The translations under genes were made by a program, and so were the position numbers. 64,000 nt of DNA from Streptomyces griseoluteus (GTDB lineage: Bacteria; Actinomycetota; Actinomycetes; Streptomycetales; Streptomycetaceae). The notes under the pieces were generated by a model. It was not told the origin of the DNA. It was given only the letters and a program-made list of their open reading frames with translations, and did no database searches. The stretch covers positions 62,001 through 126,000 of the forward strand of contig NZ_SRRU01000010.1 in NCBI RefSeq assembly GCF_004784465.1, in the 5' to 3' direction. Shown here piece after piece: positions 1-64,000 of this stretch (position 1 is its first letter; the number at the start of each line of letters is the position of its first letter).

Positions 1-851
1 TCATCGTCTCCGTCGCCCTGTCCCTGGCCCTCTTCGGCGGCTCCCTGATGATGAGCGACCAGGTGAGCACCATGAAGGGCTACTGGTACGACAAGGTCAA
101 CGTCTCGATCTTCCTCTGCAACAAGAGCGACGCCCAGTCGGACGTCAACTGCGCCAAGGGCGCCGCCACCGAGGACCAGAAGAAGCAGATCCAGGCCGAC
201 CTCGGCAAGATGTCCTCCATCGTGGAGAAGGTCACCTACGAGTCGCAGGACACCGCCTACAAGCACTACAAGGAGCAGTTCGGCAACTCCCCGCTGGCCA
301 GCTCGCTGACGCCGGACCAGATGCAGGAGTCGTACCGGATCAAGCTCAAGGACCCGCAGAAGTACCAGGTGATCGCCACCGCGTTCAACGGACGTGCCGG
401 TGTGCAGTCGGTGCAGGACCAGCGGAGCATCCTCGACAACCTCTTCCAGCTGCTCAACCTGATGAACCGGGCCGCGCTGTTCCTGATGGCGCTGATGCTG
501 TTCGTCGCGCTGCTGCTGATCGTCAACACCGTGCGGGTGTCCGCGTTCAGCCGCCGCCGCGAGACCGGGATCATGCGGCTGGTCGGCGCCTCCGGGTTCT
601 ACATCCAGGCGCCGTTCATCATGGAGGCCGCGGTCGCCGGACTCATCGGCGGCAGCCTCGCGTGCGTCTTCCTGGTGCTGGGCCGGTACTTCACGATCGA
701 CCACGGCATGGCCCTCTCCAGCAAGCTCACGCTGATCAACTTCATCGGCTGGGACTCGGTGTTGACCAAGCTGCCGCTGATCCTCGCGACCAGCGTGCTG
801 ATGCCTTCGCTGGCGGCGTTCTTCGCGTTGCGCAAGTACCTGAAGGTGTGA
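1..851 (+). CDS. ftsX: Cell-division ABC-like protein FtsX, 5' truncated by window edge
   Basis: Integral membrane partner of the ATPase FtsE; the FtsEX complex controls peptidoglycan hydrolases at the division septum. The frame is open from base 3, so the N-terminus lies outside the window; about 283 of the roughly 300 residues usual for the family are visible. The visible part starts inside the first membrane segment (ends ALFGGSLMM), continues with an extracytoplasmic domain, then three C-terminal membrane segments (around MALMLFVALLLIV, AAVAGLIGGSLACVF and ILATSVLMPSLAAFF). It ends with the basic tail RKYLKV. ftsE is expected just upstream. A strong hairpin follows the stop. Family assignment is confident from the topology and from the smpB/ssrA neighbourhood. 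Confidence 0.93.
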   Translation, partial: IVSVALSLALFGGSLMMSDQVSTMKGYWYDKVNVSIFLCNKSDAQSDVNCAKGAATEDQKKQIQADLGKMSSIVEKVTYESQDTAYKHYKEQFGNSPLASSLTPDQMQESYRIKLKDPQKYQVIATAFNGRAGVQSVQDQRSILDNLFQLLNLMNRAALFLMALMLFVALLLIVNTVRVSAFSRRRETGIMRLVGASGFYIQAPFIMEAAVAGLIGGSLACVFLVLGRYFTIDHGMALSSKLTLINFIGWDSVLTKLPLILATSVLMPSLAAFFALRKYLKV

Positions 852-861
852 CACATGCCAA

Positions 862-895
862 GAGGGCCGTACAGGCATCCGTCTGTACGGCCCTT
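862..895 (+). terminator. Rho-independent-type terminator after ftsX
   Basis: A perfect 12-bp stem (arm AGGGCCGTACAG at 863-874 with its complement at 883-894) has an 8-nt loop and starts 11 bases after the ftsX stop. As is common in Streptomyces, no long T-run follows. Confidence 0.8.
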
Positions 896-905
896 CGCGT
901 TGTCC

Positions 906-911
906 TAGACT
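906..911 (+). promoter_or_regulatory. Candidate -10 box for the S41 protease, implying a leaderless mRNA
   Basis: TAGACT fits the actinobacterial -10 pattern and ends 7 bases before the ATG at 919, so transcription would start at or next to the start codon. No Shine-Dalgarno sequence precedes that ATG. The -35 region falls within the preceding terminator and is not recognisable. Confidence 0.45.
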
Positions 912-918
912 CACCGCC

Positions 919-2106
919 ATGTCAGGCAACGCCCTGTTCCGCCAGCCCCGCCGCAAACGCCGTGGGGCCGCCCTGACATTGGTGTTCGCCGGAGCGCTCA
1001 CCGCGGGGGCCGTCACGGGCTCCCTGCCGGACACCGCGCAGGCCCGCCGTCTGGACGCCAACGCCCAGTCGGCCGAGGGCAGTCGGGCCACCGGCAAGCC
1101 CCGCCCCGAGGATGTCCGCCGGGCCGCCGCCGAGGCGATGGCGAAGGGCGAGTCGCCCACCGAGGCCGCCGAACAGGCCGTCAGCCGCAGCGGGGACCGC
1201 TGGGCCGCCGTCTACTCCGAGGACGAGTACGCCGAGTTCCGTGACGCCCTGGACGGCGAGTACACCGGCGTCGGACTGTGGGCCAGGCGCGCCCGCGACG
1301 GGCAGGTCACCGTGAGCCGCGTACGGTCCCACTCGCCCGCCGCCGACGCGGGCATCCGCAAGGGCGACCGGCTGCGCAGCGTCGACGGGCGCGGGGTCGA
1401 CGGCCGCCCGGTCACCGAGGTGGTCTCCCTGCTGCGCGGCGACGCCGAGGACGCCGCCGCCGGCACCCCGGTCACCGTCGGCATCCAGCGCGGCGCCGAC
1501 TCCTGGTCCCGCACCCTGCACCGGGCCCGGCTCTCCACCGACCCGGTGACCGTCACCGACCCGGTCGCCGGGGTCGTCGTGGTCCGGGTGTCCGCCTTCA
1601 CCAAGGGCTCCGCCAAGGCCGTACGGGACGCCGTCGGGCGCGCCCCCGCCGGCAGCGGTGTCGTGCTCGACCTGCGCGGCAACTCCGGCGGCCTGGTCAC
1701 CGAGGCCGTCGCCACCGCCTCCTGCTTCCTCGACGGCGGCCTGGTCGCCACCTACGACGTGGACGGCGCCCAGCGTGCCCTGCACGCGGCCTCCGGCGGC
1801 GACACCGCCCGCCCGCTGGTCACCCTGGTCGACGGCGGCACGATGAGCGCGGCCGAGTTGCTGACCGGCGCCCTCCAGGACCGGGGCCGGGCCGTGGTGA
1901 TCGGCTCGCGCACCTTCGGCAAGGGCTCGGTCCAGATGCCGACCACGCTGCCGGACGGCTCGGTGGCCGAGCTGACCGTCGGCCACTACCGCACCCCCTC
2001 CGGCCACGCCGTGGACGGCCGGGGCATCACCCCGGACCTGGAGCCGGGCCCGAGTGCCCTGAAGCGCGCGGAAACGGTCCTCACCGGGCTGGGCGACCCC
2101 CGATAG
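919..2106 (+). CDS. Secreted S41-family C-terminal processing protease (CtpA-like)
   Basis: Serine endopeptidase expected to act outside the membrane on protein C-termini. The 395-residue product begins with a basic stretch (RQPRRKRR) and a hydrophobic segment ending near TAQA (about residue 42), which reads as a signal peptide. A PDZ domain follows at about residues 110-190 (VTVSRVRSHSPAADAGIRKG). The S41 core contains LRGNSGGLV, the catalytic-serine motif GGTMSAAE and the lysine motif GSRTFGKGSVQ, the Ser/Lys dyad typical of the family. Its place between ftsX and smpB is conserved in Streptomyces. The substrate is unknown. The start is supported by the signal peptide and by a -10 box positioned for leaderless transcription. 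Confidence 0.9.
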   Translation: MSGNALFRQPRRKRRGAALTLVFAGALTAGAVTGSLPDTAQARRLDANAQSAEGSRATGKPRPEDVRRAAAEAMAKGESPTEAAEQAVSRSGDRWAAVYSEDEYAEFRDALDGEYTGVGLWARRARDGQVTVSRVRSHSPAADAGIRKGDRLRSVDGRGVDGRPVTEVVSLLRGDAEDAAAGTPVTVGIQRGADSWSRTLHRARLSTDPVTVTDPVAGVVVVRVSAFTKGSAKAVRDAVGRAPAGSGVVLDLRGNSGGLVTEAVATASCFLDGGLVATYDVDGAQRALHAASGGDTARPLVTLVDGGTMSAAELLTGALQDRGRAVVIGSRTFGKGSVQMPTTLPDGSVAELTVGHYRTPSGHAVDGRGITPDLEPGPSALKRAETVLTGLGDPR

Positions 2107-2172
2107 CCCCCTGACCTCACCCCTAATCCGCTTCCCTTCGCCCCCCTCCATGGTGCGAAAATGGGCGGCACT

Positions 2173-2724
2173 ATGAGCAAGGGAATGTACGTACCGAAGG
2201 AGTCCCAGCCCAAGCAGGGCGGGGCGGCCTCCGCCAAGGGCAAGGTCAAGGACGGCAAGCGCAAGCTCGTCGCCCAGAACAAGAAGGCCCGGCACGACTA
2301 CGCGATCATCGACACCTACGAGGCCGGGATCGTGCTGTCCGGCACCGAGGTGAAGTCGCTGCGCCAGGGCCGGGCCTCGCTGACGGACGGTTTCGTCCAG
2401 ATCGACGGGAACGAGGCGTGGCTGCACAACGCCCACATCCCCGAGTACAGCCAGGGCACCTGGACCAACCACGCCGTGCGCCGCAAGCGCAAGCTGCTGC
2501 TGCACCGCGAGGAGATCGACAAGCTGGAGGCGAAGTCCCAGGAGACGGGCCACACCATCGTGCCCCTCGCCCTGTACTTCAAGGACGGCCGTGCCAAGGC
2601 GGAGATCGCGCTGGCACGAGGCAAGAAGGAGTACGACAAGCGGCAGACCCTGCGCGAGAAGCAGGACCGGCGCGAGTCGGACCGGGCCATCGCGGCCGCC
2701 AAGCGCAAGCAGCGCGGCGTCTGA
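2173..2724 (+). CDS. smpB: SsrA-binding protein SmpB
   Basis: Binds tmRNA (ssrA, 110 bases downstream) and delivers it to stalled ribosomes for trans-translation. The OB-fold core is clear: [52 protein letters not shown], and the basic C-terminal tail [12 protein letters not shown] that inserts in the decoding path. The roughly 25-residue lysine-rich N-terminal extension is usual in streptomycetes. The start is uncertain: in-frame ATGs occur at 2161, 2173 and 2185 and none has a convincing ribosome-binding site. I chose 2173 as a compromise; the conserved core begins well after all three. Confidence 0.95.
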
Positions 2725-2768
2725 CGGGGCCCGCGGGAATAGGCTGGCACACTCCCGCGTTGGTCACG

Positions 2769-2774
2769 TACGAT
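2769..2774 (+). promoter_or_regulatory. Weak candidate -10 box for ssrA
   Basis: TACGAT lies 60 bases before the mature tmRNA 5' end. TGGCAC at 2745-2750 could be the -35 with an 18-bp spacer. A second hexamer, TAGGCT at 2740-2745, is an alternative. Neither is decisive. Confidence 0.3.
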
Positions 2775-2833
2775 GGCACAGCACTCCATCGAGGGTGCGC
2801 CGCCTCCTGCGGGGGGCATTGAAAAAACAACAT

Positions 2834-3199
2834 GGGGATGATCGGTTTCGACAGCGGATGTCGAAGCAGGGGAAGCGTGTCGAGGAAGCGGCAATGATCT
2901 CGTAAACCATATGTCGCAAAAAATAATCGCCAACACCAAGCGCGATTCCTTCGCCCTCGCTGCCTAAGTAGCGACTTGCGAAGTGTCAGCCCGGGGCTGT
3001 TCCCGACCCGGATCCTGGCATCAGCTAGGGAACTAAACCTTGATCCCGGTCACGGGGTGAAGAGGGAAATCTAACAGTGACTGAGCCCGTCGGAGACTTG
3101 TCCGCGTGATCTCCGGGGCCGAGAAAATCGAAGCGGACTGCACACGGAGAAGCCCTGTTTCTGCACCGGTGGACGCGGGTTCGATTCCCGCCATCTCCA
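2834..3199 (+). ncRNA. ssrA: Transfer-messenger RNA (tmRNA)
   Basis: Rescues stalled ribosomes and tags the nascent peptide. The 5' end (GGGGATG, 2834-2840) pairs with CATCTCC (3192-3198) as a 7-bp acceptor stem with one G-U pair. A tRNA-like T-arm (GCGGGTTCGATTCCCGC) precedes it. The next encoded bases are not CCA, so CCA is presumably added after transcription. The tag frame at 2929-2967 reads ANTKRDSFALAA-stop, ending in the LAA degron. Together with smpB this forms the complete trans-translation pair. The tag is shorter than the Streptomyces form I remember (see findings). Confidence 0.96.
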
Positions 3200-3239
3200 C
3201 GATCGGGAGGCCCTCGGGCCTTCGGAACCCATGTGGGCA

Positions 3240-3270
3240 AAGGCCCCGTCGCTCTGAGCGGCGGGGCCTT
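3240..3270 (+). terminator. Terminator downstream of ssrA
   Basis: A 14-bp hairpin (arm AAGGCCCCGTCGCT, loop CTG) has one T-G wobble and is followed by a short pyrimidine-rich stretch. It lies between the convergent ssrA and MFS genes and can serve both strands. Confidence 0.8.
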
Positions 3271-3316
3271 CGTCTTTCACCGGGTGGACCCGACTCTGCG
3301 TGGTGCCCCGCAGCTT

Positions 3317-4501
3317 CTACCTGGTGCCCCGCAGCGCCCAGCCGAGCAGACAGGCCGCGGAGGCCGCCAGCGCCGGTATCGCGTAGGCGGCGCCCGCGCC
3401 GAGGTGATCCGCCGCCCAGCCGCCACCGGCCGAGCCGCAGGCGATGCCGGTGAGCAGCGCGGTCACCACGAGGCTCATGCCCTCGTTGAGGCGGCCCTCC
3501 GGCGTGCACTCCTGCACCAGCGTCATCGCCGTGACCATGGTCGGCGCGGTCGCCGTGCCCGCCACCAGCAGTGCGCCCGCCAGCACCCAGAGCGACCCGG
3601 TGGCGGCCGCGAGCCAGGGCAGCGTCATCAGCGCGGCCATCGCGGGCAGGCACCGCCCGAACCGCCGCGCGGCCGGCCCCGGGGGCAGCGTCCCGTACAG
3701 CAGGCCCGCCGCGCACGACCCCGCCGCCTGGAGAGCGAGCACGACCCCGGCCAGCGCGCGGTGCCCCCGGGCGTCGGCGAAGGCCACCGTGACGACCTCC
3801 ATCGACCCGAACACCGCCCCGGTCGCCGTGAAGCAGACCAGCAGGGGCCGGATGCCGGGGGCGCGCAGCGGGGAGGGCGCCCGGGTGCGGGGGCTGGGCG
3901 GGGGCTCGGTCGCGCGCTGGGCGGTGAACACCAGCATCCCGGCCGCCAGCAGCGCGGCCCCGGCGAGCGTGCCCGCCTCGGGGAAGAAGGTGCCGGTCAG
4001 GAAGGACGCCAGGGCCGGGCCCAGCATGAAGCACAGCTCGTCGGCGGCCTGCTCGAAGGAGTTCGCGGTGTGCCGGGCTTCGGGATCGTCCCGCAGCAGA
4101 TGGGCCCAGCGGGCGCGGGACAGTCCGCCGACGTTGGGCGTGGCCGCCCAGGAGGCGTACGCGGCGAACAGCGTCCAGTCGGGGGCGTCGTACCGCACGC
4201 ACAGCAGCAGGGCCAGGGCGCCGAACACCGCCACCAGGGTCGCGGGCCGGGCCACTCTGGCCTGGCCGTAACGGTCGACCAGCCGGGCCAGCCAGGGACC
4301 CGCGAGCCCGCTCGCCACCAGCCCGGTCGCGCTCACCGCACCGGCCAGGGCGTACGAGCCGCGCGCACCGGCGATCATCACCACCGCGCTCACCCCGGCC
4401 ATGCCCACCGGGAGGCGGGCGAGCAGATTGCCGGCGGTGAAGGCGAGGGTGCCGGGGCGGGCGAAGAGACGGCGGTAGGCGGGTGCGGTCTGCGTGGACA
4501 T
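3317..4501 (-). CDS. MFS transporter (drug-efflux type)
   Basis: A 394-residue polytopic membrane protein with about twelve hydrophobic segments and a conserved loop 2-3 motif (ARLVDRYGQARVARP). It resembles Streptomyces MFS proteins usually annotated as efflux permeases; the substrate cannot be read from sequence. I chose the ATG at 4501 (MSTQTAPAYRRLFA) because the frame before it lacks membrane features and overlaps the divergent gene. It is divergent from a LysR gene with 85 bases between the starts, the usual arrangement for a regulator controlling its neighbouring transporter. Confidence 0.85.
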   Translation of the reverse strand: MSTQTAPAYRRLFARPGTLAFTAGNLLARLPVGMAGVSAVVMIAGARGSYALAGAVSATGLVASGLAGPWLARLVDRYGQARVARPATLVAVFGALALLLCVRYDAPDWTLFAAYASWAATPNVGGLSRARWAHLLRDDPEARHTANSFEQAADELCFMLGPALASFLTGTFFPEAGTLAGAALLAAGMLVFTAQRATEPPPSPRTRAPSPLRAPGIRPLLVCFTATGAVFGSMEVVTVAFADARGHRALAGVVLALQAAGSCAAGLLYGTLPPGPAARRFGRCLPAMAALMTLPWLAAATGSLWVLAGALLVAGTATAPTMVTAMTLVQECTPEGRLNEGMSLVVTALLTGIACGSAGGGWAADHLGAGAAYAIPALAASAACLLGWALRGTR

Positions 4502-4586
4502 GCCGCTCACGTTCTCCCGCGCGGCGGACGCCGGTCCAACACCTGTTCCGCGCCGATTCACGCGCCCGCGTTGTAAGTTCGCCGCC

Positions 4587-5552
4587 ATGCCTCCCGCGAT
4601 CGAACCCCGGCTGCTGCGCGCCTTCGTGGCCGTCGCCGAGGAACTGCACTTCACCCGCGCCGCCGCCCGGCTCTACGTCGCCCAGCAGGCGCTCAGCCGG
4701 GACGTACGGCGGCTCGAACGGGAGCTGGGCGCCGAGCTGTTCGTCCGCACCACCCGGCAGGTGACGCTCACCGCGGACGGCGAGCGGCTGCTGCCGCACG
4801 CCCGGCGGGTGCTCGCCGCCCAGGACGACCTCCTCGCCGCCTTCGGCACCGCCCGCCCGCTGCTGGTCGACGTCAACTCCGAAGGCCCCCTCACCGCCCA
4901 CCGGGTGCTGCTCCGGGCCCGTGAGCTGGCCGCCGGGTGCGAGCTGTTGGCCCGCTACGAGCGCGGGCTCACCGGAGCGGCGGCCGCCCTGCTCGCCGGG
5001 CGGCTGGACGTCTCCTTCGGCCGCTACGCCGGTCTCGACCCGGTGCTGCGTTCCGGCCTCGCCCAGCAGCCCGTGCGCTACGAGCAGATGGCGGTCCTGC
5101 TGCCCGAGGACCACCCGCTGGCCGCGCTGCCCGAGGTGCCGCTCGGTGCGCTCGCCGGGGAGACGGTGTACGCCGGCGCGGGCAACCCCGGCACGCGGGA
5201 GTGGACCGAGCTGGCGCGTCAGCTCTTCCAGGGACGCGGCATCCGGCTCGCGCCACCCCATCCGGTGGTTCTCGGCGCCGAGGAGTTCGCCCGCGTGATG
5301 GCGGCGAGCCGGATGCCGGTGCTCGCGGTGGTGGATTTTCCGGCCATGCCGGGCGCGGCACTGCGGCCGCTGGTCGATCCGGTTCCGCTTTCGCCCGTCT
5401 CGCTGGTGTGGCGGAAGGGGCTGGTCCATCCCGCGCTGGACGCGCTGAAGGCGGCGGCGGCCCAGCTGGCGCGCGCCGAAAGGTGGCTTTCACCGCCCGG
5501 TGACCGATGGATTCCGGCCACCGATTTCGAGGTGATGAGCCGCCCGTTCTGA
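4587..5552 (+). CDS. LysR-family transcriptional regulator
   Basis: A 321-residue regulator with the N-terminal LysR helix-turn-helix at residues 5-62 (LRAFVAVAEELHFTRAAARL, then QQALSRDVRRLERELG and LFVRTTR) and a C-terminal substrate-binding domain. The start at 4587 places the HTH at the family's usual distance from the N-terminus. No ribosome-binding site is visible, and TGTAAG at 4572-4577 could serve as a -10 for a near-leaderless transcript. It probably controls the divergent MFS gene; the inducer is unknown. Confidence 0.9.
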   Translation: MPPAIEPRLLRAFVAVAEELHFTRAAARLYVAQQALSRDVRRLERELGAELFVRTTRQVTLTADGERLLPHARRVLAAQDDLLAAFGTARPLLVDVNSEGPLTAHRVLLRARELAAGCELLARYERGLTGAAAALLAGRLDVSFGRYAGLDPVLRSGLAQQPVRYEQMAVLLPEDHPLAALPEVPLGALAGETVYAGAGNPGTREWTELARQLFQGRGIRLAPPHPVVLGAEEFARVMAASRMPVLAVVDFPAMPGAALRPLVDPVPLSPVSLVWRKGLVHPALDALKAAAAQLARAERWLSPPGDRWIPATDFEVMSRPF

Positions 5553-5709
5553 CACTCCGAGCACACGCGAACTCACCTTGCGCTACATTCGGGGACCCGA
5601 GCACTGGGGTAGAGGGGGGCGCTCGGACCGGGTGGGGGCCTGGTCCGGCCGGCGCGTGCTCGGTGTCGCCGGCGCACCCCGGAACAGTCCCGTGGGGGGA
5701 TGCGCGCAC

Positions 5710-6729
5710 ATGGAACAGTGGCGGGAAGAACGCCGACCGGAATGGCCCGACGTGGCCTCGGCAGCACGAGACATGCAGGTGACAGGGGGATCGACGCAGG
5801 CTTTTCCGGAAACCGGAACCGTCGCGGAAGCAGACCTGACGCCACCGCGGGGGGACCGGCCGGGCGGGGGACGCGCCGCGTTCCCGCGCGTCGTACGCCC
5901 GTCCGACGCAGGTGTGTTCGCCGCGACGGAGATACTCCGGGGCGGCCCGGCCGCCCTCGCCGGGGCCGACGCGACAGCCCTGCTCCCGCCCTCCGGGACC
6001 CCGGGCGCGGCGGCCGAGTTCCGCCCCTTCGGTGACCGGTCCGGCGGCGAGCGGACGGCGCTGCTGCCCACCCGGTCCGTCGTGGGGGCCCACGATCCGC
6101 ACGAGGTCACCGTCCAGCTCGACTCCGTCCAGGCCGAGGGCCCGGAGTCCGCCGGTGCCTCGGACCGCCCGGTGTTCGTGGATGAGTCCGGCCGCCGCAG
6201 CCGTACCTTCCGCCGCCTCGGCCTGCTGGCCGCCGGGCTCTGCGCGGGGTACGCCGTCGTCATCGGCGTCACCCTGCTCTCCGGCAGCTCCGACGCGCCC
6301 TGGCTGCCGGTGCCGCGGAAGGAGGACAGGCCCGCGAGCCGCGTCGACTCCTCACCCGTGCCCAGCGCCTCGGCCCCGGCCGCGCCCGGAGGCGGCGGCC
6401 GCGCCGGCACCGGCGGCGCCACCGAACCGACGGCGCCGGGCACCGCGCCGGCCACCGTCACCGCCGGCCCCGTACCCGGACGGCGAAACCCGGCCGCCAC
6501 CGGCACCACGGCGGCCCGGCCGCCCGCCGCCACGAGCCCGGCGCCCCGGCGGCCCGCGCCGCCCGCGCCCGGCGGCGGCAGCCCGAAGGCGACGCCCACC
6601 GCGACCGCGTCCACCGAGGCGTCCCCGGTGCCGAGCACCACCGCGTCCAGCCCGGCCGCCACCGAGTCCCCGGCAGGCGGAGGCGGACCGCAGCCCCAGG
6701 GCTCGGCCGGCCGTCCCGCCGCGTCCTGA
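5710..6729 (+). CDS. matA: Membrane-anchored protein preceding the MatB-like synthase (MatA candidate)
   Basis: A 339-residue protein. Residues 1-170 are a cytoplasmic-looking, low-complexity Ala/Gly/Pro-rich region. One membrane segment follows (LGLLAAGLCAGYAVVIGVTL, about residues 174-193), then a long Pro/Ala/Thr/Ser-rich extracytoplasmic tail without a recognisable enzyme domain. It lies 17 bases upstream of the deacetylase-glycosyltransferase gene and is presumably co-transcribed. Position and topology suggest the matA gene of the Streptomyces mycelial-aggregation locus, but the sequence alone carries no diagnostic domain, so the symbol is tentative. The ATG at 5710 follows a G-rich ribosome-binding site (GGGGGG). 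Confidence 0.6.
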   Translation: MEQWREERRPEWPDVASAARDMQVTGGSTQAFPETGTVAEADLTPPRGDRPGGGRAAFPRVVRPSDAGVFAATEILRGGPAALAGADATALLPPSGTPGAAAEFRPFGDRSGGERTALLPTRSVVGAHDPHEVTVQLDSVQAEGPESAGASDRPVFVDESGRRSRTFRRLGLLAAGLCAGYAVVIGVTLLSGSSDAPWLPVPRKEDRPASRVDSSPVPSASAPAAPGGGGRAGTGGATEPTAPGTAPATVTAGPVPGRRNPAATGTTAARPPAATSPAPRRPAPPAPGGGSPKATPTATASTEASPVPSTTASSPAATESPAGGGGPQPQGSAGRPAAS

Positions 6730-6746
6730 CACCGGAAGAACCTCCG

Positions 6747-8894
6747 ATGACTCCGCGAACCGCCCGCCGGGCGCTGCCCCGGCGCCGCCGGCTCCCGCTG
6801 CGCCCGCTGCTGGCCTTCCTGTTCCTGCTCGCCACGCTGGCCATGCTCATGCTGCGCGGCTACGTCCACAACGAGATCCTCGCCGACCACCGCGTGCGGC
6901 CCGAGGCACCCGGCGGGCACGTACCCGCCGAGGTCACCGAGGGCGGTCCCGTCATCGACACCCGGGGAGCGCGCACCGACAGCCTCCGGGTGCCCAAGCA
7001 GCGCATCGTGCTGACCTTCGACGACGGCCCCGACCCGGCCTGGACGCCCCGGGTCCTGGACGCGCTCAAGCGGAACCACGCGCGGGCCACGTTCTTCGTG
7101 ACCGGCACGATGACCTCCCGCCATCCCGAGCTGGTCCGGCGCATGGTCGCCGAGGGGCACGAGGTCGGGCTGCACACCTTCAACCACCCCGACCTCTCCT
7201 ACCAGTCCCGGCGAAGGGTCGACTGGGAGCTGTCCCAGGGACAGCTGGCCCTCGCGGGCGCGGCCGGCATCCGCAGCTCGCTGTTCCGGCCCCCGTACTC
7301 CTCCTTCGCCTCCGCGATGGACGACCGGTCCTGGCCGGTGGCCGAGTACATCGGCGGGCGGGGCTATCTCATCGTGCTCAACGACCGGGACAGCGAGGAC
7401 TGGCGCAGGCCGGGGGTCGAGGAGATCATCCGCCGGGCCACGCCCGCGAAGGGCAAGGGCGCGGTCGTCCTGATGCACGACTCCGGCGGCGACCGGAGCC
7501 AGACCGTCCAGGCGATCGACACCCTGCTGCCCCGGCTCCAGGCCGAGGGCTACCGCTTCCAGACCCTCACCCAGGCGCTCGACGCGCCGAGCGCCGACAC
7601 CCCTGTCACCGGGGTCGGGCTGTGGACCGGCAAGGCGTGGATCGCGCTGGTGAAGGCGGCCGACGGCATCACCGCCGGGCTCGTCGTGGGCCTCGCCGTC
7701 ATCGGCGTCCTGGTCTTCGGCCGGTTCGGGCTGATGCTGCTGCTGTCCGCCGCGCACGCCCGCCGCACCCGCCGCCGCGGCTTCCGCTGGGGCCCGGAGC
7801 CGGTCACCGAACCGGCGACCGTGCTGGTCCCCGCGTACAACGAGGCCAAGTGCATCGAGAACACCGTGCGGTCCCTGGTCGGCGGGGAGCACCCGGTGGA
7901 GGTCGTCGTGGTCGACGACGGCTCCTCCGACGGCACCGCCCGCATCGTGGAGGGGCTCGCGCTGCCCGGTGTCCGGGTGGTCCGGCAGCACAACGCGGGC
8001 AAGCCCGCAGCCCTCAACCGGGGCCTGGCGAACGCCAGTCACGACCTGATCGTGATGATGGACGGCGACACGGTCTTCGAGCCGTCCACCGTCCGCGAGC
8101 TGGTGCAGCCCTTCGCCGACCCGCGCGTCGGCGCCGTGGCGGGCAACGCCAAGGTCGGCAACAAGGACACCCTCATCGGCGCCTGGCAGCACATCGAGTA
8201 CGTGATGGGCTTCAACCTGGACCGCCGGATGTACGACGTGCTGCGCTGCATGCCCACCATCCCCGGCGCCGTCGGCGCGTTCCGCCGTACCGCGCTGGAG
8301 CGGGTCGGCGGGATGAGCGACGACACCCTCGCCGAGGACACCGACATCACCATGGCCCTGCACCGCGACGGCTGGCGGGTGGTCTACGCGGAGAAGGCCC
8401 GCGCCTGGACCGAGGCCCCGGAGTCCGTACGGCAGCTCTGGTCCCAGCGCTACCGCTGGTCCTACGGCACCATGCAGGCCATCTGGAAGCACCGCCGGGC
8501 CGTGCTGGAACGCGGGCCCTCCGGACGGTTCGGCCGGGTCGGACTGCCGCTGGTCTCGCTGTTCATGGTGGTCGCCCCGCTGCTGGCGCCGCTGATCGAC
8601 CTCTTCCTCGTCTACGGCCTGGTCTTCGGCCCGACCGGCAGGACGATCGGGTCCTGGTTCGCCGTCCTGGCCGTCCAGGCGGTCTGCGCGGCCTACGCCT
8701 TCGCGCTGGACCGGGAGCGGCTCACCCCGCTCATCTCTCTGCCGCTCCAGCAACTCCTGTACCGCCAGCTCATGTACGTCGTGCTGCTCCAGTCCTGGAT
8801 CACGGCACTCACCGGCGGCCGGCTGCGCTGGCAGAAGCTCCGCCGCAAGGGCGGGGTGTCGGCCCCGGTCCCGGCCGAAGGAGCGCTGCGATGA
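6747..8894 (+). CDS. matB: Bifunctional polysaccharide deacetylase / GT2 glycan synthase (MatB-like)
   Basis: A 715-residue fusion. A basic N-terminus and a membrane segment (LLAFLFLLATLAMLML) lead into a NodB deacetylase domain at about residues 85-290 (LTFDDGPDPAWTPRVLDALK, HTFNHPDL, RPPYSSF). A second membrane segment near 310-330 precedes a family-2 glycosyltransferase (VLVPAYNEAKCIENTV, VVDDGSSDGTARIV, MMDGDTVFEP, AEDTDITMAL, SQRYRWSYGTMQ), then C-terminal membrane helices. Synthase and deacetylase in one chain correspond to PgaC plus PgaB functions. In Streptomyces, MatB has this architecture and makes the PNAG-like extracellular glycan that causes hyphal aggregation. The stop overlaps the next start (ATGA). 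Confidence 0.88.
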   Translation: MTPRTARRALPRRRRLPLRPLLAFLFLLATLAMLMLRGYVHNEILADHRVRPEAPGGHVPAEVTEGGPVIDTRGARTDSLRVPKQRIVLTFDDGPDPAWTPRVLDALKRNHARATFFVTGTMTSRHPELVRRMVAEGHEVGLHTFNHPDLSYQSRRRVDWELSQGQLALAGAAGIRSSLFRPPYSSFASAMDDRSWPVAEYIGGRGYLIVLNDRDSEDWRRPGVEEIIRRATPAKGKGAVVLMHDSGGDRSQTVQAIDTLLPRLQAEGYRFQTLTQALDAPSADTPVTGVGLWTGKAWIALVKAADGITAGLVVGLAVIGVLVFGRFGLMLLLSAAHARRTRRRGFRWGPEPVTEPATVLVPAYNEAKCIENTVRSLVGGEHPVEVVVVDDGSSDGTARIVEGLALPGVRVVRQHNAGKPAALNRGLANASHDLIVMMDGDTVFEPSTVRELVQPFADPRVGAVAGNAKVGNKDTLIGAWQHIEYVMGFNLDRRMYDVLRCMPTIPGAVGAFRRTALERVGGMSDDTLAEDTDITMALHRDGWRVVYAEKARAWTEAPESVRQLWSQRYRWSYGTMQAIWKHRRAVLERGPSGRFGRVGLPLVSLFMVVAPLLAPLIDLFLVYGLVFGPTGRTIGSWFAVLAVQAVCAAYAFALDRERLTPLISLPLQQLLYRQLMYVVLLQSWITALTGGRLRWQKLRRKGGVSAPVPAEGALR

Positions 8895-10090
8895 CCACGT
8901 CACACGAACTGACCGCGCCCACGTCCGCGTTGCCCCCCGAGCCCGTACCGCGCCGGGCGCCGGTCCGGGACCGCTACTTCGACCTGCTCCGCGCGGTCGC
9001 CCTGTTCCGGGTCGTCTTCTACCACCTCATGGGCTGGGCCTGGCTGCCCGTGGTCTTCCCGTCCATGGGCGTGATGTTCGCCCTCGCCGGCAACCTGATG
9101 GCCCGCTCCCTGAAGCGCCCGGCCGTGGATGTCGTACGCGGCCGGCTGCGCCGGCTGCTGCCTCCGCTCTGGCTGTTGGGGGCGCTCGGGGTGTCCGGGA
9201 TGGTGCTCCAGGGGTGGCGTCCGGACGCCGAAGGGCACCCCGGCTGGTGGTTCGTCCACCTCGGCTTCTGGGTGCTGCCGCTGAGCGACCCGCCGTACGC
9301 GGGCACGCTGCCCGGCGCCCACGGGGTGCTCGGCCCCGACTGGGCGGCTGAGCTGGCCGGACCGCTCTGGTACATCCGCGCCTACCTGTGGTTCGTGCTG
9401 CTCTCCCCGCTCCTGCTGGCCGCGCTGAGGGCGATCCCGTGGACCACCGTGCTGGCCCCGGTCGCGCTGGCCGCCGCCTTCGAGTTCGGCCACCTCCAGC
9501 TCCCCGGCGAGCGCATCCCTTCCGCGCTGACCGACTTCAGCACCTTCGGCGCCTGCTGGATCCTCGGCATGGCCCACCAGCAGGGGGTGTTGAAGCGCAT
9601 CCCGCGCTACGTCGTGCCCTCCGTCGCCCCGATCGTCGCCGGGCTCGGCCTCTGGTACGCGCTCACGCACGGCTTCCGGCAGGGGCACGACCTGGACGAC
9701 ATCCCGTTCGCCCAGTGCCTCTGGTCGCTGGCCACCGTGCTGCTCCTGCTCCACATCAGCCCGACCTGGAGCGAGTGGCCGCGCCTGCTGCGCCCCTTCG
9801 ACCGCCTGGTCACCCTGCTCAACTCCCGCGCCGTGACCATCTATCTCTGGCACAACCTCTGCATCCTGATCGCCTCCACCCTCTGGGACCAGCTCTGGCG
9901 CTACGACGTCCTCGACGAGAAGTGTCCCTGGCTCCTGGAGAGCCCCTGGCCCGTCCTCGCCCTCACCTGGGTCCTGATCTGCGGCTGCGTCGTCACCTTC
10001 GGCTGGGCGGAGGACCTGGCGGCGAGACGGAAGCCCCAGCTATGGCCGGACGGACACCCGAGCCCGGCCAGCCGTCACCGCGCGGCCTGA
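8891..10090 (+). CDS. Acyltransferase family 3 membrane protein
   Basis: A 399-residue polytopic protein with about ten hydrophobic segments. It starts with the family-3 acyltransferase signature (RDRYFDLLRAVALFRVVFYH, residues 18-37, the His being the conserved catalytic-type residue). SMGVMFALAGNLMARSL matches the conserved second helix. It is translationally coupled to matB by a 4-base overlap, so O- or N-acylation of the MatB glycan or its precursor is a reasonable inference; the acyl donor and target are not shown by the sequence. Confidence 0.85.
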   Translation: MTTSHELTAPTSALPPEPVPRRAPVRDRYFDLLRAVALFRVVFYHLMGWAWLPVVFPSMGVMFALAGNLMARSLKRPAVDVVRGRLRRLLPPLWLLGALGVSGMVLQGWRPDAEGHPGWWFVHLGFWVLPLSDPPYAGTLPGAHGVLGPDWAAELAGPLWYIRAYLWFVLLSPLLLAALRAIPWTTVLAPVALAAAFEFGHLQLPGERIPSALTDFSTFGACWILGMAHQQGVLKRIPRYVVPSVAPIVAGLGLWYALTHGFRQGHDLDDIPFAQCLWSLATVLLLLHISPTWSEWPRLLRPFDRLVTLLNSRAVTIYLWHNLCILIASTLWDQLWRYDVLDEKCPWLLESPWPVLALTWVLICGCVVTFGWAEDLAARRKPQLWPDGHPSPASRHRAA

Positions 10091-10174
10091 CCCGGCCGGG
10101 GTACGGGGGGTTCCGGCCGCCGGTCGGGAGGCGCACTGTGGAGGGGAGCGAGAAGACGCCCTCCTGCCCAGGCG

Positions 10175-10750
10175 GTGACGCAGCGCATGGCACTCGGTAC
10201 GCCCCGATTCGACGCCGGGCGAAGTTGCCTGGACCTGCTGGCCACCGCGCACCCCGAGGAACGGATCGGTACGGCGGGGGAGTTGGCGGCCTGGGTGATC
10301 GGGGCCGGGCTGGTGCCGGCGGGGACTCCGCCGGTGCCGGCGGACGGGGGATGGGTCGCGCGGTTCCTGGAACTGCGGTGGCACACGGAGAGGTCGATAC
10401 GGGCCTCCCGCGCCCCCGCCGACTCCCTGGACCGGATCAACCGCACCGCCCGCGCCGCCGCACCCCCGGCCGTCCGGGCCGTCGCCCAGCAGAGCGGTCC
10501 GCTCGTCAGGGAGCTGGCCGAGGTGCCCACGGCCGCCGCCCTCCTCTCCCTCCTCGCGCGTGACGCCATCGACCTCCTCACCGACCCCCTCGCGCGGGCG
10601 GCCGTGCGTGAATGCGCGGGGGAGGGATGTCCGTTGCTGTATCTCGACACCTCGCGCGGGCGCCGCAGGCGATGGTGCTCCAGCGAGGCGTGCGGGAACC
10701 GCGAGCGGGTCGCCCGGCACCGGAGGCGGGTCGCGCTCGCCCGGTCCTGA
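10175..10750 (+). CDS. CGNR zinc-finger regulator (ABATE domain)
   Basis: A 191-residue protein. The N-terminal ABATE-type domain begins with FDAGRSCLDLLAT. The C-terminal zinc finger is CAGEGCPLLYLDTSR, WCSSEACGNRERVARHRRR: four Cys plus the CGNR signature, a predicted nucleic-acid-binding domain. These proteins are probable regulators linked to stress or transport; the target is unknown. The GTG at 10175 and ATG at 10187 are both possible starts with weak ribosome-binding sites. Confidence 0.85.
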   Translation: MTQRMALGTPRFDAGRSCLDLLATAHPEERIGTAGELAAWVIGAGLVPAGTPPVPADGGWVARFLELRWHTERSIRASRAPADSLDRINRTARAAAPPAVRAVAQQSGPLVRELAEVPTAAALLSLLARDAIDLLTDPLARAAVRECAGEGCPLLYLDTSRGRRRRWCSSEACGNRERVARHRRRVALARS

Positions 10751-11026
10751 ACGTCCGGGTACGGCCCAAGTGCCGGAAAGGCGCAATCACTTGAACCATG
10801 TGATTTGGGCAACACCGGGTTTGCCTGACCGTAAGTCAGGGCAGCCCGAAGCCACTTGACGCCGTATCGGAAATGTAAAGATCGCGCGGTGAGAATGTGC
10901 GCGCATGTCCCGCTCGTCACACCACCGTTGAGAAAAACACCACCTCACCTTGAACAACCGCGCCTCCCGCCCCGTACGAAGGGGCGAGCGACCGACGGGG
11001 GCAAGCCCCGGACACCGGAGGTGGGC

Positions 11027-11614
11027 GTGCGCAAGGATGCGGCCGTGGCCAATGAACGTGGATCGAGGGCCCGACATCGCATGTCCTCGCAGCCCTCACA
11101 GTCGTCGGAACCCGACGAGGAGTTGATGCGTGCCCTGTACCGGGAGCACGCCGGACCGCTCCTCGCCTATGTCCTCCGGCTGGTCGCCGGTGACCGGCAG
11201 CGCGCCGAGGACGTCGTACAGGAAACGCTCATCCGTGCCTGGAAGAACGCCGGTCAGCTCAATCGGGCGACCGGTTCGGTACGCCCCTGGCTGGTGACGG
11301 TCGCCCGGCGCATCGTCATCGACGGCCACCGCAGCCGGCAGGCCCGGCCGCAGGAGGTCGATCCGTCGCCGCTGGAGGTCATCCCCGCGGAGGACGAGAT
11401 CGACAAGGCGCTGTGGCTGATGACGCTGACGGACGCGCTCGACGACCTGACCCCGGCCCACCGGGAGGTGCTCGTCGAGACCTATTTCAAGGGGCGTACC
11501 GTCAACGAGGCGGCCCAGACCCTCGGGATACCCAGCGGCACCGTCCGCTCACGGGTGTTCTACGCCCTGCGATCGATGAAGCTGGCGCTGGAGGAGCGGG
11601 GGGTGACGGCGTGA
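11027..11614 (+). CDS. sigU: ECF RNA polymerase sigma factor (SigU-like)
   Basis: A 195-residue ECF sigma factor. Region 2 is at about residues 28-95 (LYREHAGPLLAYVLRLVAGD, AEDVVQETLIRAWKN, RPWLVTVARRIVIDGHRS) and region 4 at 130-190 (LTPAHREVLVETYFKGRTV, LGIPSGTVRSRVFYALRSMK). It directs polymerase to a small regulon and is controlled by the anti-sigma gene overlapping its stop. The GTG at 11027 sits 6 bases after GGAG; the internal ATG at 11081 is an alternative. An inverted repeat (CCTGAC, 10824-10829, with its complement at 10835-10840) lies upstream. The SigU name rests on gene order next to the HelD-like and malic-enzyme genes. Confidence 0.85.
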   Translation: MRKDAAVANERGSRARHRMSSQPSQSSEPDEELMRALYREHAGPLLAYVLRLVAGDRQRAEDVVQETLIRAWKNAGQLNRATGSVRPWLVTVARRIVIDGHRSRQARPQEVDPSPLEVIPAEDEIDKALWLMTLTDALDDLTPAHREVLVETYFKGRTVNEAAQTLGIPSGTVRSRVFYALRSMKLALEERGVTA

Positions 11615-12435
11615 TGAGCGTGTACGGGGGAATGCGAGGATTCGGCGCGGGGAGTACGGGTATGTCTGGCCCCATGCAGGGATCTCCGGTGCCGAACGAG
11701 CACGAGACCGTCGGCGCCTACGCCCTCGGGATTCTCGACGACACCGAGGCGACCGCGTTCGAGACGCACCTGGCGGGCTGCGAGTGGTGCGCCCAGCAAC
11801 TGGACGAACTCGCGGGGATGGAGCCCATGCTGGCCGCCCTCGCCGACCTGCCGGGCACCGGCAGCACCCCGGTCATCGGGGAGTCGCTGTCCGCGCGGCC
11901 CACCCCGAGACTGGTCGAGAAACTGGTCGACGAGGTCGCCGAGCGGCGCGCGAGCAAGCGGCGCCGCGGCTTCTACCTGGTCGCCGCCGCGGCCGCGCTG
12001 ATCATCGGCGGTCCGGTGGCCGTGATGTCCGTGAGCGGTGGTGGCACGAGTCAGACGGCGACCCCGCTGGCCGCCTCCGCCAAGGACCACTTCGACCAGT
12101 TGCCCACCAAGGTCACCGGCACGGACGCCGGCACCGGCGTCTCCGCGACCGTCGCCCTGCAGGGCAAGGCGTGGGGCACCGACGCGGTGCTGCGGCTGGG
12201 CGGGGTCAAGGGCGAGCTGAAGTGCTCCCTGATCGCGGTCGGCAAGAACGGTGAGCGGCAGACGCTCGGCTCCTGGAGCGTGCCCAAGGACGGCTACGGC
12301 CTCCCGGACGCCAAGACCGAGCAGGCCCGCAACCCCCTGTTCATCGGGGGCGGCACCGCTCTCCAGCCCGGCGAGATCGACCACTTCGACGTCATGACCC
12401 TGGACGGCAAGAAGCTCGTCCAAGTGGACGCCTAG
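11614..12435 (+). CDS. rsuA: Zinc-finger anti-sigma factor (RsuA-like)
   Basis: A 273-residue membrane anti-sigma factor. The N-terminal zinc-binding anti-sigma motif H-x3-C-x2-C is present (HLAGCEWCAQQLDEL, about residues 50-64). A membrane segment follows (FYLVAAAAALIIGGPVAVM, about 121-139), then an extracytoplasmic domain of about 130 residues (DUF-like, with VALQGKAWGTDAVL). The start overlaps the sigU stop by one base (TGATG), so the two should be made in a fixed ratio. It probably holds SigU at the membrane until an envelope signal triggers release. GTG at 11611 is an alternative start. Confidence 0.86.
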   Translation: MSVYGGMRGFGAGSTGMSGPMQGSPVPNEHETVGAYALGILDDTEATAFETHLAGCEWCAQQLDELAGMEPMLAALADLPGTGSTPVIGESLSARPTPRLVEKLVDEVAERRASKRRRGFYLVAAAAALIIGGPVAVMSVSGGGTSQTATPLAASAKDHFDQLPTKVTGTDAGTGVSATVALQGKAWGTDAVLRLGGVKGELKCSLIAVGKNGERQTLGSWSVPKDGYGLPDAKTEQARNPLFIGGGTALQPGEIDHFDVMTLDGKKLVQVDA

Positions 12436-12521
12436 TGGCTGCTGGAATCACGCCCGCGTAGCTTTGCCGGGTCCTCTTCGCGTACGGTTGACGGCTGCCC
12501 AGCACGTCAGAAGGGGGCCCG

Positions 12522-14837
12522 GTGGCCGCTCAGGTTCAGCATTCCGCGGTCGGCTCGGTTAACGGCGCGAACGACTCCGTACGGGACCGAGAGATCAGCG
12601 TCGAACAGGAACACCTGGACCGGGTGTACCGGCGGCTCGAGGAGAAGATCCACGAGGCCGAGTTCCTGATGCACGACGCGGCCCAGCGCGGCCATGTGGG
12701 GACGCCGGGCGCGCTGGCCGAGCGGGACGCGCAGGTCTTCCGGGCCGGCATCCACCTCAACCGGCTCAACAACGAGTTCGAGGACTTCCTCTTCGGCCGG
12801 GTCGACCTGCTCCAGGGCAAGGACGGCAAGAAGGGCCCGGACGGCGCGTACACCGCCGTCGAGCCCGCCGAGGGGGCCGTACGCCCCGACAACACCGCCG
12901 CCATCGCCGAGACCCTGCACATCGGGCGGATCGGCGTCCTGGACGAGGACTACTCGCCGCTGGTCATCGACTGGCGGGCGCCGGCCGCCGCGCCGTTCTA
13001 CCGCTCCACCCCCGTCGACCCCGGCCGGGTCGTGCGGCGCCGGGTCATCCGCTCCAAGGGCCGCCGCGTCCTCGGGGTGGAGGACGACCTGATGCGCCCC
13101 GAGCTGAAGGCCACCCTGGACGGCGGGGAGCTGCCCGTCATCGGCGACGGCGCGCTGATGGCCGCCCTCGGCCAGGCGCGCGGGCACACCATGCGGGACA
13201 TCGTCTCCTCGATCCAGGCCGAGCAGGACCAGGTCATCCGCGCCCCCGCCGCCTCCGTCACCTACGTGGAGGGCGGCCCCGGCACCGGCAAGACCGCCGT
13301 CGCCCTGCACCGCGCGGCCTATCTGCTCTACCAGGACCGCAGACGCTACGCGGGCGGCATCCTGATCGTCTCGCCGACCCCGCTGCTGGTGGCCTACACC
13401 GAGGGCGTGCTGCCCTCCCTCGGCGAGGAGGGCCAGGTCGCCATCCGCGCGATCGGCTCGCTCGTCGACGGTGTCGAGGCCACGCTCCACGACTCCCCGG
13501 CCGTCGCCCGCGCCAAGGGCTCGTACCGGATGCTGAAGGTGCTGCGCCGGGCCGCACGCGGCGCCCTCGAACTCGGCACCGACGCCAATGCCCTGCCCGA
13601 CCGGCTCCGCGTCGTCGCCTTCGGCCGCCGCCTGGAACTGGAGGCCCGGGAGCTGGAGTCCGTGCGCCGCACCGCGCTCGGCGGCACCGCCCCCGTCAAC
13701 CTGCTCCGCCCCCGCGCCCGCAAGCTGCTGCTGGACGCCCTGTGGGCCAAGTCCGGCGCCGCCTCCCGGCACACCGACCCGGAGCTGGCCGCCGAGCTGC
13801 GCGCCTCCTTCGACGATGACGTGGCCGACGAGGACTCCTTCATCGCCTTCCTCGACGCCTGGTGGCCCGAGCTGACCCCCAAGGGCGTCCTCGCCGCCAT
13901 GGCCGACGAGAGGCGGCTGGGCCGCTGGGCCCGCCGGGTGCTCAACCCCGGTGAGGTCCGCAAGGTCGCCCGCGCGCTGAAGCGGGACGGCTTCTCCGTG
14001 CACGACATCGCCATGCTGGACGAACTCCAGGCGATCCTCGGCGCCCCGGCCCGCCCCCGCAAGAAGCGCGAACTGGACCCGCTGGACCAGCTCACCGGCC
14101 TGGAGGAGCTGATGCCGGTGCGCGAGGAGACCCAGCGCGAGCGCGCCGAGCGGCTCGCCCAGGAGCGCACCGAGTACGCGCACGTCATCGTGGACGAGGC
14201 GCAGGACCTCACCCCGATGCAGTGGCGCATGGTCGGCCGCCGGGGCCGGCACGCCACCTGGACGGTCGTGGGCGACCCCGCCCAGTCCTCCTGGTCCGAC
14301 CCGGACGAGGCGGCCGAGGCCCGCGACGAGGCCCTGGGCTCCAGACCTCGGCGCCGCTTCGAGCTCACCGTCAACTACCGCAACCCCGCCGAGATCGCCG
14401 AGCTGGCCGCCAAGGTGCTCGCCCTCGCCATGCCCGGCTCCGAGTCCCCCCGCGCCGTACGCTCCACCGGCGTCCAGCCGCGCTTCGAGGTCGCCGGGGA
14501 CTCCCTGGCCGCCACCGTCCGCGCGGAGGCCGAGCGGCTGCTCTCCCTGGTCGACGGCACCGTCGGCGTCGTCGTCGCCATGAACCGGCGCGAGGAGGCC
14601 CGCCGCTGGCTCGCCGGGCTCGGGGACCGCGTGGTCGCCCTCGGCAGCCTGGAGGCCAAGGGCCTGGAGTACGACGCGACCGTGGTCGTCTCCCCGGCCG
14701 AGATCGCCGACGAGTCCCCGGCCGGCCTGCGCGTGCTGTACGTCGCCCTCACCCGTGCGACCCAGCAGCTCACCGTGGTCTCCGGCGACCGCGACGAGCC
14801 GGACCCGGCCCGCGTCCCGGACCTGCTGCGGGACTGA
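12522..14837 (+). CDS. HelD/HelR-type UvrD-like RNA-polymerase motor ATPase
   Basis: A 771-residue superfamily-1 ATPase. An N-terminal helical/coiled region (HLDRVYRRLEEKIHEAEFLM) precedes a split helicase core: Walker A GGPGTGKTAVALHRAAYLLY (about residue 250), Walker B VIVDEAQDLTPMQW (about 560), and motif VI LRVLYVALTRATQQLTVVSG near the C-terminus. This layout fits HelD proteins, which remove stalled or drug-bound RNA polymerase from DNA, better than UvrD or Rep. HelR homologues in Streptomyces give rifamycin tolerance. I see no rifamycin-associated palindrome in the 86-base upstream gap. The GTG start follows AGAAGGGGG. Confidence 0.82.
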   Translation: MAAQVQHSAVGSVNGANDSVRDREISVEQEHLDRVYRRLEEKIHEAEFLMHDAAQRGHVGTPGALAERDAQVFRAGIHLNRLNNEFEDFLFGRVDLLQGKDGKKGPDGAYTAVEPAEGAVRPDNTAAIAETLHIGRIGVLDEDYSPLVIDWRAPAAAPFYRSTPVDPGRVVRRRVIRSKGRRVLGVEDDLMRPELKATLDGGELPVIGDGALMAALGQARGHTMRDIVSSIQAEQDQVIRAPAASVTYVEGGPGTGKTAVALHRAAYLLYQDRRRYAGGILIVSPTPLLVAYTEGVLPSLGEEGQVAIRAIGSLVDGVEATLHDSPAVARAKGSYRMLKVLRRAARGALELGTDANALPDRLRVVAFGRRLELEARELESVRRTALGGTAPVNLLRPRARKLLLDALWAKSGAASRHTDPELAAELRASFDDDVADEDSFIAFLDAWWPELTPKGVLAAMADERRLGRWARRVLNPGEVRKVARALKRDGFSVHDIAMLDELQAILGAPARPRKKRELDPLDQLTGLEELMPVREETQRERAERLAQERTEYAHVIVDEAQDLTPMQWRMVGRRGRHATWTVVGDPAQSSWSDPDEAAEARDEALGSRPRRRFELTVNYRNPAEIAELAAKVLALAMPGSESPRAVRSTGVQPRFEVAGDSLAATVRAEAERLLSLVDGTVGVVVAMNRREEARRWLAGLGDRVVALGSLEAKGLEYDATVVVSPAEIADESPAGLRVLYVALTRATQQLTVVSGDRDEPDPARVPDLLRD

Positions 14838-14895
14838 ACGGGGACTGTTTCCGAGAACCCCGCGCACGGGGGAATGCCCCTCGGGGTGTGTTTGT

Positions 14896-14901
14896 TAGCC
14901 T
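14896..14901 (+). promoter_or_regulatory. Candidate -10 box for the 14904-15040 RNA
   Basis: TAGCCT fits the Streptomyces -10 pattern. A start 7 bases downstream (about 14908) coincides with the 5' arm of the long helix described next. No convincing -35 is visible at 14872-14878. Confidence 0.4.
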
Positions 14902-14903
14902 TG

Positions 14904-14998
14904 TCGTGACACCGGCCCGATCCAAGCCCCCGGGCCCAACCTTCGTCGCTACGAGCGACCACTTGCCGCGAGGCGAGCATGGCGGGTCGGTGTCATGA
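14904..14998 (+). ncRNA. Structured RNA element of unknown family upstream of the malic enzyme gene
   Basis: Bases 14904-14919 pair with 14983-14998 over 16 consecutive positions, with two G-U wobbles and no mismatch. Enclosed are two further perfect stems: GTCGCT (14945-14950) with AGCGAC (14954-14959), and CTTGCC (14962-14967) with GGCGAG (14972-14977, one G-U) closed by a GNRA-type GCGA tetraloop. A C-rich segment (14921-14944) could form a third arm. A strong terminator hairpin follows 7 bases later. It could be a short sRNA or an aptamer-terminator leader for the malic enzyme. It does not look like a riboswitch family I recognise. Confidence 0.6.
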
Positions 14999-15005
14999 AT
15001 GTGAG

Positions 15006-15040
15006 CGAGAGGCCCATGTCCCTGTGACGTGGGCCTCTCG
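15006..15040 (+). terminator. Terminator hairpin after the structured RNA
   Basis: The stem has an 11-bp perfect outer part (CGAGAGGCCCA with its complement at 15030-15040) and four further inner pairs, loop CCTGT, followed by TCTTGGG. It ends about 120 bases before the malic-enzyme start, so it could be conditional. Confidence 0.8.
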
Positions 15041-15161
15041 TCTTGGGCGACGGCCCGAGAACACAACGTCCGCAATCGGAGCCGACTACCACGTACTCGG
15101 CGGTAGGTGCGACGATCGGACGGCACAACACGCGACACGGTGAAAGCAGAGGAAGTCGGCC

Positions 15162-16577
15162 ATGGCAACGGCGCCCAGCGTCTCCTACTCGATGACGGTC
15201 CGGTTGGAGGTGCCCGCGAGCGGAACGGCCGTATCGCAGCTCACCACCGCCGTCGAGTCCTCCGGAGGCTCGGTCACCGGCCTCGACGTCACCGCCTCCG
15301 GGCACGAAAAGCTCCGGATCGACGTCACCATCGCGGCCAGCTCCACCGCGCACGCCGACGAGATCGTCGAAGAGCTGCGGAACATCGAGGGCGTCACGCT
15401 CGGCAAGGTCTCCGACCGTACGTTCCTGATGCACCTCGGCGGCAAGATCGAGATGCAGTCCAAGCACCCCATCCGCAACCGTGACGACCTCTCCATGGTC
15501 TACACGCCCGGTGTGGCCCGCGTCTGCATGGCCATCGCGGAGAACCCCGAGGACGCCCGGCGCCTGACCATCAAGCGCAACTCCGTTGCGGTCGTGACGG
15601 ACGGTTCCGCGGTGCTCGGCCTCGGCAACATCGGCCCCAAGGCCGCGCTGCCGGTCATGGAGGGCAAGGCGGCCCTGTTCAAGCGGTTCGCCGGCATCGA
15701 CGCCTGGCCGCTGTGCCTGGACACCCAGGACACCGACGCGATCGTGGAGATCGTCAAGGCCATCGCCCCCGGCTTCGCGGGCATCAACCTGGAGGACATC
15801 TCCGCGCCCCGCTGCTTCGAGATCGAGGCCCGGCTGCGCGAGGCCCTGGACATCCCGGTCTTCCACGACGACCAGCATGGCACCGCCATCGTCGTGCTCG
15901 CCGCGCTGACCAACGCGCTGCGCGTCACCGGCCGTTCGATGGAGTCCATCCGGGTCGTCATGTCCGGTGCCGGAGCGGCCGGTACGGCCATCCTGAAGCT
16001 GCTGCTGGCCGCGGGCGTCAAGAACGCCGTCGTCGCCGACATCCACGGTGTGGTGCACGCCGGCCGCGAGGACCTGGTGGGCGCCCCCGCCGACTCCCCG
16101 CTGCGCTGGATCGCGGACAACACCAACCCCGAGGGTCTCACCGGCACTCTCAAGGAGGCCGTGCGCGGCGCCGACGTCTTCATCGGCGTCTCCGCCCCGA
16201 ACGTCCTGGACGGCACCGACGTGGCCGCCATGGCGGACGGCGCGATCGTCTTCGCACTGGCGAACCCGGACCCCGAGGTCGACCCCGCGGTGGCCCGGCA
16301 GACGGCCGCCGTGGTGGCCACCGGCCGCTCGGACTTCCCCAACCAGATCAACAACGTGCTGGTCTTCCCCGGTGTCTTCCGCGGCCTGCTGGACGCCCAG
16401 TCCCGCACCGTCAACACCGAGATGATGCTCGCCGCCGCGCAGGCCCTCGCCAACGTGGTCACCGAGGACGAGCTGAACCCGAACTACATCGTCCCCAGCG
16501 TCTTCAACGACAAGGTCGCGGGCGCGGTAGCCGGAGCCGTCCGGGAGGCCGCCAAGGCGGCCGGAGCGACGTCCTAG
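15162..16577 (+). CDS. NAD(P)-dependent malic enzyme with N-terminal ACT domain
   Basis: Oxidative decarboxylation of malate to pyruvate and CO2, linking the TCA cycle to pyruvate and NAD(P)H. The 471-residue protein has an ACT regulatory domain at residues 5-85 and the short bacterial malic-enzyme core: YTPGVARVC (catalytic Tyr), the metal-binding region NLEDISAP, FHDDQHGTA and the nucleotide-binding loop GAGAAGTAI. The ACT domain suggests allosteric control by a small ligand. The ATG at 15162 lies after GAGGAA-like purines. A structured RNA plus terminator precede it. The cofactor (NAD or NADP) cannot be decided by reading. Confidence 0.93.
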   Translation: MATAPSVSYSMTVRLEVPASGTAVSQLTTAVESSGGSVTGLDVTASGHEKLRIDVTIAASSTAHADEIVEELRNIEGVTLGKVSDRTFLMHLGGKIEMQSKHPIRNRDDLSMVYTPGVARVCMAIAENPEDARRLTIKRNSVAVVTDGSAVLGLGNIGPKAALPVMEGKAALFKRFAGIDAWPLCLDTQDTDAIVEIVKAIAPGFAGINLEDISAPRCFEIEARLREALDIPVFHDDQHGTAIVVLAALTNALRVTGRSMESIRVVMSGAGAAGTAILKLLLAAGVKNAVVADIHGVVHAGREDLVGAPADSPLRWIADNTNPEGLTGTLKEAVRGADVFIGVSAPNVLDGTDVAAMADGAIVFALANPDPEVDPAVARQTAAVVATGRSDFPNQINNVLVFPGVFRGLLDAQSRTVNTEMMLAAAQALANVVTEDELNPNYIVPSVFNDKVAGAVAGAVREAAKAAGATS

Positions 16578-16585
16578 CAGCGCTT

Positions 16586-16633
16586 GCCGTAGGGTCGGGG
16601 AGGTTGCGGGACCGACGCGGCCTCCCCTACGGC
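16586..16633 (+). terminator. Terminator after the malic enzyme gene
   Basis: GCCGTAGGG (16586-16594) pairs perfectly with CCCTACGGC (16625-16633). Extra G-rich/C-rich pairing inside the loop is possible. It starts 9 bases after the stop. Confidence 0.65.
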
Positions 16634-16664
16634 GAGTCGTCGGTTCCCCGGTCGTGACGCCCTC

Positions 16665-16670
16665 TAGGGT
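16665..16670 (+). promoter_or_regulatory. Candidate -10 box for hup
   Basis: TAGGGT within CTCTAGGGTG is a typical streptomycete -10. A -35 at 16643-16648 (GTTCCC) is poor. This leaves a leader of about 165 bases before the HU start, in which I see no further clear structure. Confidence 0.4.
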
Positions 16671-16843
16671 GTCGGCGGGGCAGGCGCTTTTCCTGTGACT
16701 CCCCAGGGTGGTCTCATGACTCCTACGGGTGCCGGATTGGCTTTCCCGCCGCAGGTAGGGGCAGGATGCGTCTCTGGGCGCGAGCGCATCGGCATCGATC
16801 TCACCTCACGCCTCATCGGCAAGAAGAACACGGGAGTAAGAAC

Positions 16844-17125
16844 ATGAACCGCAGTGAGCTGGTGGCCGCGCTGGCCGACCGCGCCGAGGTGACCCGCAAG
16901 GACGCCGACGCCGTGCTGGCCGCGTTCGCCGAGGTCGTCGGCGACATCGTCTCCAAGGGCGACGAGAAGGTCACCATCCCCGGCTTCCTGACCTTCGAGC
17001 GCACCCACCGTGCCGCTCGTACCGCGCGCAACCCGCAGACCGGTGAGCCCATCAACATCCCGGCCGGCTACAGCGTGAAGGTCTCCGCGGGCTCGAAGCT
17101 CAAGGAAGCCGCCAAGGGCAAGTAA
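16844..17125 (+). CDS. hup: HU-family nucleoid DNA-binding protein
   Basis: A 93-residue HU protein that bends and compacts DNA. Family hallmarks are present: MNRSELVAALADRA, VGDIVSKGDEKVTIPGFLTF and the DNA-binding arm ARNPQTGEPINIPA. The product lacks a lysine-rich C-terminal extension, so it is the short HupA/HS1-type rather than the long sporulation-associated HupS. The start at 16844 follows GGGAG and gives the standard HU N-terminus. Confidence 0.95.
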   Translation: MNRSELVAALADRAEVTRKDADAVLAAFAEVVGDIVSKGDEKVTIPGFLTFERTHRAARTARNPQTGEPINIPAGYSVKVSAGSKLKEAAKGK

Positions 17126-17180
17126 GCGCTCCGCTTGGGGCACCGGGCAACTGGGCGCCGTCGTGATCTGCGGGCCACCC

Positions 17181-17210
17181 GTGGCTTGTCGCGCAGTCCC
17201 CGTGCCCCTT
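17181..17210 (+). repeat. Dispersed intergenic repeat, diverged copy
   Basis: GTGGCTTGTCGCGCAGTCCC begins a unit that matches the copies at 62960, 63347 and, inverted, 63450. It lies between the convergent hup and murA genes. Confidence 0.7.
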
Positions 17211-17239
17211 ACGGGGGCACGCCCCAGTGGGCGAAGTCG

Positions 17240-17279
17240 AAATGGGCGGCCCCCCTGTCACCAGGGGGGCCGCCCATTT
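17240..17279. terminator. Bidirectional terminator between hup and murA
   Basis: A perfect 17-bp stem (arm AAATGGGCGGCCCCCCT, loop GTCACC) has A-run and T-run ends. It therefore works on both strands for these convergent genes. Confidence 0.9.
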
Positions 17280-17295
17280 GCGTGCGCGGGACCCG

Positions 17296-18636
17296 TCAGC
17301 CGAGCGCCTTGCCGGGGAGTTCGACCTTCGCGCCCAGTTCCACGAGCTTCTCCATGAAGTTCTCGTAGCCGCGGTTGATCAGGTCGATGCCGTGGACGCG
17401 CGAGGTGCCCTCGGCCGCGAGGGCCGCGATGAGGTACGAGAAGCCGCCGCGCAGGTCGGGGATGACCAGGTCGGCGCCCTGCAGCTTGGTCGGGCCGGAG
17501 ACGACCGCCGAGTGCAGGAAGTTCCGCGCCCCGAAGCGGCAGTCCGAGCCGCCCAGGCACTCGCGGTAGAGCTGGATGTGCGCGCCCATCTGGTTCAGTG
17601 CCGAGGTGAAGCCGAGCCGGGACTCGTACACCGTCTCGTGGACGATGGACAGGCCCGTGGCCTGGGTGAGGGCCACCACCAGCGGCTGCTGCCAGTCGGT
17701 CTGGAAGCCGGGGTGCACGTCCGTCTCCAGCGCGATGGACTTGAGCTGGCCGCCGGGGTGCCAGAAGCGGATGCCCTCGTCGTCGATCTCGAAGGCGCCG
17801 CCGACCTTGCGGTAGGTGTTCAGGAACGTCATCATCGAGCGCTGCTGGGCGCCCCGGACGTAGATGTTGCCGCCGGTCGCGAGCGCCGCGGAAGCCCAGG
17901 AGGCCGCCTCCAGGCGGTCCGGGAGGGCGCGGTGGTTGTAGCCGCCCAGCGAGTCCACACCGGTGATGCGGATCGTCCGGTCGGTGTCCATGGCGATGAT
18001 CGCGCCCATCTTCTGCAGTACGCAGATGAGGTCCTCGATCTCGGGCTCCACGGCCGCGTTGGACAGCTCGGTGACACCCTCGGCCAGCACGGCCGTGAGC
18101 AGCACCTGCTCGGTGGCGCCCACCGACGGGTAGGGCAGCTCGATCTTCGTGCCGCGCAGCCGCTGCGGGGCCTCCAGGTACTGGCCGTCCGCCCGCTTCT
18201 CGATGGTCGCGCCGAACTGGCGCAGCACGTCGAAGTGGAAGTCGATCGGCCGGCCGCCGATGTCGCAGCCGCCGAGGCCGGGGATGAAGGCGTGGCCCAG
18301 ACGGTGCAGCAGCGGGCCGCAGAACAGGATCGGGATACGGCTGGAACCCGCGTGGGCGTCGATGTCGGCGACGTTCGCGCTCTCGACGTAGGTGGGGTCC
18401 AGGATCAGCTCGCCCGGCTCCTCGCCCGGCCGCACCGTCACGCCGTGCAACTGGAGCAGGCCGCGCACGACCCGCACGTCTCGGATGTCCGGGACGTTGC
18501 GCAGGCGGCTGGGCGCGCTGCCCAGAAGGGCGGCGACCATGGCCTTCGGCACGAGGTTCTTCGCACCGCGGACACGGATCTCGCCCTCCAGCGGGGTTCC
18601 GCCGTGGACAAGCAGGACATCGTCGTTGACGGTCAT
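17296..18636 (-). CDS. murA: UDP-N-acetylglucosamine 1-carboxyvinyltransferase
   Basis: First committed step of peptidoglycan synthesis: transfer of enolpyruvate from PEP to UDP-GlcNAc, in the cytoplasm. The 446-residue length is normal plus a short N-terminal extension. Visible motifs are RGAKNLVPKAMVAALLG (active-site Lys and Asn), GGCDIGGRPIDFHFD (the Cys that reacts with fosfomycin is present) and the C-terminal ALAAEGTSRVHGIDLINRGY. The start ATG at 18636 gives MTVNDDVLLVHGG. It is convergent with hup and divergent from the YqgE gene. Confidence 0.96.
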   Translation of the reverse strand: MTVNDDVLLVHGGTPLEGEIRVRGAKNLVPKAMVAALLGSAPSRLRNVPDIRDVRVVRGLLQLHGVTVRPGEEPGELILDPTYVESANVADIDAHAGSSRIPILFCGPLLHRLGHAFIPGLGGCDIGGRPIDFHFDVLRQFGATIEKRADGQYLEAPQRLRGTKIELPYPSVGATEQVLLTAVLAEGVTELSNAAVEPEIEDLICVLQKMGAIIAMDTDRTIRITGVDSLGGYNHRALPDRLEAASWASAALATGGNIYVRGAQQRSMMTFLNTYRKVGGAFEIDDEGIRFWHPGGQLKSIALETDVHPGFQTDWQQPLVVALTQATGLSIVHETVYESRLGFTSALNQMGAHIQLYRECLGGSDCRFGARNFLHSAVVSGPTKLQGADLVIPDLRGGFSYLIAALAAEGTSRVHGIDLINRGYENFMEKLVELGAKVELPGKALG

Positions 18637-18838
18637 GAATCTCGCGTTCCGATGAGTCGGGCAGGGGTCGGCCGATCACTTTGCGCAGGGGCCGGAGAGA
18701 CAGGGTAATCGCCGATCACCCTTCGCCCGTAAGCCCGAGTACCCGCCAGCCGTGTCACAACACGCGCCGTTTCCCCGCAGGCACGTCGGGTCACCGGACC
18801 GCCGCGCCTTCGTACGGGCGTGCTGCCTGTTCATGCGC

Positions 18839-18863
18839 CTTGCGGCCCCCACGGGGGCGCAAG
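18839..18863. other. Inverted repeat in the murA / YqgE divergent region
   Basis: CTTGCG and CCCCC arms pair with GGGGG and CGCAAG with one bulged G, ending 19 bases before the chosen YqgE start. It could be an operator or a leader hairpin. Nothing else is recognisable in the 246-base gap. Confidence 0.4.
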
Positions 18864-18882
18864 ATGCGGGATCATGTCTGGC

Positions 18883-19458
18883 ATGACCGAGGTGTCCTCG
18901 CTCACAGGGCGGCTGCTCGTGGCAACCCCCGCTCTGGCGGACCCGAACTTCGACCGCGCGGTGGTGCTCCTCCTCGACCACGACGAGGAGGGTTCCCTGG
19001 GTGTGGTCCTCAACCGCCCCACCCCCGTGGACGTGCGGGACGTGCTGGCCGGCTGGGCGGACCTGGCGGGCGAGCCCGGCGTGGTCTTCCAGGGCGGCCC
19101 CGTCTCGCTGGACTCCGCGCTCGGTGTCGCCGTGATCCCCGGCAGCGGGGAGGGGGAGAGCGCGGCCCCGCTCGGCTGGCGCCGGGTGCACGGCGCGATC
19201 GGCCTGGTCGACCTGGAGACCCCGCCCGAACTGGTCGCCTCCGCCCTCGGCGCGCTGCGCATCTTCGCCGGGTACGCGGGCTGGGGGCCGGGCCAGCTCC
19301 AGGACGAGCTGGACCAGGGCGCCTGGTACGTGGTCGAGTCCGAGCCCGGTGACATCTCCTCCCCGGAGCCCGAACGGCTGTGGCGCGAGGTGCTGCGACG
19401 GCAGCGCGGAGATCTGGCGATGGTGGCCACGTATCCGGACGACCCGTCGCTCAACTGA
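18883..19458 (+). CDS. YqgE/AlgH family protein
   Basis: A 191-residue cytoplasmic protein of the UPF0301 family, whose biochemical role is unsettled. The family signature is clear: LTGRLLVATPALADPNFDRA, VVLLLDHDEEGSLGVVLNRP, VFQGGPV and the C-terminal RIFAGYAGWGPGQLQDEL. In-frame ATGs exist at 18874 and 18883; the second leads directly into the conserved MTEVSSLTGRLL start. It is followed at 29 bases by the DUF3039 gene. Confidence 0.9.
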   Translation: MTEVSSLTGRLLVATPALADPNFDRAVVLLLDHDEEGSLGVVLNRPTPVDVRDVLAGWADLAGEPGVVFQGGPVSLDSALGVAVIPGSGEGESAAPLGWRRVHGAIGLVDLETPPELVASALGALRIFAGYAGWGPGQLQDELDQGAWYVVESEPGDISSPEPERLWREVLRRQRGDLAMVATYPDDPSLN

Positions 19459-19487
19459 TGCCCGTGAGCTTCAGTACCCTTGGCGGT

Positions 19488-19772
19488 ATGAGCACTCTTG
19501 AGCCCGAGCGCGGGACTGGTACGGGGACCCTCGTCGAGCCGACGCCGCAGGTGTCCCACGGCGACGGCGACCATGAGCGCTTCGCCCACTACGTCCAGAA
19601 GGACAAGATCATGGCGAGCGCCCTGGACGGCACCCCCGTCGTGGCGCTGTGCGGCAAGGTCTGGGTGCCGGGCCGAGACCCGAAGAAGTACCCCGTCTGC
19701 CCCATGTGCAAAGAGATCTACGAGTCCATGAGCAGCGGTGGCGACAAGGGCGGGGACAAGGACAAGAAGTAA
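19488..19772 (+). CDS. DUF3039 family protein
   Basis: A 94-residue actinobacterial protein of unknown function. Conserved features are HERFAHYVQKDKIMASALDG, VALCGKVWVPGRDPKKYPVC and PMCKEIYE. Its three cysteines (ALC, PVC, PMC) are arranged like a small metal site. The C-terminus is Lys/Asp-rich. TACCCT at 19475-19480 is a plausible -10 ending 7 bases before the ATG, so this gene may be leaderless; no ribosome-binding site is visible. Confidence 0.88.
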   Translation: MSTLEPERGTGTGTLVEPTPQVSHGDGDHERFAHYVQKDKIMASALDGTPVVALCGKVWVPGRDPKKYPVCPMCKEIYESMSSGGDKGGDKDKK

Positions 19773-19915
19773 CCCGTCCTGCCCCACCCCGCTCCCTCGC
19801 TGGATTGCCTCCGGCGCCCTTCCCCGTGTTTGTCGCGCGTGTTTCACCGGGCGCCGGGGCAACGTCCCCCTGATACGGATTCCGGGCTGTGCGCCGAGGT
19901 ATTGCGGGGGCTGAA

Positions 19916-21601
19916 GTGACCGGTGGGATTTCTGAGGTGATTCCGGCGCCCGTGGAGGCGTACGGGGGACCGGGCGAGGGATTCGCGCTCGGTCCCGGCA
20001 CCGGTCTGGCCGCCGTGGGGGAGGGCGCCGAGGGCACCGCGCGCTGGCTGCGCGCCACCCTGGGCGCGGCCACCGGCTTCCCCCTGACCCCGGCCGACGG
20101 CACCGGCGAGAACGCCGTACGGCTCACCGTCGACCCCCGTCTCACCGGGGAACTCGGCGCCGAGGGCTACCGGCTCGACGTCACGCCCACCGGCGCCGAC
20201 CTGCGCGGGGGCGGTCCGGCCGGGCTGTTCTGGGGCGCCCAGACGCTCCGGCAACTGCTCGGCCCCGACGCCTTCCGGCGCGCCCCGCTGCCCGGCCGTA
20301 CCTGGCGGCTGCCGCCGGTGCGGATCAGCGACACGCCCCGCTTCGGCTGGCGCGGCCTGCTGCTCGACGTGGCCCGGCACTTCATGCCCAAAGAAGGCGT
20401 GCTGCGCTATCTCGATCTGCTGGCCGCGCACAAACTCAACGTCCTGCACCTGCACCTGACGGATGATCAGGGCTGGCGCATCGAGATCGAGCGCCACCCC
20501 CGGCTCACCGAGATCGGCTCCTGGCGCGCGCGGACCAAATTCGGCCACCGCTCGTCCTCCCTCTGGGAGGAGAAACCGCACGGCGGCCACTACACCCGGG
20601 ACGACATCCGGGAGATCGTCTCCTACGCCACCGAACGGCATATCACCGTCGTCCCGGAAATCGATCTTCCCGGCCATTCCCAGGCCGCCATCGCCGCCTA
20701 CCCGGAACTCGGCAACACCGACGCCGTCGACACCGCCGCCGTCACCGTCCGGGACGACTGGGGGATCTCCCCGTACGTGCTCGCCCCCACCGAGGCCGTC
20801 CTCGATTTCTACGAGGGCGTGCTGGAGGAGGTGCTGGCGCTGTTCCCGTCGCCCTTCGTGCACCTCGGCGGCGACGAGTGCCCGCCCGACCAGTGGCGGA
20901 AGTCGGCCACCGCGAGGGCCCGCGCCGCCGAACTCGGGCTCGCGGACGTGGACGGGCTGCGCTCCTGGTTCGCCGGCCACTTCGGCGCCTGGCTGGCCGC
21001 GCGCGGGCGCCGGATGATCGGCTGGGACGAGATCCTCGACGGCCCGCTCCCGCCCGGCGCCGCCGTCTCCTCCTGGCGCGGGCACCGGGGTGGCCGGATC
21101 GCCGCGCGGGCCGGGCACGACGTGGTCATGTGCCCCGAGCAGCACGTGTACCTCGACCACCGGCAGGCGCCCGGCGAGGACGAACCGGTGCCCATCGGCT
21201 ACGTCCGCACCCTGGCCGACGTCTACCGGTTCGAGCCCGTACCGGACGGTCTCACCGCCGAGGAGGCCCGCCATGTGCTGGGCGCCCAGGCCAATGTGTG
21301 GACCGAGGTGACCGAGGACGCCGGACGCGTGGACTACCAGGTCTTCCCCCGGCTCGCCGCGTTCGCCGAGGTCGCCTGGAGCCCGCTGCTCGCGCCCGGT
21401 GAGCGGGACCTCGCCGACTTCGAGCGCCGGATGGGCGCCCACTACCGGCGACTTGACGCCCTCGGCGTCGCCTACCGCCCGCCCGGCGGCCCCCACCCCT
21501 GGCAGCGGCGCCCCGGAGTGCCCGGCCGGCCCTTCGCCGGCCTGCCCGTCGAGCCGGAGCTCCTGGCCCCCGCGCCCTCGAACGCCCGACCGGGCGCGTA
21601 A
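19916..21601 (+). CDS. Family GH20 beta-N-acetylhexosaminidase
   Basis: Removes terminal beta-linked GlcNAc/GalNAc, for example from chitin fragments or muropeptides. The 561-residue protein has an N-terminal GH20b domain (residues 1-140) and the TIM-barrel catalytic domain (RFGWRGLLLDVARHFMP, LNVLHLHLTDDQGWRIEI, VVPEIDLPGHSQAAIAAYPE). The catalytic Asp-Glu pair is in HLGGDECP, and the substrate Trp region AQANVWTEVTE is present. No signal peptide is visible, so it is probably cytoplasmic. The GTG at 19916 sits after GGGGG; the GTG at 19889 is less well placed. Confidence 0.92.
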   Translation: MTGGISEVIPAPVEAYGGPGEGFALGPGTGLAAVGEGAEGTARWLRATLGAATGFPLTPADGTGENAVRLTVDPRLTGELGAEGYRLDVTPTGADLRGGGPAGLFWGAQTLRQLLGPDAFRRAPLPGRTWRLPPVRISDTPRFGWRGLLLDVARHFMPKEGVLRYLDLLAAHKLNVLHLHLTDDQGWRIEIERHPRLTEIGSWRARTKFGHRSSSLWEEKPHGGHYTRDDIREIVSYATERHITVVPEIDLPGHSQAAIAAYPELGNTDAVDTAAVTVRDDWGISPYVLAPTEAVLDFYEGVLEEVLALFPSPFVHLGGDECPPDQWRKSATARARAAELGLADVDGLRSWFAGHFGAWLAARGRRMIGWDEILDGPLPPGAAVSSWRGHRGGRIAARAGHDVVMCPEQHVYLDHRQAPGEDEPVPIGYVRTLADVYRFEPVPDGLTAEEARHVLGAQANVWTEVTEDAGRVDYQVFPRLAAFAEVAWSPLLAPGERDLADFERRMGAHYRRLDALGVAYRPPGGPHPWQRRPGVPGRPFAGLPVEPELLAPAPSNARPGA

Positions 21602-21826
21602 CGGGAGAACAGCTCGTGACCTCCCCGAAGAGGGTCAATCGGACTCACCCGAAGATGCCGGTGTAAACGGGACCATCCGCCCGATGGAGTGGGTCAACAC
21701 CCCTTGGCCGACCCGCGCGTCCGAGCCTTGCGAAGATGTGCCAGAGTTGCCACGTCCGCCCTGTCAGCACGTACCGTACGGCAGCACAGGCGCGACCAGG
21801 TGGGGCAGCGGGAAGGGGCAGCCGGT

Positions 21827-22720
21827 TTGACCACGCACGCACCGCAGGCGGCACAGGCCGTCACGCTGCCCACGACGCTGGACGAGGCGGTGGCGGCACT
21901 GACCGCCATGCCCGCCGCGGTCCCCGTCGCCGGCGGCACCGACCTCATGGCGGCCGTCAACTCCGGGCAGCTCAGGCCCGCCGCGCTGGTCGGCCTCGGC
22001 CGGATCAGCGAGATCCGCGGCTGGCAGTACCAGGACGGCCACGCGCTGCTCGGCGCCGGCCTCACCCACGCCCGCATGGGCCGGCCCGACTTCGCCGCGC
22101 TGATCCCGGCGCTCGCCGCCGCCGCGCGCGCCGCCGGACCGCCGCACATCCGCAACGCGGGCACCCTCGGCGGCAACATCGCCTCCGCCGCGCCCACCGG
22201 CGACGCGCTGCCGGTGCTGGCCGCGCTGGAGGCCACGCTGATCGTCGCCGGACCGGACGGCGCCCGCCGCGAGGTCCCCGTCTCGCATCTGCTGGCCGGG
22301 GTCGAGATGCTCCGCGGCGGCGAACTCATCGGCTACGTCCGGGTTCCGCTGCTGCACGCCCCCCAGGTCTTCCTCAAGGCCACCGGACGCACCGGGCCCG
22401 GCCGCTCGGTCGCCTCCGTCGCCCTCGTCCTCGACCCCGCCCGGCGCGGAGTGCGGTGCGCGGTGGGCGCCATAGCGCCGATGCCGCTGCGCCCGCTGGA
22501 CGCCGAGCAGTGGGTCGCGCAGCTCATCGACTGGGACAACGACCGCGTCCTCGTCCCCGAAGCCCTGCAGGCGTTCGGCGAGTACGTCGCCGCGGCCTGC
22601 ATCCCCGACCCGGTGCCGGAGCCGGACGGCACGGTCGTCCCGCTGCCGCCCGCGGTACTGCACCTGCGGCGCACCGTCGCCGCGCTGGCACGACGAGCAC
22701 TGGGGAGGGCGCTGTCGTGA
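21827..22720 (+). CDS. Xanthine dehydrogenase-family FAD-binding subunit
   Basis: A 297-residue flavoprotein subunit of a molybdenum hydroxylase-like complex. FAD-binding motifs are PVAGGTDLMAAV (residues 31-42) and RNAGTLGGNIASAAPTGDAL (about 110-130). The start is a TTG preceded by GGAAGGGG at the right distance; no ATG or GTG would give the normal N-terminus. Its stop overlaps the GTG of the iron-sulfur gene. It would pass electrons between the 2Fe-2S centres and an acceptor. Confidence 0.9.
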   Translation: MTTHAPQAAQAVTLPTTLDEAVAALTAMPAAVPVAGGTDLMAAVNSGQLRPAALVGLGRISEIRGWQYQDGHALLGAGLTHARMGRPDFAALIPALAAAARAAGPPHIRNAGTLGGNIASAAPTGDALPVLAALEATLIVAGPDGARREVPVSHLLAGVEMLRGGELIGYVRVPLLHAPQVFLKATGRTGPGRSVASVALVLDPARRGVRCAVGAIAPMPLRPLDAEQWVAQLIDWDNDRVLVPEALQAFGEYVAAACIPDPVPEPDGTVVPLPPAVLHLRRTVAALARRALGRALS

Positions 22721-24207
22721 CCGACGACCAGCGCGGACACGAGGACGACACGTCCCAGGGCGGCGGCCGCTGGAACCCGCTGCCCCAGGGCGAGTACGAC
22801 GACGGCGCGACCGCCTTCGTGCAGCTCCCCGAGGGCGGCATCGACGCCCTGCTGGCCGGTGACAGCCCACTGGCCGCGCCGGGCCACGGCTACGTGCCGC
22901 CCCGGATAACGACCCCGCCCGAGGGCGAGCACGCGTGGGGTGCCCAGGAGCAGTGGCCCGCGCAGGACACCGTCCCGGCGCAGCAGCCGCACGGTGACGA
23001 CCGGTTCACCTACCAGCCCGGGGCGCAGGGGCACTGGGCTCCCGAGGAGACCGCCGCCGCGCCCGGCCACGACGTCACCGGGCAGTGGTCCGTGCCGGTC
23101 GCCGGGGGTGACCTGCCCGACGAGTCCGGCGAGTTCACCACCTCCGCGCTGGCCGAGCAGTGGGGCGCCGCCCCGCCCGTCCTCCCCGGCGGCGCGGCCG
23201 CGCCCTGGGTCACGGACACGATCGGCGGGGCGTGGGGGCCGCAGGAGCCCGCGGCGCCCGAGGTCGTGGAGGAGCCCGCGGCGCCCGAAGGCGTGGAGGA
23301 GCCCGCGCTTGTCGCGGAGGCCGAGGGGCCCGCGCCTCTCGCGGAGGCCGAGGGGCTCGCCGGCCCGGAGGAGCCCGCCGAGGACGACGAGAGCCCCGTC
23401 AAGGCCCCTGAGGGCGCCTCTGACAGCCTGTCGGACGAGGACGCGGCCCCGGAGCCCGAGGCGGCTCCCGAGGTCGTGGAGGAGCCCCTCGCGGCCGAGG
23501 CGGCGGACATCGCCGAGGAGACCGCCGAGGCCGAGGAACCGCCACCCCCGCCCCAGGACGAACATCCCCTCGCCTCCTACGTGCTGCGCGTCAACGGCGC
23601 CGACCGGCCCGTCACCGAGGCCTGGATCGGCGAGTCCCTGCTCTACGTGCTGCGCGAGCGCCTCGGCCTCGCGGGCGCCAAGGACGGCTGTTCGCAGGGG
23701 GAATGCGGGGCGTGCAACGTCCAGGTCGACGGACGGCTCGTGGCCTCCTGCCTGGTCCCGGCGGCCACCGCCGCGGGCAGCGAGGTCCGTACCGTCGAGG
23801 GCCTGGCGAGCGGCGGCCAGCCCTCCGACGTCCAGCGGGCGCTCGCCCGGTGCGGCGCCGTGCAGTGCGGCTTCTGCGTACCCGGCATCGCCATGACCCT
23901 GCACGACCTGCTGGAGGGCAACCCCGCCCCCACCGAGCTGGAGACCCGCCAGGCGCTCTGCGGCAACCTCTGCCGCTGCTCCGGCTACCGGGGCGTGCTC
24001 GACGCCGTACGTGACGTCGTCGCCGAGCGCGAGGCCGGGATCGGCGCCGACGCCGAGCCGGACGACGGCACCGCGCGCATCCCGCACCAGGCGGGCCCCG
24101 GTTCGGGCGGTGTGCACCCCTCGGCGTTCGAAGCACCCGGTGCCTTCGGGGCCCCGCACGACCACCCGCACGACCCGTACCACGGCCAGGACGGAGGCCA
24201 GGCGTGA
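22717..24207 (+). CDS. 2Fe-2S subunit of the XDH-like complex with long acidic N-terminal extension
   Basis: A 496-residue protein. The C-terminal part (about residues 285-445) is a standard two-cluster subunit: CSQGECGACNVQVDGRLVAS for the plant-type cluster, then CGAVQCGFCVPGIAMTLHDL and CGNLCRCSGYRGVLDAV for the second. About 280 residues precede it that are Glu/Ala/Pro-rich, repetitive (EEPAAPEVV, EEPAAPEGV, AEAEGPAPLAEAEG) and probably disordered, where typical subunits are only about 160-170 residues in total. It is translationally coupled on both sides (4-base overlaps). Confidence 0.9.
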   Translation: MTDDQRGHEDDTSQGGGRWNPLPQGEYDDGATAFVQLPEGGIDALLAGDSPLAAPGHGYVPPRITTPPEGEHAWGAQEQWPAQDTVPAQQPHGDDRFTYQPGAQGHWAPEETAAAPGHDVTGQWSVPVAGGDLPDESGEFTTSALAEQWGAAPPVLPGGAAAPWVTDTIGGAWGPQEPAAPEVVEEPAAPEGVEEPALVAEAEGPAPLAEAEGLAGPEEPAEDDESPVKAPEGASDSLSDEDAAPEPEAAPEVVEEPLAAEAADIAEETAEAEEPPPPPQDEHPLASYVLRVNGADRPVTEAWIGESLLYVLRERLGLAGAKDGCSQGECGACNVQVDGRLVASCLVPAATAAGSEVRTVEGLASGGQPSDVQRALARCGAVQCGFCVPGIAMTLHDLLEGNPAPTELETRQALCGNLCRCSGYRGVLDAVRDVVAEREAGIGADAEPDDGTARIPHQAGPGSGGVHPSAFEAPGAFGAPHDHPHDPYHGQDGGQA

Positions 24208-26510
24208 GCGACGAAGCCGCCACCGCGACCACGGCGGCGGAAGCCCCCGCGGCCGAGCCGCTGCCGCACGGCCTGGGCGCCTCCCTGCCCCACGCCGACG
24301 CCCGCGCCAAGACCGAGGGCACCTTCCCCTACGCGGCCGACCTATGGGCCGAGGGCCTGCTGTGGGCCGCCGTGCTGCGCTCCCCGCACGCGCACGCGCG
24401 CATCGTCTCCATCGACACCACGCACGCGCGCGCCATGCCCGGCGTACGGGCCGTCGTCACCCACGAGGACGTGCCCGGCACCTCCCGGCACGGCAGGGGC
24501 ACCCCGGACCGGCCGGTGTTCGCCTCCGAGGTGGTCCGCCACCACGGCGAGCCCATCGCCGCCGTCGCCGCCGACCACCCCGACACCGCGCGGATGGCCG
24601 CCGCCGCCGTCATCGTCGAGTACGAGCCCCTGGACCCGGTCACCGACCCCGAGCGCGCCTTCGAGGCCGAGCCGCTGCACCCGGACGGCAACCTGATCCG
24701 GCACATCCCGCTGCGCCACGGCGACCCCGACGCGGCCGGCGAGATCGTCGTGGAGGGTCTGTACCGCATCGGCCGCCAGGACCCCGCGCCCATCGGTGCC
24801 GAGGCCGGGCTCGCCGTACCGCGCCCGGACGGCGGGGTGGAGCTGTACCTCGCCTCCACCGACCCGCACAGCGACCGCAACACCGCCGCCGCCTGCTTCG
24901 GGCTGCCCGCCGACCGCGTGAAGATCGTGGTCACCGGGGTGCCCGGCGCGACCGCCGACCGCGAGGACCAGGGCTTCCAACTGCCGCTCGGTCTACTCGC
25001 GTTGCGCACCGGCTGCCCGGTGAAGCTCACCGCCAGCCGCGAGGAGTCCTTCCTCGGGCACGCCCACCGCCACCCCACCCTGCTGCGCTACCGCCACCAC
25101 GCGGACGCCGAGGGCAGACTCGTCAAGGTCGAGGCGCAGATCCTGCTGGACGCGGGCGCCTACGCCGACACCTCCGCCGACGCCCTGGCCGCCGCGGTCT
25201 CCTTCGCGTGCGGCCCCTATGTCGTCCCGAACGCCTTCATCGAGGGCTGGGCCGTACGCACCAACAACCCGCCCTCCGGCCATGTGCGCGGCGAGGGCGC
25301 GATGCAGGTGTGCGCCGCCTACGAGGCGCAGATGGACAAGCTGGCCAAGAAGCTGGGCCTGGACCCGGCCGAGGTGCGGCTGCGCAACGTCCTGGCCACC
25401 GGTGACGTGCTCCCGATCGGCCAGACCGTGACCTGCCCGGCCCCGGTCGCCGAACTCCTCACCGCGGTAAGGGACTTCCCGCTGCCGGCGCTGCCCAAGG
25501 ACGGCCCGGAGGAGGACTGGCTGCTGCCCGGCGGCCCCGAGGGCGCGGGCGAGCCGGGCGCGGTGCGCCGGGGCGTCGGCTACGGCCTCGGCATGGTGCA
25601 CATGCTCGGCGCGGAGGGCACCGACGAGGTGTCCACCGCGACCGTACGCGTCCACGACGGTGTCGCCACCGTGCTGTGCGCCGCCGTGGAGTCCGGGCAG
25701 GGGTTCACCACGCTGGCCCGGCAGATCGTGCAGGAGACGCTCGGCGTCGACGAGGTCCACGTGGCGCCGGTCGACACCGACCAGCCCCCGGCCGGCCCCG
25801 GCTGCCGCGGCCGCCACACCTGGGTCTCCGGCGGGGCGGTGGAGCGGGCGGCCAAGATGGTCCGCACCCAGCTCCTCCAGCCGCTGGCGCACAAGTTCGG
25901 CATGTCCACCGAGCTGCTCCAGATCACCGACGGCAAGATCACCTCGTACGACGGGGTGCTCTCCACCACCGTCACCGAGGCGCTGGAGGGCAAGGAACTG
26001 TGGGCCACCGCCCAGTGCCGCCCCCACCCCACCGAGCCGCTGGACGGCGCCGGTCAGGGGGACGCCTTCGTCGGCCTCGCCTTCTGCGCGATCCGCGCGG
26101 TGGTCGACGTCGACGTGGAGCTGGGCTCGGTGCGGGTGGTGGAGCTCGCGGTCGCGCAGGACGTGGGCCGGGTGCTCAACCCCGCGCAGCTGGCGGCGCG
26201 GATCGAGGGCGGGGTCACGCAGGGGGTGGGCATCGCGCTCACCGAGAACCTCCGTACGCCGCGCGGCCTGATCCGCCATCCCGACCTCACCGGGTACGCG
26301 CTGCCGACCGCGCTGGACGCGCCGGACATCCGGATCGTGAAGCTGGTCGAGGAGCGGGACGTGGTGGCGCCGTTCGGCGCGAAGCCGGTCAGCGCGGTGC
26401 CGGTGGTGACGTCGCCGGCGGCGATCGCGTCGGCGGTGCGGGCGGCCACCGGGCGGCCGGTGAACCGGCTGCCGATCCGGCCGCAGGCCGCTGTGGTCAA
26501 CGCGCGGTGA
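24204..26510 (+). CDS. Molybdopterin-type large subunit of the XDH-like complex, catalytic motifs degenerate
   Basis: A 768-residue protein aligned by eye to the CoxL/XdhC-type large subunit: DARAKTEGTFPYAADLWAEG, HARIVSIDTTHARAMPGVRA, RGEGAMQVCAAYEAQ, and DVGRVLNPAQLAARIEGGV. Two positions differ from active enzymes. The glycine-rich GGGFGGK segment reads ATADREDQG, and the C-terminal G-V-G-E stretch carrying the catalytic Glu reads PVSAVP. Molybdenum-cofactor binding and hydroxylase activity are therefore doubtful. The GTG start overlaps the upstream TGA. Confidence 0.85.
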   Translation: MSDEAATATTAAEAPAAEPLPHGLGASLPHADARAKTEGTFPYAADLWAEGLLWAAVLRSPHAHARIVSIDTTHARAMPGVRAVVTHEDVPGTSRHGRGTPDRPVFASEVVRHHGEPIAAVAADHPDTARMAAAAVIVEYEPLDPVTDPERAFEAEPLHPDGNLIRHIPLRHGDPDAAGEIVVEGLYRIGRQDPAPIGAEAGLAVPRPDGGVELYLASTDPHSDRNTAAACFGLPADRVKIVVTGVPGATADREDQGFQLPLGLLALRTGCPVKLTASREESFLGHAHRHPTLLRYRHHADAEGRLVKVEAQILLDAGAYADTSADALAAAVSFACGPYVVPNAFIEGWAVRTNNPPSGHVRGEGAMQVCAAYEAQMDKLAKKLGLDPAEVRLRNVLATGDVLPIGQTVTCPAPVAELLTAVRDFPLPALPKDGPEEDWLLPGGPEGAGEPGAVRRGVGYGLGMVHMLGAEGTDEVSTATVRVHDGVATVLCAAVESGQGFTTLARQIVQETLGVDEVHVAPVDTDQPPAGPGCRGRHTWVSGGAVERAAKMVRTQLLQPLAHKFGMSTELLQITDGKITSYDGVLSTTVTEALEGKELWATAQCRPHPTEPLDGAGQGDAFVGLAFCAIRAVVDVDVELGSVRVVELAVAQDVGRVLNPAQLAARIEGGVTQGVGIALTENLRTPRGLIRHPDLTGYALPTALDAPDIRIVKLVEERDVVAPFGAKPVSAVPVVTSPAAIASAVRAATGRPVNRLPIRPQAAVVNAR

Positions 26511-26718
26511 GCTGGGGTTCGTCCGGCTGAGGTCGCCTTCTGTACGGCTGGGGTCGCCCGTTCGGCTGAACCCGCTTCGGTGAGGCAACGCGGACGCGTC
26601 CCCGTGCGTCTTCCGGCTCGGGGCGTTGTCAGTGCTGCCCTCTAGGGTTCTCGGAGTCGGGGGACGGCCGCCGCGCGCGGAGCCCGCCGTACCGAGTCCG
26701 ATCGCGGGGGAGCGAGCC

Positions 26719-27825
26719 ATGAGCATGACCGATGCCGGGGTCACGACGATCACGCTGACCGAGGCCGAGCTGGACCGCTGGGTCACGCACGCCCCGACCC
26801 GCGGGCTGCTCGCCGGTGACGGACTGCCCCCCGACACCGGCCCGCTGACCTTCGCCCCGCTGCGCGCGCACGGGCTGCGCAGGCTCGCCGACGCGACCGA
26901 CGGCCCGTGCCGGCTGGCGGACGAGCTGCGGGACCGGCTGGTCATCGGGGAACTGCTCAACCCGGCCGGGACGGAGCGCGAGTCGATACTGCTCGACGGC
27001 GCGACGGGGGAGATCACCACGGCGTACCTCGTGGACCCGTCGCGTACCCGGCCCTTCGCGCCCTCGCTCACCACCATGCTGCGCTTCGCCGCCGTCACCG
27101 AGGAACTGGCGGGCCTGCGCGGCCGGTTCGCCTCTCTCGCGGGGCAGTACGGGCCGGGCGTCGCCGGTGAGGCGTCCCGCCGGCTGCTGGCACTGTTCGA
27201 GGCGGGGACGGACGGCGCGGTCCCGGCGTACTGGAAGGCGGCGGCGCTGATCCGCCCATTGTCCCTGGTCCCGGCGCCGGGATCGGCGGGGCTGGCGCTG
27301 GAGATGCCGGGACGGCTGCTGGACCAGGAGTTCGGGCACGGGCGCGTGGCCCGCTTCGAGGAGACCGACTTCCCGCCCACGCTCACCCACGAGCCGACGC
27401 GGCGCTTCCTGCGCGAGACGGGGCTGCCGGAGGAGGTGGTCAACACGGAACTGCTGCTGCCGACGCTCACGGAGTACTACGCCGACGAGTGCGAGGCCGA
27501 CCACCTGATCCGCCTCGGCTCCCTCACCCCGGACACCACCCTCGTCCTCGACGGCCGCACCGGCGCGGTCCTCACCTACTCCGACACCACCCTCCACCCC
27601 CTCAACACCGACGTCTCCACCCTGGCCTACACCCTCTGGCTCCTCCACCACGAACGCACCATCGACACCCATCTCTCCGGCGAGCTGACGACCCTGGCGT
27701 ACGACCAGCTGGCAGCGGCGATGCTGGACACACTCGCTGTGCTGGACCCGACGGGGATGTCGCCCGGCAGCTCCTGGCACTACTGGACGGAGCTGCTGCG
27801 GGGCGAGACGGGCGGGGTGCTCTGA
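26719..27825 (+). CDS. SUKH-4-type immunity-family protein
   Basis: A 368-residue protein with two consecutive SUKH-like halves: LLAGDGLPPDTGPLTFAPL with LRRLADA, then FLRETGLPEEVVNTELLLPTL with LIRLGSLTPDTTLVLDGRTG. SUKH proteins often neutralise polymorphic toxins, but many streptomycete copies are orphans; no toxin gene is adjacent. The ATG at 26719 follows GGGGGAG. Upstream TAGGGT (26643-26648) could be a -10, although TTGTCA lies only 11 bases before it. Confidence 0.7.
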   Translation: MSMTDAGVTTITLTEAELDRWVTHAPTRGLLAGDGLPPDTGPLTFAPLRAHGLRRLADATDGPCRLADELRDRLVIGELLNPAGTERESILLDGATGEITTAYLVDPSRTRPFAPSLTTMLRFAAVTEELAGLRGRFASLAGQYGPGVAGEASRRLLALFEAGTDGAVPAYWKAAALIRPLSLVPAPGSAGLALEMPGRLLDQEFGHGRVARFEETDFPPTLTHEPTRRFLRETGLPEEVVNTELLLPTLTEYYADECEADHLIRLGSLTPDTTLVLDGRTGAVLTYSDTTLHPLNTDVSTLAYTLWLLHHERTIDTHLSGELTTLAYDQLAAAMLDTLAVLDPTGMSPGSSWHYWTELLRGETGGVL

Positions 27826-27848
27826 GGAGCCCGGCACGCCGACAGCGC

Positions 27849-27881
27849 AAAGGGGCGGCACCTGTCAGGTGCCGCCCCTTT
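27849..27881. terminator. Terminator between the SUKH gene and attL
   Basis: A perfect 15-bp stem (arm AAAGGGGCGGCACCT, loop GTC) with A/T ends lies 23 bases after the stop. Confidence 0.88.
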
Positions 27882-27900
27882 GGATCTCCCGCTGAACCGC

Positions 27901-27945
27901 CGGAGGCCGTGGCGGGAATCGAACCCGCGTAACTCGCTTTGCAGG
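27901..27945. repeat. attL core, fragment of tRNA-Cys
   Basis: The 45 bases are identical to 45517-45561. They hold the 3' half of the tRNA (anticodon loop to discriminator) and then diverge, so this copy is a tRNA fragment without the 5' half and not a functional tRNA. Confidence 0.92.
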
Positions 27946-28062
27946 TTTGTCCGGGCTGGTCAGGGCATGATCCGGGGGCGTTCACAGGCGTTCAATCGTG
28001 TGCGGCCGGCGGCACCGGGGAGCTGAGCGGATGGTCCCGAACGGCCGCGTACGGCTACGAAC

Positions 28063-28080
28063 GAGACGGAAACTGAGACG
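28063..28080 (+). promoter_or_regulatory. Candidate left integrase arm-type site
   Basis: GAGACGG (28063-28069) and AACTGAGACG (28071-28080) match the 12-bp tandem units at 45434-45456 beside attR. They lie 118 bases inside attL. The rest of 27946-28357 shows no gene or other clear structure. Confidence 0.5.
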
Positions 28081-28357
28081 AAGTTAGGACGGCTGGCTGA
28101 CCTGGCCCCGGCATGCAGGGCGGCACTCTGTGTGGGGTGCCGCCTCTTGGGGCATGGGCTGGGGGGACTGTCAAGATGCGGCACTGAACAGGCAAAATGG
28201 CGTTTGTTGGCGTTGGCTGCCCTCGGAGTCGTGCGGGGCTGTTGTGCCCTCCAGGTGCGACTGGGCCCCATCGCGCGATCTTGTCGATACCCCAGCAGAT
28301 CTGAAGCCAGACGTGCTGTAGCCCCAGCTCGACGACACCGGGGTAACGGGTCTTGCG

Positions 28358-28639
28358 CTAGGGCTGCTTCGGTCTGCACTTTTGGCACGGGACGAGTCCC
28401 GCCTGCAAGGCTTCGTACAAGGTGATCTCATCCGGCCGGTTCCCCGGCCGACACCGCTTGTCCCAGCCTGTGTGGTAGACGGTGCCTCGCCCCATTGGTC
28501 CACTGGGCGTCTTCCACCACTTCGACACGGCCACCTTCGTCTCCAAATGGTCCAACTGCCGCTGCACCTGCTCCAGCTCAGCCCGCAGCTCCTGCTGACG
28601 TTCCTGTAGTCGTGTGCGTGCTGCGCTGGCGGTCTCCAT
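28358..28639 (-). CDS. Small coiled-coil protein with C-terminal Cys motif (AICE cargo)
   Basis: A 93-residue protein I do not recognise. Residues 8-40 are strongly coiled-coil (RLQERQQELRAELEQVQRQL). The C-terminal half has WWKTPSG, YHTGWDKRCRPG and the ending LVPCQKCRPKQP, so one Cys plus a CxxC could bind zinc. The ATG at 28639 is preceded by AGAGGA about 12 bases upstream; an upstream in-frame start would add an atypical extension. It reads toward attL, against its neighbours. Confidence 0.6.
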   Translation of the reverse strand: METASAARTRLQERQQELRAELEQVQRQLDHLETKVAVSKWWKTPSGPMGRGTVYHTGWDKRCRPGNRPDEITLYEALQAGLVPCQKCRPKQP

Positions 28640-28799
28640 TTGGCGTTCGGTCCTCTCGCAGTCCAGGCGCCGAATCGCGGCGGCGCTCGCCTGAAAGTAC
28701 CTCGATGAGCTAGGCAGAGAGGGCCAGATGGCAGTGATCACCCGTGCTGCACCTGATGTGAGTTGAGTCCGAGTCCAGTGCAAGCCGAGGGGTGCAGCG

Positions 28800-28955
28800 A
28801 TGTCGACTGCCCGCCGCTTGCCCTCTCTACGGAGCGGCCTGACTGCGTGCTTCATCTACTTCTGGCCTCTCTACACCGGCCAGGTCATCCCCATCGGGGC
28901 CTGGCGGGGCCGGATGTGGCTGGACACCTGGGGTGTAGCTGGGAAGACACACTAG
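28800..28955 (+). CDS. Possible 51-aa Trp-rich small protein
   Basis: ATG at 28800 is preceded 7 bases upstream by GAGGGG, and the frame runs to TAG at 28953. The peptide has a basic start, then LTACFIYFWPLYTGQVIPIG, which could be a membrane segment, and RGRMWLDTWGV. I know no family. The support is the ribosome-binding site and composition only. Outside this frame, 28640-29038 shows nothing recognisable. Confidence 0.35.
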   Translation: MSTARRLPSLRSGLTACFIYFWPLYTGQVIPIGAWRGRMWLDTWGVAGKTH

Positions 28956-29038
28956 GAGGGCGCGGCCGTCGGCCGCCTCCTCCTCGTTTGTGAGTAAGAC
29001 GCTGCCAGAGCAATAGGCCATCCAGCAGACTGGCGACC

Positions 29039-29680
29039 ATGGACTGGATCTCACCCGTCTCCGGACTTGTTGGCGCCCTGGTGGGTGCGGGGCTGTCATA
29101 CCTCGGTACACACCGGGCACAGGCTAAGGCACTGGCTGATGCCCGTTCGGCCCGTCTTGAGGCCAAGCAGGACCAAGCCGTCGCCACGTTGGCCGAGACC
29201 TTTCGTGACCTTCAGAAGCATGTCCGGGAGACCCCAAGCGAATGGGAGCCAGGGATCGATGCAGCGGCGACCGCCGCCGCAACGGCAGCACGACAAGCGT
29301 GGGACAAGAACCTACAAGACTTCATTGCGCCGGCCCGTTTGGCCATCGGGGTTATGCGGGATAAGAAGCTGCGCTACCGCCTCAAGGAGACCATGGACCT
29401 GCTGGAGGAATGGGACAGGGGGCTAGTGTATGCATTCCACGGCCGTTCCCGCGCTTGGGTGCTGCGCGAGGTGATTGCCCATGCTGTGGAGTGCGTAGGA
29501 GCTTGGCAGCGGGAAGAGACACTGCCCGAACCGAACTACGCCTTCCGGGAGGCACGGGAGTCCATGCAGGCTAAGCGGGATGAGTGGGAGGCCGTTGCGG
29601 AGGCCGAGGAGGAGGACCGGCTCCGGCGAAGCGCCGAACGCAACAGCGCAGGCGCGCCACCACTCCCCGGAGGCAACTGA
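29039..29680 (+). CDS. Membrane-anchored helical protein, unknown function (AICE cargo)
   Basis: A 213-residue protein. Residues 5-24 form one N-terminal membrane segment (SPVSGLVGALVGAGLSYLGT); the rest is predicted mainly helical and charged (AKALADARSARLEAKQDQAV, LRYRLKETMDLLEEWDRGL, EAEEEDRLRRSAERN). Proteins of this layout are common on actinomycete elements, but no function is known to me. No good ribosome-binding site precedes the ATG. A strong terminator follows 5 bases after the stop, so it is transcribed separately from the next gene. Confidence 0.72.
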   Translation: MDWISPVSGLVGALVGAGLSYLGTHRAQAKALADARSARLEAKQDQAVATLAETFRDLQKHVRETPSEWEPGIDAAATAAATAARQAWDKNLQDFIAPARLAIGVMRDKKLRYRLKETMDLLEEWDRGLVYAFHGRSRAWVLREVIAHAVECVGAWQREETLPEPNYAFREARESMQAKRDEWEAVAEAEEEDRLRRSAERNSAGAPPLPGGN

Positions 29681-29684
29681 TATG

Positions 29685-29714
29685 ACCTCCTGCGGCCATA
29701 GGGCCGCAGGAGGT
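29685..29714 (+). terminator. Terminator after the 213-aa gene
   Basis: A perfect 13-bp stem (arm ACCTCCTGCGGCC, loop ATAG) follows directly on the gene. The following gap to 29940 holds no gene; a weak TATGCT (29886-29891) is the only -10-like sequence. Confidence 0.85.
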
Positions 29715-29940
29715 GCAATAAGCGACGGGCTGCTCAGCCGCACTTGGTCACCAGCGGCCGTCAGGTCGTGGTCAGCAACTACCGCATGCACCCGCAGGCA
29801 CCTACTCAAGCCACTCCGATGAACGCCCCACGCTCCATAGAGGTAGACGCATACAAAAGACGTACCGATGCTTGCCCCACAGGCTTATGCTCTGGAGGGG
29901 CTCTACGTACGGAGTCGCATGGTAACCGGGGAGGGATCTG

Positions 29941-31908
29941 GTGCTGCCACCGCAGGCATTGAAGAGACTTGTGCAGCCAGCATACGATTTGCTAGCGGAG
30001 GATCCACCCGTGCTTCGCTCGAAAATTCCCGTCAGCGTCAAAAGCTGGCGCAATGGGCTCGAGGAAGCCGGGATCACCCCCCAGTGCAATCCCATTGCCA
30101 AGGAGATAGATAAACTCCGCGACGCCGTAATCTCCCACGACGCTAAAGCTATTCGTATCAGAAGTGCCGCCCTAGCTCAGAGGACTCAGGAAATATGCTC
30201 AAGCCTGGGCATTCTCACTGCTTGCAAAGTTTCGTCTGACGGAAGGAACGCAAATGCTGTTAAGAGCTTGCTCGCCCTAGCCAATGTCACGTTGAAGTGC
30301 TGCACGGGCGAGGCGTCACCTGTCGAAGCGGATGAGGTCACAGAGTCAACGCTAGCGGCGATTGAACGACTCTTCTCCGAATCTCCGCATTTGCACGACG
30401 ACCCCTGCATGGAGGTATTTGAGCTCCGAAGGGAAGAAGTTTCTGATGATAGCGGAATCTTTTCCGAGTCCCGACTATACGGGCGCTATTATGGTCGTTA
30501 CGGCCAGCTTGCCTCTAAGGTCGACGAGATATGGTCAGCACTGACAGACTCTCCTCCATCATTGATGGGCGGTATATCGCCCGCATGGATGCTCATGTAC
30601 GCGACTTACCCATTGACAATGTATCGGGCGGCCGTATTCGCTAAGGATCAAATAAGGCGCAGCTTCACAGCAGACCCCGCAGTCAGCGCCGCAGCCCTTC
30701 GCGCATACAAGCTCGGCATCGAAAGGAGTAAAGCGAATCACGCGGGCATCGTCAGGACTCAGAAAGCCGCAATTGCGAGTACAACAAGCGCAGAGAAGGC
30801 CGAGCTGACGCTCGACCTGTATCGACGGGTGATCGAGGGTCAATTCCGCCCTTGGGCTTGGACCCTGTTGCAACTTAGAGGGCGCGTTGGTCCGCGATTG
30901 CCCGAATTGAATTCCCTCAGAGAAATGCTGCTCGCCGATGGGCACTGCGTCATGAAAGACGCCGCCCGCGCCATTCTGCCCGCCGCCCGCAATGCTGCTG
31001 CCCATGAAGACTTTGTGTGGGATGAAGAACTAGAAAAGATGCATATAGGTGACGCCGTAACATCTGTTACTGAGCTTGAGGAGGCCATCAGTCGAGCCTA
31101 CGACTTCATGTGCGGGTGCGAGTGCGCCATAGTTGAGTGCCGAGCCAACGATCCGGATTTGGTCGAAGCTATGGCCTCCGAAGATCCACCGGATGGCTCA
31201 CTTACCCGCAACGTCACCGTCGCTATAAATATGTTCGGGACGAACGGACTGCGCGTGAAATCGCACACGCTTGATCGTGGCGTCCTCGCTGTGCACGTAG
31301 AAGGGTGGGATCTGCAATCCGTCAACCCTGGTCTCCAGGCTCTCACGACTGCGTCCCAGATCCTCCCTAAGGTCCGCAGGTTTCAGGTTCGCGTGGGCAG
31401 TCCCGCCGTGCTGGCAGCAGACATTGACCGATCTCCTCTGGAGAAGAACTGGGATGTTTGGCTACAAGCCCGCAGTCGGTTCAGTGAGATGCCATTGAGT
31501 ACATTCCTTCCGGCGAATGCGGCAGTTCGCATGGCCGTTGAGTCGCCCACAGAAGCAATTCGAGCCGTCACATGGTTGGCGCTCAATGATGCCATGCATG
31601 CGTGCGCGGATGCCGTAATGGTAAGCCGCGATCGTCGGCGCTTTAAGCGCCTATGGCCACATTTCCAAGCACGTCTGGAACTAATCACCCATTCGGTAAC
31701 GGTGGCGAACGAGATCGTCGGCGTGGACGATGAGGCGGCGACCGCTGCACAAGAGTTGCTCAAAAGGGTTGCTCTAGAAGTGAATAAGCCTGCGAAGGAT
31801 ATAGTTGTGAGCCTCATAGCCGGTCTAGGAAATACGATTGAACGGCGCTGGAAAGAACTTGGGCCGGTGCCTGTTCTTCCAACATTAGATAAGACACCAT
31901 TGCACTGA
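29941..31908 (+). CDS. 655-aa low-GC cargo protein with HEPN-type R-x4-H motif
   Basis: Large soluble protein without a named family that I recognise. Base composition is clearly lower in GC than the surrounding AICE and chromosome, suggesting separate acquisition. In the middle, at residues 347-360, PAARNAAAHEDFVW carries R350-N-x3-H355, the R-x4-6-H signature (with polar residue after Arg) of HEPN ribonucleases, in a helical setting followed by a second helix (LEEAISRAYDFM). The N-terminal 330 and C-terminal 240 residues give no motif I can name. GTG start after GGGAGG. Position near attL, outside the transfer genes, is typical of cargo. A role in phage defence is an inference. Confidence 0.7.
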   Translation: MLPPQALKRLVQPAYDLLAEDPPVLRSKIPVSVKSWRNGLEEAGITPQCNPIAKEIDKLRDAVISHDAKAIRIRSAALAQRTQEICSSLGILTACKVSSDGRNANAVKSLLALANVTLKCCTGEASPVEADEVTESTLAAIERLFSESPHLHDDPCMEVFELRREEVSDDSGIFSESRLYGRYYGRYGQLASKVDEIWSALTDSPPSLMGGISPAWMLMYATYPLTMYRAAVFAKDQIRRSFTADPAVSAAALRAYKLGIERSKANHAGIVRTQKAAIASTTSAEKAELTLDLYRRVIEGQFRPWAWTLLQLRGRVGPRLPELNSLREMLLADGHCVMKDAARAILPAARNAAAHEDFVWDEELEKMHIGDAVTSVTELEEAISRAYDFMCGCECAIVECRANDPDLVEAMASEDPPDGSLTRNVTVAINMFGTNGLRVKSHTLDRGVLAVHVEGWDLQSVNPGLQALTTASQILPKVRRFQVRVGSPAVLAADIDRSPLEKNWDVWLQARSRFSEMPLSTFLPANAAVRMAVESPTEAIRAVTWLALNDAMHACADAVMVSRDRRRFKRLWPHFQARLELITHSVTVANEIVGVDDEAATAAQELLKRVALEVNKPAKDIVVSLIAGLGNTIERRWKELGPVPVLPTLDKTPLH

Positions 31909-32010
31909 TACAGACTTTTTACTCTTGCGTGCCCGCATCGCGCGCTGACGGCTCTCTAATATGCCGGCTCGCACCAGTGAGTCAGGCCCCAAGCCGGCTG
32001 CGCCTGTCCG

Positions 32011-32844
32011 TCAGCGTGCGCCGCCACCGCTGATGTCAGCGGGAGCCCTTCCCACGGCCAGTAGGTGCGAACTGGCAGCGAGCAATTCCGGGTACGGCTC
32101 GGCCATACGGGCCGCCTCCATGGCCGACGCGATCAGCTCATCGGTGGGCCCCTCACCCGGCTGCTGCTCGGCTGTCTTCACGAGCGACCACGCGGGCCCC
32201 TCGATCCCGAAGACCTGTACGTCAGTCAGTCCGGACGCCACCAGCTCCGAGACCAACTCCTCAGCCCTGTGGAAGTAGGACAGGGTGAACCCTCGCACAC
32301 CGTCATAGACGGCTGTCTCAAGAATCTTGGAGACGGAGTCACGGATTCGTTCCGTGTGGAGGTGGGCGTACGTCACGTGTTCAAAGAGCGAGGCGTACCG
32401 GTTGATGGCCGCGGCTGCGACCAGCCCGCCCGGCTTCACCACGCGGTGGGCTTCCGCCAGCGCGGTACGTCGGTCCTTGGGGTCGGGCAGGTGATACAGC
32501 GGCCCGAGGAGTTGTACGACATCGAAACTGTCGTCCGGCTCGCTCAGATCACGGGCGTCTCCAACGACCGCTGAGCACACGGCCGACGCGCTCTCGACGT
32601 GCCGGGGGACCGGGTCCACCAGTGTCACGTCGTAGCCGTCCCTCACCAACCAATCGGCATGAATCCCCGTCCCCCCACCCACGTCGAGCACACGGGCCGG
32701 CGCGGGGGGCAAGAAGCGTCGGAGAAGCTCTTGCGTCCTGGCCAGCTCCATCCGTCCGTCTGCCGATGTGCGCAGGCGGTCGTCCTCGTTCACCGTCTCG
32801 CCATAGAACCGCATCACGGAGGGAGCCAATTCGAGATTCGACAT
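32011..32844 (-). CDS. Class I SAM-dependent methyltransferase
   Basis: A 277-residue Rossmann methyltransferase. Motif I is VLDVGGGTGIHADWL (about residues 51-65), followed by VTLVDPVPRHVE, GDARDLSEPDDSFDVVQLLG and a post-motif HRVVKPGGLVAAAAIN. It resembles UbiE/small-molecule methyltransferases; the substrate is unknown. It is divergent from the GntR gene with 56 bases between starts. On its strand, CTGGAC (32880-32875) and GATACT (32856-32851) form a promoter with an 18-bp spacer, and transcription would begin at the ATG itself. The GntR operator occupies that spacer. Confidence 0.85.
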   Translation of the reverse strand: MSNLELAPSVMRFYGETVNEDDRLRTSADGRMELARTQELLRRFLPPAPARVLDVGGGTGIHADWLVRDGYDVTLVDPVPRHVESASAVCSAVVGDARDLSEPDDSFDVVQLLGPLYHLPDPKDRRTALAEAHRVVKPGGLVAAAAINRYASLFEHVTYAHLHTERIRDSVSKILETAVYDGVRGFTLSYFHRAEELVSELVASGLTDVQVFGIEGPAWSLVKTAEQQPGEGPTDELIASAMEAARMAEPYPELLAASSHLLAVGRAPADISGGGAR

Positions 32845-32861
32845 GCTCGCAGTATCGTGTG

Positions 32862-32881
32862 TACCGGTGGACCAGTCCAGC
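32862..32881. promoter_or_regulatory. Imperfect GntR operator in the divergent promoter
   Basis: On the minus strand it reads CTGGACTGG, TCCA, CCGGTaC, an imperfect copy of the two palindromes at 33633 and 33734. It overlaps the candidate methyltransferase promoter and lies just before gntR, so it would control both. Confidence 0.6.
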
Positions 32882-32900
32882 GTGCGAGGTAGAGGAAACC

Positions 32901-33617
32901 ATGGCTGTTCTGAAGTACGAGGAGATCGCCGAGTCGCTTCGCGCCCGCATCGCCGCTGGTGAGTTCGCCCCGGGCGAGACCATCCCGTCCGGCCGAGACC
33001 TGGCCGAGCAGTGGGACGTGTCGCGCGCCACCGCCATCAAGGCGGTGGATGTGCTCCGCAACGACGGCGTGGTGGTGGCCAAGCAAGGGACCGGCTTCGT
33101 GGTCACGGAGACACCCGTGGCGAGGCCCGCCGGCGCCCGTCGGGCTGGGTCGGCACGCATCCTCGGCGGGATGCCGTTCCTGCGGGTCGGGGCACCCGAC
33201 TGGGCCGAACCGCCCACGCGCGTGGCCAACGCGCTTGGCTTGGCCCCCGGCGTACAGGCGCTTCGCCGCGTCCGCATCCTCCAACTCCCTGACGGAAGCC
33301 CCAACAGTTGCGTGGAAGCGTGGTTCCCTCCTGAGATCGGAGAGGCGGCCCCCCGGCTCTCCGACACAGCGCCCATCGCTGAGGGCACGACTCGCTACGT
33401 CCGCCGGCAGACCGGACGGTTCCCAGTGGAAGGAGTGGACGTAACCACCGTCCGGCTGGCCACCGAAGTTGAGGCAGAGCGGTTGGGGGTTGAGGAGGGC
33501 AGTGCTGTCGCGGTCCTCCTGCACACGGCGCACGACCAGGAGGGACGCCCGTTGGTCTGCGAAGAGGGCGTTACGCCTGCATCGCTCTTCGAGCAGGTGG
33601 ACACCTACGCGATGTAG
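32901..33617 (+). CDS. GntR/HutC-type regulator (KorSA-like)
   Basis: A 238-residue repressor. An N-terminal winged helix is at residues 5-70 (YEEIAESLRARIAAGEFAPG, IPSGRDLAEQWDVSRATAIK, VLRNDGVVVAKQGTGFVV), with a UTRA ligand domain at about 85-235. In pSAM2, the GntR protein KorSA represses the transfer and replication genes; this protein occupies the matching place. The ATG at 32901 has AGAGGA upstream. Three related palindromes around the gene are probable binding sites, so autoregulation is likely. Confidence 0.85.
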   Translation: MAVLKYEEIAESLRARIAAGEFAPGETIPSGRDLAEQWDVSRATAIKAVDVLRNDGVVVAKQGTGFVVTETPVARPAGARRAGSARILGGMPFLRVGAPDWAEPPTRVANALGLAPGVQALRRVRILQLPDGSPNSCVEAWFPPEIGEAAPRLSDTAPIAEGTTRYVRRQTGRFPVEGVDVTTVRLATEVEAERLGVEEGSAVAVLLHTAHDQEGRPLVCEEGVTPASLFEQVDTYAM

Positions 33618-33632
33618 GCGCGACCTCAATCG

Positions 33633-33664
33633 AAGCTGGACCGGTCCGCCGGTCCAGCTTTTTT
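33633..33664 (+). terminator. Operator-like palindrome that also forms the gntR terminator
   Basis: AAGCTGGACCGG (33633-33644) and its perfect complement (33649-33660) flank TCCG, followed by TTTTTT. It contains the CTGGACCGG / CCGGTCCAG operator arms and also meets the criteria for an intrinsic terminator. Confidence 0.75.
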
Positions 33665-33733
33665 GATGCCTTGTCAGCGTAGCTGAGCTGGTCAAACGTG
33701 CTCGCTCGCTCACCAACTCGCGATTCGCGGCCT

Positions 33734-33759
33734 GACTGGACCGGTCCACCGGTCCAGTC
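33734..33759. promoter_or_regulatory. Second perfect GntR-operator palindrome
   Basis: 11-bp perfect arms (GACTGGACCGG and its complement) flank TCCA. It lies about 320 bases before the transfer operon, where repression of transfer would be expected. Confidence 0.65.
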
Positions 33760-33925
33760 TGTTTCATGCAGCGCCGCACCGCTCTCCAGCGGAACGGTTC
33801 TGGTTCGGGATTGCCTGCCATAACGGGAGGCCCCGCGCTGGGAGTTGCTTGAGAACTGCATAGGTGGGCCCCGCCTCCCCGAGTCGAAAAGGCGGTCCGC
33901 GCGGCATCTGGCTGCGCTTCAACCT

Positions 33926-34042
33926 CGCGGCGTACGCCGCGCCGGTTGCCTCCGCTGCTCGTCTCGCACGAGCAGCGCTGAGGGGAGCCGGATCTACCGA
34001 CTTCAACGGCGCGCGGCCCCGGTGTTGGAGCACCGGGGCCGC
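33926..34042. repeat. Cluster of three perfect inverted repeats before the transfer operon
   Basis: CGCGGCGTACGCCGCG (33926-33941) is a 16-bp palindrome. CGCTGCTCGT pairs with 33968-33977, and GCGGCCCCGGTG (34013-34024) pairs with 34031-34042. The remaining part of the 33618-34079 gap has no gene. The cluster could be a structured leader or a cis-acting site. Confidence 0.6.
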
Positions 34043-34079
34043 TGTTCGGGCCGTTCCTGTGTGGAAGGAACCAGACCCA

Positions 34080-34349
34080 ATGAGCCACATCGTTACTGTT
34101 CAGGGCGCTGTTACGGCGTTCGAGGACTTCATGGAGCCGACCAGCGCGGAGCTGGACGCGATCGAGCGGGAGATGCCCGTCATCCTGGCGGACGTTGACC
34201 TGCTGGACGCGCACATCGCCACCATCGACCGCACCCCGACCGAGCTGGACGCCCGCCGTATCCGCCGGGCCCGCCGCCGGGCGCTGGCCGCCCGCGTCGC
34301 CCTGCTCAACCAGACGGTCGGCACGAGCCTGCCGGGTGGTGCGGCGTGA
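34080..34349 (+). CDS. DUF6284 family protein
   Basis: An 89-residue protein typical of Streptomyces AICEs: MSHIVTVQGAVTAFEDFMEP, PVILADVDLLDAHIATIDR, ELDARRIRRARRRALAARVA. Function is unknown. It is the first gene of a tightly packed run (34080-35855) in which each stop overlaps the next start. An Arg-rich helix in the second half could bind nucleic acid, but this is only composition. Confidence 0.82.
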   Translation: MSHIVTVQGAVTAFEDFMEPTSAELDAIEREMPVILADVDLLDAHIATIDRTPTELDARRIRRARRRALAARVALLNQTVGTSLPGGAA

Positions 34350-35200
34350 GGGCCAAGACCGTTCTTCCCGCCGTCGCCATGACGGCGGTGTCCATGGTGC
34401 TCACTCTCGCGGTGGTCATGATGTGGCTGGGCCAGGCGGTGCCGTGGCTGGTCGCGCTGGTCGTCGGTCTCGGGATCGACGGGGGCTGGCTGGCCACCCT
34501 CGCCTATGAGCGGCGTCTGGCCGCGCAGGGCGACCACAGCACCCCAGTGACCGCGGTCGGCTGGTGCTTCGGGCTGTTGGCCGCCGGCGTCCTCATCGCC
34601 CACGCCCTCACCGCCGGGAGCTCCCCCGGTGCGTGGCTGGCCGTGGCGTGGCTGCCGATCGCGGCGAAGGCCCTGTGGCTGGTGCACGGGCTGTGGGAGC
34701 GCACCGCGTTGACCCCGGCCGCGCTGGGGGCGATCCGGGGTATCCGGCAGGAGGCCCGCGACGAAGCGGCCGTGGCCCGCGCCCGCCTTAAGGCGGAAGC
34801 GTCCACGGAGGAGACGCGGCTGACGGCCGTGACGGAGGCCGGTGCCCGCGTCGCACGGGTCCAGGCGAAGACCGCGCAGACCCTCTCGCGGGCGTGGTCG
34901 ACGCTCGAAAGTGCGCGGGAAGGGGAGGACACCGGGCGGGCGCTGACCAGCGTGACGCGCCCCGTCACGCCCGGCGTCACGGCCCGCTGGGACCTTCCCG
35001 TGTGGGGGCCGTCCGAGCCGGTGCCGGCGCTGGAGTCGGCTCCCGCGCTGAGTGATGACGCGTTGGACGCGGTGGTCGACCAGATCCGGCACAGCGAAGA
35101 CCCCGCCCTGTCCTACCGGGAGATGGCCGCCCGGTTCCGGGCGACCGGTCACGCCGCGTCCGAGGTCCGTCTTCGGGCCGCGTGGAAGCGCGTCGTCTGA
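34346..35200 (+). CDS. SpdB-like spread/transfer membrane protein
   Basis: A 284-residue protein. Four hydrophobic segments occupy residues 5-125 (AVAMTAVSMVLTLAVVMMWL, PWLVALVVGLGIDGGWLATL, GWCFGLLAAGVLIAHAL, AWLAVAWLPIAAKALWLV). A helical, Ala/Glu/Arg-rich region and a small C-terminal domain (LSYREMAARFRATGHAASEV, HTH-like) follow. Spd proteins help intramycelial spread of the element after transfer. GTG start overlaps the previous stop. Assignment rests on topology and neighbours. Confidence 0.72.
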   Translation: MRAKTVLPAVAMTAVSMVLTLAVVMMWLGQAVPWLVALVVGLGIDGGWLATLAYERRLAAQGDHSTPVTAVGWCFGLLAAGVLIAHALTAGSSPGAWLAVAWLPIAAKALWLVHGLWERTALTPAALGAIRGIRQEARDEAAVARARLKAEASTEETRLTAVTEAGARVARVQAKTAQTLSRAWSTLESAREGEDTGRALTSVTRPVTPGVTARWDLPVWGPSEPVPALESAPALSDDALDAVVDQIRHSEDPALSYREMAARFRATGHAASEVRLRAAWKRVV

Positions 35201-35538
35201 TGGCCGCGCTGCCGGTCTACCGGTGGCGGCTCGCCCCGGACGGCTACGCCACGCGCCGTCAGCGTGCCGCCGGGCTTCGGCCCGGCGGTCAGGACGTGGC
35301 CGCCCAGCTCGAACGCCCCCGCCGCCGACGCGGCCCGCTGATCGCCTACCTCTACCGCGTCGACCTGGCCAAGCCCGTGCGTCCGATGACGCCGGGCCGG
35401 TGGGCGGCGCTGGCCAAGGCCAACGCCGCGCGCCGGATCTGCCCGCGCTGCCTCATGGATGCGGGCTACGTCTTCCCTTCTTCGCTCGGCACCTGCGTGC
35501 CCTGCAACTCCCCTTCCACCATCGCAAGGAGTGCGTGA
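35200..35538 (+). CDS. RRQRL motif-containing zinc-binding protein
   Basis: A 112-residue AICE protein. The N-terminal YATRRQRAAGLRPGGQ carries the RRQRL-type motif (here RRQRA), and a C-terminal zinc ribbon is formed by ICPRCLMDAGYVF and GTCVPCN (two CxxC pairs). Function unknown, perhaps nucleic-acid binding. Overlaps both neighbours by one base (TGATG). Confidence 0.82.
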   Translation: MAALPVYRWRLAPDGYATRRQRAAGLRPGGQDVAAQLERPRRRRGPLIAYLYRVDLAKPVRPMTPGRWAALAKANAARRICPRCLMDAGYVFPSSLGTCVPCNSPSTIARSA

Positions 35539-35855
35539 TGGGCAAGCCCGACACCCGCCGTCTGGATCGGGAGATCCAGACGGCGGAACGCAAGCTGGAG
35601 GCGGTCCGCAACCGCGAGATATGGCCGCTGGACGGCCGCGAGCGCCGCGCGGTCCTCGGCGCCGCTGTGAGCGGTTCCTACCGCGTCACCCGGGGACGCA
35701 GCACGAGCCGTGCGGAGCAGCGGCTCGACACCGCCTGGCAGCGCGCGGAGGCCCGCCTCATCGCGGAGATCTCCGCCATGCAGTTGGAGCGGGCGCAGAT
35801 CGTCCGCGAGAACGCCAAGGCGAAGGCCGTGAAGAAGTCCACCGGCTGGTTCTGA
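35538..35855 (+). CDS. Small helical AICE protein, unknown function
   Basis: A 105-residue, strongly charged and probably all-helical protein (RRLDREIQTAERKLEAVRNR, EARLIAEISAMQLERAQIVR). I know no domain. It is the last gene of the overlapping run and lies 51 bases before the DNA translocase; AAGGAG precedes its start. It may be a small partner of the transfer machinery, from position only. Confidence 0.7.
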   Translation: MGKPDTRRLDREIQTAERKLEAVRNREIWPLDGRERRAVLGAAVSGSYRVTRGRSTSRAEQRLDTAWQRAEARLIAEISAMQLERAQIVRENAKAKAVKKSTGWF

Positions 35856-35906
35856 CCTCACCCCTCCACTTCCCGCCCCGGATGGGGTGTCAGGAGTCGT
35901 CTCGTC

Positions 35907-38012
35907 ATGAGTGAGAACGTCGTCTCGCTGCACAAGAACCCCGACCCGACCCCCGTGACCACGCTTACCGTGGTCCCCGACCCCGCCCCGGCCAAGCCCG
36001 TCCCGCTGTGGCTCCGGTCCGGCCGCGCCCTGCGCACGGCCGTCACCCATGACGCCACCCGCACGACCGCCCGCACCGTGGCCCGGCACGGCCTGTACGT
36101 GGCGGGCGGCGCCCGGATCGTGGCCAAGCGGGCGTGGGATGGCCGGACGGCCGCCCGCTACGAGCGCTACATGCGTACCGCTGAGGCCGCGGGGAACTTC
36201 GAGGCGGCGGCGGAGTGGGAGGAGCGGGGGCAGCGCTTCCGCGACGCCCGCCACCGCCGCCGCCGCATGGACCTCCTCCACTCCCCGCTCGACGCTGCCA
36301 AGGGCGCCGCCGTCACCACCGGCATGGGCATCGGCGGCCTGGTCCTGCTCGGCGTCGCCATGGCCGTAGCCACCAAGGACGCGACCGAGGTCGTCACCCC
36401 GCTCATGGCGGTCATCAAGTTCATCAACCTGATGGTCACCATCGTCCAAGTCGTGTGGGGACCGGCCGTCTCACTCGCCCCGTTCCTCGCCTTGCTCGCC
36501 CTGTGGTCGGTCGGGGCTCACCAGCAGGCCGCCCCGCAGTGGGCGCTCCCGGACCGGGTCCGCAATGGCGAGGGCGAGCCCATCACCCCGTCCATCGTGG
36601 TCAAGGCCCTGCGCGACCTCGGCGTCCCCGCGCTGCGCAACGCCATCAAGGAGATGGGCGACGCCGGCGCGTCGATGCTGTCCCCGATCGTGATCGCCGG
36701 TTGCGGGGTCGAGGTCGACGTGACCCTCCCCTCGGGTGTGTCCACGATCGAGGTGCAGGGTCGCCGGCGGAAGCTGGCGGAGAACCTGGCCCGCCATGAG
36801 CACGAGGTGTTCATCACCATCCCGCAAGCGGCCCGCACCGTGCGGCTGTGGGTGGCCGACTCCGGGGCACTGGACGAGCCGATCGGCCCGTCCCCGCTGG
36901 TCACAGACGACACGCTGACCGCCGACTACGCCAAGGGTCGCGCCCCGTGGGGGCAGGACCTGCGCGGGGACGCGGCGGCGCTGAGCCTGTATCAGCGACA
37001 CCTGCTCATCACTGGTCTGTCGAACCAGGGCAAGACCGTCGCCCTGCGCTCTCTCGCGCTGTGGCTGTCGCTGGACAAGTCGGTGCAGTTCCTCATGGGC
37101 GACCTCAAGGGCGTGGGCGACTGGGCCATGTTCGACGGCCTGGCCCAAGTCCTGATCCAGGGGCCGACAGATGAGCACGTGATCCAGGTGACCGAGATGG
37201 TCGAGGGCGCGGTCGAGGAGATGAACCGCCGTATCCAGGCCCCGCCCGGCACCACCTTCCCCGCCCTGATCGTGCTGGTCGATGAGGCACAGGTGGCGTT
37301 CATGTGCCCGGTCAAGGACGAGGAAGGCCGCTACTACGGCGGCGCCAAGGCCACCTCCCGGTACTTCATGGCCGTCCGGAAGATCCACAACCAGGGGCGG
37401 GCCGTCAACGTCCTGATGTGGCAGGGAACCCAGGACCCCACCGACCAGAACCTCCCCAAGCTGGTCCGCGAGGGCGCCCACACCCGCGCCTCCCTCGCAC
37501 TGGGAACCGAGTCGCAGGCTCGCATGGCGCTGGGAGACAAGGCCGTCGACGGCGGCGCCGCGCCGAACCTGCTGCGGCCCGGTCTGGATCAGGGCACCCT
37601 CGTGGTCGCGTCGTCCGGCATCGACATCCCCAAGGGCCAGTCGTCCATCACCGTGCGCACGCACTACGTCGATGACGACGCGGCCGAAGCCATCACCGAC
37701 CGCGCCAAGGCCCTACGGGACGGCGTCACCACCCTGCACGTGGTCGAGCGCGGCCAGGAGCGTGACCCGCTCGCGGACATCGCCGCCGTCATCGCAGACG
37801 CGCCCCGACTGCGGACACAGGACGTGATCAAGCGGCTCTCCGCGCTGGACGGGGACGCGTACGGGGACTGGTCGCCCGGCGACCTCACCCGCGTCCTGGA
37901 CGGCACCGGAGCTGAGCCGTACAAGTCGGATGGCCGCATGGTCGTGAGCCGTGACCAGATCACTCGCGCCCTCGCCCACCGCGAGGCCAACGATTCCGCT
38001 TCCGGCGCCTGA
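35907..38012 (+). CDS. FtsK/SpoIIIE-type conjugal DNA translocase (TraB/TraSA-like)
   Basis: The single protein that moves double-stranded plasmid DNA between hyphae in actinomycete conjugation. The 701-residue protein has an N-terminal basic region, a pair of membrane segments (GMGIGGLVLLGVAMAVA and FINLMVTIVQVVWGPAVSLA, about residues 135-200), an ATPase core with Walker A LLITGLSNQGKTVALRSL (about 372) and Walker B PALIVLVDEAQVAF, and a C-terminal winged-helix region (DVIKRLSALDGDAYGDWSPG) like the TraB DNA-recognition domain. The target would be short repeats in the clt locus. Confidence 0.92.
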   Translation: MSENVVSLHKNPDPTPVTTLTVVPDPAPAKPVPLWLRSGRALRTAVTHDATRTTARTVARHGLYVAGGARIVAKRAWDGRTAARYERYMRTAEAAGNFEAAAEWEERGQRFRDARHRRRRMDLLHSPLDAAKGAAVTTGMGIGGLVLLGVAMAVATKDATEVVTPLMAVIKFINLMVTIVQVVWGPAVSLAPFLALLALWSVGAHQQAAPQWALPDRVRNGEGEPITPSIVVKALRDLGVPALRNAIKEMGDAGASMLSPIVIAGCGVEVDVTLPSGVSTIEVQGRRRKLAENLARHEHEVFITIPQAARTVRLWVADSGALDEPIGPSPLVTDDTLTADYAKGRAPWGQDLRGDAAALSLYQRHLLITGLSNQGKTVALRSLALWLSLDKSVQFLMGDLKGVGDWAMFDGLAQVLIQGPTDEHVIQVTEMVEGAVEEMNRRIQAPPGTTFPALIVLVDEAQVAFMCPVKDEEGRYYGGAKATSRYFMAVRKIHNQGRAVNVLMWQGTQDPTDQNLPKLVREGAHTRASLALGTESQARMALGDKAVDGGAAPNLLRPGLDQGTLVVASSGIDIPKGQSSITVRTHYVDDDAAEAITDRAKALRDGVTTLHVVERGQERDPLADIAAVIADAPRLRTQDVIKRLSALDGDAYGDWSPGDLTRVLDGTGAEPYKSDGRMVVSRDQITRALAHREANDSASGA

Positions 38013-38034
38013 CGGCAGGGAGCCCAACCCTCAC

Positions 38035-38200
38035 GGGTCAGGGAGGCAGGGAGAACTCCCTGACCGCCTCCCTGACCCACCTCCCTCGCCCTGAGCTGCA
38101 CGAATGATCGTTCAGGGAGGCAGGGAGGCCCGCAGGTCAGCACCCCTGAAACCCCCTCCACAGCCACCCCGCAAGGGGGTGGTCCCGCCTCCCTGACCGC
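38035..38200. repeat. Direct and inverted CAGGGAGG repeats between the translocase and spdD
   Basis: TCAGGGAGGCAGGGAG occurs twice (about 38039 and 38113) and its complement-type CTCCCTGACC / CCTCCCTGACC three times in between and after. The gap has no gene. Short repeats like these are candidates for TraB recognition (clt). Confidence 0.6.
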
Positions 38201-38217
38201 ACCGGAAGGGATTCCAC

Positions 38218-38685
38218 ATGTACCCCCAGAGCACCCCGCGCCTGCCCGCACAGCGGGCCGTCGAGGTCCACCAGCCCACCCCCATCACCCCCGCCGTGGC
38301 TGCCCCGGCGCCGGTCGTCCCGGTGCAGCCGACCACGGTCCCCACCGTGGCGAGCGTCGTCCTCCCGGACGGCCGGATCATCACCGGCTACGCCGTCGGC
38401 CCCGTCCAACCCGAGCCAGTCACGGCCAAGCCGGCCGTGGCGCGGGCGGCGGTGAACGTCGCCCTCGGGGGCGTCGGATTCCTCGCCGTGTGCGGCGGAC
38501 TGCTGATGCTCACCACCTTCATCACCGCCCTCACCGCGCTCATCACCCAGCTCGTCACCCTGGCGGTGGTCCTGTTCGGCGGGTTCATCGCCGCGCAGGT
38601 ACTCACCGCCGGCCGCCGCAGCCGGGGCGGGACCACGGTGAACATCCGCCGGGCCGTGATCAAGCGCAACCACTTCCACCACTAG
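38218..38685 (+). CDS. spdD: SpdD-like membrane protein
   Basis: A 155-residue protein. A Pro/Val-rich N-terminal half (PTPITPAVAAPAPVVPVQPT) precedes two close membrane segments (VNVALGGVGFLAVCGGLLML and LITQLVTLAVVLFGGFIAAQ, about residues 80-130) and a basic C-terminus ending in FHH. It resembles SpdD of pSAM2-type elements, involved in plasmid spread. GGAAGGG lies before the ATG. Confidence 0.8.
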   Translation: MYPQSTPRLPAQRAVEVHQPTPITPAVAAPAPVVPVQPTTVPTVASVVLPDGRIITGYAVGPVQPEPVTAKPAVARAAVNVALGGVGFLAVCGGLLMLTTFITALTALITQLVTLAVVLFGGFIAAQVLTAGRRSRGGTTVNIRRAVIKRNHFHH

Positions 38686-38773
38686 CGACGCCAAGGGCGA
38701 CCCCCATTCCGCCAAGAACCCGGGGTCGCCCTTGCCCATCCAGCCCGCTCACAACGAACTGGAGACCTCCAGC

Positions 38774-40033
38774 ATGACCCATCTGCCCGTTGTGCCGCCG
38801 GAGGGCGGCAACGTCAGCCTGTGCACCGGCTCCGCCGCCTTGGACCAAGCCGTGGAAGCCGTCACCGGCCTGGCCACGGTTGCGGTCGCCGAACGCGACC
38901 CGGCCGCCTCCCGACTGCTGGCCGCCCGGATGCCCCACGCCGTGAACCTCGGGGACATCACCGCCGTGGACTGGCCCGCGCTCGCCGCCGGCATGCCCCG
39001 CCCGGCGGCGCTGACCGCCGGTTTCCCCTGCCAGGACATCTCCAACGCCGGACCTCGGGGAGGAATCGCCGGTGACCGCTCGGGACTGTGGAAAACCGTC
39101 GCCCACGCCGTTCGCGTACTTCGACCCCGACTCGTCTTCCTGGAAAACGTCGCCGCCATCCGTAGCCGCGGACTCGATGTCGTCGCCGCGGACCTGGCCG
39201 CGATCGGGTATGACGCACGCTGGATGTGCCTACGAGCTGGAGACCCCGAAGTCGGAGCCTGCCACCGCCGGGACCGCTGGTTCGCCGTCGCCTATCCCGC
39301 TGCTGAAAACCCCCACCTCGCAGCTCGGCAGGAACGGGGGACCGCAGCACCCGGACAAACGCAAAGCCGGGGGCCACGGGCCCACGCTGGAGGACGAAGT
39401 GGTGTTCTTGCTGCCCCCGGCGAACCCCTGAGGCTGCTGCCCACCCCGGCCGCCGCCGACGGCACCGGCGGCCCCGGCACCTCCCCCAAGCGGCGGGGCG
39501 GGATGAACCTGCGCACCGCCGTCACCCTGCTCCCCACCCCCGCCGCGCGGGACTGGAAGTCCGGCGCCTCCAACCTCCTCGGCGTCAACTCCCGCCCGCT
39601 GAACGAGGTCGTGGTCAACCTGCTGCCCACTCCGAAGGCGTCGGACGGCCCGCACGGCGGCCCCAACCAGCGCGACACAGCGGGGAACTACTACCTCCCC
39701 GGCCAGGCCGTCCGGCTGGACGACCGGTGGGTGGCGACCAACGGCACCGACTACGGGCCCGCCATCCGCCGCTGGGAGGCGGTACTGGGCCGCCCGGCAC
39801 CCGAGCCGACCGAGCCGGGCACCAAGGGCAACCACCGCCTGGCCCCGGCCTTCGTGGAATGGATGGTGGGCGCCGACGCCGGATGGGTCACCAGCCCCGA
39901 CCTCGGCCTCTCCCGCTCCGACCAGCTCAAGATCCTCGGCAACGGCGTCGTCATCCACCAAGCCGCCCGCGCCTACAGCCTGTTGCTCGACCTGGACCAG
40001 GCCGCGCCCGGCGACAACGAGGCGGCGGCATGA
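38774..40033 (+). CDS. DNA (cytosine-5) methyltransferase, orphan
   Basis: A 419-residue C5 methylase. Motif I SLCTGSAALDQAVEAV, motif IV GFPCQDISNAG with the catalytic Cys, motif VI FLENVAAI, motif VIII CHRRDRWFAVAYP, and motif X GNGVVIHQAARAY are in order. The variable target-recognition part holds three similar blocks (LLPTPAAADG, LLPTPAARDW, LLPTPKASDG). No restriction endonuclease is adjacent, so it is probably used for self-protection of the element. The start at 38774 follows GGAG; its stop overlaps the primase-polymerase start. Confidence 0.88.
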   Translation: MTHLPVVPPEGGNVSLCTGSAALDQAVEAVTGLATVAVAERDPAASRLLAARMPHAVNLGDITAVDWPALAAGMPRPAALTAGFPCQDISNAGPRGGIAGDRSGLWKTVAHAVRVLRPRLVFLENVAAIRSRGLDVVAADLAAIGYDARWMCLRAGDPEVGACHRRDRWFAVAYPAAENPHLAARQERGTAAPGQTQSRGPRAHAGGRSGVLAAPGEPLRLLPTPAAADGTGGPGTSPKRRGGMNLRTAVTLLPTPAARDWKSGASNLLGVNSRPLNEVVVNLLPTPKASDGPHGGPNQRDTAGNYYLPGQAVRLDDRWVATNGTDYGPAIRRWEAVLGRPAPEPTEPGTKGNHRLAPAFVEWMVGADAGWVTSPDLGLSRSDQLKILGNGVVIHQAARAYSLLLDLDQAAPGDNEAAA

Positions 40034-40953
40034 GCGGCCCCCTCACCGTGGAACTGTCCTGTCTGCCGCTGCTTGCCTCCGCCCTCACCTCGGCAGAACG
40101 CGGCTGGCCCGTCATCCCCCTGCACCCGCAGGCGAAGCGGCCGGCCGGGCACCCCGAACGGGCCTGCCCCGGCACCGGACGCTGCGCGGGCGGGCACCGC
40201 AAGCCCGAGCAGCGTGCCACCACCAACACCCAGTTGATCCACGCCACGTGGGCGACGCGGCCGTACAACGTCGGGATCGCCACCGGCCCCGCCGGGCTGC
40301 TCGTGGTCGACCTGGACGTGCTCAAGCCCGAAGAACGAGAAGGAGCGCCTGACGGCGCAACTTCCCTTGCCGCGCTCTGCGAGCGCACCGGGCAGACCGT
40401 CCCCACCACCTACCGGGTGCGGACCGCACGCGGCGGTGAGCACCTGTACTTCACCGCCCCGAGCGGGGTGCGGTTGAAGTGCAGCGCGGGCAGGCTCGGA
40501 CCGCACATCGATACCCGCGCGTGGGGTGGGTACGTCGTCGCCCCCGGCAGCACCACCCCTGATGGGGCGTACGAGGTCACCGACGATGCCCGCGTTGCCC
40601 CGCTCCCGGCATGGCTGGCGACGCTGCTCACCGAGCAGCCCAAGCCCGCCGCGGTGGATCTCGCGCCGGTGCGGGATGGGACGCGGGCCGCGCAGGTGGC
40701 GCTGGAACGCGAATGCGCGGTCATCACGGCCGCGGTCGAGGGCGGGCCGCACGGCCGCAACAACACGCTCCACAAGAGCGCCTGCAAGGTGGCCCGGTTC
40801 GTCGCGTGGGGCCACCTCCCCCGGCACGTGGCAGAGCAGGCAATCCAGGCGGCGGGGGAGGCTACCGGACTGCCGCCGGCCGAGTGCCGCACCACCATCC
40901 GCAGCGCGATCGACTGGGTCACCGCCCACGCCACACCGCGGGAAGCCGCATGA
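40030..40953 (+). CDS. Bifunctional DNA primase/polymerase (prim-pol)
   Basis: A 307-residue AEP-superfamily replication initiator. WPVIPLHPQAKRPAG, NVGIATGPAGLLVVDLDVLK (metal-binding DxD), RTARGGEHLYF (His motif) and YVVAPGS follow in the usual order. A C-terminal helical domain at about 215-300 has GRNNTLHKSACKVARFV. This marks the element as the prim-pol class of AICE rather than RepSA-type rolling circle. Operates with the DUF3631 ATPase downstream. Confidence 0.9.
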   Translation: MSGPLTVELSCLPLLASALTSAERGWPVIPLHPQAKRPAGHPERACPGTGRCAGGHRKPEQRATTNTQLIHATWATRPYNVGIATGPAGLLVVDLDVLKPEEREGAPDGATSLAALCERTGQTVPTTYRVRTARGGEHLYFTAPSGVRLKCSAGRLGPHIDTRAWGGYVVAPGSTTPDGAYEVTDDARVAPLPAWLATLLTEQPKPAAVDLAPVRDGTRAAQVALERECAVITAAVEGGPHGRNNTLHKSACKVARFVAWGHLPRHVAEQAIQAAGEATGLPPAECRTTIRSAIDWVTAHATPREAA

Positions 40954-41378
40954 CCGGCCCCAAATCCCCCCGCCTGGACTGCCCCACCCCCACCACGACC
41001 GGACGGCACGCCGCTCCACAGGCTGTGGACCCGACGGCCGTGGGCGAGCCGAAAGGCGCCGCCCGCAAGGGCGTCGTAACTGCCCTTCGTCCGAAGAAGT
41101 TCGCGGCCTCCGACCTGCGCCCAAGCGCCGACCCGACCCCGGATCAGCCCGGACTCCGGATCTTCGCCCCGCCGGTCTACCGCGACCACTGGGACGGCGC
41201 CCGCTGGTCCACCCGCGAGGGCGCCGTTCCCAGCGCCGCCTACGCCTGCGCCTGCGGGCAGACCGGGACCGCCAGGGGCGCCCGGCAGGTGGCCGCGCTC
41301 GTGGCCGACTACGACGCCCACAAGGCCAACTGCACCGGCACGCCCGCCGCTTCGCCCGAAAGGAGGGCCGCCGCATGA
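40950..41378 (+). CDS. Small AICE replication-region protein with possible zinc site
   Basis: A 142-residue protein between the primase-polymerase and the DUF3631 ATPase, overlapping both by 4 bases. The N-terminal half is low-complexity. The C-terminal half has FAPPVYRDHWDGARWSTREG, then ACACGQTGTARGARQ and DYDAHKANC: C-x-C...H-x3-C could bind zinc. I know no family. Its place suggests an accessory role in replication. Confidence 0.7.
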   Translation: MTGPKSPRLDCPTPTTTGRHAAPQAVDPTAVGEPKGAARKGVVTALRPKKFAASDLRPSADPTPDQPGLRIFAPPVYRDHWDGARWSTREGAVPSAAYACACGQTGTARGARQVAALVADYDAHKANCTGTPAASPERRAAA

Positions 41379-42520
41379 CCGCCACCATCGACGGGGCCGC
41401 GCTGCTCAACGAGGTGGAAGCCTTCCACCGCCGCTTCAACGTCTTCCCCAGCGAAGCCGCCTACGTGGCCGTCGCCCTGTGGGACGCTCACGCGCACCTG
41501 CTCGACTGCTTCGACTCCACCCCCCGCATCGCCTTCCTGTCCCCCGAGCCGGGGTCGGGCAAGACGCGGGCGCTGGAGATCGTGGAAACGCTGGTCCCGC
41601 AGCCGATGACGGCCGTCAACGCGTCCGCCGCCGCACTGTTCCGGTCCGTCTCCAGCGGCAACGGCAAGCCGACGATCCTGTTCGATGAGATCGACACCGT
41701 CTTCGGCCCCAAGGCCGGGGACAACGAGGAACTGCGCGGGTTCCTGAACGCCGGGCACCGCCGCACCGGAGTCACCTACCGGTGCATCGGGGACGGCGGG
41801 CAGCAGACCGTCCAGGCGTTCCCGTCGTACTGCGCGGTCGCGGTCGCCGGGCTCGGCTCGCTGCCGGACACGATCCTGAGCCGGTCGGTCATCATCCGCA
41901 TGCGCCGCCGCGCACGTAACGAGCAGGTGGAGCCGTTCCGGGCCCGCGTGCACGAAGCCGAGGGGCACAAGCTCCGTGACCGGCTCTCCGCGTGGGCCGA
42001 ACATGCCCGCGGGTTCGTCATGGGCGCCTGGCCGGACATGCCGGACGGGGTCACCGACCGGCCGGCCGACGTGTGGGAGCCGCTGCTCGCCATCGCGGAC
42101 GCGGTCGGTGGCACCTGGCCCGAGCGGGCCCGCGCCGCGTGCGTCACGCTCGTGACCGCCTCCCGCGCCAACGACAAGGGCAGCGTCGGCGTCCGGCTGC
42201 TCACCGACCTGCGCGACCACGTCATGACCGGCATCGACCGCCTGCCCACCGTCGCCATCCTGGACCGGCTCAACTCCATGGACGACGCCCCCTGGGCCGA
42301 CATGGGCGGCAAACCGCTCGACAACCGGCGCCTGTCCAAGATGCTCGCGGAGTACATGACGGCCGACAACGAGCCCATCGCCTCCCGCAACATCAAGACC
42401 GGAGCAAGCGTCCTCAAGGGCTACTACGCCGCCGATCTGCACGACGCCTGGCAGCGCTATTGCCCCCCACCCCCGGAAAGTCCGCTACCTCCGCTACCGG
42501 GCGCCGAAAACCTGGTCTGA
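41375..42520 (+). CDS. DUF3631 replication ATPase
   Basis: A 381-residue AAA-type protein. Walker A is IAFLSPEPGSGKTRALEIVE (about residues 50-69), Walker B TILFDEIDTVFG (about 103-114), with sensor-like region LPDTILSRSVIIRMRRRAR; the DUF3631 domain fills the C-terminal half (WEPLLAIADAVGGTWPERAR). It is the usual helicase-like partner of AICE prim-pol. AGGAGG directs the start. The last codons contain the first two heptamers of the repeat array. Confidence 0.88.
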   Translation: MTATIDGAALLNEVEAFHRRFNVFPSEAAYVAVALWDAHAHLLDCFDSTPRIAFLSPEPGSGKTRALEIVETLVPQPMTAVNASAAALFRSVSSGNGKPTILFDEIDTVFGPKAGDNEELRGFLNAGHRRTGVTYRCIGDGGQQTVQAFPSYCAVAVAGLGSLPDTILSRSVIIRMRRRARNEQVEPFRARVHEAEGHKLRDRLSAWAEHARGFVMGAWPDMPDGVTDRPADVWEPLLAIADAVGGTWPERARAACVTLVTASRANDKGSVGVRLLTDLRDHVMTGIDRLPTVAILDRLNSMDDAPWADMGGKPLDNRRLSKMLAEYMTADNEPIASRNIKTGASVLKGYYAADLHDAWQRYCPPPPESPLPPLPGAENLV

Positions 42521-42644
42521 CCTGCCCCAATGGGGTAGCGGCAAGCCCCGGAGTTTGCCGCTACCCATCCGCTACCGCTACCCCGTCCGCTACCTCCGAC
42601 AGGCCCTCTGACCTGCACGGTAGCGGCGGTAGCGGAAGTAGCGG
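42482..42644. repeat. Iteron-like array: ten copies of CCGCTAC, candidate oriV
   Basis: CCGCTAC starts at 42482, 42491, 42558, 42569, 42575 and 42587; the complement GTAGCGG starts at 42535, 42620, 42629 and 42638. The first two and last three have a 9-bp period. GGGTAGCGGCAA (42533-42544) also forms a perfect 12-bp hairpin with 42555-42566. The array overlaps the end of the replication gene, a common place for a plasmid origin. Confidence 0.72.
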
Positions 42645-42693
42645 ACCTCAGAAGTCCCCCCCCTCGGACGGACCGCCCAAGAGGAGACCTTCC

Positions 42694-42927
42694 GTGAGCA
42701 TCGCTGCCGTGGACGCCGCACCACTCATTGAGGCCGACGTACCGGCCCCCGTCCTGCTGACCGTCGAAGAGGCTGCCCGCTGCCTCCGCATCGGCCGAAC
42801 CACCTGCTTCGGCCTCATCCGCACCGGAGAACTGGAGTCCCTGACCATCGGCGGACTCCGCCGCGTCCCCGCCGACGCGCCGGCCGCCTACCTCGCCCGC
42901 CGCCGCGCCGAGAAGCCCGCGGCCTGA
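42694..42927 (+). CDS. xis: Excisionase (Xis), MerR-like HTH
   Basis: A 77-residue DNA-binding protein with the excisionase helix-turn-helix (LLTVEEAARCLRIGRTTCFG, then LIRTGELESLTIGGLRRVPA). It should steer the integrase to excision. GTG start after GAGGAG. It precedes int by 82 bases, with a strong hairpin between them. Confidence 0.88.
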   Translation: MSIAAVDAAPLIEADVPAPVLLTVEEAARCLRIGRTTCFGLIRTGELESLTIGGLRRVPADAPAAYLARRRAEKPAA

Positions 42928-42940
42928 CCTCACCCCTCAC

Positions 42941-42976
42941 CGGGAGCGCCACCCCAACGCCGGGGTGGCGCTCCCG
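42941..42976 (+). terminator. Hairpin between xis and int
   Basis: CGGGAGCGCCACCCC (42941-42955) pairs perfectly over 15 bp with 42962-42976. It could reduce read-through from replication/xis transcripts into int. Confidence 0.75.
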
Positions 42977-43009
42977 TCGTTTACACCGGTCCGAATAAGG
43001 AGTCCGCCC

Positions 43010-44257
43010 GTGGCGGAAGGCAAGAAGCGCACCCGACAGCCGAACGGCCGAAGCTCGATATACCTCGGCAAGGACGGCAAATGGCACGGCCGCGTGACCG
43101 TCGGCGTCCGTGACGATGGCACGCCAGACCGCCGGCACGTCGAACGGAAGACCAGGACCGAGGTCGCGGAGGCTGTCCGCGAGCTGGAGAAGCAGCGCGA
43201 CGCCAAGACCGTGCGGAAGCCTGGCAAGGCATGGACGGTCAAGGCGTGGCTGACCCACTGGATTGAGAATGTCGCGCCCCTCGCGGTGAACGACAACACG
43301 ATGGTGGGGTACGGCGTGGCCGTGCGGAAGCACCTCATCCCCGGCTTGGGCGCTCACCGTCTCGACAGGCTGGGGCCTGAGCACATTGAGGTGTTCTACG
43401 CCAAGATGCAGGCCAATGGCAGCCAGCCCGCGACCGCTCACCAGGTGCACCGGACTTTCCGGGCCGCGCTCAACGAGGCCGTACGGCGGGGCCATCTCGG
43501 CAAGAATCCGGTGCTGTTGGCCAAGGCGCCGAAGACGGGGGAACACGAGGTAGAGCCCTACACCGTCCAAGAGGTGCAGCGTTTGCTGAAGGCCGCTGGC
43601 CAGCACCGCAACTCCGCACGGTGGGCTGTTGCCCTGGCGCTCGGTCTGCGTCAGGGGGAGGTGCTGGGGTTGCAGTGGGTGGACGTTGACCTTGATGGTG
43701 GGTTCCTCATGGTCCGCCGTAGCCGCCATCGGCCGCAGTACGCCCACGGGTGCACTGAGCCGTGTGGGCGCAAGGCCGCCGGGTACTGCCCGCAGAAGCG
43801 ACGGACCAACCCGGAGCTGACCGCCACCAAGTCGCGCGCCGGCCGCCGCGCGGTTGGTCTTCCCGAACAGCTCGTCGCCCTGCTCCGGGCTCACCTCACG
43901 GCGCAGGAGGTGGAGAAGGAGGCGGCCGGTAAGCGATGGGAGGAGAACGACCTAGTGTTCCCGGACGAGCACGGCCGTAGCCCGTCCCACCGCCGGGACT
44001 GGTCTGAATGGAAGGCACTTCTGGCAGAGGCCCACGTGCGAGACGGGCGACTGCACGACGCCCGGCACACAGCCGCGACAGTTCTTCTCATCCTGGGAGT
44101 ACCTGAGCGTGCTGTCATGGGGCTCATGGGATGGTCAACCACCGCCATGGCAGCGCGGTATCAGCACATGGTTGATGCGGTGCGGGCTGACGTAGCAAGG
44201 CAAGTGGACGGACTGATCTGGTCCACCCCAGCACGTCGTTTGCCGAGCGGCGAGTAG
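43010..44257 (+). CDS. int: Tyrosine site-specific recombinase (integrase)
   Basis: Catalyses integration and excision at tRNA-Cys. The 415-residue protein has an N-terminal arm-binding region (RSSIYLGKDGKWHGRVTVGV), a SAM-like core-binding domain (about 75-165), and a catalytic domain with Arg in LALGLRQGEVLGLQW, HDARHTAAT (His-x2-Arg), GLMGWSTTAMAARYQHM (third motif with Trp in place of His, and the nucleophile Tyr). GTG start after AAGGAG. An insertion with two CxxxC-like clusters (CTEPCGRKAAGYC) is usual for Streptomyces AICE integrases. Confidence 0.93.
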   Translation: MAEGKKRTRQPNGRSSIYLGKDGKWHGRVTVGVRDDGTPDRRHVERKTRTEVAEAVRELEKQRDAKTVRKPGKAWTVKAWLTHWIENVAPLAVNDNTMVGYGVAVRKHLIPGLGAHRLDRLGPEHIEVFYAKMQANGSQPATAHQVHRTFRAALNEAVRRGHLGKNPVLLAKAPKTGEHEVEPYTVQEVQRLLKAAGQHRNSARWAVALALGLRQGEVLGLQWVDVDLDGGFLMVRRSRHRPQYAHGCTEPCGRKAAGYCPQKRRTNPELTATKSRAGRRAVGLPEQLVALLRAHLTAQEVEKEAAGKRWEENDLVFPDEHGRSPSHRRDWSEWKALLAEAHVRDGRLHDARHTAATVLLILGVPERAVMGLMGWSTTAMAARYQHMVDAVRADVARQVDGLIWSTPARRLPSGE

Positions 44258-44266
44258 CCGATGTGC

Positions 44267-44299
44267 GCGGGGGTGGGCTGCCGGAAGGGCCACCCCCGC
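44267..44299 (+). terminator. Terminator after int
   Basis: GCGGGGGTGG (44267-44276) pairs with CCACCCCCGC (44290-44299), 9 bases after the int stop. Confidence 0.75.
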
Positions 44300-44363
44300 A
44301 AGCGCCTTGTCGGATGTGCGCCAAAGCGCTCGACAGCGCCCCGCTCACTGCCAGAATGTCTCC

Positions 44364-45410
44364 ATGGCTGATCGCGTTCTTCGTTCCAGGTTTTTGCACC
44401 GCCGAGCGCGGCGAATCGGCGCTAACTACGCCGCGTCCATCTTGGCTGAAATCTCCGATGCGGGTATCGCGCAGCCAGATCGGCGAATAAGGATTGCGGA
44501 ACGGTGGGCGTTTTCCTTCCTGGTCGCTGGGACACTTCGCTTGTTGATTGCAGCGGCTCTTATCTTGTACGGATTTGGCCCTGGTTATCAACCCATTCTC
44601 AAGGGCTACTATGAGGCGGTGATAGGCTTCAATGAGGGCTTTGGGGGTGCCAGGCAACGGGTGCAGGAAGTTAGCTTCTCGGAGTGGTACAACCTTGTTG
44701 CTGGTTCGTCTGTGCTCTTATTTCTAATGTTCGCGATTGTCTACGCTGCTAGACCAATGGCGGTGTTGGGTCTCATGCTCGCCGATAGGAACACGGAAGC
44801 CAACATGCACAAGGTCAGCCTGTTTGTGCTTGAAAGGCGTTTGAGGGCAGCGCTCATCCTGTATGGCCACGCAGCTCAATGTGGGCGTTCTTTGTCGGCG
44901 AGGGGATTGCTGCGGGATTCGATGGCCAATTCGGCTCGCGAGATATCGCAGGCTGAACGCCTGGTGCTTCGCGCTTGGAAGACTTCAAGGGCGGGGCGGT
45001 TCAAGCCTAGCCGCCGCCGCAGGTCTGAATTGAAGAATCACGCAGGAAGGGTGGTGTCGGTCATGCGCACTGCTGCCGCACGAGTTGATGCGGACCCTGA
45101 CGAGGGTATGCGGGAGCTCGGGATTCTTTTGGTTCGAATAGGGGATCGGCTCGCCGAGGGTCGTGCAGGAGCATTGCTGGACGAGTCTGAGCTGCAAGGT
45201 CACGACGCAGTGCGTGACCGGGAGGTACTGAGAACGTTGGTCGCGGCGCTGACAGTCGCAGCCGCTGCCGTGGGCATCGCGCTCTTGCACCTGCCAGAAC
45301 AGGTTGCCGGCCCTCTTACTACCGTTGCTGGGGTCGTGGTGCTGGTGACTCTGTTCAGGGGGGCAGCCAAGGGCGTCGAGACGGTGTCGCTTCTGCTTGG
45401 GTCCAAGTAG
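44364..45410 (+). CDS. Membrane protein of unknown function between int and attR
   Basis: A 348-residue protein. Two membrane segments at about 48-70 (FLVAGTLRLLIAAALILYGF) and 110-131 (LVAGSSVLLFLMFAIVYAA), a cytoplasmic helical region of about 170 residues with basic clusters (SRRRRSELKNH), and two more hydrophobic segments at the C-terminus (LVAALTVAAAAVGIALLHL and LTTVAGVVVLVTLF). No family recognised. GC content is lower than int. Int genes normally sit next to att, so this gene looks like inserted cargo. ATG at 44364 is chosen because the preceding frame has no features. Confidence 0.65.
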   Translation: MADRVLRSRFLHRRARRIGANYAASILAEISDAGIAQPDRRIRIAERWAFSFLVAGTLRLLIAAALILYGFGPGYQPILKGYYEAVIGFNEGFGGARQRVQEVSFSEWYNLVAGSSVLLFLMFAIVYAARPMAVLGLMLADRNTEANMHKVSLFVLERRLRAALILYGHAAQCGRSLSARGLLRDSMANSAREISQAERLVLRAWKTSRAGRFKPSRRRRSELKNHAGRVVSVMRTAAARVDADPDEGMRELGILLVRIGDRLAEGRAGALLDESELQGHDAVRDREVLRTLVAALTVAAAAVGIALLHLPEQVAGPLTTVAGVVVLVTLFRGAAKGVETVSLLLGSK

Positions 45411-45433
45411 GCAGGGAAGCCGTGGCGCGGACC

Positions 45434-45456
45434 AACTGAGACGGCAACTGAGACGG
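45434..45456 (+). promoter_or_regulatory. Candidate right integrase arm-type sites
   Basis: AACTGAGACGG occurs twice with a 12-bp period (45434-45444, 45446-45456), 61 bases inside attR. A matching unit lies near attL. Confidence 0.55.
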
Positions 45457-45516
45457 ACGGTAGTCGGGCGGCAACCCTCCAGGGGCGCCGCCCTTTCGTT
45501 CTACCTGGTCACGCAT

Positions 45517-45561
45517 CGGAGGCCGTGGCGGGAATCGAACCCGCGTAACTCGCTTTGCAGG
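45517..45561. repeat. attR core
   Basis: Identical over 45 bases to 27901-27945. It covers the 3' half of the intact tRNA-Cys, so integration preserves the gene. Confidence 0.92.
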
Positions 45562-45591
45562 CGAGTCCCTGAGCCACTCGGGCACACGGCC
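45520..45591 (-). tRNA. tRNA-Cys (anticodon GCA)
   Basis: Read on the minus strand: 7-bp acceptor stem GGCCGTG/CACGGCC, D-arm, anticodon stem CTCGC/GCGAG with loop CTGCAAA (anticodon GCA), T-arm GCGGG-TTCGATT-CCCGC, and discriminator U73, which cysteinyl-tRNA synthetase requires. CCA is not encoded. It is the integration target of the AICE; the half from the anticodon loop to the 3' end is duplicated at attL. Confidence 0.93.
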
Positions 45592-45767
45592 GTGTGTCGT
45601 GGAATGAACGTAGGGCGGGGTGGGGGAGGGGGGCAAGGGTGGGCGAGGGGGTGCAATGTGACTGCCATGTGGTGTTCACAGGGGGTGGGGGCCTACGGCG
45701 AAGGTCGTAGGGACGGTGGGGCTTCGGACAGGGGTCAACCTGGGCTATGGGCCTTACGCTGGCCCTT

Positions 45768-47180
45768 ATGGCCACCCTCGATTCTTCCGACAGTGTTGTC
45801 GCCGGTATAGGTCGTCACGAGGACGAGGACGAGGGCGGGGTGTTGGGGCGGGCGCATCGGGCGCTCAGTGTGGGGATCGTGTCCGTCGTGCTGCTGATCG
45901 CCTTCGAGGCGACTGCCATCGGGACCGTGATGCCGGTCGCGGCGCGGGAGCTGGACGGGGTCTCGTTGTACGCGTTCGCGTTCTCCGGGTACTTCACCAC
46001 CAGCCTCACCGGGATGGTGCTCGCCGGGCAGTGGGCGGACCGGCGGGGGCCGCTCGCCGCGCTGGCCACCGGGATCGGGGCCTTCGCGGGCGGGCTCGTG
46101 GTGTCCGGGACGGCGCAGGTGATGTGGGTGTTCATCCTGGGGCGGGCGGTTCAGGGGTTCGGCGGCGGGCTGGTGATCGTCGCCGTGTACGTGGTCGTCG
46201 GCCGGGCCTACCCCGAACGGCTGCGGCCCGCGATCATGGCGGGCTTCGCCGCCGCGTGGGTCGTGCCGTCCATCGTCGGACCGCTCGCCTCCGGTGCCGT
46301 CGCGGAACACCTCGGCTGGCGGTGGGTGTTCCTCGGCATCCCGCTGCTCGTACTGCTTCCGCTGGGCCTGGCCCTGCCGCAGATCCGGCGCCGGGCGGGC
46401 GGACCCGTGGACCGCGACGCCGGCACCCCCGCCTTCGACCGGCGCCGCATCCGGCTGGCGCTCACCGTCTCGCTGGGCGCCGGGCTGGTGCAGTACGCGG
46501 CGCAGGATCTACGGCCGCTCTCCCTGGTGCCCGGCATCCTCGGCGCCGCCCTGCTGGTGCCCGCCGTGCTGCGGCTGCTGCCGAGAGGTACGTACCGGGC
46601 GGCGCGCGGACTGCCCTCCGTCGTGCTGCTGCGCGGGCTGTCGGCGGGGTCGTTCGTCGCGGCGGAGTCCTTCGTACCGCTGATGCTCGTCACCCAGCGG
46701 GGACTGTCGCCGACGCTCGCCGGGTTCTCGCTGGCCGCGGGCGGGCTGACGTGGGCGGCGGCGTCGTGGGTGCAGTCGCGGGACCGGATGGAGCCGTACC
46801 GGGAGCGGCTGATGACCTTCGGGATGGTGCTGGTGGCCGCCGCCATCGCCACCGCACCCGCCGTGCTCGTACCCGCCGTGCCGGTGTGGACCGTCGCGGT
46901 CGCGTGGGGGTTCGGCTGCTTCGGGATGGGCCTGGTGATCTCCTCCACCAGCGTCCTCCTGCTCAAGCTCTCCGCCCCCTCCGAGGCCGGGGCCAACTCC
47001 GCCGCCCTCCAGATCTCCGACGCCCTCTCCAACGTCGTCCTCCTCGCAGCGGCGGGCGCGGCCTTCGCGGCCCTGGGCTCCACGGGCGCCGACGCCTTCG
47101 CCGCGGTCTTCCTGCCCATGGCGGCGGTGGCGGTGGTGGGGGCATGGGTGACGACGCGGCTGCGGGCCTCGGCGGAGTAA
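45768..47180 (+). CDS. MFS transporter, 14-TM efflux type likely
   Basis: A 470-residue polytopic exporter. A hydrophilic acidic N-terminus (RHEDEDEGG) is followed by 12-14 hydrophobic segments; GMVLAGQWADRRGPLAALAT is the loop 2-3 MFS motif A, and AFSGYFTTSLTGMVL and ILGRAVQGFGGGLVIVAVYV are typical of drug:H+ antiporters. The substrate is unknown. ATG at 45747 and 45768 are both possible; neither has a good ribosome-binding site. Confidence 0.88.
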   Translation: MATLDSSDSVVAGIGRHEDEDEGGVLGRAHRALSVGIVSVVLLIAFEATAIGTVMPVAARELDGVSLYAFAFSGYFTTSLTGMVLAGQWADRRGPLAALATGIGAFAGGLVVSGTAQVMWVFILGRAVQGFGGGLVIVAVYVVVGRAYPERLRPAIMAGFAAAWVVPSIVGPLASGAVAEHLGWRWVFLGIPLLVLLPLGLALPQIRRRAGGPVDRDAGTPAFDRRRIRLALTVSLGAGLVQYAAQDLRPLSLVPGILGAALLVPAVLRLLPRGTYRAARGLPSVVLLRGLSAGSFVAAESFVPLMLVTQRGLSPTLAGFSLAAGGLTWAAASWVQSRDRMEPYRERLMTFGMVLVAAAIATAPAVLVPAVPVWTVAVAWGFGCFGMGLVISSTSVLLLKLSAPSEAGANSAALQISDALSNVVLLAAAGAAFAALGSTGADAFAAVFLPMAAVAVVGAWVTTRLRASAE

Positions 47181-47211
47181 GTGGTACCACTTCGACCCCA
47201 CCTGGTGGTAC
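47179..47211. promoter_or_regulatory. Probable toxin-antitoxin operator
   Basis: AAGTGGTACCACTT (47179-47192) is a perfect 14-bp palindrome, and GTGGTACC recurs at 47206-47212 just before the antitoxin start. Ribbon-helix-helix antitoxins usually bind such paired sites. Confidence 0.55.
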
Positions 47212-47220
47212 CGTTTTGGT

Positions 47221-47421
47221 ATGGCTATGAACCTGCGTCTCCGTGACGACCAGACGGAAGCCCTGAAGCTGCGCGCGGAAGAGGAGGGGGTCAGCATGCA
47301 CGCCATACTCCTGCGGGCCGTGGACGACTACCTGGCGCGGACGGCACACGAGGCGCTGGTCCGCAGGGCGGCGAAGGAGCAGACCGCCAAGTGGGCCGAG
47401 CTGCTGGAGCGGCTCAAGTGA
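47221..47421 (+). CDS. Ribbon-helix-helix-type antitoxin
   Basis: A 66-residue protein: MAMNLRLRDDQTEALKLRAE followed by EEGVSMHAILLRAVDDYLAR fits the CopG/FitA ribbon-helix-helix fold; the C-terminal helix should bind the toxin. Its stop overlaps the toxin GTG by 4 bases. It probably represses its own promoter through the palindromes immediately upstream. Confidence 0.82.
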   Translation: MAMNLRLRDDQTEALKLRAEEEGVSMHAILLRAVDDYLARTAHEALVRRAAKEQTAKWAELLERLK

Positions 47422-47807
47422 CGTGCATCTACCTGTCCGCCGAGGACGTCCTGTCCATCGCCGGGCACGCCGTCGACGACCAGGACGTCGTCGTGCGGGA
47501 CGTGGGACTGCTGGAGTCCGCCGTGCACCGGCCCTCGGCCTCGATGTTCGGGCAGGAGGCGTACACGGACCTGTTCGACAAGGCGGCTGCACTCCTCCAG
47601 TCCTTGGCGGTCAACCGCCCCTTCGTCGACGGGAACAAGCGCACGGCCTGGGTGTCCTGCATGGTCTTCCTGGCCATGAACGGCCGACAGTTGCGGGCGG
47701 ACATCGACGCCGGTGAGCGGCTCGTGATCGCTGTGGCGACCGGGAGCGTGGACGAGATCAAGGCCATCTCGGAGGCGCTGCGCGACTTGGCGGAACCCGC
47801 GGTGTGA
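47418..47807 (+). CDS. Doc/Fic-family death-on-curing protein with altered catalytic motif
   Basis: A 129-residue Doc-type Fic protein. Doc phosphorylates EF-Tu and stops translation. The Fic motif is usually H-x-F-x-D-x-N-K-R; here it reads NRPFVDGNKRTAW (residues about 70-82), with Arg (CGC) at the His position. CAC to CGC is a single-base change. The N-terminal YLSAEDVLSIAGHAV and GLLESAVHRP are typical. The toxin may be weak or inactive. GTG start overlaps the antitoxin stop. Confidence 0.83.
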   Translation: MTCIYLSAEDVLSIAGHAVDDQDVVVRDVGLLESAVHRPSASMFGQEAYTDLFDKAAALLQSLAVNRPFVDGNKRTAWVSCMVFLAMNGRQLRADIDAGERLVIAVATGSVDEIKAISEALRDLAEPAV

Positions 47808-47927
47808 CCTCAGTCCCACCCGCCCCGTCCCCCGCCCCGTCCGAGCACGGCGGAGCCGGTGGCGCCGGTAGGGTGGCCCGGTTGTCATACGTAGCCGAGT
47901 TGCCCTACGCCCCCACCCCCGGAGACC

Positions 47928-49721
47928 GTGACTACCACCGCCGCTTCCGCCTCGAACCATCTGTCCCCCGCCTTTCCCGGCCGGGCCCCCTGGGGCACCG
48001 CCAGCAAGCTGCGTGCCTGGCAGCAGCGGGCGATGGACAAGTACATCCAGGAGCAGCCGCGTGACTTCCTCGCCGTCGCCACCCCCGGCGCCGGCAAGAC
48101 GACCTTCGCGCTGACGCTGGCCTCCTGGCTGCTGCACCACCACGTCGTGCAGCAGGTGACCGTCGTCGCGCCGACCGAGCACCTGAAGAAGCAGTGGGCG
48201 GAGGCCGCCGCGCGGATAGGGATCAAGCTCGACCCGGAGTACAGCGCGGGCCCGGTCGGTAAGGACTACCACGGGGTCGCGGTCACCTACGCCGGTGTCG
48301 GCGTACGCCCGATGCTGCACCGCAACCGCTCCGAGCAGCGCAAGACGCTGGTGATCCTGGACGAGATCCACCACGCCGGTGACTCCAAGTCCTGGGGCGA
48401 GGCGTGCCTGGAGGCGTTCGAGCCCGCGACCCGGCGCCTGGCGCTGACCGGTACGCCGTTCCGCTCGGACACCAACCCCATCCCCTTCGTCACGTACGAG
48501 GAGGGCAACGACGGCATCCGGCGCTCCGCCGCCGACTACACCTACGGCTACGGCAACGCGCTCGCCGACCACGTCGTCCGCCCCGTCATCTTCCTCAGCT
48601 ACAGCGGCCAGATGCGCTGGCGCACCAAGGCGGGCGACGAGATCGCCGCCCGGCTCGGCGAGCCGATGACCAAGGACGCGGTCAGCCAGGCGTGGCGCAC
48701 CGCGCTCGATCCGCGCGGCGAGTGGATGCCGAGCGTGCTGCGCGCCGCCGACCAGCGGCTCACCGAGGTCCGCAAGGCCATCCCGGACGCCGGCGCCCTC
48801 GTCATCGCCTCCGACCAGGAATCCGCCCGCGCCTACGCCAAGCTGATCCGCGAGCTGACCGGCACCAAGGCCACCCTCGTCCTCTCCGACGACGCGGGCG
48901 CCTCCAAGCGCATCGACGACTTCAGCGCGAGCAACGACCGCTGGATGGTCGCCGTCCGCATGGTGTCCGAGGGCGTCGACGTGCCCCGGCTCGCCGTCGG
49001 CGTGTACGCCACCACCATCTCCACCCCGCTGTTCTTCGCCCAGGCCGTCGGCCGTTTCGTACGGTCCCGGCGGCGTGGCGAGACCGCGTCCGTGTTCCTG
49101 CCGACCGTCCCCGACCTGCTGACCTTCGCCAACGAGATGGAGAAGGAGCGGGACCACGCCCTCGACAAGCCGAAGAAGCAAGGCGAGGAGGACCCGTACG
49201 CCGAGTCCGAGAAGGAGATGGACGAGGCGAACAAGCAGCAGGACGAGGACACCGGCGAGCAGGAGCAGTTCTCCTTCGAGGCACTGGAGTCCGAGGCCGT
49301 CTTCGACCGCGTCCTCTACGACGGCGCCGAGTTCGGCATGCAGGCCCACCCCGGCAGCGAGGAGGAGCAGGACTACCTCGGCATCCCCGGACTGCTGGAG
49401 CCCGAGCAGGTGCAGTTGCTGCTGCAGAAGCGGCAGGCCCGGCAGATCGCGCACAGCAGGAAGCGGCCGGACACCGAGGCCGACCTGCTGGAGCTGCCCG
49501 CCGAACGGCGCCCCGTCGTCAGCCACAAGGAGATGATGGAGCTGCGCAAGCAGCTCAACACCATGGTCAGCGCCTACGTCCACCAGAGCGGCAAGCCGCA
49601 CGGGGTGATCCACACCGAGCTGCGCCGGGTCTGCGGCGGCCCGGCGAGCGCGGAGGCGACCGCCGGCCAGCTCAAGCAGCGCATCGCGAAGATGGGGGAG
49701 TGGGCGACCCGGATGCGCTGA
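47928..49721 (+). CDS. DEAD/DEAH-box helicase
   Basis: A 597-residue superfamily-2 helicase. LRAWQQRAMDKYIQEQPRDF, Walker A VATPGAGKTTFAL (about 50-62), Walker B VILDEIHHAGD (DEIH), motif III LTGTPFRSD and the C-terminal RecA domain (VAVRMVSEGVDVPRLAVGV, FAQAVGRFVRSRR). The last 200 residues are acidic, then basic, without a known domain. Common single-copy gene in Streptomyces; probably DNA repair or metabolism, exact role unknown. GTG start after GGAG. Confidence 0.9.
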   Translation: MTTTAASASNHLSPAFPGRAPWGTASKLRAWQQRAMDKYIQEQPRDFLAVATPGAGKTTFALTLASWLLHHHVVQQVTVVAPTEHLKKQWAEAAARIGIKLDPEYSAGPVGKDYHGVAVTYAGVGVRPMLHRNRSEQRKTLVILDEIHHAGDSKSWGEACLEAFEPATRRLALTGTPFRSDTNPIPFVTYEEGNDGIRRSAADYTYGYGNALADHVVRPVIFLSYSGQMRWRTKAGDEIAARLGEPMTKDAVSQAWRTALDPRGEWMPSVLRAADQRLTEVRKAIPDAGALVIASDQESARAYAKLIRELTGTKATLVLSDDAGASKRIDDFSASNDRWMVAVRMVSEGVDVPRLAVGVYATTISTPLFFAQAVGRFVRSRRRGETASVFLPTVPDLLTFANEMEKERDHALDKPKKQGEEDPYAESEKEMDEANKQQDEDTGEQEQFSFEALESEAVFDRVLYDGAEFGMQAHPGSEEEQDYLGIPGLLEPEQVQLLLQKRQARQIAHSRKRPDTEADLLELPAERRPVVSHKEMMELRKQLNTMVSAYVHQSGKPHGVIHTELRRVCGGPASAEATAGQLKQRIAKMGEWATRMR

Positions 49722-49998
49722 AACGTGCGCCGGGCGTATGCGGACGAACACTGGCAGGCCGGAAGCGGCCTTGACCGGATTCTGGACCGAGTCTTCCGCT
49801 GAGCGGACCGGCTCGCTACTGTCCCGCTACGCACACGCCCCGTGGCAGCGCCGCCGCGGAGCGCAGCCGTGAAGCGACGGGCCCGTCAGCCGCCGGGCCG
49901 TCCTGCCGATCGGCGGCCTCTGATACGCGTCGCCGACGGGGCTCGGTGACGCGCGCCGCTCGGAGGGCGCCGACCTCACCGCAGAAGGAGGGGGCGTC

Positions 49999-50640
49999 GT
50001 GACCGCGGAGACCTCCCAGACGCTCGACCGGGGACTGCGCGTCCTCAAGCTGCTCGCCGACACGGACCACGGCCTGACCGTCACCGAGCTGTCCGGCAAG
50101 CTCGGGGTGAACCGGACGGTGGTGTACCGGTTGCTGGCCACGCTGGAGCAGCACGCGCTCGTCCGCCGCGACCTCGGCGGCCGCGCCCGCGTCGGGCTGG
50201 GCGTACTGCGGCTCGGCCGTCAGGTGCATCCGCTGGTACGGGAGGCGGCGCTGCCCGCGCTGCGCTCGCTGGCCGAGGACATCGGCGCCACGGCCCATCT
50301 GACCCTGGTCGACGGTACGGAGGCGCTCGCCGTCGCCGTGGTCGAGCCGACCTGGACGGACTACCACGTCGCCTACCGCGCGGGCTTCCGCCACCCCCTG
50401 GAACGCGGCGCCGCCGGCAAGGCCATCCTCTCCGCCCGCCACTCCCCGAACCCCGACCCCGGCTACACCCTCACCCATGGCGAACTCGAAGCCGGCGCGA
50501 GCGGCGCCGCGGCCCCCCTCCTGGGCGTCACCGGCGTCGAGGGCAGCGTGGGAGTCGTCATGCTGACCGACGCGGTCCCGGAGCGGGTGGGCCACCGCGT
50601 GATGGAAGCGGCGCGGGAGGTCGCGGACGCACTGAGGTAG
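49999..50640 (+). CDS. IclR-family transcriptional regulator
   Basis: A 213-residue regulator: N-terminal winged helix (LDRGLRVLKLLADTDHGLTV, ELSGKLGVNRTVVYRLLATL) and a C-terminal effector domain (ATAHLTLVDGTEALAVAVVE), shorter than the usual 250-260 residues. The GTG at 49999 follows GAAGGAGGGGG. No catabolic operon is adjacent, so the target is unknown. Confidence 0.88.
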   Translation: MTAETSQTLDRGLRVLKLLADTDHGLTVTELSGKLGVNRTVVYRLLATLEQHALVRRDLGGRARVGLGVLRLGRQVHPLVREAALPALRSLAEDIGATAHLTLVDGTEALAVAVVEPTWTDYHVAYRAGFRHPLERGAAGKAILSARHSPNPDPGYTLTHGELEAGASGAAAPLLGVTGVEGSVGVVMLTDAVPERVGHRVMEAAREVADALR

Positions 50641-50978
50641 GTCTGACGGGCAGGGTGCCGGGGTTGGAGCCGGAGCGCGCGTGACTGGGCCTCGCCGGAC
50701 GGGAACCTGCCGGGTGGGGCTGCCGCCGCAATCGGCGGCCGGCGCCCGGCCGGCGTGGGACCGGCGCTTGCCGGCGCAGTCGCACACGTCTGTGCCGCCA
50801 CGCGGCTGCCGTGAGGGGCCGGCCGCCCACCGCCCGCCCTCCGGGCCATGCGGCGCCGTCCCGGCCGACCCGGGAGGGGCCTCACCGCCGCCGAGCCCCG
50901 GCCACGCGGTCTCCGCCAAGTCCTGCCGACCTCGTCCCGCCCCCCGGTCGGAGACCCATCGCACGTTAGATTTACTCC
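50641..50978. other. 338-bp gene-free gap upstream of the S16 protease
   Basis: Very GC-rich, without a convincing frame or ribosome-binding site. The only element I can support is TAGATT at 50967-50972, described separately. Confidence 0.5.
50967..50972 (+). promoter_or_regulatory. Candidate -10 for a leaderless S16 protease mRNA
   Basis: TAGATT ends 7 bases before the GTG at 50979 and there is no ribosome-binding site, so transcription probably starts at the GTG. Confidence 0.45.
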
Positions 50979-51770
50979 GTGCTCTCACGTCTCTCGCGTT
51001 CCCGGATCATCGCCCTGTGCTCTCTGCCTGTCGTGGGGCTGGTGGCCGTCGCGGTGTTCGCGCCGTTGCCGTTCTCGGTGGCCCAGCCGGGGATGACGGC
51101 GAACGTGCTGGGGAAGAACGACGGGACGCCGGTGATCACGGTGGCGGGCGCGCCGACGCGGAAGACGTCGGGCGAGCTGCGTATGACGACCATCGAGGCG
51201 ACCTCACCGGGTACGCGGGTGTCGCTCGGGCAGGTGATCGACAACTGGTTCCGCACCGACCGCGCGGTGATGCCGTACGACGCGGTGTACCCGACCGGGG
51301 ACACCATCAAGGAGATCGAGAAGCACAACACGGCCCAGATGCGGCAGTCGCAGAACGCGGCGACCACCGCGGCGCTGGACCACCTGCGCAAGGACCCCGA
51401 CGACGTGAAGGTCACCCTGCGCCTCGCCGACGTCGGCGGCCCCAGCGCGGGCCTGCTGTTCAGCCTGGGCATCATCGACAAGCTGGACGGCGACGGCAGC
51501 GGCGGCGACCTCACCGGCGGCCGCACCATCGCCGGTACCGGCACGATCGACGCGGACGGCAAGGTCGGCGCGGTCGGCGGGGTGGCCCTGAAGACACAGG
51601 CCGCCCGGCGCGACGGCGCCACCGTCTTCCTGGTGCCGAAGGCCGAGTGCGCCGACGCCCACACCAACCTGCCCAAGGGCCTGCGCCTGGTCCCGGTCAC
51701 GAATCTCGACGGCGCCGTGGACTCCCTGGTCGCCCTGGAGAAGGGCACCGGCAAGATCCCCAGCTGCTAG
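50979..51770 (+). CDS. Membrane-anchored Lon-type (S16) serine protease
   Basis: A 263-residue protein. An N-terminal membrane segment (IIALCSLPVVGLVAVAVFAP, residues 10-29) places the rest outside the cell. The Lon proteolytic domain is at about 140-255: VGGPSAGLLFSLGIID with catalytic Ser, and DGKVGAVGGVALKTQAARRD with catalytic Lys. It lacks the ATPase part of Lon. Related Streptomyces proteins often carry a PDZ domain, and the region at 40-120 could be a reduced one. Substrate unknown. Confidence 0.87.
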   Translation: MLSRLSRSRIIALCSLPVVGLVAVAVFAPLPFSVAQPGMTANVLGKNDGTPVITVAGAPTRKTSGELRMTTIEATSPGTRVSLGQVIDNWFRTDRAVMPYDAVYPTGDTIKEIEKHNTAQMRQSQNAATTAALDHLRKDPDDVKVTLRLADVGGPSAGLLFSLGIIDKLDGDGSGGDLTGGRTIAGTGTIDADGKVGAVGGVALKTQAARRDGATVFLVPKAECADAHTNLPKGLRLVPVTNLDGAVDSLVALEKGTGKIPSC

Positions 51771-51805
51771 GTCCTCTCTGACAGTTCGCGTCAGACAGGA
51801 CCTAG
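51767..51805. terminator. Bidirectional terminator containing both stop codons
   Basis: CTAGGTCCTCTCTGAC (51767-51782) pairs with 51790-51805 over 16 bp with one mismatch. The S16 TAG and the Lrp TAG (read on the other strand) are in opposite arms. Confidence 0.82.
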
Positions 51806-52278
51806 TCGAGCGCTTCCCCCGCCGCCTGCTCCACCAGCGGGATGATCCGCAGCGGCACCGGGTTCTCCATCACGATCGCCGTGGAGGCCCGCACGATGCC
51901 GTCGAAGCCGACCACCCGGTCGATGACCCGCTGCAGATCGGCGTTGGAGCGGGCCACCAGCCGGCACAGCATGTCCCCGGTACCGGTCGTGGTGAGCAGT
52001 TCCAGCACCTCCGGCACCCCGTCCAGGTACGCCCGTACGTCCGCCCCCTGCCCCTGCCGGATCTGCAGCGTGGCGAACGCGGTCACCGGATAGCCGAGCG
52101 CCGAGGGGTCCACCTGCGGCCCGAACCCCCGGATCACCCCGCGCGAGCGCAGCCGGTCGAGCCGCGCCTGGGCGGTGCCGCGCGCCACCCCCAGCCGCCG
52201 GGACATCTCCAGCACCCCGATCCGCGGCTCCTCGGCCAGCAGCACGATGATCTGCCCGTCCAGATGATCGATCGCCAC
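51802..52278 (-). CDS. Lrp/AsnC-family transcriptional regulator
   Basis: A 158-residue regulator: N-terminal HTH (LDGQIIVLLAEEPRIGVLEM, LGVARGTAQARLDRLRSRGV) and a C-terminal ligand-binding RAM domain (VLELLTTTGTGDMLCRLVAR). It is divergent from hppD with 123 bases between starts, so it probably senses an aromatic amino acid or catabolite and controls tyrosine catabolism. Repeated TTGCGCACC / TTGCAGAG half-sites near 52358 are possible binding sites. Confidence 0.9.
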   Translation of the reverse strand: MAIDHLDGQIIVLLAEEPRIGVLEMSRRLGVARGTAQARLDRLRSRGVIRGFGPQVDPSALGYPVTAFATLQIRQGQGADVRAYLDGVPEVLELLTTTGTGDMLCRLVARSNADLQRVIDRVVGFDGIVRASTAIVMENPVPLRIIPLVEQAAGEALD

Positions 52279-52347
52279 GACGTCCTCCCCGGATGGTCAT
52301 CCTGTACAGAAAGCCCGCCGGTACCGCCGTAAGGCTGAACAGAGTGA

Positions 52348-53547
<1,200 letters not shown>

Positions 53548-53564
53548 CCCGGCTGCTCACAGAC

Positions 53565-53603
53565 TGAGTCGGGGGCGCGAGGAGCGGTCGCGCCCCCGAC
53601 TCA
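53565..53603. terminator. Bidirectional terminator between hppD and the TPR gene
   Basis: A perfect 16-bp stem (arm TGAGTCGGGGGCGCGA) overlaps the stop codon of the convergent TPR gene. Confidence 0.85.
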
Positions 53604-55079
53604 CAGCACGTCGGCGGGCAGTGGCCCCTCGCTCCTCTCACCCATGTCCTGCAGCGCCGCCCGCGCCTCGGGCGCCCACAGCGGCGAGAACGCCGGGTTC
53701 ACCATCAGCGCGTCCTCCAACTGCAACCGGGCGGAGCCGTACCGCTCCAGCTTGTACTCGATCATGCCCCGGTGGAAAGCGTGCAGCGCGCTGCGCACCC
53801 CGCCGCCCTTGGTCCTGTCGGTCGCGGCGGTGGCGTATTTCAGCGCCTCCTTGTCCGCGCCCGCCCGGTGCAGCGCCCAGCCCAGCGCGTCGGCCACCTC
53901 GGTGCCGGGATGTTGCCTGTACTCCGCGCGCAGCCGGGTCACCGCCTCCTGCGGGTCGCCGTGGTCGGCCTCCAGCCGGCCGAGCAGCAGCTCCTCGTCG
54001 ACGCCGTCGGAGGCCGACTTCTCCGCCCGCTTCCGCACCAGCGCGTACTGCGCCTCGGCGTCCCGGGTGCGGTGCAGCGACTCGTACAACTCGCCCAGCT
54101 CCAGCGTGACTTCCGCGTCCGGCCGCTTCGCGAGGGCCTCGCGGTACGCGGTGAGCGCGTCGGCGGTACGGCCCCGGGCGGCGAGGGCGCGGGCCTTGCC
54201 GGGGCCCGCCGTCACCTCGGCCGGGTCCAGGCGAAGGGCCTCCGTGAACTGTTCGAGAGCGTCCGTGAGGTCGCCGCGCTCCCAGGCCAACTGGCCGACC
54301 CCGGCGCGGTAGGCCGCCTGCTCGGCGGGTGTACCGGCGGCCGCCGCCGCGTCCGTGAGCTGGGCCATCGCGTCCTCGCGCCAGCCCCGGTCCCGGTACA
54401 CGGCCGACGCCCGCGCCATCACGGCCGGGCGGTCCGCGGGGGCGGTGCGCAGCGCCATCAGCTTGTCCAGGGTGTTCCGGGCGGCGGTGTAGTCACCGAG
54501 CCCGTTGTACGCGTCGATCAGCGGGGGGTACGCCGACCAGCGTTTCGGGGTCAGCTTCAGCGCCTGCTCCCCGTACCGCTTGGCCGCCGCGAAGTCCCGG
54601 CGGGCGTTGGCCAGCGCGGTCATCCCGGCCAGCGCCTCGGTGTTCTTCGTGGCGAGCGCCTTCAGCGAGGTGCCGAGCGCGCGCTCGGCGCGCGGGAGGT
54701 CGGCCGCGTCGGCGGTGCGGTTCGCCCGGGCCACGTAGGCCAGGCCGAGCACCGCCCAGGCGCGGGCGTCGGCGGGGCGGGCCCGTACCGCGCTCTCCTG
54801 CCGGGTGATCAGCTCCGTCAGGTCGGGCAGCGCCGCCGGGACGCCGGTGGTGACCGCCGTCAGTGCCCGCGCCTGCGGTCCGGGCGCGGGTGCCGGGGGC
54901 CGGTGGGGGGCCCGCTGCTGCGCCTCGCGCGGCAGCAGTGTCAGCGCCACGCCCGCCGCGGCCCCGGCCGCCGCCACGGTGAGCAGCGTGCGGCGCAGCC
55001 ATCGCCGGGGGCGGCGCGGAGGGGGCTCGGCCACCAGGGACGTACCGGGCCGCGCATCACCATGCTGTCTCTTCGCCAT
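53601..55079 (-). CDS. Membrane-anchored tetratricopeptide-repeat protein
   Basis: A 492-residue protein. An N-terminal basic patch (RRPRRWLRR) and one membrane segment (LLTVAAAGAAAGVALTLL, about 30-47) precede about ten TPR-like helical hairpins (WAVLGLAYVARANRTADAAD, YGEQALKLTPKRWSAYPPLI, LEQFTEALRLDPAEVTAGPG). TPRs mediate protein contacts outside or at the membrane; no partner is evident. ATG at 55079 (MAKRQHGD) preferred over 55088. Confidence 0.82.
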   Translation of the reverse strand: MAKRQHGDARPGTSLVAEPPPRRPRRWLRRTLLTVAAAGAAAGVALTLLPREAQQRAPHRPPAPAPGPQARALTAVTTGVPAALPDLTELITRQESAVRARPADARAWAVLGLAYVARANRTADAADLPRAERALGTSLKALATKNTEALAGMTALANARRDFAAAKRYGEQALKLTPKRWSAYPPLIDAYNGLGDYTAARNTLDKLMALRTAPADRPAVMARASAVYRDRGWREDAMAQLTDAAAAAGTPAEQAAYRAGVGQLAWERGDLTDALEQFTEALRLDPAEVTAGPGKARALAARGRTADALTAYREALAKRPDAEVTLELGELYESLHRTRDAEAQYALVRKRAEKSASDGVDEELLLGRLEADHGDPQEAVTRLRAEYRQHPGTEVADALGWALHRAGADKEALKYATAATDRTKGGGVRSALHAFHRGMIEYKLERYGSARLQLEDALMVNPAFSPLWAPEARAALQDMGERSEGPLPADVL

Positions 55080-55177
55080 GCCGTTCACTGTGCGTCAATA
55101 TGACGAGCACATCCGGGTGGCCCAAGGGCGGCGCGTGCGGGGTTCACACCGATGGCCCCGAGTGACACGCTGTGATC

Positions 55178-56587
55178 ATGAGCCGTATCGAAGCACCCCG
55201 TCACGGCGACACCGCGCCCGCCGAGAACCTCATCGAAGCGCTGCTGGCGGGGCTGCCCGCCGGGGCCGTGCTCACCGATCCCGACGTCACCGCCTCCTAC
55301 GCGCACGACATGGCGAGCTTCTGCCCGGCCGGGGCCCCCGCCGCCGTGGTCCTGCCACGCACCGTCGAGCAGGTCCAGCACGTGCTGCGCACGGCCACCG
55401 CGCTGCGCGTGCCGGTCGTCCCGCAGGGTGCCCGCACCGGGCTGTCCGGCGCTGCCAACGCCTCCGAGGGCTGCATCGTGCTGTCCCTCACCAAGATGGA
55501 CCGCATCCTGGAGATCAGCCCCGTCGACCGGATCGCCGTCGTCGAACCGGGCGTGGTCAACGCCGTGCTCTCCCGCGCGGTGGAGGAGCACGGGCTGTAC
55601 TACCCGCCGGACCCGTCGAGCTGGGAGACCTGCACCATCGGCGGCAACATCGGCACCGCCTCCGGCGGCCTGTGCTGCGTCAAGTACGGGGTGACGGCCG
55701 AGTACGTCCTCGGGCTGGACGTCGTCCTCGCCGACGGCCGTCTGATGTCCACCGGCCGCCGCACCGCGAAGGGCGTCGCCGGGTACGACCTGACCCGGCT
55801 GTTCGTCGGCTCCGAGGGCTCGCTCGGCATCGTGGTCCGCGCCGTGCTCGGGCTCCGGCCCAAGCCGCCCCGGCAACTGGTGCTTGCCGCCGAGTTCGCC
55901 ACCGCCGCCGAGGCGTGCGACGCGGTGTGCTCGATCATGGCCGGCGGGCATGTGCCCTCGCTGCTGGAGATGATGGACCGCACCACCGTCAAGGCCGTCA
56001 ACGACTTCGCCCGGATGGGTCTGCCGGAGTCCACCGAGGCGCTGCTGCTGGCCGCCTTCGACACCCCGGAGCCCGCCGCCGACCTGGCCGCCGTCGGCGC
56101 CCTGTGCGAGGCGGCCGGGGCCACCGGGGTGGTCGTCGCCGACGACGCCGCCGAGTCCGAACTCCTGCTCCAGGCACGGCGGATGTCGCTCGTCGCGCTG
56201 GAGGCGGTCAAGGGCACCACGATGATCGACGACGTGTGCGTGCCGCGCTCGAAGCTGGGCGCGATGCTGGAGGGCGTGGAGCGGATCGCCGCCAAGTACG
56301 ACCTGACCATCGGCCTGTGCGCGCACGCCGGGGACGGCAACACCCACCCCACGGTCTGCTTCGACGCCCTGGACGAGGACGAGTCCCGCCGCGCCCGCGA
56401 GTCCTTCGACGAGATCATGGCCCTCGGCCTCGAACTCGGCGGCACCATCACCGGCGAGCACGGGGTGGGCGTGCTGAAGAAGGAGTGGCTGGCGCGCGAA
56501 CTCGGGCCCGTGGGGATGGAGATGCAGCGGGCCGTGAAGGACGTCTTCGACCCGCTCGGCATCCTCAACCCCGGCAAGCTCTTCTGA
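55178..56587 (+). CDS. FAD-linked oxidase, glycolate oxidase GlcD-like
   Basis: A 469-residue flavoprotein of the VAO/PCMH family. The FAD-binding domain has VLPRTVEQVQHVLRTATALR, VPQGARTGLSGAANASEGC and TIGGNIGTASGGLCCVKYG; the C-terminal FAD-oxidase domain ends with CAHAGDGNTHPTVCFD and the typical LDPLGILNPGKLF-like tail (FDPLGILNPGKLF). Probably oxidises glycolate, D-lactate or another 2-hydroxy acid. No GlcE/GlcF partner follows. GTG at 55172 is an alternative start. Confidence 0.9.
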   Translation: MSRIEAPRHGDTAPAENLIEALLAGLPAGAVLTDPDVTASYAHDMASFCPAGAPAAVVLPRTVEQVQHVLRTATALRVPVVPQGARTGLSGAANASEGCIVLSLTKMDRILEISPVDRIAVVEPGVVNAVLSRAVEEHGLYYPPDPSSWETCTIGGNIGTASGGLCCVKYGVTAEYVLGLDVVLADGRLMSTGRRTAKGVAGYDLTRLFVGSEGSLGIVVRAVLGLRPKPPRQLVLAAEFATAAEACDAVCSIMAGGHVPSLLEMMDRTTVKAVNDFARMGLPESTEALLLAAFDTPEPAADLAAVGALCEAAGATGVVVADDAAESELLLQARRMSLVALEAVKGTTMIDDVCVPRSKLGAMLEGVERIAAKYDLTIGLCAHAGDGNTHPTVCFDALDEDESRRARESFDEIMALGLELGGTITGEHGVGVLKKEWLARELGPVGMEMQRAVKDVFDPLGILNPGKLF

Positions 56588-56598
56588 GCCGGGGCCCC

Positions 56599-57012
56599 TC
56601 ACCGGGCCAGCAACTGGTCGAGCGCGTCGTCGATGCCGAGCTGGGCGGCCTCGGCACCCGGCGGCACCGCCCGCAGCGTCCGCTCCAGCCAGGCGGACAC
56701 CTGCGGGGTGGGCGCCTCCAGCAGGGCGTCGCCGTCCGGGGAGCTGAGCGCCATCAGCACCACGCTGCGGCCGTTCACCTTCGTCGGCCACACCCGCACG
56801 TCCCCGTGCCCGCACGGCCGGAACACGCCCTCCACCAGCAGCTCGCGGGCGAACGTCCAGTGCACGGGGGAGGCGGAGTTGACGTGGAAGGTGATGTGGA
56901 CGGCGCAGGGATCGTCCGACCGGTACGCGAGCCGGGCCGGGACCGGGATGCTCCGCTCCGGCGAGAGGATGAGCCTCAGCTCCAGTTCGCGCTCCACCAC
57001 CGTGTGCTCCAT
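56599..57012 (-). CDS. ssgG: SsgA-like sporulation/cell-division protein (SsgG-like)
   Basis: A 137-residue SALP protein, a family confined to sporulating actinomycetes that guides septum and wall synthesis. Visible: VPARLAYRSDDPCAVHITFH, WTFARELLVEGV, GHGDVRVWPTKVNGRSVVLM. The ssgG symbol rests on the neighbourhood (glycolate oxidase-like and hppD genes), which I remember for S. coelicolor ssgG. SsgG is linked to correct septum placement in spore chains. Confidence 0.88.
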   Translation of the reverse strand: MEHTVVERELELRLILSPERSIPVPARLAYRSDDPCAVHITFHVNSASPVHWTFARELLVEGVFRPCGHGDVRVWPTKVNGRSVVLMALSSPDGDALLEAPTPQVSAWLERTLRAVPPGAEAAQLGIDDALDQLLAR

Positions 57013-57246
57013 GACCTGTCTCCTTCACCTGACCGGGGGCCGCTCGGACGGGCCCGTGCCAGGAGAGAGGCGGCAGGGGCGCGGTCATTACGCGGGTTCC
57101 CGGAAATTTTTTTCCAACCGGTGGCCAGGAGCTCCACGGCATCGCCCGGAAGGGGTCGGCTGCGGCCGGAGAGGGGTAAGGGGCGCCCCGGGTCTGATAG
57201 ATGTGGAGGCTCCCTTCCACCCCCGAGCAGATACGGGACGACGGAC

Positions 57247-58581
57247 ATGAGCGCCCCTACGCCGGCCCACGGTGACGACAGGCCCCGCGAGGGCTACTAC
57301 CCGGACCCGTCCATCCCCGGCTACGTCCGCTACTGGAACGGCACCGCCTGGGTGCCCGGCACCAGCCGCCCTGCCCCCGCGGACGGCGAACCGCTCACCG
57401 CCCCGTCAACCTCCGGCCCCGACACGCCCCCTGTGGAGGAGACGGGTCCGCATTTCTTCGAGGAGGGCGGCTCCGCCGACGCTCCGGCGGCCAGGGGCGA
57501 GGCGGCCCCGGACACCTTCCTGTTCCGCCGCCCGACTCCGGGTCCGGCGGCGGGAGGTCAGCGGGACGACGGGACGATGACGTTCCGGCGGGTACGGCCG
57601 GGGGCCGAGGCCCGGGGACCGGTCGGGGGCGCCGGGGACGAGGACCGGTTCGGGCCCGCGTCCTCCGCAGCCGCGGGCGACGGAAGTTCCGGCGCGGGCG
57701 GAGGCGTGGACCCCGTCGCAAGGTTCGGGGCCGCCGCGCCCCGGGGGTCCGTCGGCGAAGGTGCCCTCGCGGCCGGCGGCCCCGCCCGGACGGCCTCGGG
57801 GCCCGCCCGGGCCGATGTCGCCCCGACGGTCCCGGCGCAGGGCACGCCCGGCGCGGCCGACCCCCGCCGGGCCGGCCTGCCGCCGCAGGCGGGCGCCCCG
57901 CAGGGTTCCGCCTCGCCGGCCCCCGGCCCCGTACTCCCGCCCCGCGCCGGCGGCCCCCTCGCCCCCGGTCCCGGCGGCGGACAGGCGTCCTGGGCGCAGC
58001 AGGTGCACCAGTTGGCCGGGGCGGGCGAGGAGCAGCCCGTGGCGCCGTGGAAGCCGCCGGTGGAGGACCCGTTCCTCGCGGCGGCCGGGCGCCAGGCGGA
58101 GGCCCGACCGGCCGGACTCGGCAGGCGCTTCGCCGCCCGCCTGATCGACAACGTCTTCATCGGCGCCGTCACGGCAGCCGCAGCCGTACCCCTGGGCGTG
58201 CGCGCCGTCGACCACACGCAGAGCAAGATCGAGGCGGCCCGGCTGTCCGGCCGTACCGTCACCGTCTGGCTGCTCGACGGCACCACCGGCGTCTCGCTCG
58301 CCCTCGTCCTCGCCGTCCTGCTGGTCTTCGGGGTGGTGTACGAGGTGCTGCCGACCGCCCGCTGGGGCCGCACCCTGGGCAAGCGGCTGTGCGGCATCCA
58401 GGTGCGGGACATCGAGGGGCATCAGCCCCCGTCCTTCGGGGCCGCGCTGCGCCGCTGGCTGGTCTACAGCCTGCCCGGCGTCCTCGGCATCGGCGTGATC
58501 GGTGTGCTGTGGGGGCTGTTCGACCGTCCGTGGCGCCAGTGCTGGCACGACAAGGCGGCGCACACCTTCGTGGCCGAATAG
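57247..58581 (+). CDS. RDD-family membrane protein with DUF2510 N-terminus
   Basis: A 444-residue protein. Residues 15-40 form a DUF2510 motif (GYYPDPSIPGYVRYWNGTAW). A long Gly/Ala/Pro-rich linker of about 230 residues follows, then the RDD domain at about 290-440 (GLGRRFAARLIDNVFIGAVT, ARWGRTLGKRLCGIQV, QCWHDKAAHTFVAE) with three or four membrane helices. RDD proteins are of uncertain function, perhaps ion or small-molecule transport. A second RDD gene follows 61 bases later. Confidence 0.87.
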   Translation: MSAPTPAHGDDRPREGYYPDPSIPGYVRYWNGTAWVPGTSRPAPADGEPLTAPSTSGPDTPPVEETGPHFFEEGGSADAPAARGEAAPDTFLFRRPTPGPAAGGQRDDGTMTFRRVRPGAEARGPVGGAGDEDRFGPASSAAAGDGSSGAGGGVDPVARFGAAAPRGSVGEGALAAGGPARTASGPARADVAPTVPAQGTPGAADPRRAGLPPQAGAPQGSASPAPGPVLPPRAGGPLAPGPGGGQASWAQQVHQLAGAGEEQPVAPWKPPVEDPFLAAAGRQAEARPAGLGRRFAARLIDNVFIGAVTAAAAVPLGVRAVDHTQSKIEAARLSGRTVTVWLLDGTTGVSLALVLAVLLVFGVVYEVLPTARWGRTLGKRLCGIQVRDIEGHQPPSFGAALRRWLVYSLPGVLGIGVIGVLWGLFDRPWRQCWHDKAAHTFVAE

Positions 58582-58642
58582 GGTCCCCCGTACGGCCGCC
58601 CGCCGGGTGCGGCGGCCCCGCGTTCGCGGTCGACTCGGTGCC

Positions 58643-59398
58643 ATGAGCAGTGAACCGCCCTCCGGCTCCGGACCGCAGCCCCCCGACGACGACCCGCTGA
58701 GGAAGCGGCCCCCGTCGGACCCGGGGCAGGGGCCGGGTTCGCCGTACGACCGCCCGTACGGCGCCCAGCAGCCCCCGCCACCCGGCGGCGAGCCGCCGCC
58801 CCGGGGCGGCGGCCCCTACGGGTCGGGCGACCCCTACGGGGCGGGTGGCCCTTACGGGGGCGGTCCTCAGGGCCCCGGCGGCCCCTACGGAGACAGCCCG
58901 TACGGGGGCGGCCTCGGAGGTCCCGGCCGGCCCGGCGACCCCCTCGCCGGCATGCCCCCGCTCGCGGACAGCGGCAAGCGCACGGTCGCCCGCATCATCG
59001 ACATGATCATCGTCGGTATCGCCGTCTGGCTGCTGACCTGGGCCTTCGGGGTGCACCAGTACGACGTGAACGGCGACCGGATGGAGGTCGGCAAGTCGCT
59101 CGGCCAGTCCATCATCGCCGCCGTGCTGTACGTCGCCTACGACACCATCCTGATCGCCCGCACCGGACAGACGCTCGGCATGCGCTTGCTCAAGATGCGG
59201 GTGGCCAACCTGCACGACGGCGCCACTCCGTCCCGGCAGTCCTCGCTGATCCGGGCGCTGGTGCTGTGGCTGCCCTTCGCCTTCTGCTGCGCGTGTATCT
59301 GGACCGCGATCTGCGGCGGCTGGAGCTACTTCGACCGCCCGTACAAGCAGGGCCTGCACGACAAGGCGGCGAAGACCGTGGTGGTCGCCACCACCTGA
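58643..59398 (+). CDS. RDD-family membrane protein
   Basis: A 251-residue protein. The first 95 residues are Pro/Gly-rich with repeated GGPYG-type units; the RDD domain at about 110-250 has SGKRTVARIIDMIIVGIAVW, ARTGQTLGMRLLKMRVANLH and KQGLHDKAAKTVVV with three or more membrane helices. It is likely a paralogue of the preceding gene and probably in the same transcript. Confidence 0.88.
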   Translation: MSSEPPSGSGPQPPDDDPLRKRPPSDPGQGPGSPYDRPYGAQQPPPPGGEPPPRGGGPYGSGDPYGAGGPYGGGPQGPGGPYGDSPYGGGLGGPGRPGDPLAGMPPLADSGKRTVARIIDMIIVGIAVWLLTWAFGVHQYDVNGDRMEVGKSLGQSIIAAVLYVAYDTILIARTGQTLGMRLLKMRVANLHDGATPSRQSSLIRALVLWLPFAFCCACIWTAICGGWSYFDRPYKQGLHDKAAKTVVVATT

Positions 59399-59422
59399 GC
59401 GGGCCGGGACGCGGCGCGCCGG

Positions 59423-59458
59423 AGCGGCGGGCGGGGGAGGAATCCCCGGCCCGCCGCT
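59423..59458. terminator. Bidirectional terminator after the RDD pair
   Basis: AGCGGCGGGC (59423-59432) pairs with 59449-59458, extended by GGGG/CCCC with one bulge. It lies between convergent genes. Confidence 0.75.
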
Positions 59459-59488
59459 GACGCGTGTGGTCTCAGCGGGCGGCCGCCG

Positions 59489-59782
59489 TCAGGACGCCGC
59501 GCGGCCGCGTACCGACTCCGCGGAGGCGCCGACGGGGCGGCGGCGCTCGGACAGCCGGGCGGGCTCGGCGGGTGTCGGCCCGGTGGCGGCGGCGGACCGG
59601 GTCGGGCGCGGCCGGGGCAGCGGCACCGTCATGGCGACCAGCAGTCCGAGCGCGAGCGCGGCCAGCGCGATGACGGCGACGCCGACGCCCGAACTGGTCT
59701 GGGACAGGGCCAGCATGGCGACGGTGGAGAGGATCACGGTGCAGGAACCGTAGACGAGCTGTGCGACGGTCGGACGAGGCAT
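59489..59782 (-). CDS. Small membrane protein, unknown function
   Basis: A 97-residue protein with two membrane helices (YGSCTVILSTVAMLALSQTS and GVAVIALAALALGLLVAMTV, residues 11-54) and an Arg/Pro/Ala-rich C-terminal tail. No family recognised. The ATG at 59782 gives MPRPTVAQLVYG; the open frame before it has no membrane or other features. Confidence 0.7.
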   Translation of the reverse strand: MPRPTVAQLVYGSCTVILSTVAMLALSQTSSGVGVAVIALAALALGLLVAMTVPLPRPRPTRSAAATGPTPAEPARLSERRRPVGASAESVRGRAAS

Positions 59783-60153
59783 GGCAATCGTGTCCTCGGA
59801 AGACGGGGGTAGGGGGTGTGCGGGGCGCCGTTTCGACTCTATTCGCGTGCATGCCCGAGTCCTGTGCCAGGTAAGCCCCGCCTCACCCCGGGGGGCGGTG
59901 CACGGGGGGCGCACGGAGTCATGACCCACGCTAACTGGGGCGATGCGCGCGCCCGTTCTGCCGTAGCACGTGTTCGTAAAGCGGACGCCAACTCCGCATA
60001 GTGCACTTGTCCTGCTCAAGTCAAGGTCTGTCTTTTCTGGAGAACCTCTAGTCAAATTACGGCACTTGACTACACGCGTTGATCGTGCGCGCACGGAATC
60101 TTCCAAGGTCCGGAACCCTCCTGCCGTGCGCGCGGCGCGGGGGAGGATCTCAA
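59783..60153. other. 371-bp divergent region before the M6 protease gene
   Basis: No gene. TTGACT (60066-60071) resembles a -35, but no -10 is found at the right distance. A small palindrome, GTGCGCGCAC, lies near 60085. The mid-part is less GC-rich than the neighbours, as expected for a promoter region. Confidence 0.4.
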
Positions 60154-62511
60154 GTGACCAGCAGACCCTGGACGTTCAGAGCCGCGGCGATAGGCGTGGC
60201 CCTGGCGGCGTCGTCCGCCACCTTCGCCACGTTCGCCGTGGCCGAGGCCGGCACGATGGCCCGCCCGGCGGCCGAGAACCGGCACGACCCGGCCCCGGCC
60301 GGACAGCGGGAGCACGACCTCGACGGCCCGCTGAGCAAGACCCAGGAGGCTCAGCGCCAGGAGGCCCTGAACCAGCTCATCGCCGGCAAGGCCACGGCGA
60401 AGGAGCGCAACGGCTCCAAGGTCGTCCAGCTCAAGAGCAAGAAGGGCGACAGCAAGTACGTCGAGCTGAGCCGGGAGAAGACCGACAAGATCTTCACCAT
60501 CCTGGTGGAGTTCGGGGACCAGACGGACCCCAAGTTCGGCGGCACCCCCGGCCCGCTGCACAACAAGATCGCCGCGCCGGACCGCACCAAGGACAACTCC
60601 ACGGCCTGGCAGGCGGATTACAACCAGCAGCACTACCAGGACCTCTACTTCGGCACCGGTGCCAAGACCGAGTCGCTGAAGAAGTACTACGAGAAGCAGT
60701 CCTCGGGCCGCTACTCGGTCGAGGGCGAGGTCTCGGACTGGGTCAAGGTTCCCTACAACGAGGCCCGTTACGGCAACAACGCCTGCGGCCAGACCAACTG
60801 CACCAGCGTGTGGAACGTGGTCAGCGACGGTCTGAAGTCCTGGGTCGCCGGGCAGAAGGCGGCCGGCAAGTCGGACGCCGCCATCAAGGCCGACCTGGCC
60901 CAGTACGACCAGTGGGACCGCTACGACTACGACGGTGACGGCGACTTCAACGAGCCGGACGGCTACGTCGACCACTTCCAGATCGTGCACGCCGGTGAGG
61001 ACGAGTCCGCGGGCGGCGGCGCCGAGGGCGAGAACGCCATCTGGGCGCACCGCTGGTACGCGTTCGGCACCGACGCGGGCGCGACCGGCCCGGCCGGCAA
61101 CAAGCTCGGCGGCGCCCCGGTCGGCGACACCGGTGTCTGGGTCGGCGACTACACCATCCAGCCGGAGAACGGCGGCCTCGGCGTCTTCGCCCACGAGTAC
61201 GGCCACGACCTCGGTCTGCCGGACGAGTACGACACCGCCGGCGGCGACAACTCCACCGGTTTCTGGACCCTGATGTCCTCCGGTTCCTGGCTCGGCACCG
61301 GCAAGGACTCCATCGGTGACCTGCCCGGCGACATGAACGCGTGGGACAAGCTCCAGCTCGGCTGGCTGACCTACGACACCGCCAAGGCGGGCGTCTCCTC
61401 CTGGCACAAGCTCGGTCTCGCGGAGTACAACACCAAGTACCGCCAGGCCCTGTTGGTCACGCTGCCGGACAAGGCGGTCAAGACCGAGATCGTCACCCCG
61501 GCCCAGGGCGCGACCCAGTGGTGGAGCGGCAGTGGTGACAACCTCAAGAACACCCTGACCCGTTCGGTCGACCTGACCGGCAAGTCCAACGCCACGCTGG
61601 GCCTGGACGGCTGGTACGACATCGAGGCCGGCTACGACTACCTCTACGCCGAGGTCTCCACGGACGGCGCCAACTGGACCGCCCTGGACGGCACGGTGGA
61701 CGGGCAGCCGATCCCGCATGACGGCTCCGACAAGCCCGCGCTGACCGGCACGGTGGACGGCTACAAGAAGCTCTCGTACTCGCTGGACGCGTACGCGGGC
61801 CAGAAGATCCAGCTCCGCTTCCGCTACCAGACCGACGGCGGCGTGGCGCTGAAGGGCTTCGCGGCCGACGAGATCACGGTCACCGCGGACGGCGCGCCGC
61901 TGTTCTCCGACAACGCCGAGACGGCTGACGCCGCTTGGGCCGCGGCCGGGTTCTCCCGCATCGGCGCGTCCTTCACCAAGGACTACGCGCAGTACTACCT
62001 CGCGGAGAACCGCCAGTACGTGTCGTACGACAAGACGCTGAAGGTGGGCCCGTACAACTTCGGCTTCACCGGCACCGACCGGCCCGACTGGGTGGAGCAC
62101 TACCCGTACCAGGACGGCCTGTTGATCTGGAAGTGGGACACCTCCCAGGCGGACAACAACACCAACGCGGACGCGCACCCCGGTACCGGTCTGATCCTGC
62201 CGGTCGACGCCCACCCGAAGGCGCTGAAGTGGTCCGACGGGACGCTGCTGCGCAACCGGATGCAGGCGTACGACTCGCCGTTCTCGCTGGACCCGACGGA
62301 CGGGATCACGCTGCACAAGGCGGGCAAGGCGACGAGGATCAAGGCGCAGAACGGGGTGTCGGTCTTCAACGACCGCACCCACACGTACTGGGACCCGTCG
62401 AACCCCACCGGTGGTGTGAAGGTCACTGACACCAACACCAAGATCAAGATCAAGAAGCAGGCGGAGGACGGCTCCACGATCGAGCTGGAAGTCGGCCCCG
62501 CGGCGAAGTAA
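60154..62511 (+). CDS. Secreted M6-family metalloprotease (immune inhibitor A-like)
   Basis: Zinc endopeptidase of 785 residues. Signal peptide at residues 1-33 (WTFRAAAIGVALAASSATFA, then TFAVAEA). Propeptide to about 100, then the catalytic domain with VFAHEYGHDLGLPDEYDT (HExxH-x5-D/E zinc motif, about residue 345) and TGFWTLMSSGSWL (Met-turn). The C-terminal half has MAM/CBM-like beta-rich domains. M6 proteases degrade extracellular proteins. The GTG at 60154 follows GGGGGAGG and gives a standard signal peptide. Confidence 0.93.
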   Translation: MTSRPWTFRAAAIGVALAASSATFATFAVAEAGTMARPAAENRHDPAPAGQREHDLDGPLSKTQEAQRQEALNQLIAGKATAKERNGSKVVQLKSKKGDSKYVELSREKTDKIFTILVEFGDQTDPKFGGTPGPLHNKIAAPDRTKDNSTAWQADYNQQHYQDLYFGTGAKTESLKKYYEKQSSGRYSVEGEVSDWVKVPYNEARYGNNACGQTNCTSVWNVVSDGLKSWVAGQKAAGKSDAAIKADLAQYDQWDRYDYDGDGDFNEPDGYVDHFQIVHAGEDESAGGGAEGENAIWAHRWYAFGTDAGATGPAGNKLGGAPVGDTGVWVGDYTIQPENGGLGVFAHEYGHDLGLPDEYDTAGGDNSTGFWTLMSSGSWLGTGKDSIGDLPGDMNAWDKLQLGWLTYDTAKAGVSSWHKLGLAEYNTKYRQALLVTLPDKAVKTEIVTPAQGATQWWSGSGDNLKNTLTRSVDLTGKSNATLGLDGWYDIEAGYDYLYAEVSTDGANWTALDGTVDGQPIPHDGSDKPALTGTVDGYKKLSYSLDAYAGQKIQLRFRYQTDGGVALKGFAADEITVTADGAPLFSDNAETADAAWAAAGFSRIGASFTKDYAQYYLAENRQYVSYDKTLKVGPYNFGFTGTDRPDWVEHYPYQDGLLIWKWDTSQADNNTNADAHPGTGLILPVDAHPKALKWSDGTLLRNRMQAYDSPFSLDPTDGITLHKAGKATRIKAQNGVSVFNDRTHTYWDPSNPTGGVKVTDTNTKIKIKKQAEDGSTIELEVGPAAK

Positions 62512-62540
62512 GCGACATCTTCGCAGGTCAGAGACGTATT

Positions 62541-62568
62541 GGCGGTGACCCCCTAGCGGGTCGCCGCC
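62541..62568 (+). terminator. Terminator after the M6 protease gene
   Basis: GGCGGTGACCC pairs with 62558-62568 over 11 bp with one G-T wobble. Confidence 0.75.
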
Positions 62569-62632
62569 GATCGTGTTTAGGTGCGTCCTGTGGATCGCTT
62601 ATTGACACCTGACTGAACGGGGATGTGACCGC

Positions 62633-62938
62633 ATGGCCGCAGGAGGATTCTGCAAGCTGCCCGGTGGGACGGTCGTGGTGGCGGTGAACCTGCCGCACGG
62701 TGCCGCCGGGGTACGGGTTCTCGTCCATGCGGGGAATCGTGCGCGGGCCCTGACCCGGCTGCGGAATCTCGGCCTGTGGTCCGTGTTCCTGCGCGGCAAC
62801 ACCGCCCCGCCCACCCCGGACGAGGTGACCGCCGTCCTCCACCATCCCGACGGCCTCATATGGCGCACGGCCCCGACGGAGGGCACGGGCCTGTGGCGCC
62901 CGATCAGGGCCCTGCGCACGTCCGCGGTCCAGCCGTAG
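62633..62938 (+). CDS. Conserved-looking small protein, unknown function
   Basis: A 101-residue soluble protein with no domain I recognise (VVVAVNLPHGAAGVRVLVHA, LRNLGLWSVFLRGNTAPPTP). GGGGATG precedes the ATG. Upstream, TTGACA-like (TTGACACC at 62603) could be a -35. Codon use is normal for Streptomyces. Confidence 0.65.
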   Translation: MAAGGFCKLPGGTVVVAVNLPHGAAGVRVLVHAGNRARALTRLRNLGLWSVFLRGNTAPPTPDEVTAVLHHPDGLIWRTAPTEGTGLWRPIRALRTSAVQP

Positions 62939-62959
62939 ACCCCCGGGTGCCGGCACATC

Positions 62960-62992
62960 GTGGCTGGTCGCGCAGTTCCCCGCGCCCCTGAG
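62960..62992 (+). repeat. Dispersed ~33-bp repeat
   Basis: GTGGCTGGTCGCGCAGTTCC begins a unit shared with 63347-63380 (direct), 63450-63482 (inverted) and, diverged, 17181-17210. All occur at gene ends. Confidence 0.8.
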
Positions 62993-63017
62993 GTGGGTGT
63001 CGTGGGAGCATCTTCGG

Positions 63018-63392
63018 ATGGATCAGGGGGATGCCGCTCGGCGGGTGGGGCTGGTGCGGGAGGCGCTCGTGCTGGTGGCCGCCTCCGCGGAGGAGCAGCG
63101 GGAGTGGGTGCTGCGGGCCGGGGTGGGGACCGATGAGATCGCGCTCATGTTCGACGACGTCTGGCGGCTCGGGGAGGGGCTCGTGCCCGGCCTGCGGGCC
63201 ATCAACGAGGTCTTCGAGGAGATGACCGACGACCGCACGGTGGACCACTGGAGCGTGGCGGCTCTCGCCGAGGACGAGGGGTGGGAGCGGGCCCGTGTGC
63301 TCGCGCGGCAGGTTCTCGGCCGTCAGCGGTCGTCTGCGGGTGCGGCGTGGCTGGTCGCGCAGTTCCCCGCGCCCCTTGGGCGGGTCATCTGA
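63018..63392 (+). CDS. Small protein whose C-terminus is encoded by the dispersed repeat
   Basis: A 124-residue soluble, mainly helical protein without a recognised domain (VREALVLVAASAEEQREWVL, MFDDVWRLGEGLVPGLRAIN). The last 15 residues, AWLVAQFPAPLGRVI, come from the repeat copy at 63347-63380 read in frame. ATG at 63018; upstream GGGAGCATCTTCGG is a weak ribosome-binding site. Confidence 0.7.
   Translation: MDQGDAARRVGLVREALVLVAASAEEQREWVLRAGVGTDEIALMFDDVWRLGEGLVPGLRAINEVFEEMTDDRTVDHWSVAALAEDEGWERARVLARQVLGRQRSSAGAAWLVAQFPAPLGRVI
63347..63380 (+). repeat. Dispersed repeat copy inside the end of a coding sequence
   Basis: It matches 62960-62992 and forms an inverted pair with 63450-63482, with about 70 bases between. 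Together they can fold into a long hairpin between the convergent genes. Confidence 0.8.
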
Positions 63393-63449
63393 GCCGGAGC
63401 CTTCAGGCGGACGCCGGTCCACGCACGCGACCCCGCCCGGGCTCGCCAG

Positions 63450-63482
63450 CCCAGGGGCGCGGGGAACTGCGCGACCGGCCAC
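63450..63482 (-). repeat. Dispersed repeat copy, inverted
   Basis: Reverse-strand copy of the same unit, 18 bases before the end of the nicotinamidase gene. It probably acts as terminator with the copy at 63347. Confidence 0.8.
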
Positions 63483-63500
63483 AGCGGGCCCGCAGCCGGA

Positions 63501-64000
63501 CTACGCGTTCACCACCGGCTTGCCGGTGAGCTGGACGCCTGCCTCGCGCAGGGCTTCCAGCGCCTTGTCCGTGGTCTGCTGGGCCACCCCCGCCGTCAGG
63601 TCCAGCAGGACGTGGGTGCGGAAACCCTCGGCGGCCGCGTCCAGGGCGGTGGCCCGTACGCAGTGGTCCGTGGCGATGCCGACCACGTCGACCTCTTCGA
63701 CGTCCCGCGCCCGGAGCCAGTCCGCGAGAGACTGCCCGTTCTCGTCCGTGCCCTCGAAGCCGCTGTACGCGGCGGAGTACGCGCCCTTGTCGAAGACCGC
63801 GTCGACCGCGCCGGAGGCGACCGCCGGGGCGAAGTTGGGGTGGAAGCCCACGCCCTCCGTGCCCGCGACGCAGTGCGCGGGCCAGGAGTGGACGTAGTCC
63901 GGGTTGTCCGCGAAGTGACCGCCCGGCGCGATGTGGTGATCGCGGGTGGCCACCACGTGCCGGTACCCGGACCCGGCCGCCTGGCCGATCAGCTCGGTGA
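63501..64000 (-). CDS. pncA: Nicotinamidase (isochorismatase family), 5' truncated by window edge
   Basis: Hydrolyses nicotinamide to nicotinate in NAD salvage. The frame remains open to the window edge, so the start lies outside; about 166 residues of roughly 195 are visible. Motifs: VATRDHHIAPGGHFAD (metal-binding Asp and His residues), SWPAHCVAGTEGVGFHP, DKGAYSAAYSGFEGTDENG (catalytic Lys) and VGIATDHCVRATALDAA with the catalytic Cys. Confidence 0.94.
   Translation of the reverse strand, partial: TELIGQAAGSGYRHVVATRDHHIAPGGHFADNPDYVHSWPAHCVAGTEGVGFHPNFAPAVASGAVDAVFDKGAYSAAYSGFEGTDENGQSLADWLRARDVEEVDVVGIATDHCVRATALDAAAEGFRTHVLLDLTAGVAQQTTDKALEALREAGVQLTGKPVVNA

What the first reader, a model, noticed from the sequence alone, without database searches (positions are those of the whole stretch)
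14904..15040. Orphan structured RNA plus terminator upstream of the malic enzyme
A 16-bp continuous helix (14904-14919 with 14983-14998) encloses two perfect 6-bp hairpins, one with a GNRA tetraloop, and is followed by a 15-bp terminator. A -10 box places the start at the base of the helix. The layout is either an independent sRNA of about 135 nt or an aptamer and expression platform controlling the malic enzyme. I recognise no known riboswitch class.
Basis: partly seen in the sequence, partly recalled or inferred. Interest (0 to 1): 0.75.

Follow-up and report, generated by a model that had tools for sequence, protein, structure and literature searches.

The report
Actinobacteria-wide stress-promoter small RNA
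The spot marks a free-standing small RNA gene, found far beyond Streptomyces in many actinobacteria and often preceded there by the kind of promoter that answers oxidative (thiol) stress; it is not a switch for the neighbouring malic enzyme, and what it does is still unknown.

Summary
The structure is real and is an independent RNA gene, not a malic-enzyme riboswitch. It was found in 150 of 150 genomes of the window's genus. A covariance model found it in 225 of 394 genomes of the class (73 of 137 genera); in a phylum-wide draw of 396 genomes none of the 29 matches lay outside the class. Class-wide alignments show strong compensatory change: 565 both-side-changed cells against 196 in shuffles. 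No Rfam 15 family matches. Neither the malic enzyme nor helD lies near it at 40 of 40 out-of-family loci. In 5 of 150 Streptomyces the cassette (promoter, RNA, terminator-like hairpin) is inverted between the two genes; in one it lies elsewhere. Upstream is a SigR/SigH-type promoter: GGAAT-N18-19-GTT in 116 of 150 Streptomyces, a looser form in 21 of 40 out-of-family loci, against 3 of 6540 and 0 of 2241 control windows. Other lineages use TTGAC-type promoters. By position it is probably the reported transcript scr2952, inferred from a naming rule. Best reading: a thiol-stress-inducible, trans-acting RNA whose near-invariant core docks on a conserved partner, unidentified; antisense pairing is the main rival.

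The parts
14871..14875 (+). -35 element GGAAT of a SigR/SigH-type promoter
   Evidence: Sequence. GGAAT-N18 or N19-GTTA in 116 of 150 Streptomyces; 3 of 6540 control windows. SigR consensus GGAAT-N18-19-GTT in PMC9205884.
14894..14896 (+). -10 element GTT of the SigR/SigH-type promoter, 18 nt after GGAAT
   Evidence: G14894 150/150, T14895 147/150, T14896 150/150.
14893..14901 (+). overlapping extended -10 of housekeeping type (TGTTAGCCT = TGnTAnnnT)
   Evidence: T14896, A14897, T14901 each 150/150 in the alignment; two of the three most divergent Streptomyces sequences (L149, L151) have TTGAC and no GGAAT upstream, the third (L150) has neither.
14907..15040 (+). the small RNA with terminator-like hairpin, about 134 nt; 5' end inferred at 14906-14908
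   Evidence: Fold z -7.3; conservation and compensatory changes.
14907..14919 (+). P1, 5' strand (conserved part of the long helix)
   Evidence: Pairs at 14908-14919 unbroken in 138 of 138 distinct sequences; covarying class-wide.
14922..14924 (+). P1 inner extension CCA pairing with 14980-14982
   Evidence: Paired in 138 of 138 in the genus; partly present class-wide.
14926..14935 (+). P2: small hairpin GCC-CCCG-GGC, C-rich arm
   Evidence: Invariant in genus. Outer pair is G-C in 57 and A-U in 33 of 101 class-wide sequences; middle pair not formed in 42 of 101.
14936..14944 (+). unpaired joining segment CCAACCUUC, with YCCA(A/C) frequent class-wide
   Evidence: Column frequencies.
14945..14959 (+). 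P3: hairpin with UNCGA loop (T-loop-like, by recollection of that motif)
   Evidence: Compensatory G-C/C-G and U-A/G-C changes in genus; C-G/U-A at one pair in 67/34 of 101 class-wide.
14962..14977 (+). P4: hairpin with GNRA (GNGA) tetraloop; near-invariant inner stem GCC/GGC
   Evidence: P3-P4 spacer 5 nt in 111 of the 112 loci, out of 119 examined, where the motif was matched.
14983..14995 (+). P1, 3' strand
15006..15040 (+). intrinsic-terminator-like hairpin, 15 bp (15006-15020/15026-15040)
   Evidence: Hairpin of 9 bp or more with at least 4 T of 8 after it in 118 of 150 Streptomyces vs 7 of 75 random positions.
12522..14837 (+). upstream neighbour, HelD/HelR-like RNA-polymerase recycling motor (start codon uncertain; below the curated NCBIfam cut-offs); not part of the RNA gene
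15162..16577 (+). downstream neighbour, malic enzyme; not controlled by the RNA in cis in our reading

Best explanation
This is an autonomous gene for a small non-coding RNA of about 130 nt, with its own promoter, a four-helix core (P1 closing three arms P2, P3, P4) and its own terminator-like hairpin. In most Streptomyces, and in many Nocardia, Mycobacterium-type, Rhodococcus, Gordonia, Nocardioides and Microbacterium loci, the promoter has the form read by the thiol-stress sigma factor SigR/SigH, overlapping in Streptomyces with a housekeeping-type -10. I infer that oxidation of thiols releases SigR/SigH, which raises the RNA level on top of a basal level. The RNA then acts in trans. Because P3, P4 and their loops are nearly invariant in sequence while P1 changes freely by compensation, I think it most likely that the P3-P4 core, held at fixed spacing, is the docking surface for a conserved protein or ribonucleoprotein of the stress response, such as RNA polymerase or the ribosome, with the C-rich P2 arm accessory. 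Shown: structure, distribution, autonomy, promoter sequence. Inferred: start site, stress induction, trans action, docking partner.
For: Real structure: z -7.3; in A1 8 pairs with both-side changes, 0 of 500 shuffles; class-wide A2 and A3 265 and 565 both-side-changed cells vs 91 and 196 in shuffles and at most 86 and 135 when slid; the top 17 covarying column pairs of A3 are all model pairs. Distribution: 150 of 150 genus genomes, own included; 60 of 61 genomes drawn at family level, 16 of 17 genera; 225 of 394 class genomes, 73 of 137 genera; none of the 29 matches among 396 phylum genomes outside the class. Autonomy: helD and malic enzyme not found at 40 of 40 out-of-family loci; cassette inverted in 5 of 150 and relocated in 1 of 150 Streptomyces; terminator-like hairpin in 118 of 150. 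Promoter: GGAAT-N18-19-GTT in 116 of 150, and GGAAY-N17-19-GTT in 21 of 40 and 29 of 78, vs 3 of 6540, 0 of 2241 and 4 of 4326 control windows; SigR consensus from PMC9205884; SigR-RsrA present throughout actinomycetes (PMC5472188 passages). Non-coding: any ORF of 15 codons or more in only 22 of 119. Near-invariant P3/P4.
Against: No transcript data were seen here; the match to scr2952 rests on a naming rule. 34 of 150 Streptomyces lack GGAAT-N18-19-GTTA: 18 of them have a GGGAT box in its place, 2 have TTGAC at the -35 position, 14 neither. About half of the out-of-family loci (19 of 40) and 49 of 78 named loci lack even the looser motif; Arthrobacter (4 of 4), Sinomonas (1 of 1) and Rothia (2 of 3) show TTGAC-type promoters instead, so stress control is not universal. 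Terminator-like hairpins were found in only 8 of 40 (control 2 of 40) and 17 of 78 non-Streptomyces loci. In A3 one measure, the number of pairs with both-side change, barely exceeds shuffles (25 vs 22.7, reached by 20 of 500). A2 and A3 were fitted to the model, which leans towards its structure. P3/P4 invariance is partly imposed by how relatives were found: the pattern contains P3 and P4, and R1 was built from Streptomyces. No partner protein or target was identified. No match was found in 169 of 394 class genomes, including some in the same genus as positive ones (g24).
Confidence: 0.5

Rival explanations
1. Same autonomous SigR/SigH-type RNA, but it works as an antisense sRNA: the C-rich P2 arm and the adjoining YCCAA segment pair with G-rich translation-initiation regions of stress-response mRNAs, as reported for the C-rich loops of 6C sRNA.
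For: Conserved C-rich CCCCGGNYCCAA-like segment class-wide. In print for another actinobacterial RNA: 6C sRNA binds mRNAs through C-rich loops (title in the reference list and one passage of PMC8388888; the 6C paper itself was not read).
Against: An antisense RNA would not need near-invariant P3 and P4 stems and loops; the C-rich segment is partly paired in P2.
Confidence: 0.35
2. Riboswitch or attenuator in the 5' leader of the malic enzyme: aptamer (P1-P4) plus terminator as expression platform.
For: In 141 of 150 Streptomyces loci the malic enzyme lies downstream on the same strand, median 230 nt after P1; the aptamer-then-terminator layout looks like one.
Against: Inverted away from the malic enzyme in 5 of 150 and relocated in 1 of 150; no malic enzyme at any of 40 out-of-family loci; varied neighbours elsewhere.
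Confidence: 0.03
3. Autonomous small RNA driven mainly by the housekeeping sigma factor; the GGAAT motif is a site for another ECF sigma factor or another regulator and the RNA is not a thiol-stress gene.
For: TAnnnT positions are 150 of 150; two of the three most divergent Streptomyces have TTGAC in place of GGAAT, and Arthrobacter, Sinomonas and two of three Rothia have TTGAC-type promoters; HrdB ChIP-seq covers 75 of 105 known S. coelicolor sRNAs, which ones was not seen (PMC6344877, passages).
Against: Both halves and the 18-19 nt spacing match the published SigR consensus and recur in distant families.
Confidence: 0.2
4. Chance inverted repeats in GC-rich intergenic DNA, or a small coding gene.
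For: High GC makes hairpins common.
Against: z -7.3, class-wide covariation, no conserved reading frame (22 of 119 with any ORF of 15 codons or more, spacers not in multiples of three).
Confidence: 0.01

Closest known systems
scr2952 of Streptomyces coelicolor (Vockenhuber et al. 2011, as cited in PMC8388888)
   Same: Its number places it in the gap between SCO2951 (malic enzyme, PMC7244524) and SCO2952 (HelD, PMC8655204) if it follows the rule that scr numbers name the right-hand gene (stated by Moody et al. 2013, PMC3765725, for their own sRNAs); reported as expressed and conserved in more than half of the Streptomyces tested.
   Different: Sequence, strand and length were not seen; PMC8388888 says it is in Rfam, yet no Rfam 15 model matches here, and its Rfam search reported no scr2952 homologue in S. 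ambofaciens in the passages read. Class-wide distribution, structure and SigR-type promoter are not in the passages read.
6C RNA (actinobacterial sRNA)
   Same: Actinobacterial small RNA with a conserved C-rich arm, described in PMC8388888.
   Different: 6C has two C-rich stem-loops; this RNA has one small C-rich arm inside a long closing helix, and did not match any Rfam model.
Ms1 / 6S-like RNA (scr3559)
   Same: Stand-alone actinobacterial RNA found in many species (PMC9130861 abstract and sections).
   Different: Ms1 is about 230 nt and lies at another locus; this RNA is about 134 nt, below the 150 nt that PMC9130861 used to exclude 6S/Ms1 candidates. RNA-polymerase binding is untested.
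SigR (Streptomyces) / SigH (Mycobacterium, Corynebacterium) regulon
   Same: Promoter GGAAT-N18-19-GTT (PMC9205884).
   Different: The passages read on the regulon describe protein genes; no non-coding RNA like this was seen in them.

Membership tests
cis-acting riboswitch of the malic enzyme | lies in the 5' leader of the regulated gene, same strand | tested here: not met
   Same strand in 141 of 150 Streptomyces, but opposite strand in 5 and elsewhere in 1; malic enzyme not found near the RNA at 40 of 40 out-of-family loci.
cis-acting riboswitch of the malic enzyme | matches a described riboswitch class | tested here: not met
   No Rfam 15 hit at gathering, and only two chance-level hits to unrelated families at E up to 10.
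stand-alone structured small RNA | conserved secondary structure with compensatory changes | tested here: met
stand-alone structured small RNA | own promoter and terminator travelling with the RNA | tested here: met
   Five inverted cassettes keep a promoter box and a following hairpin, read by eye; enrichment tests.
stand-alone structured small RNA | detected transcript of the predicted size | not testable with these tools
   Only the name scr2952 in PMC8388888; the 2011 paper is not held.
SigR/SigH regulon | GGAAT-N18-19-GTT promoter | tested here: met
   Window exact; 116 of 150 Streptomyces; 18 of 40 and 23 of 78 strict matches elsewhere.
SigR/SigH regulon | sigR/sigH-dependent induction by thiol oxidants | not testable with these tools
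   The regulon paper of Kim et al. 2012 is not held.
scr2952 | location between SCO2951 and SCO2952 homologues | tested here: met
scr2952 | same sequence and strand as the published transcript | not testable with these tools
   Coordinates of scr2952 not seen.
6C RNA | match to the Rfam covariance model | tested here: not met
   No Rfam hit at the element.
Ms1/6S RNA | length over 150 nt; single large central bubble (the bubble is recalled, not from a call) | tested here: not met
   About 134 nt; multi-arm junction; length criterion from PMC9130861.

The most novel reading that the evidence does not exclude
A class-wide actinobacterial RNA family, not in Rfam 15, that is a non-coding arm of the SigR/SigH thiol-stress response: a compact RNA with T-loop-like and GNRA loops that binds RNA polymerase, the ribosome or another conserved partner when thiols are oxidised, with some genomes keeping a constitutive and a stress-inducible copy.
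Probability: 0.4. Interest if true: 0.85.

Novelty: new member of a known kind. Interest (0 to 1): 0.66.

Why it matters
Few structured RNAs are conserved across a whole bacterial class, and those that are tend to have central jobs. This one gives the well-studied thiol-stress response of Streptomyces and its relatives a candidate RNA component, and offers a covariance model, a predicted start site and a clear induction test. It also corrects a tempting but wrong reading as a malic-enzyme riboswitch.

Tried and rejected
Malic-enzyme riboswitch: rejected on synteny and on the inverted cassettes. Known Rfam family: rejected, four scans (one search held 14 of the 40 out-of-family loci). Chance repeat or coding gene: rejected. 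6S/Ms1 membership: rejected on length and shape. A universal SigR promoter: rejected.

Led nowhere: the 208-aa protein upstream of the RNA in many loci has no Pfam or NCBIfam match; papers on SigR or SigH with sRNA gave no match to this RNA in the passages read; two key papers (Vockenhuber 2011, Kim 2012) are not held. Moody 2013, Panek 2008, the S. clavuligerus survey, Romero 2014 and Jeong 2016 were searched by word in the main text only and do not name the locus; supplements could not be read. No target prediction was made.

Limits of counts. The 150 genus genomes include the window's own and were drawn from a larger group. A1 holds 138 distinct of 150 sequences. The 40 out-of-family loci come from 36 genomes and several share a genus; four are shorter than 10 kb. 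Two of the named loci repeat loci of the 40 (L264 = L251, L301 = L234). A3 came from 100 sources, leaving out 26 of the 80 named loci. Promoter and terminator tests each used 78 of the 79 named loci, one being cut off in each. E-values of R1 and R2 are rough (short calibration).

Full report
OBSERVATION. The gap lies between a HelD/HelR-like gene ending at 14837 and a malic-enzyme gene starting at 15162. Rfam 15 has no match here at the gathering threshold and only chance-level hits to unrelated families at E up to 10 for 14800-15200 and E up to 5 for 10500-17500.

GENUS LEVEL. The DNA 14850-15060 was found in 150 of 150 genomes of the genus, own included; R2 finds one copy in the own genome (the DNA search adds only a 35-base reverse match of the terminator hairpin to itself). 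In 150 oriented sequences positions 14908-14995 are almost unchanged while the flanks are not. On 138 distinct sequences the helices are supported by compensatory changes (8 pairs with both-side changes, 131 such cells vs 72 in shuffles, 0 of 500). P1 is never broken from 14908 inwards, but at 14904, 14905, 14906 and 14907 pairing fails in 95, 80, 32 and 24 of 138 sequences.

PROMOTER. GGAAT (14871-14875), 18 nt, GTT (14894-14896) stands just upstream. GGAAT-N18/19-GTTA is present in 116 of 150 Streptomyces; of the other 34, 18 have GGGAT in its place, 2 (L149, L151) have TTGAC at the -35 position and 14 neither (the TTGAC that the script also found in L062 lies downstream of the -10). T14896, A14897 and T14901 of an overlapping TAnnnT are 150 of 150. 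The published SigR consensus is GGAAT-N18-19-GTT (PMC9205884, passages), and SigR-RsrA is described as present throughout actinomycetes (PMC5472188, passages). Outside the family GGAAY-N17-19-GTT occurs in 21 of 40 loci against 0 of 2241 control windows, and in 29 of 78 named loci against 4 of 4326; for Streptomyces 116 of 150 against 3 of 6540. By name: Microbacterium 7 of 7, Nocardia 7 of 10, Mycolicibacterium 2 of 3, two other Mycobacterium records 2 of 2, Rhodococcus 2 of 2, Nocardioides 2 of 2, Gordonia 1 of 1, but Arthrobacter 0 of 4, Rothia 0 of 3 and Brevibacterium 0 of 3; TTGAC-type promoters were seen in Arthrobacter 4 of 4, Sinomonas 1 of 1, Rothia 2 of 3 and in 1 of the 40.

CLASS LEVEL. 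A covariance model of the Streptomyces set (R1) found the RNA in 60 of 61 genomes drawn at family level (16 of 17 genera), 182 of 197 at order level (the 15 misses are the 15 genomes outside the family) and 145 of 296 at class level (52 of 114 genera). All 40 out-of-family loci that I fetched keep a full-length match. Class-wide alignments, which are fitted to the model, show P1 rewritten by compensation: A2 (50 matches) 265 both-side-changed cells vs 91 shuffled and at most 86 slid; A3 (101 matches) 565 vs 196 and at most 135, although the number of pairs with such a change (25) is reached by 20 of 500 shuffles. A mutual-information ranking of A3 puts model pairs first: the top 17 are all model pairs. 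The wider model R2 found 225 of 394 class genomes, 73 of 137 genera (40 of the 394 are the window's genus, so 185 of 354 outside it). In 396 genomes drawn at phylum level it found 29, all within the class; the genomes outside the class serve as the negative control (the listing of misses is capped). In one sister family of the order R2 gives only weak matches, 4 of 14, E about 4e-5. Of these, 79 gave an R1 match at E 0.0004 or better; the 80th, from a Solirubrobacterales MAG outside the class, looks like a chance pattern match. The pattern contains P3 and P4, so their invariance in this subset is partly by selection; P1 is not in it.

AUTONOMY. None of the 40 out-of-family loci gave a tblastn match to helD, malic enzyme, HU, MurA or the two sigma-locus proteins of the window at E 1e-8. 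Neighbours vary: in a set of 68 loci a 208-aa protein family without Pfam or NCBIfam match is near, mostly just upstream (57 on the same strand, median 68 nt), and pstB-like (33 loci) or PhoU-like (27 loci) genes lie within 3 kb; in three Mycobacterium-type loci (L248, L311, L333) a protein ending FIDTW or FVDTW lies downstream in the opposite direction. Within Streptomyces, helD is upstream on the same strand in 144 of 150 and malic enzyme downstream on the same strand in 141 of 150. Of the exceptions, five (L062, L066, L080, L095, L112) have the RNA inverted between the two genes, with promoter box (GGAAT in four, GGGAT in L062) and a following hairpin inverted too, as read by eye; one (L147) has neither gene beside it; and three lack a malic-enzyme match in the stretch fetched while keeping helD (one of them cut by a contig end). 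Terminator-like hairpins follow the RNA in 118 of 150 Streptomyces vs 7 of 75 random positions, but only in 8 of 40 (control 2 of 40) and 17 of 78 other loci. No reading frame is conserved. A riboswitch in the malic-enzyme leader is therefore very unlikely; an RNA gene of its own fits all of this.

COPIES. Several genomes carry two or three copies. In G501 and G560 one copy has GGAAT-N18-GTT and the other has not; in G395 one has GGAAC-N19-GTT; in G401 neither fits the motif; in G568 two copies stand 177 nt apart start to start and each has its own GGAAY-N18-GTT. This looks like a constitutive and an inducible copy in some genomes, but that is inference.

STRUCTURE AND WORKING. Class-wide the RNA is P1 closing a junction with P2 (R-C-C/G-G-Y, C-rich loop, middle pair poorly supported), an unpaired segment often YCCAA, P3 (GYCGCU-NCG-AGCGRC, loop readable as UNCGA, T-loop-like by my recollection of that motif), a 5-nt spacer (111 of 112 matched, 119 examined) and P4 (GCC-GNGA-GGC, a GNRA loop). 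Freely varying P1 and nearly fixed P3, P4 and joining segments suggest that the core is read by a partner in sequence. I commit to docking on a conserved protein or ribonucleoprotein, with antisense action through the C-rich arm close behind; neither was tested. Basal expression plus induction by SigR/SigH under thiol oxidation follows from the promoter alone and is also untested.

KNOWN OR NOT. PMC8388888 (passages) says that Vockenhuber et al. 2011 confirmed expression of scr2952 in S. coelicolor and that it is conserved in over half of the Streptomyces tested. Moody et al. 2013 (passages) name their new sRNAs after the right-hand gene; scr3559, found by both groups, lies between SCO3558 and SCO3559 (PMC9130861, section read). 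SCO2952 is HelD (PMC8655204, passages) and SCO2951 the malic enzyme (PMC7244524, passages). So scr2952 should lie in this gap; its sequence and strand were not seen, and the statement that it is in Rfam is at odds with the negative scans, so the identity stays an inference. Searches for SCO2951, scr2952, SigR with sRNA and SigH with sRNA showed nothing on a class-wide family or on SigR control of this RNA in listings and in the passages read; closed papers and supplements were not read. I rate it a new family of a known kind (stand-alone structured small RNA), with the transcript itself probably already reported.

Noticed in passing
window 10856-12435: An ECF sigma factor (Sigma70_r2/r4) and a zinc-finger anti-sigma-like protein (zf-HC2) lie just upstream of the HelD-like gene.
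   Followed up: partly
window 15060-15125: A second stretch that recurs in many of the Streptomyces aligned (GAACAnnACGTnCGCAAT ... TACTCGGCGGTAGGTGCGACGATCGGACGG) lies between the terminator and the malic-enzyme start; it may hold the enzyme's own promoter or an operator.
   Followed up: no
L004, L013, L014, L020, L027, L029 downstream of the RNA: Some Streptomyces carry an extra block TCTCGTATGGTGGAA between the RNA and the malic enzyme that the window lacks.
   Followed up: no
L240:4365-4991 and relatives in 68 loci: A 208-aa protein family with no Pfam or NCBIfam match (one member tested) sits near the RNA in a set of 68 loci, mostly just upstream on the same strand.
   Followed up: partly
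L246 (G568): Tandem pair of the RNA, starts 177 nt apart, each with its own GGAAY-N18-GTT promoter.
   Followed up: partly
genus g24: The RNA is present in some and not found in other genomes of one genus of family f6 (possibly mycobacteria; genomes unnamed), a patchy loss worth mapping.
   Followed up: no
L319:1-29: The P3-P4 pattern occurs in a Solirubrobacterales MAG, outside the class, without the rest of the RNA beside it in the stretch held: probably chance.
   Followed up: partly
window 2834-3202 and 45520-45591: tmRNA gene and a tRNA gene, the only Rfam matches at gathering threshold in the window.
   Followed up: no
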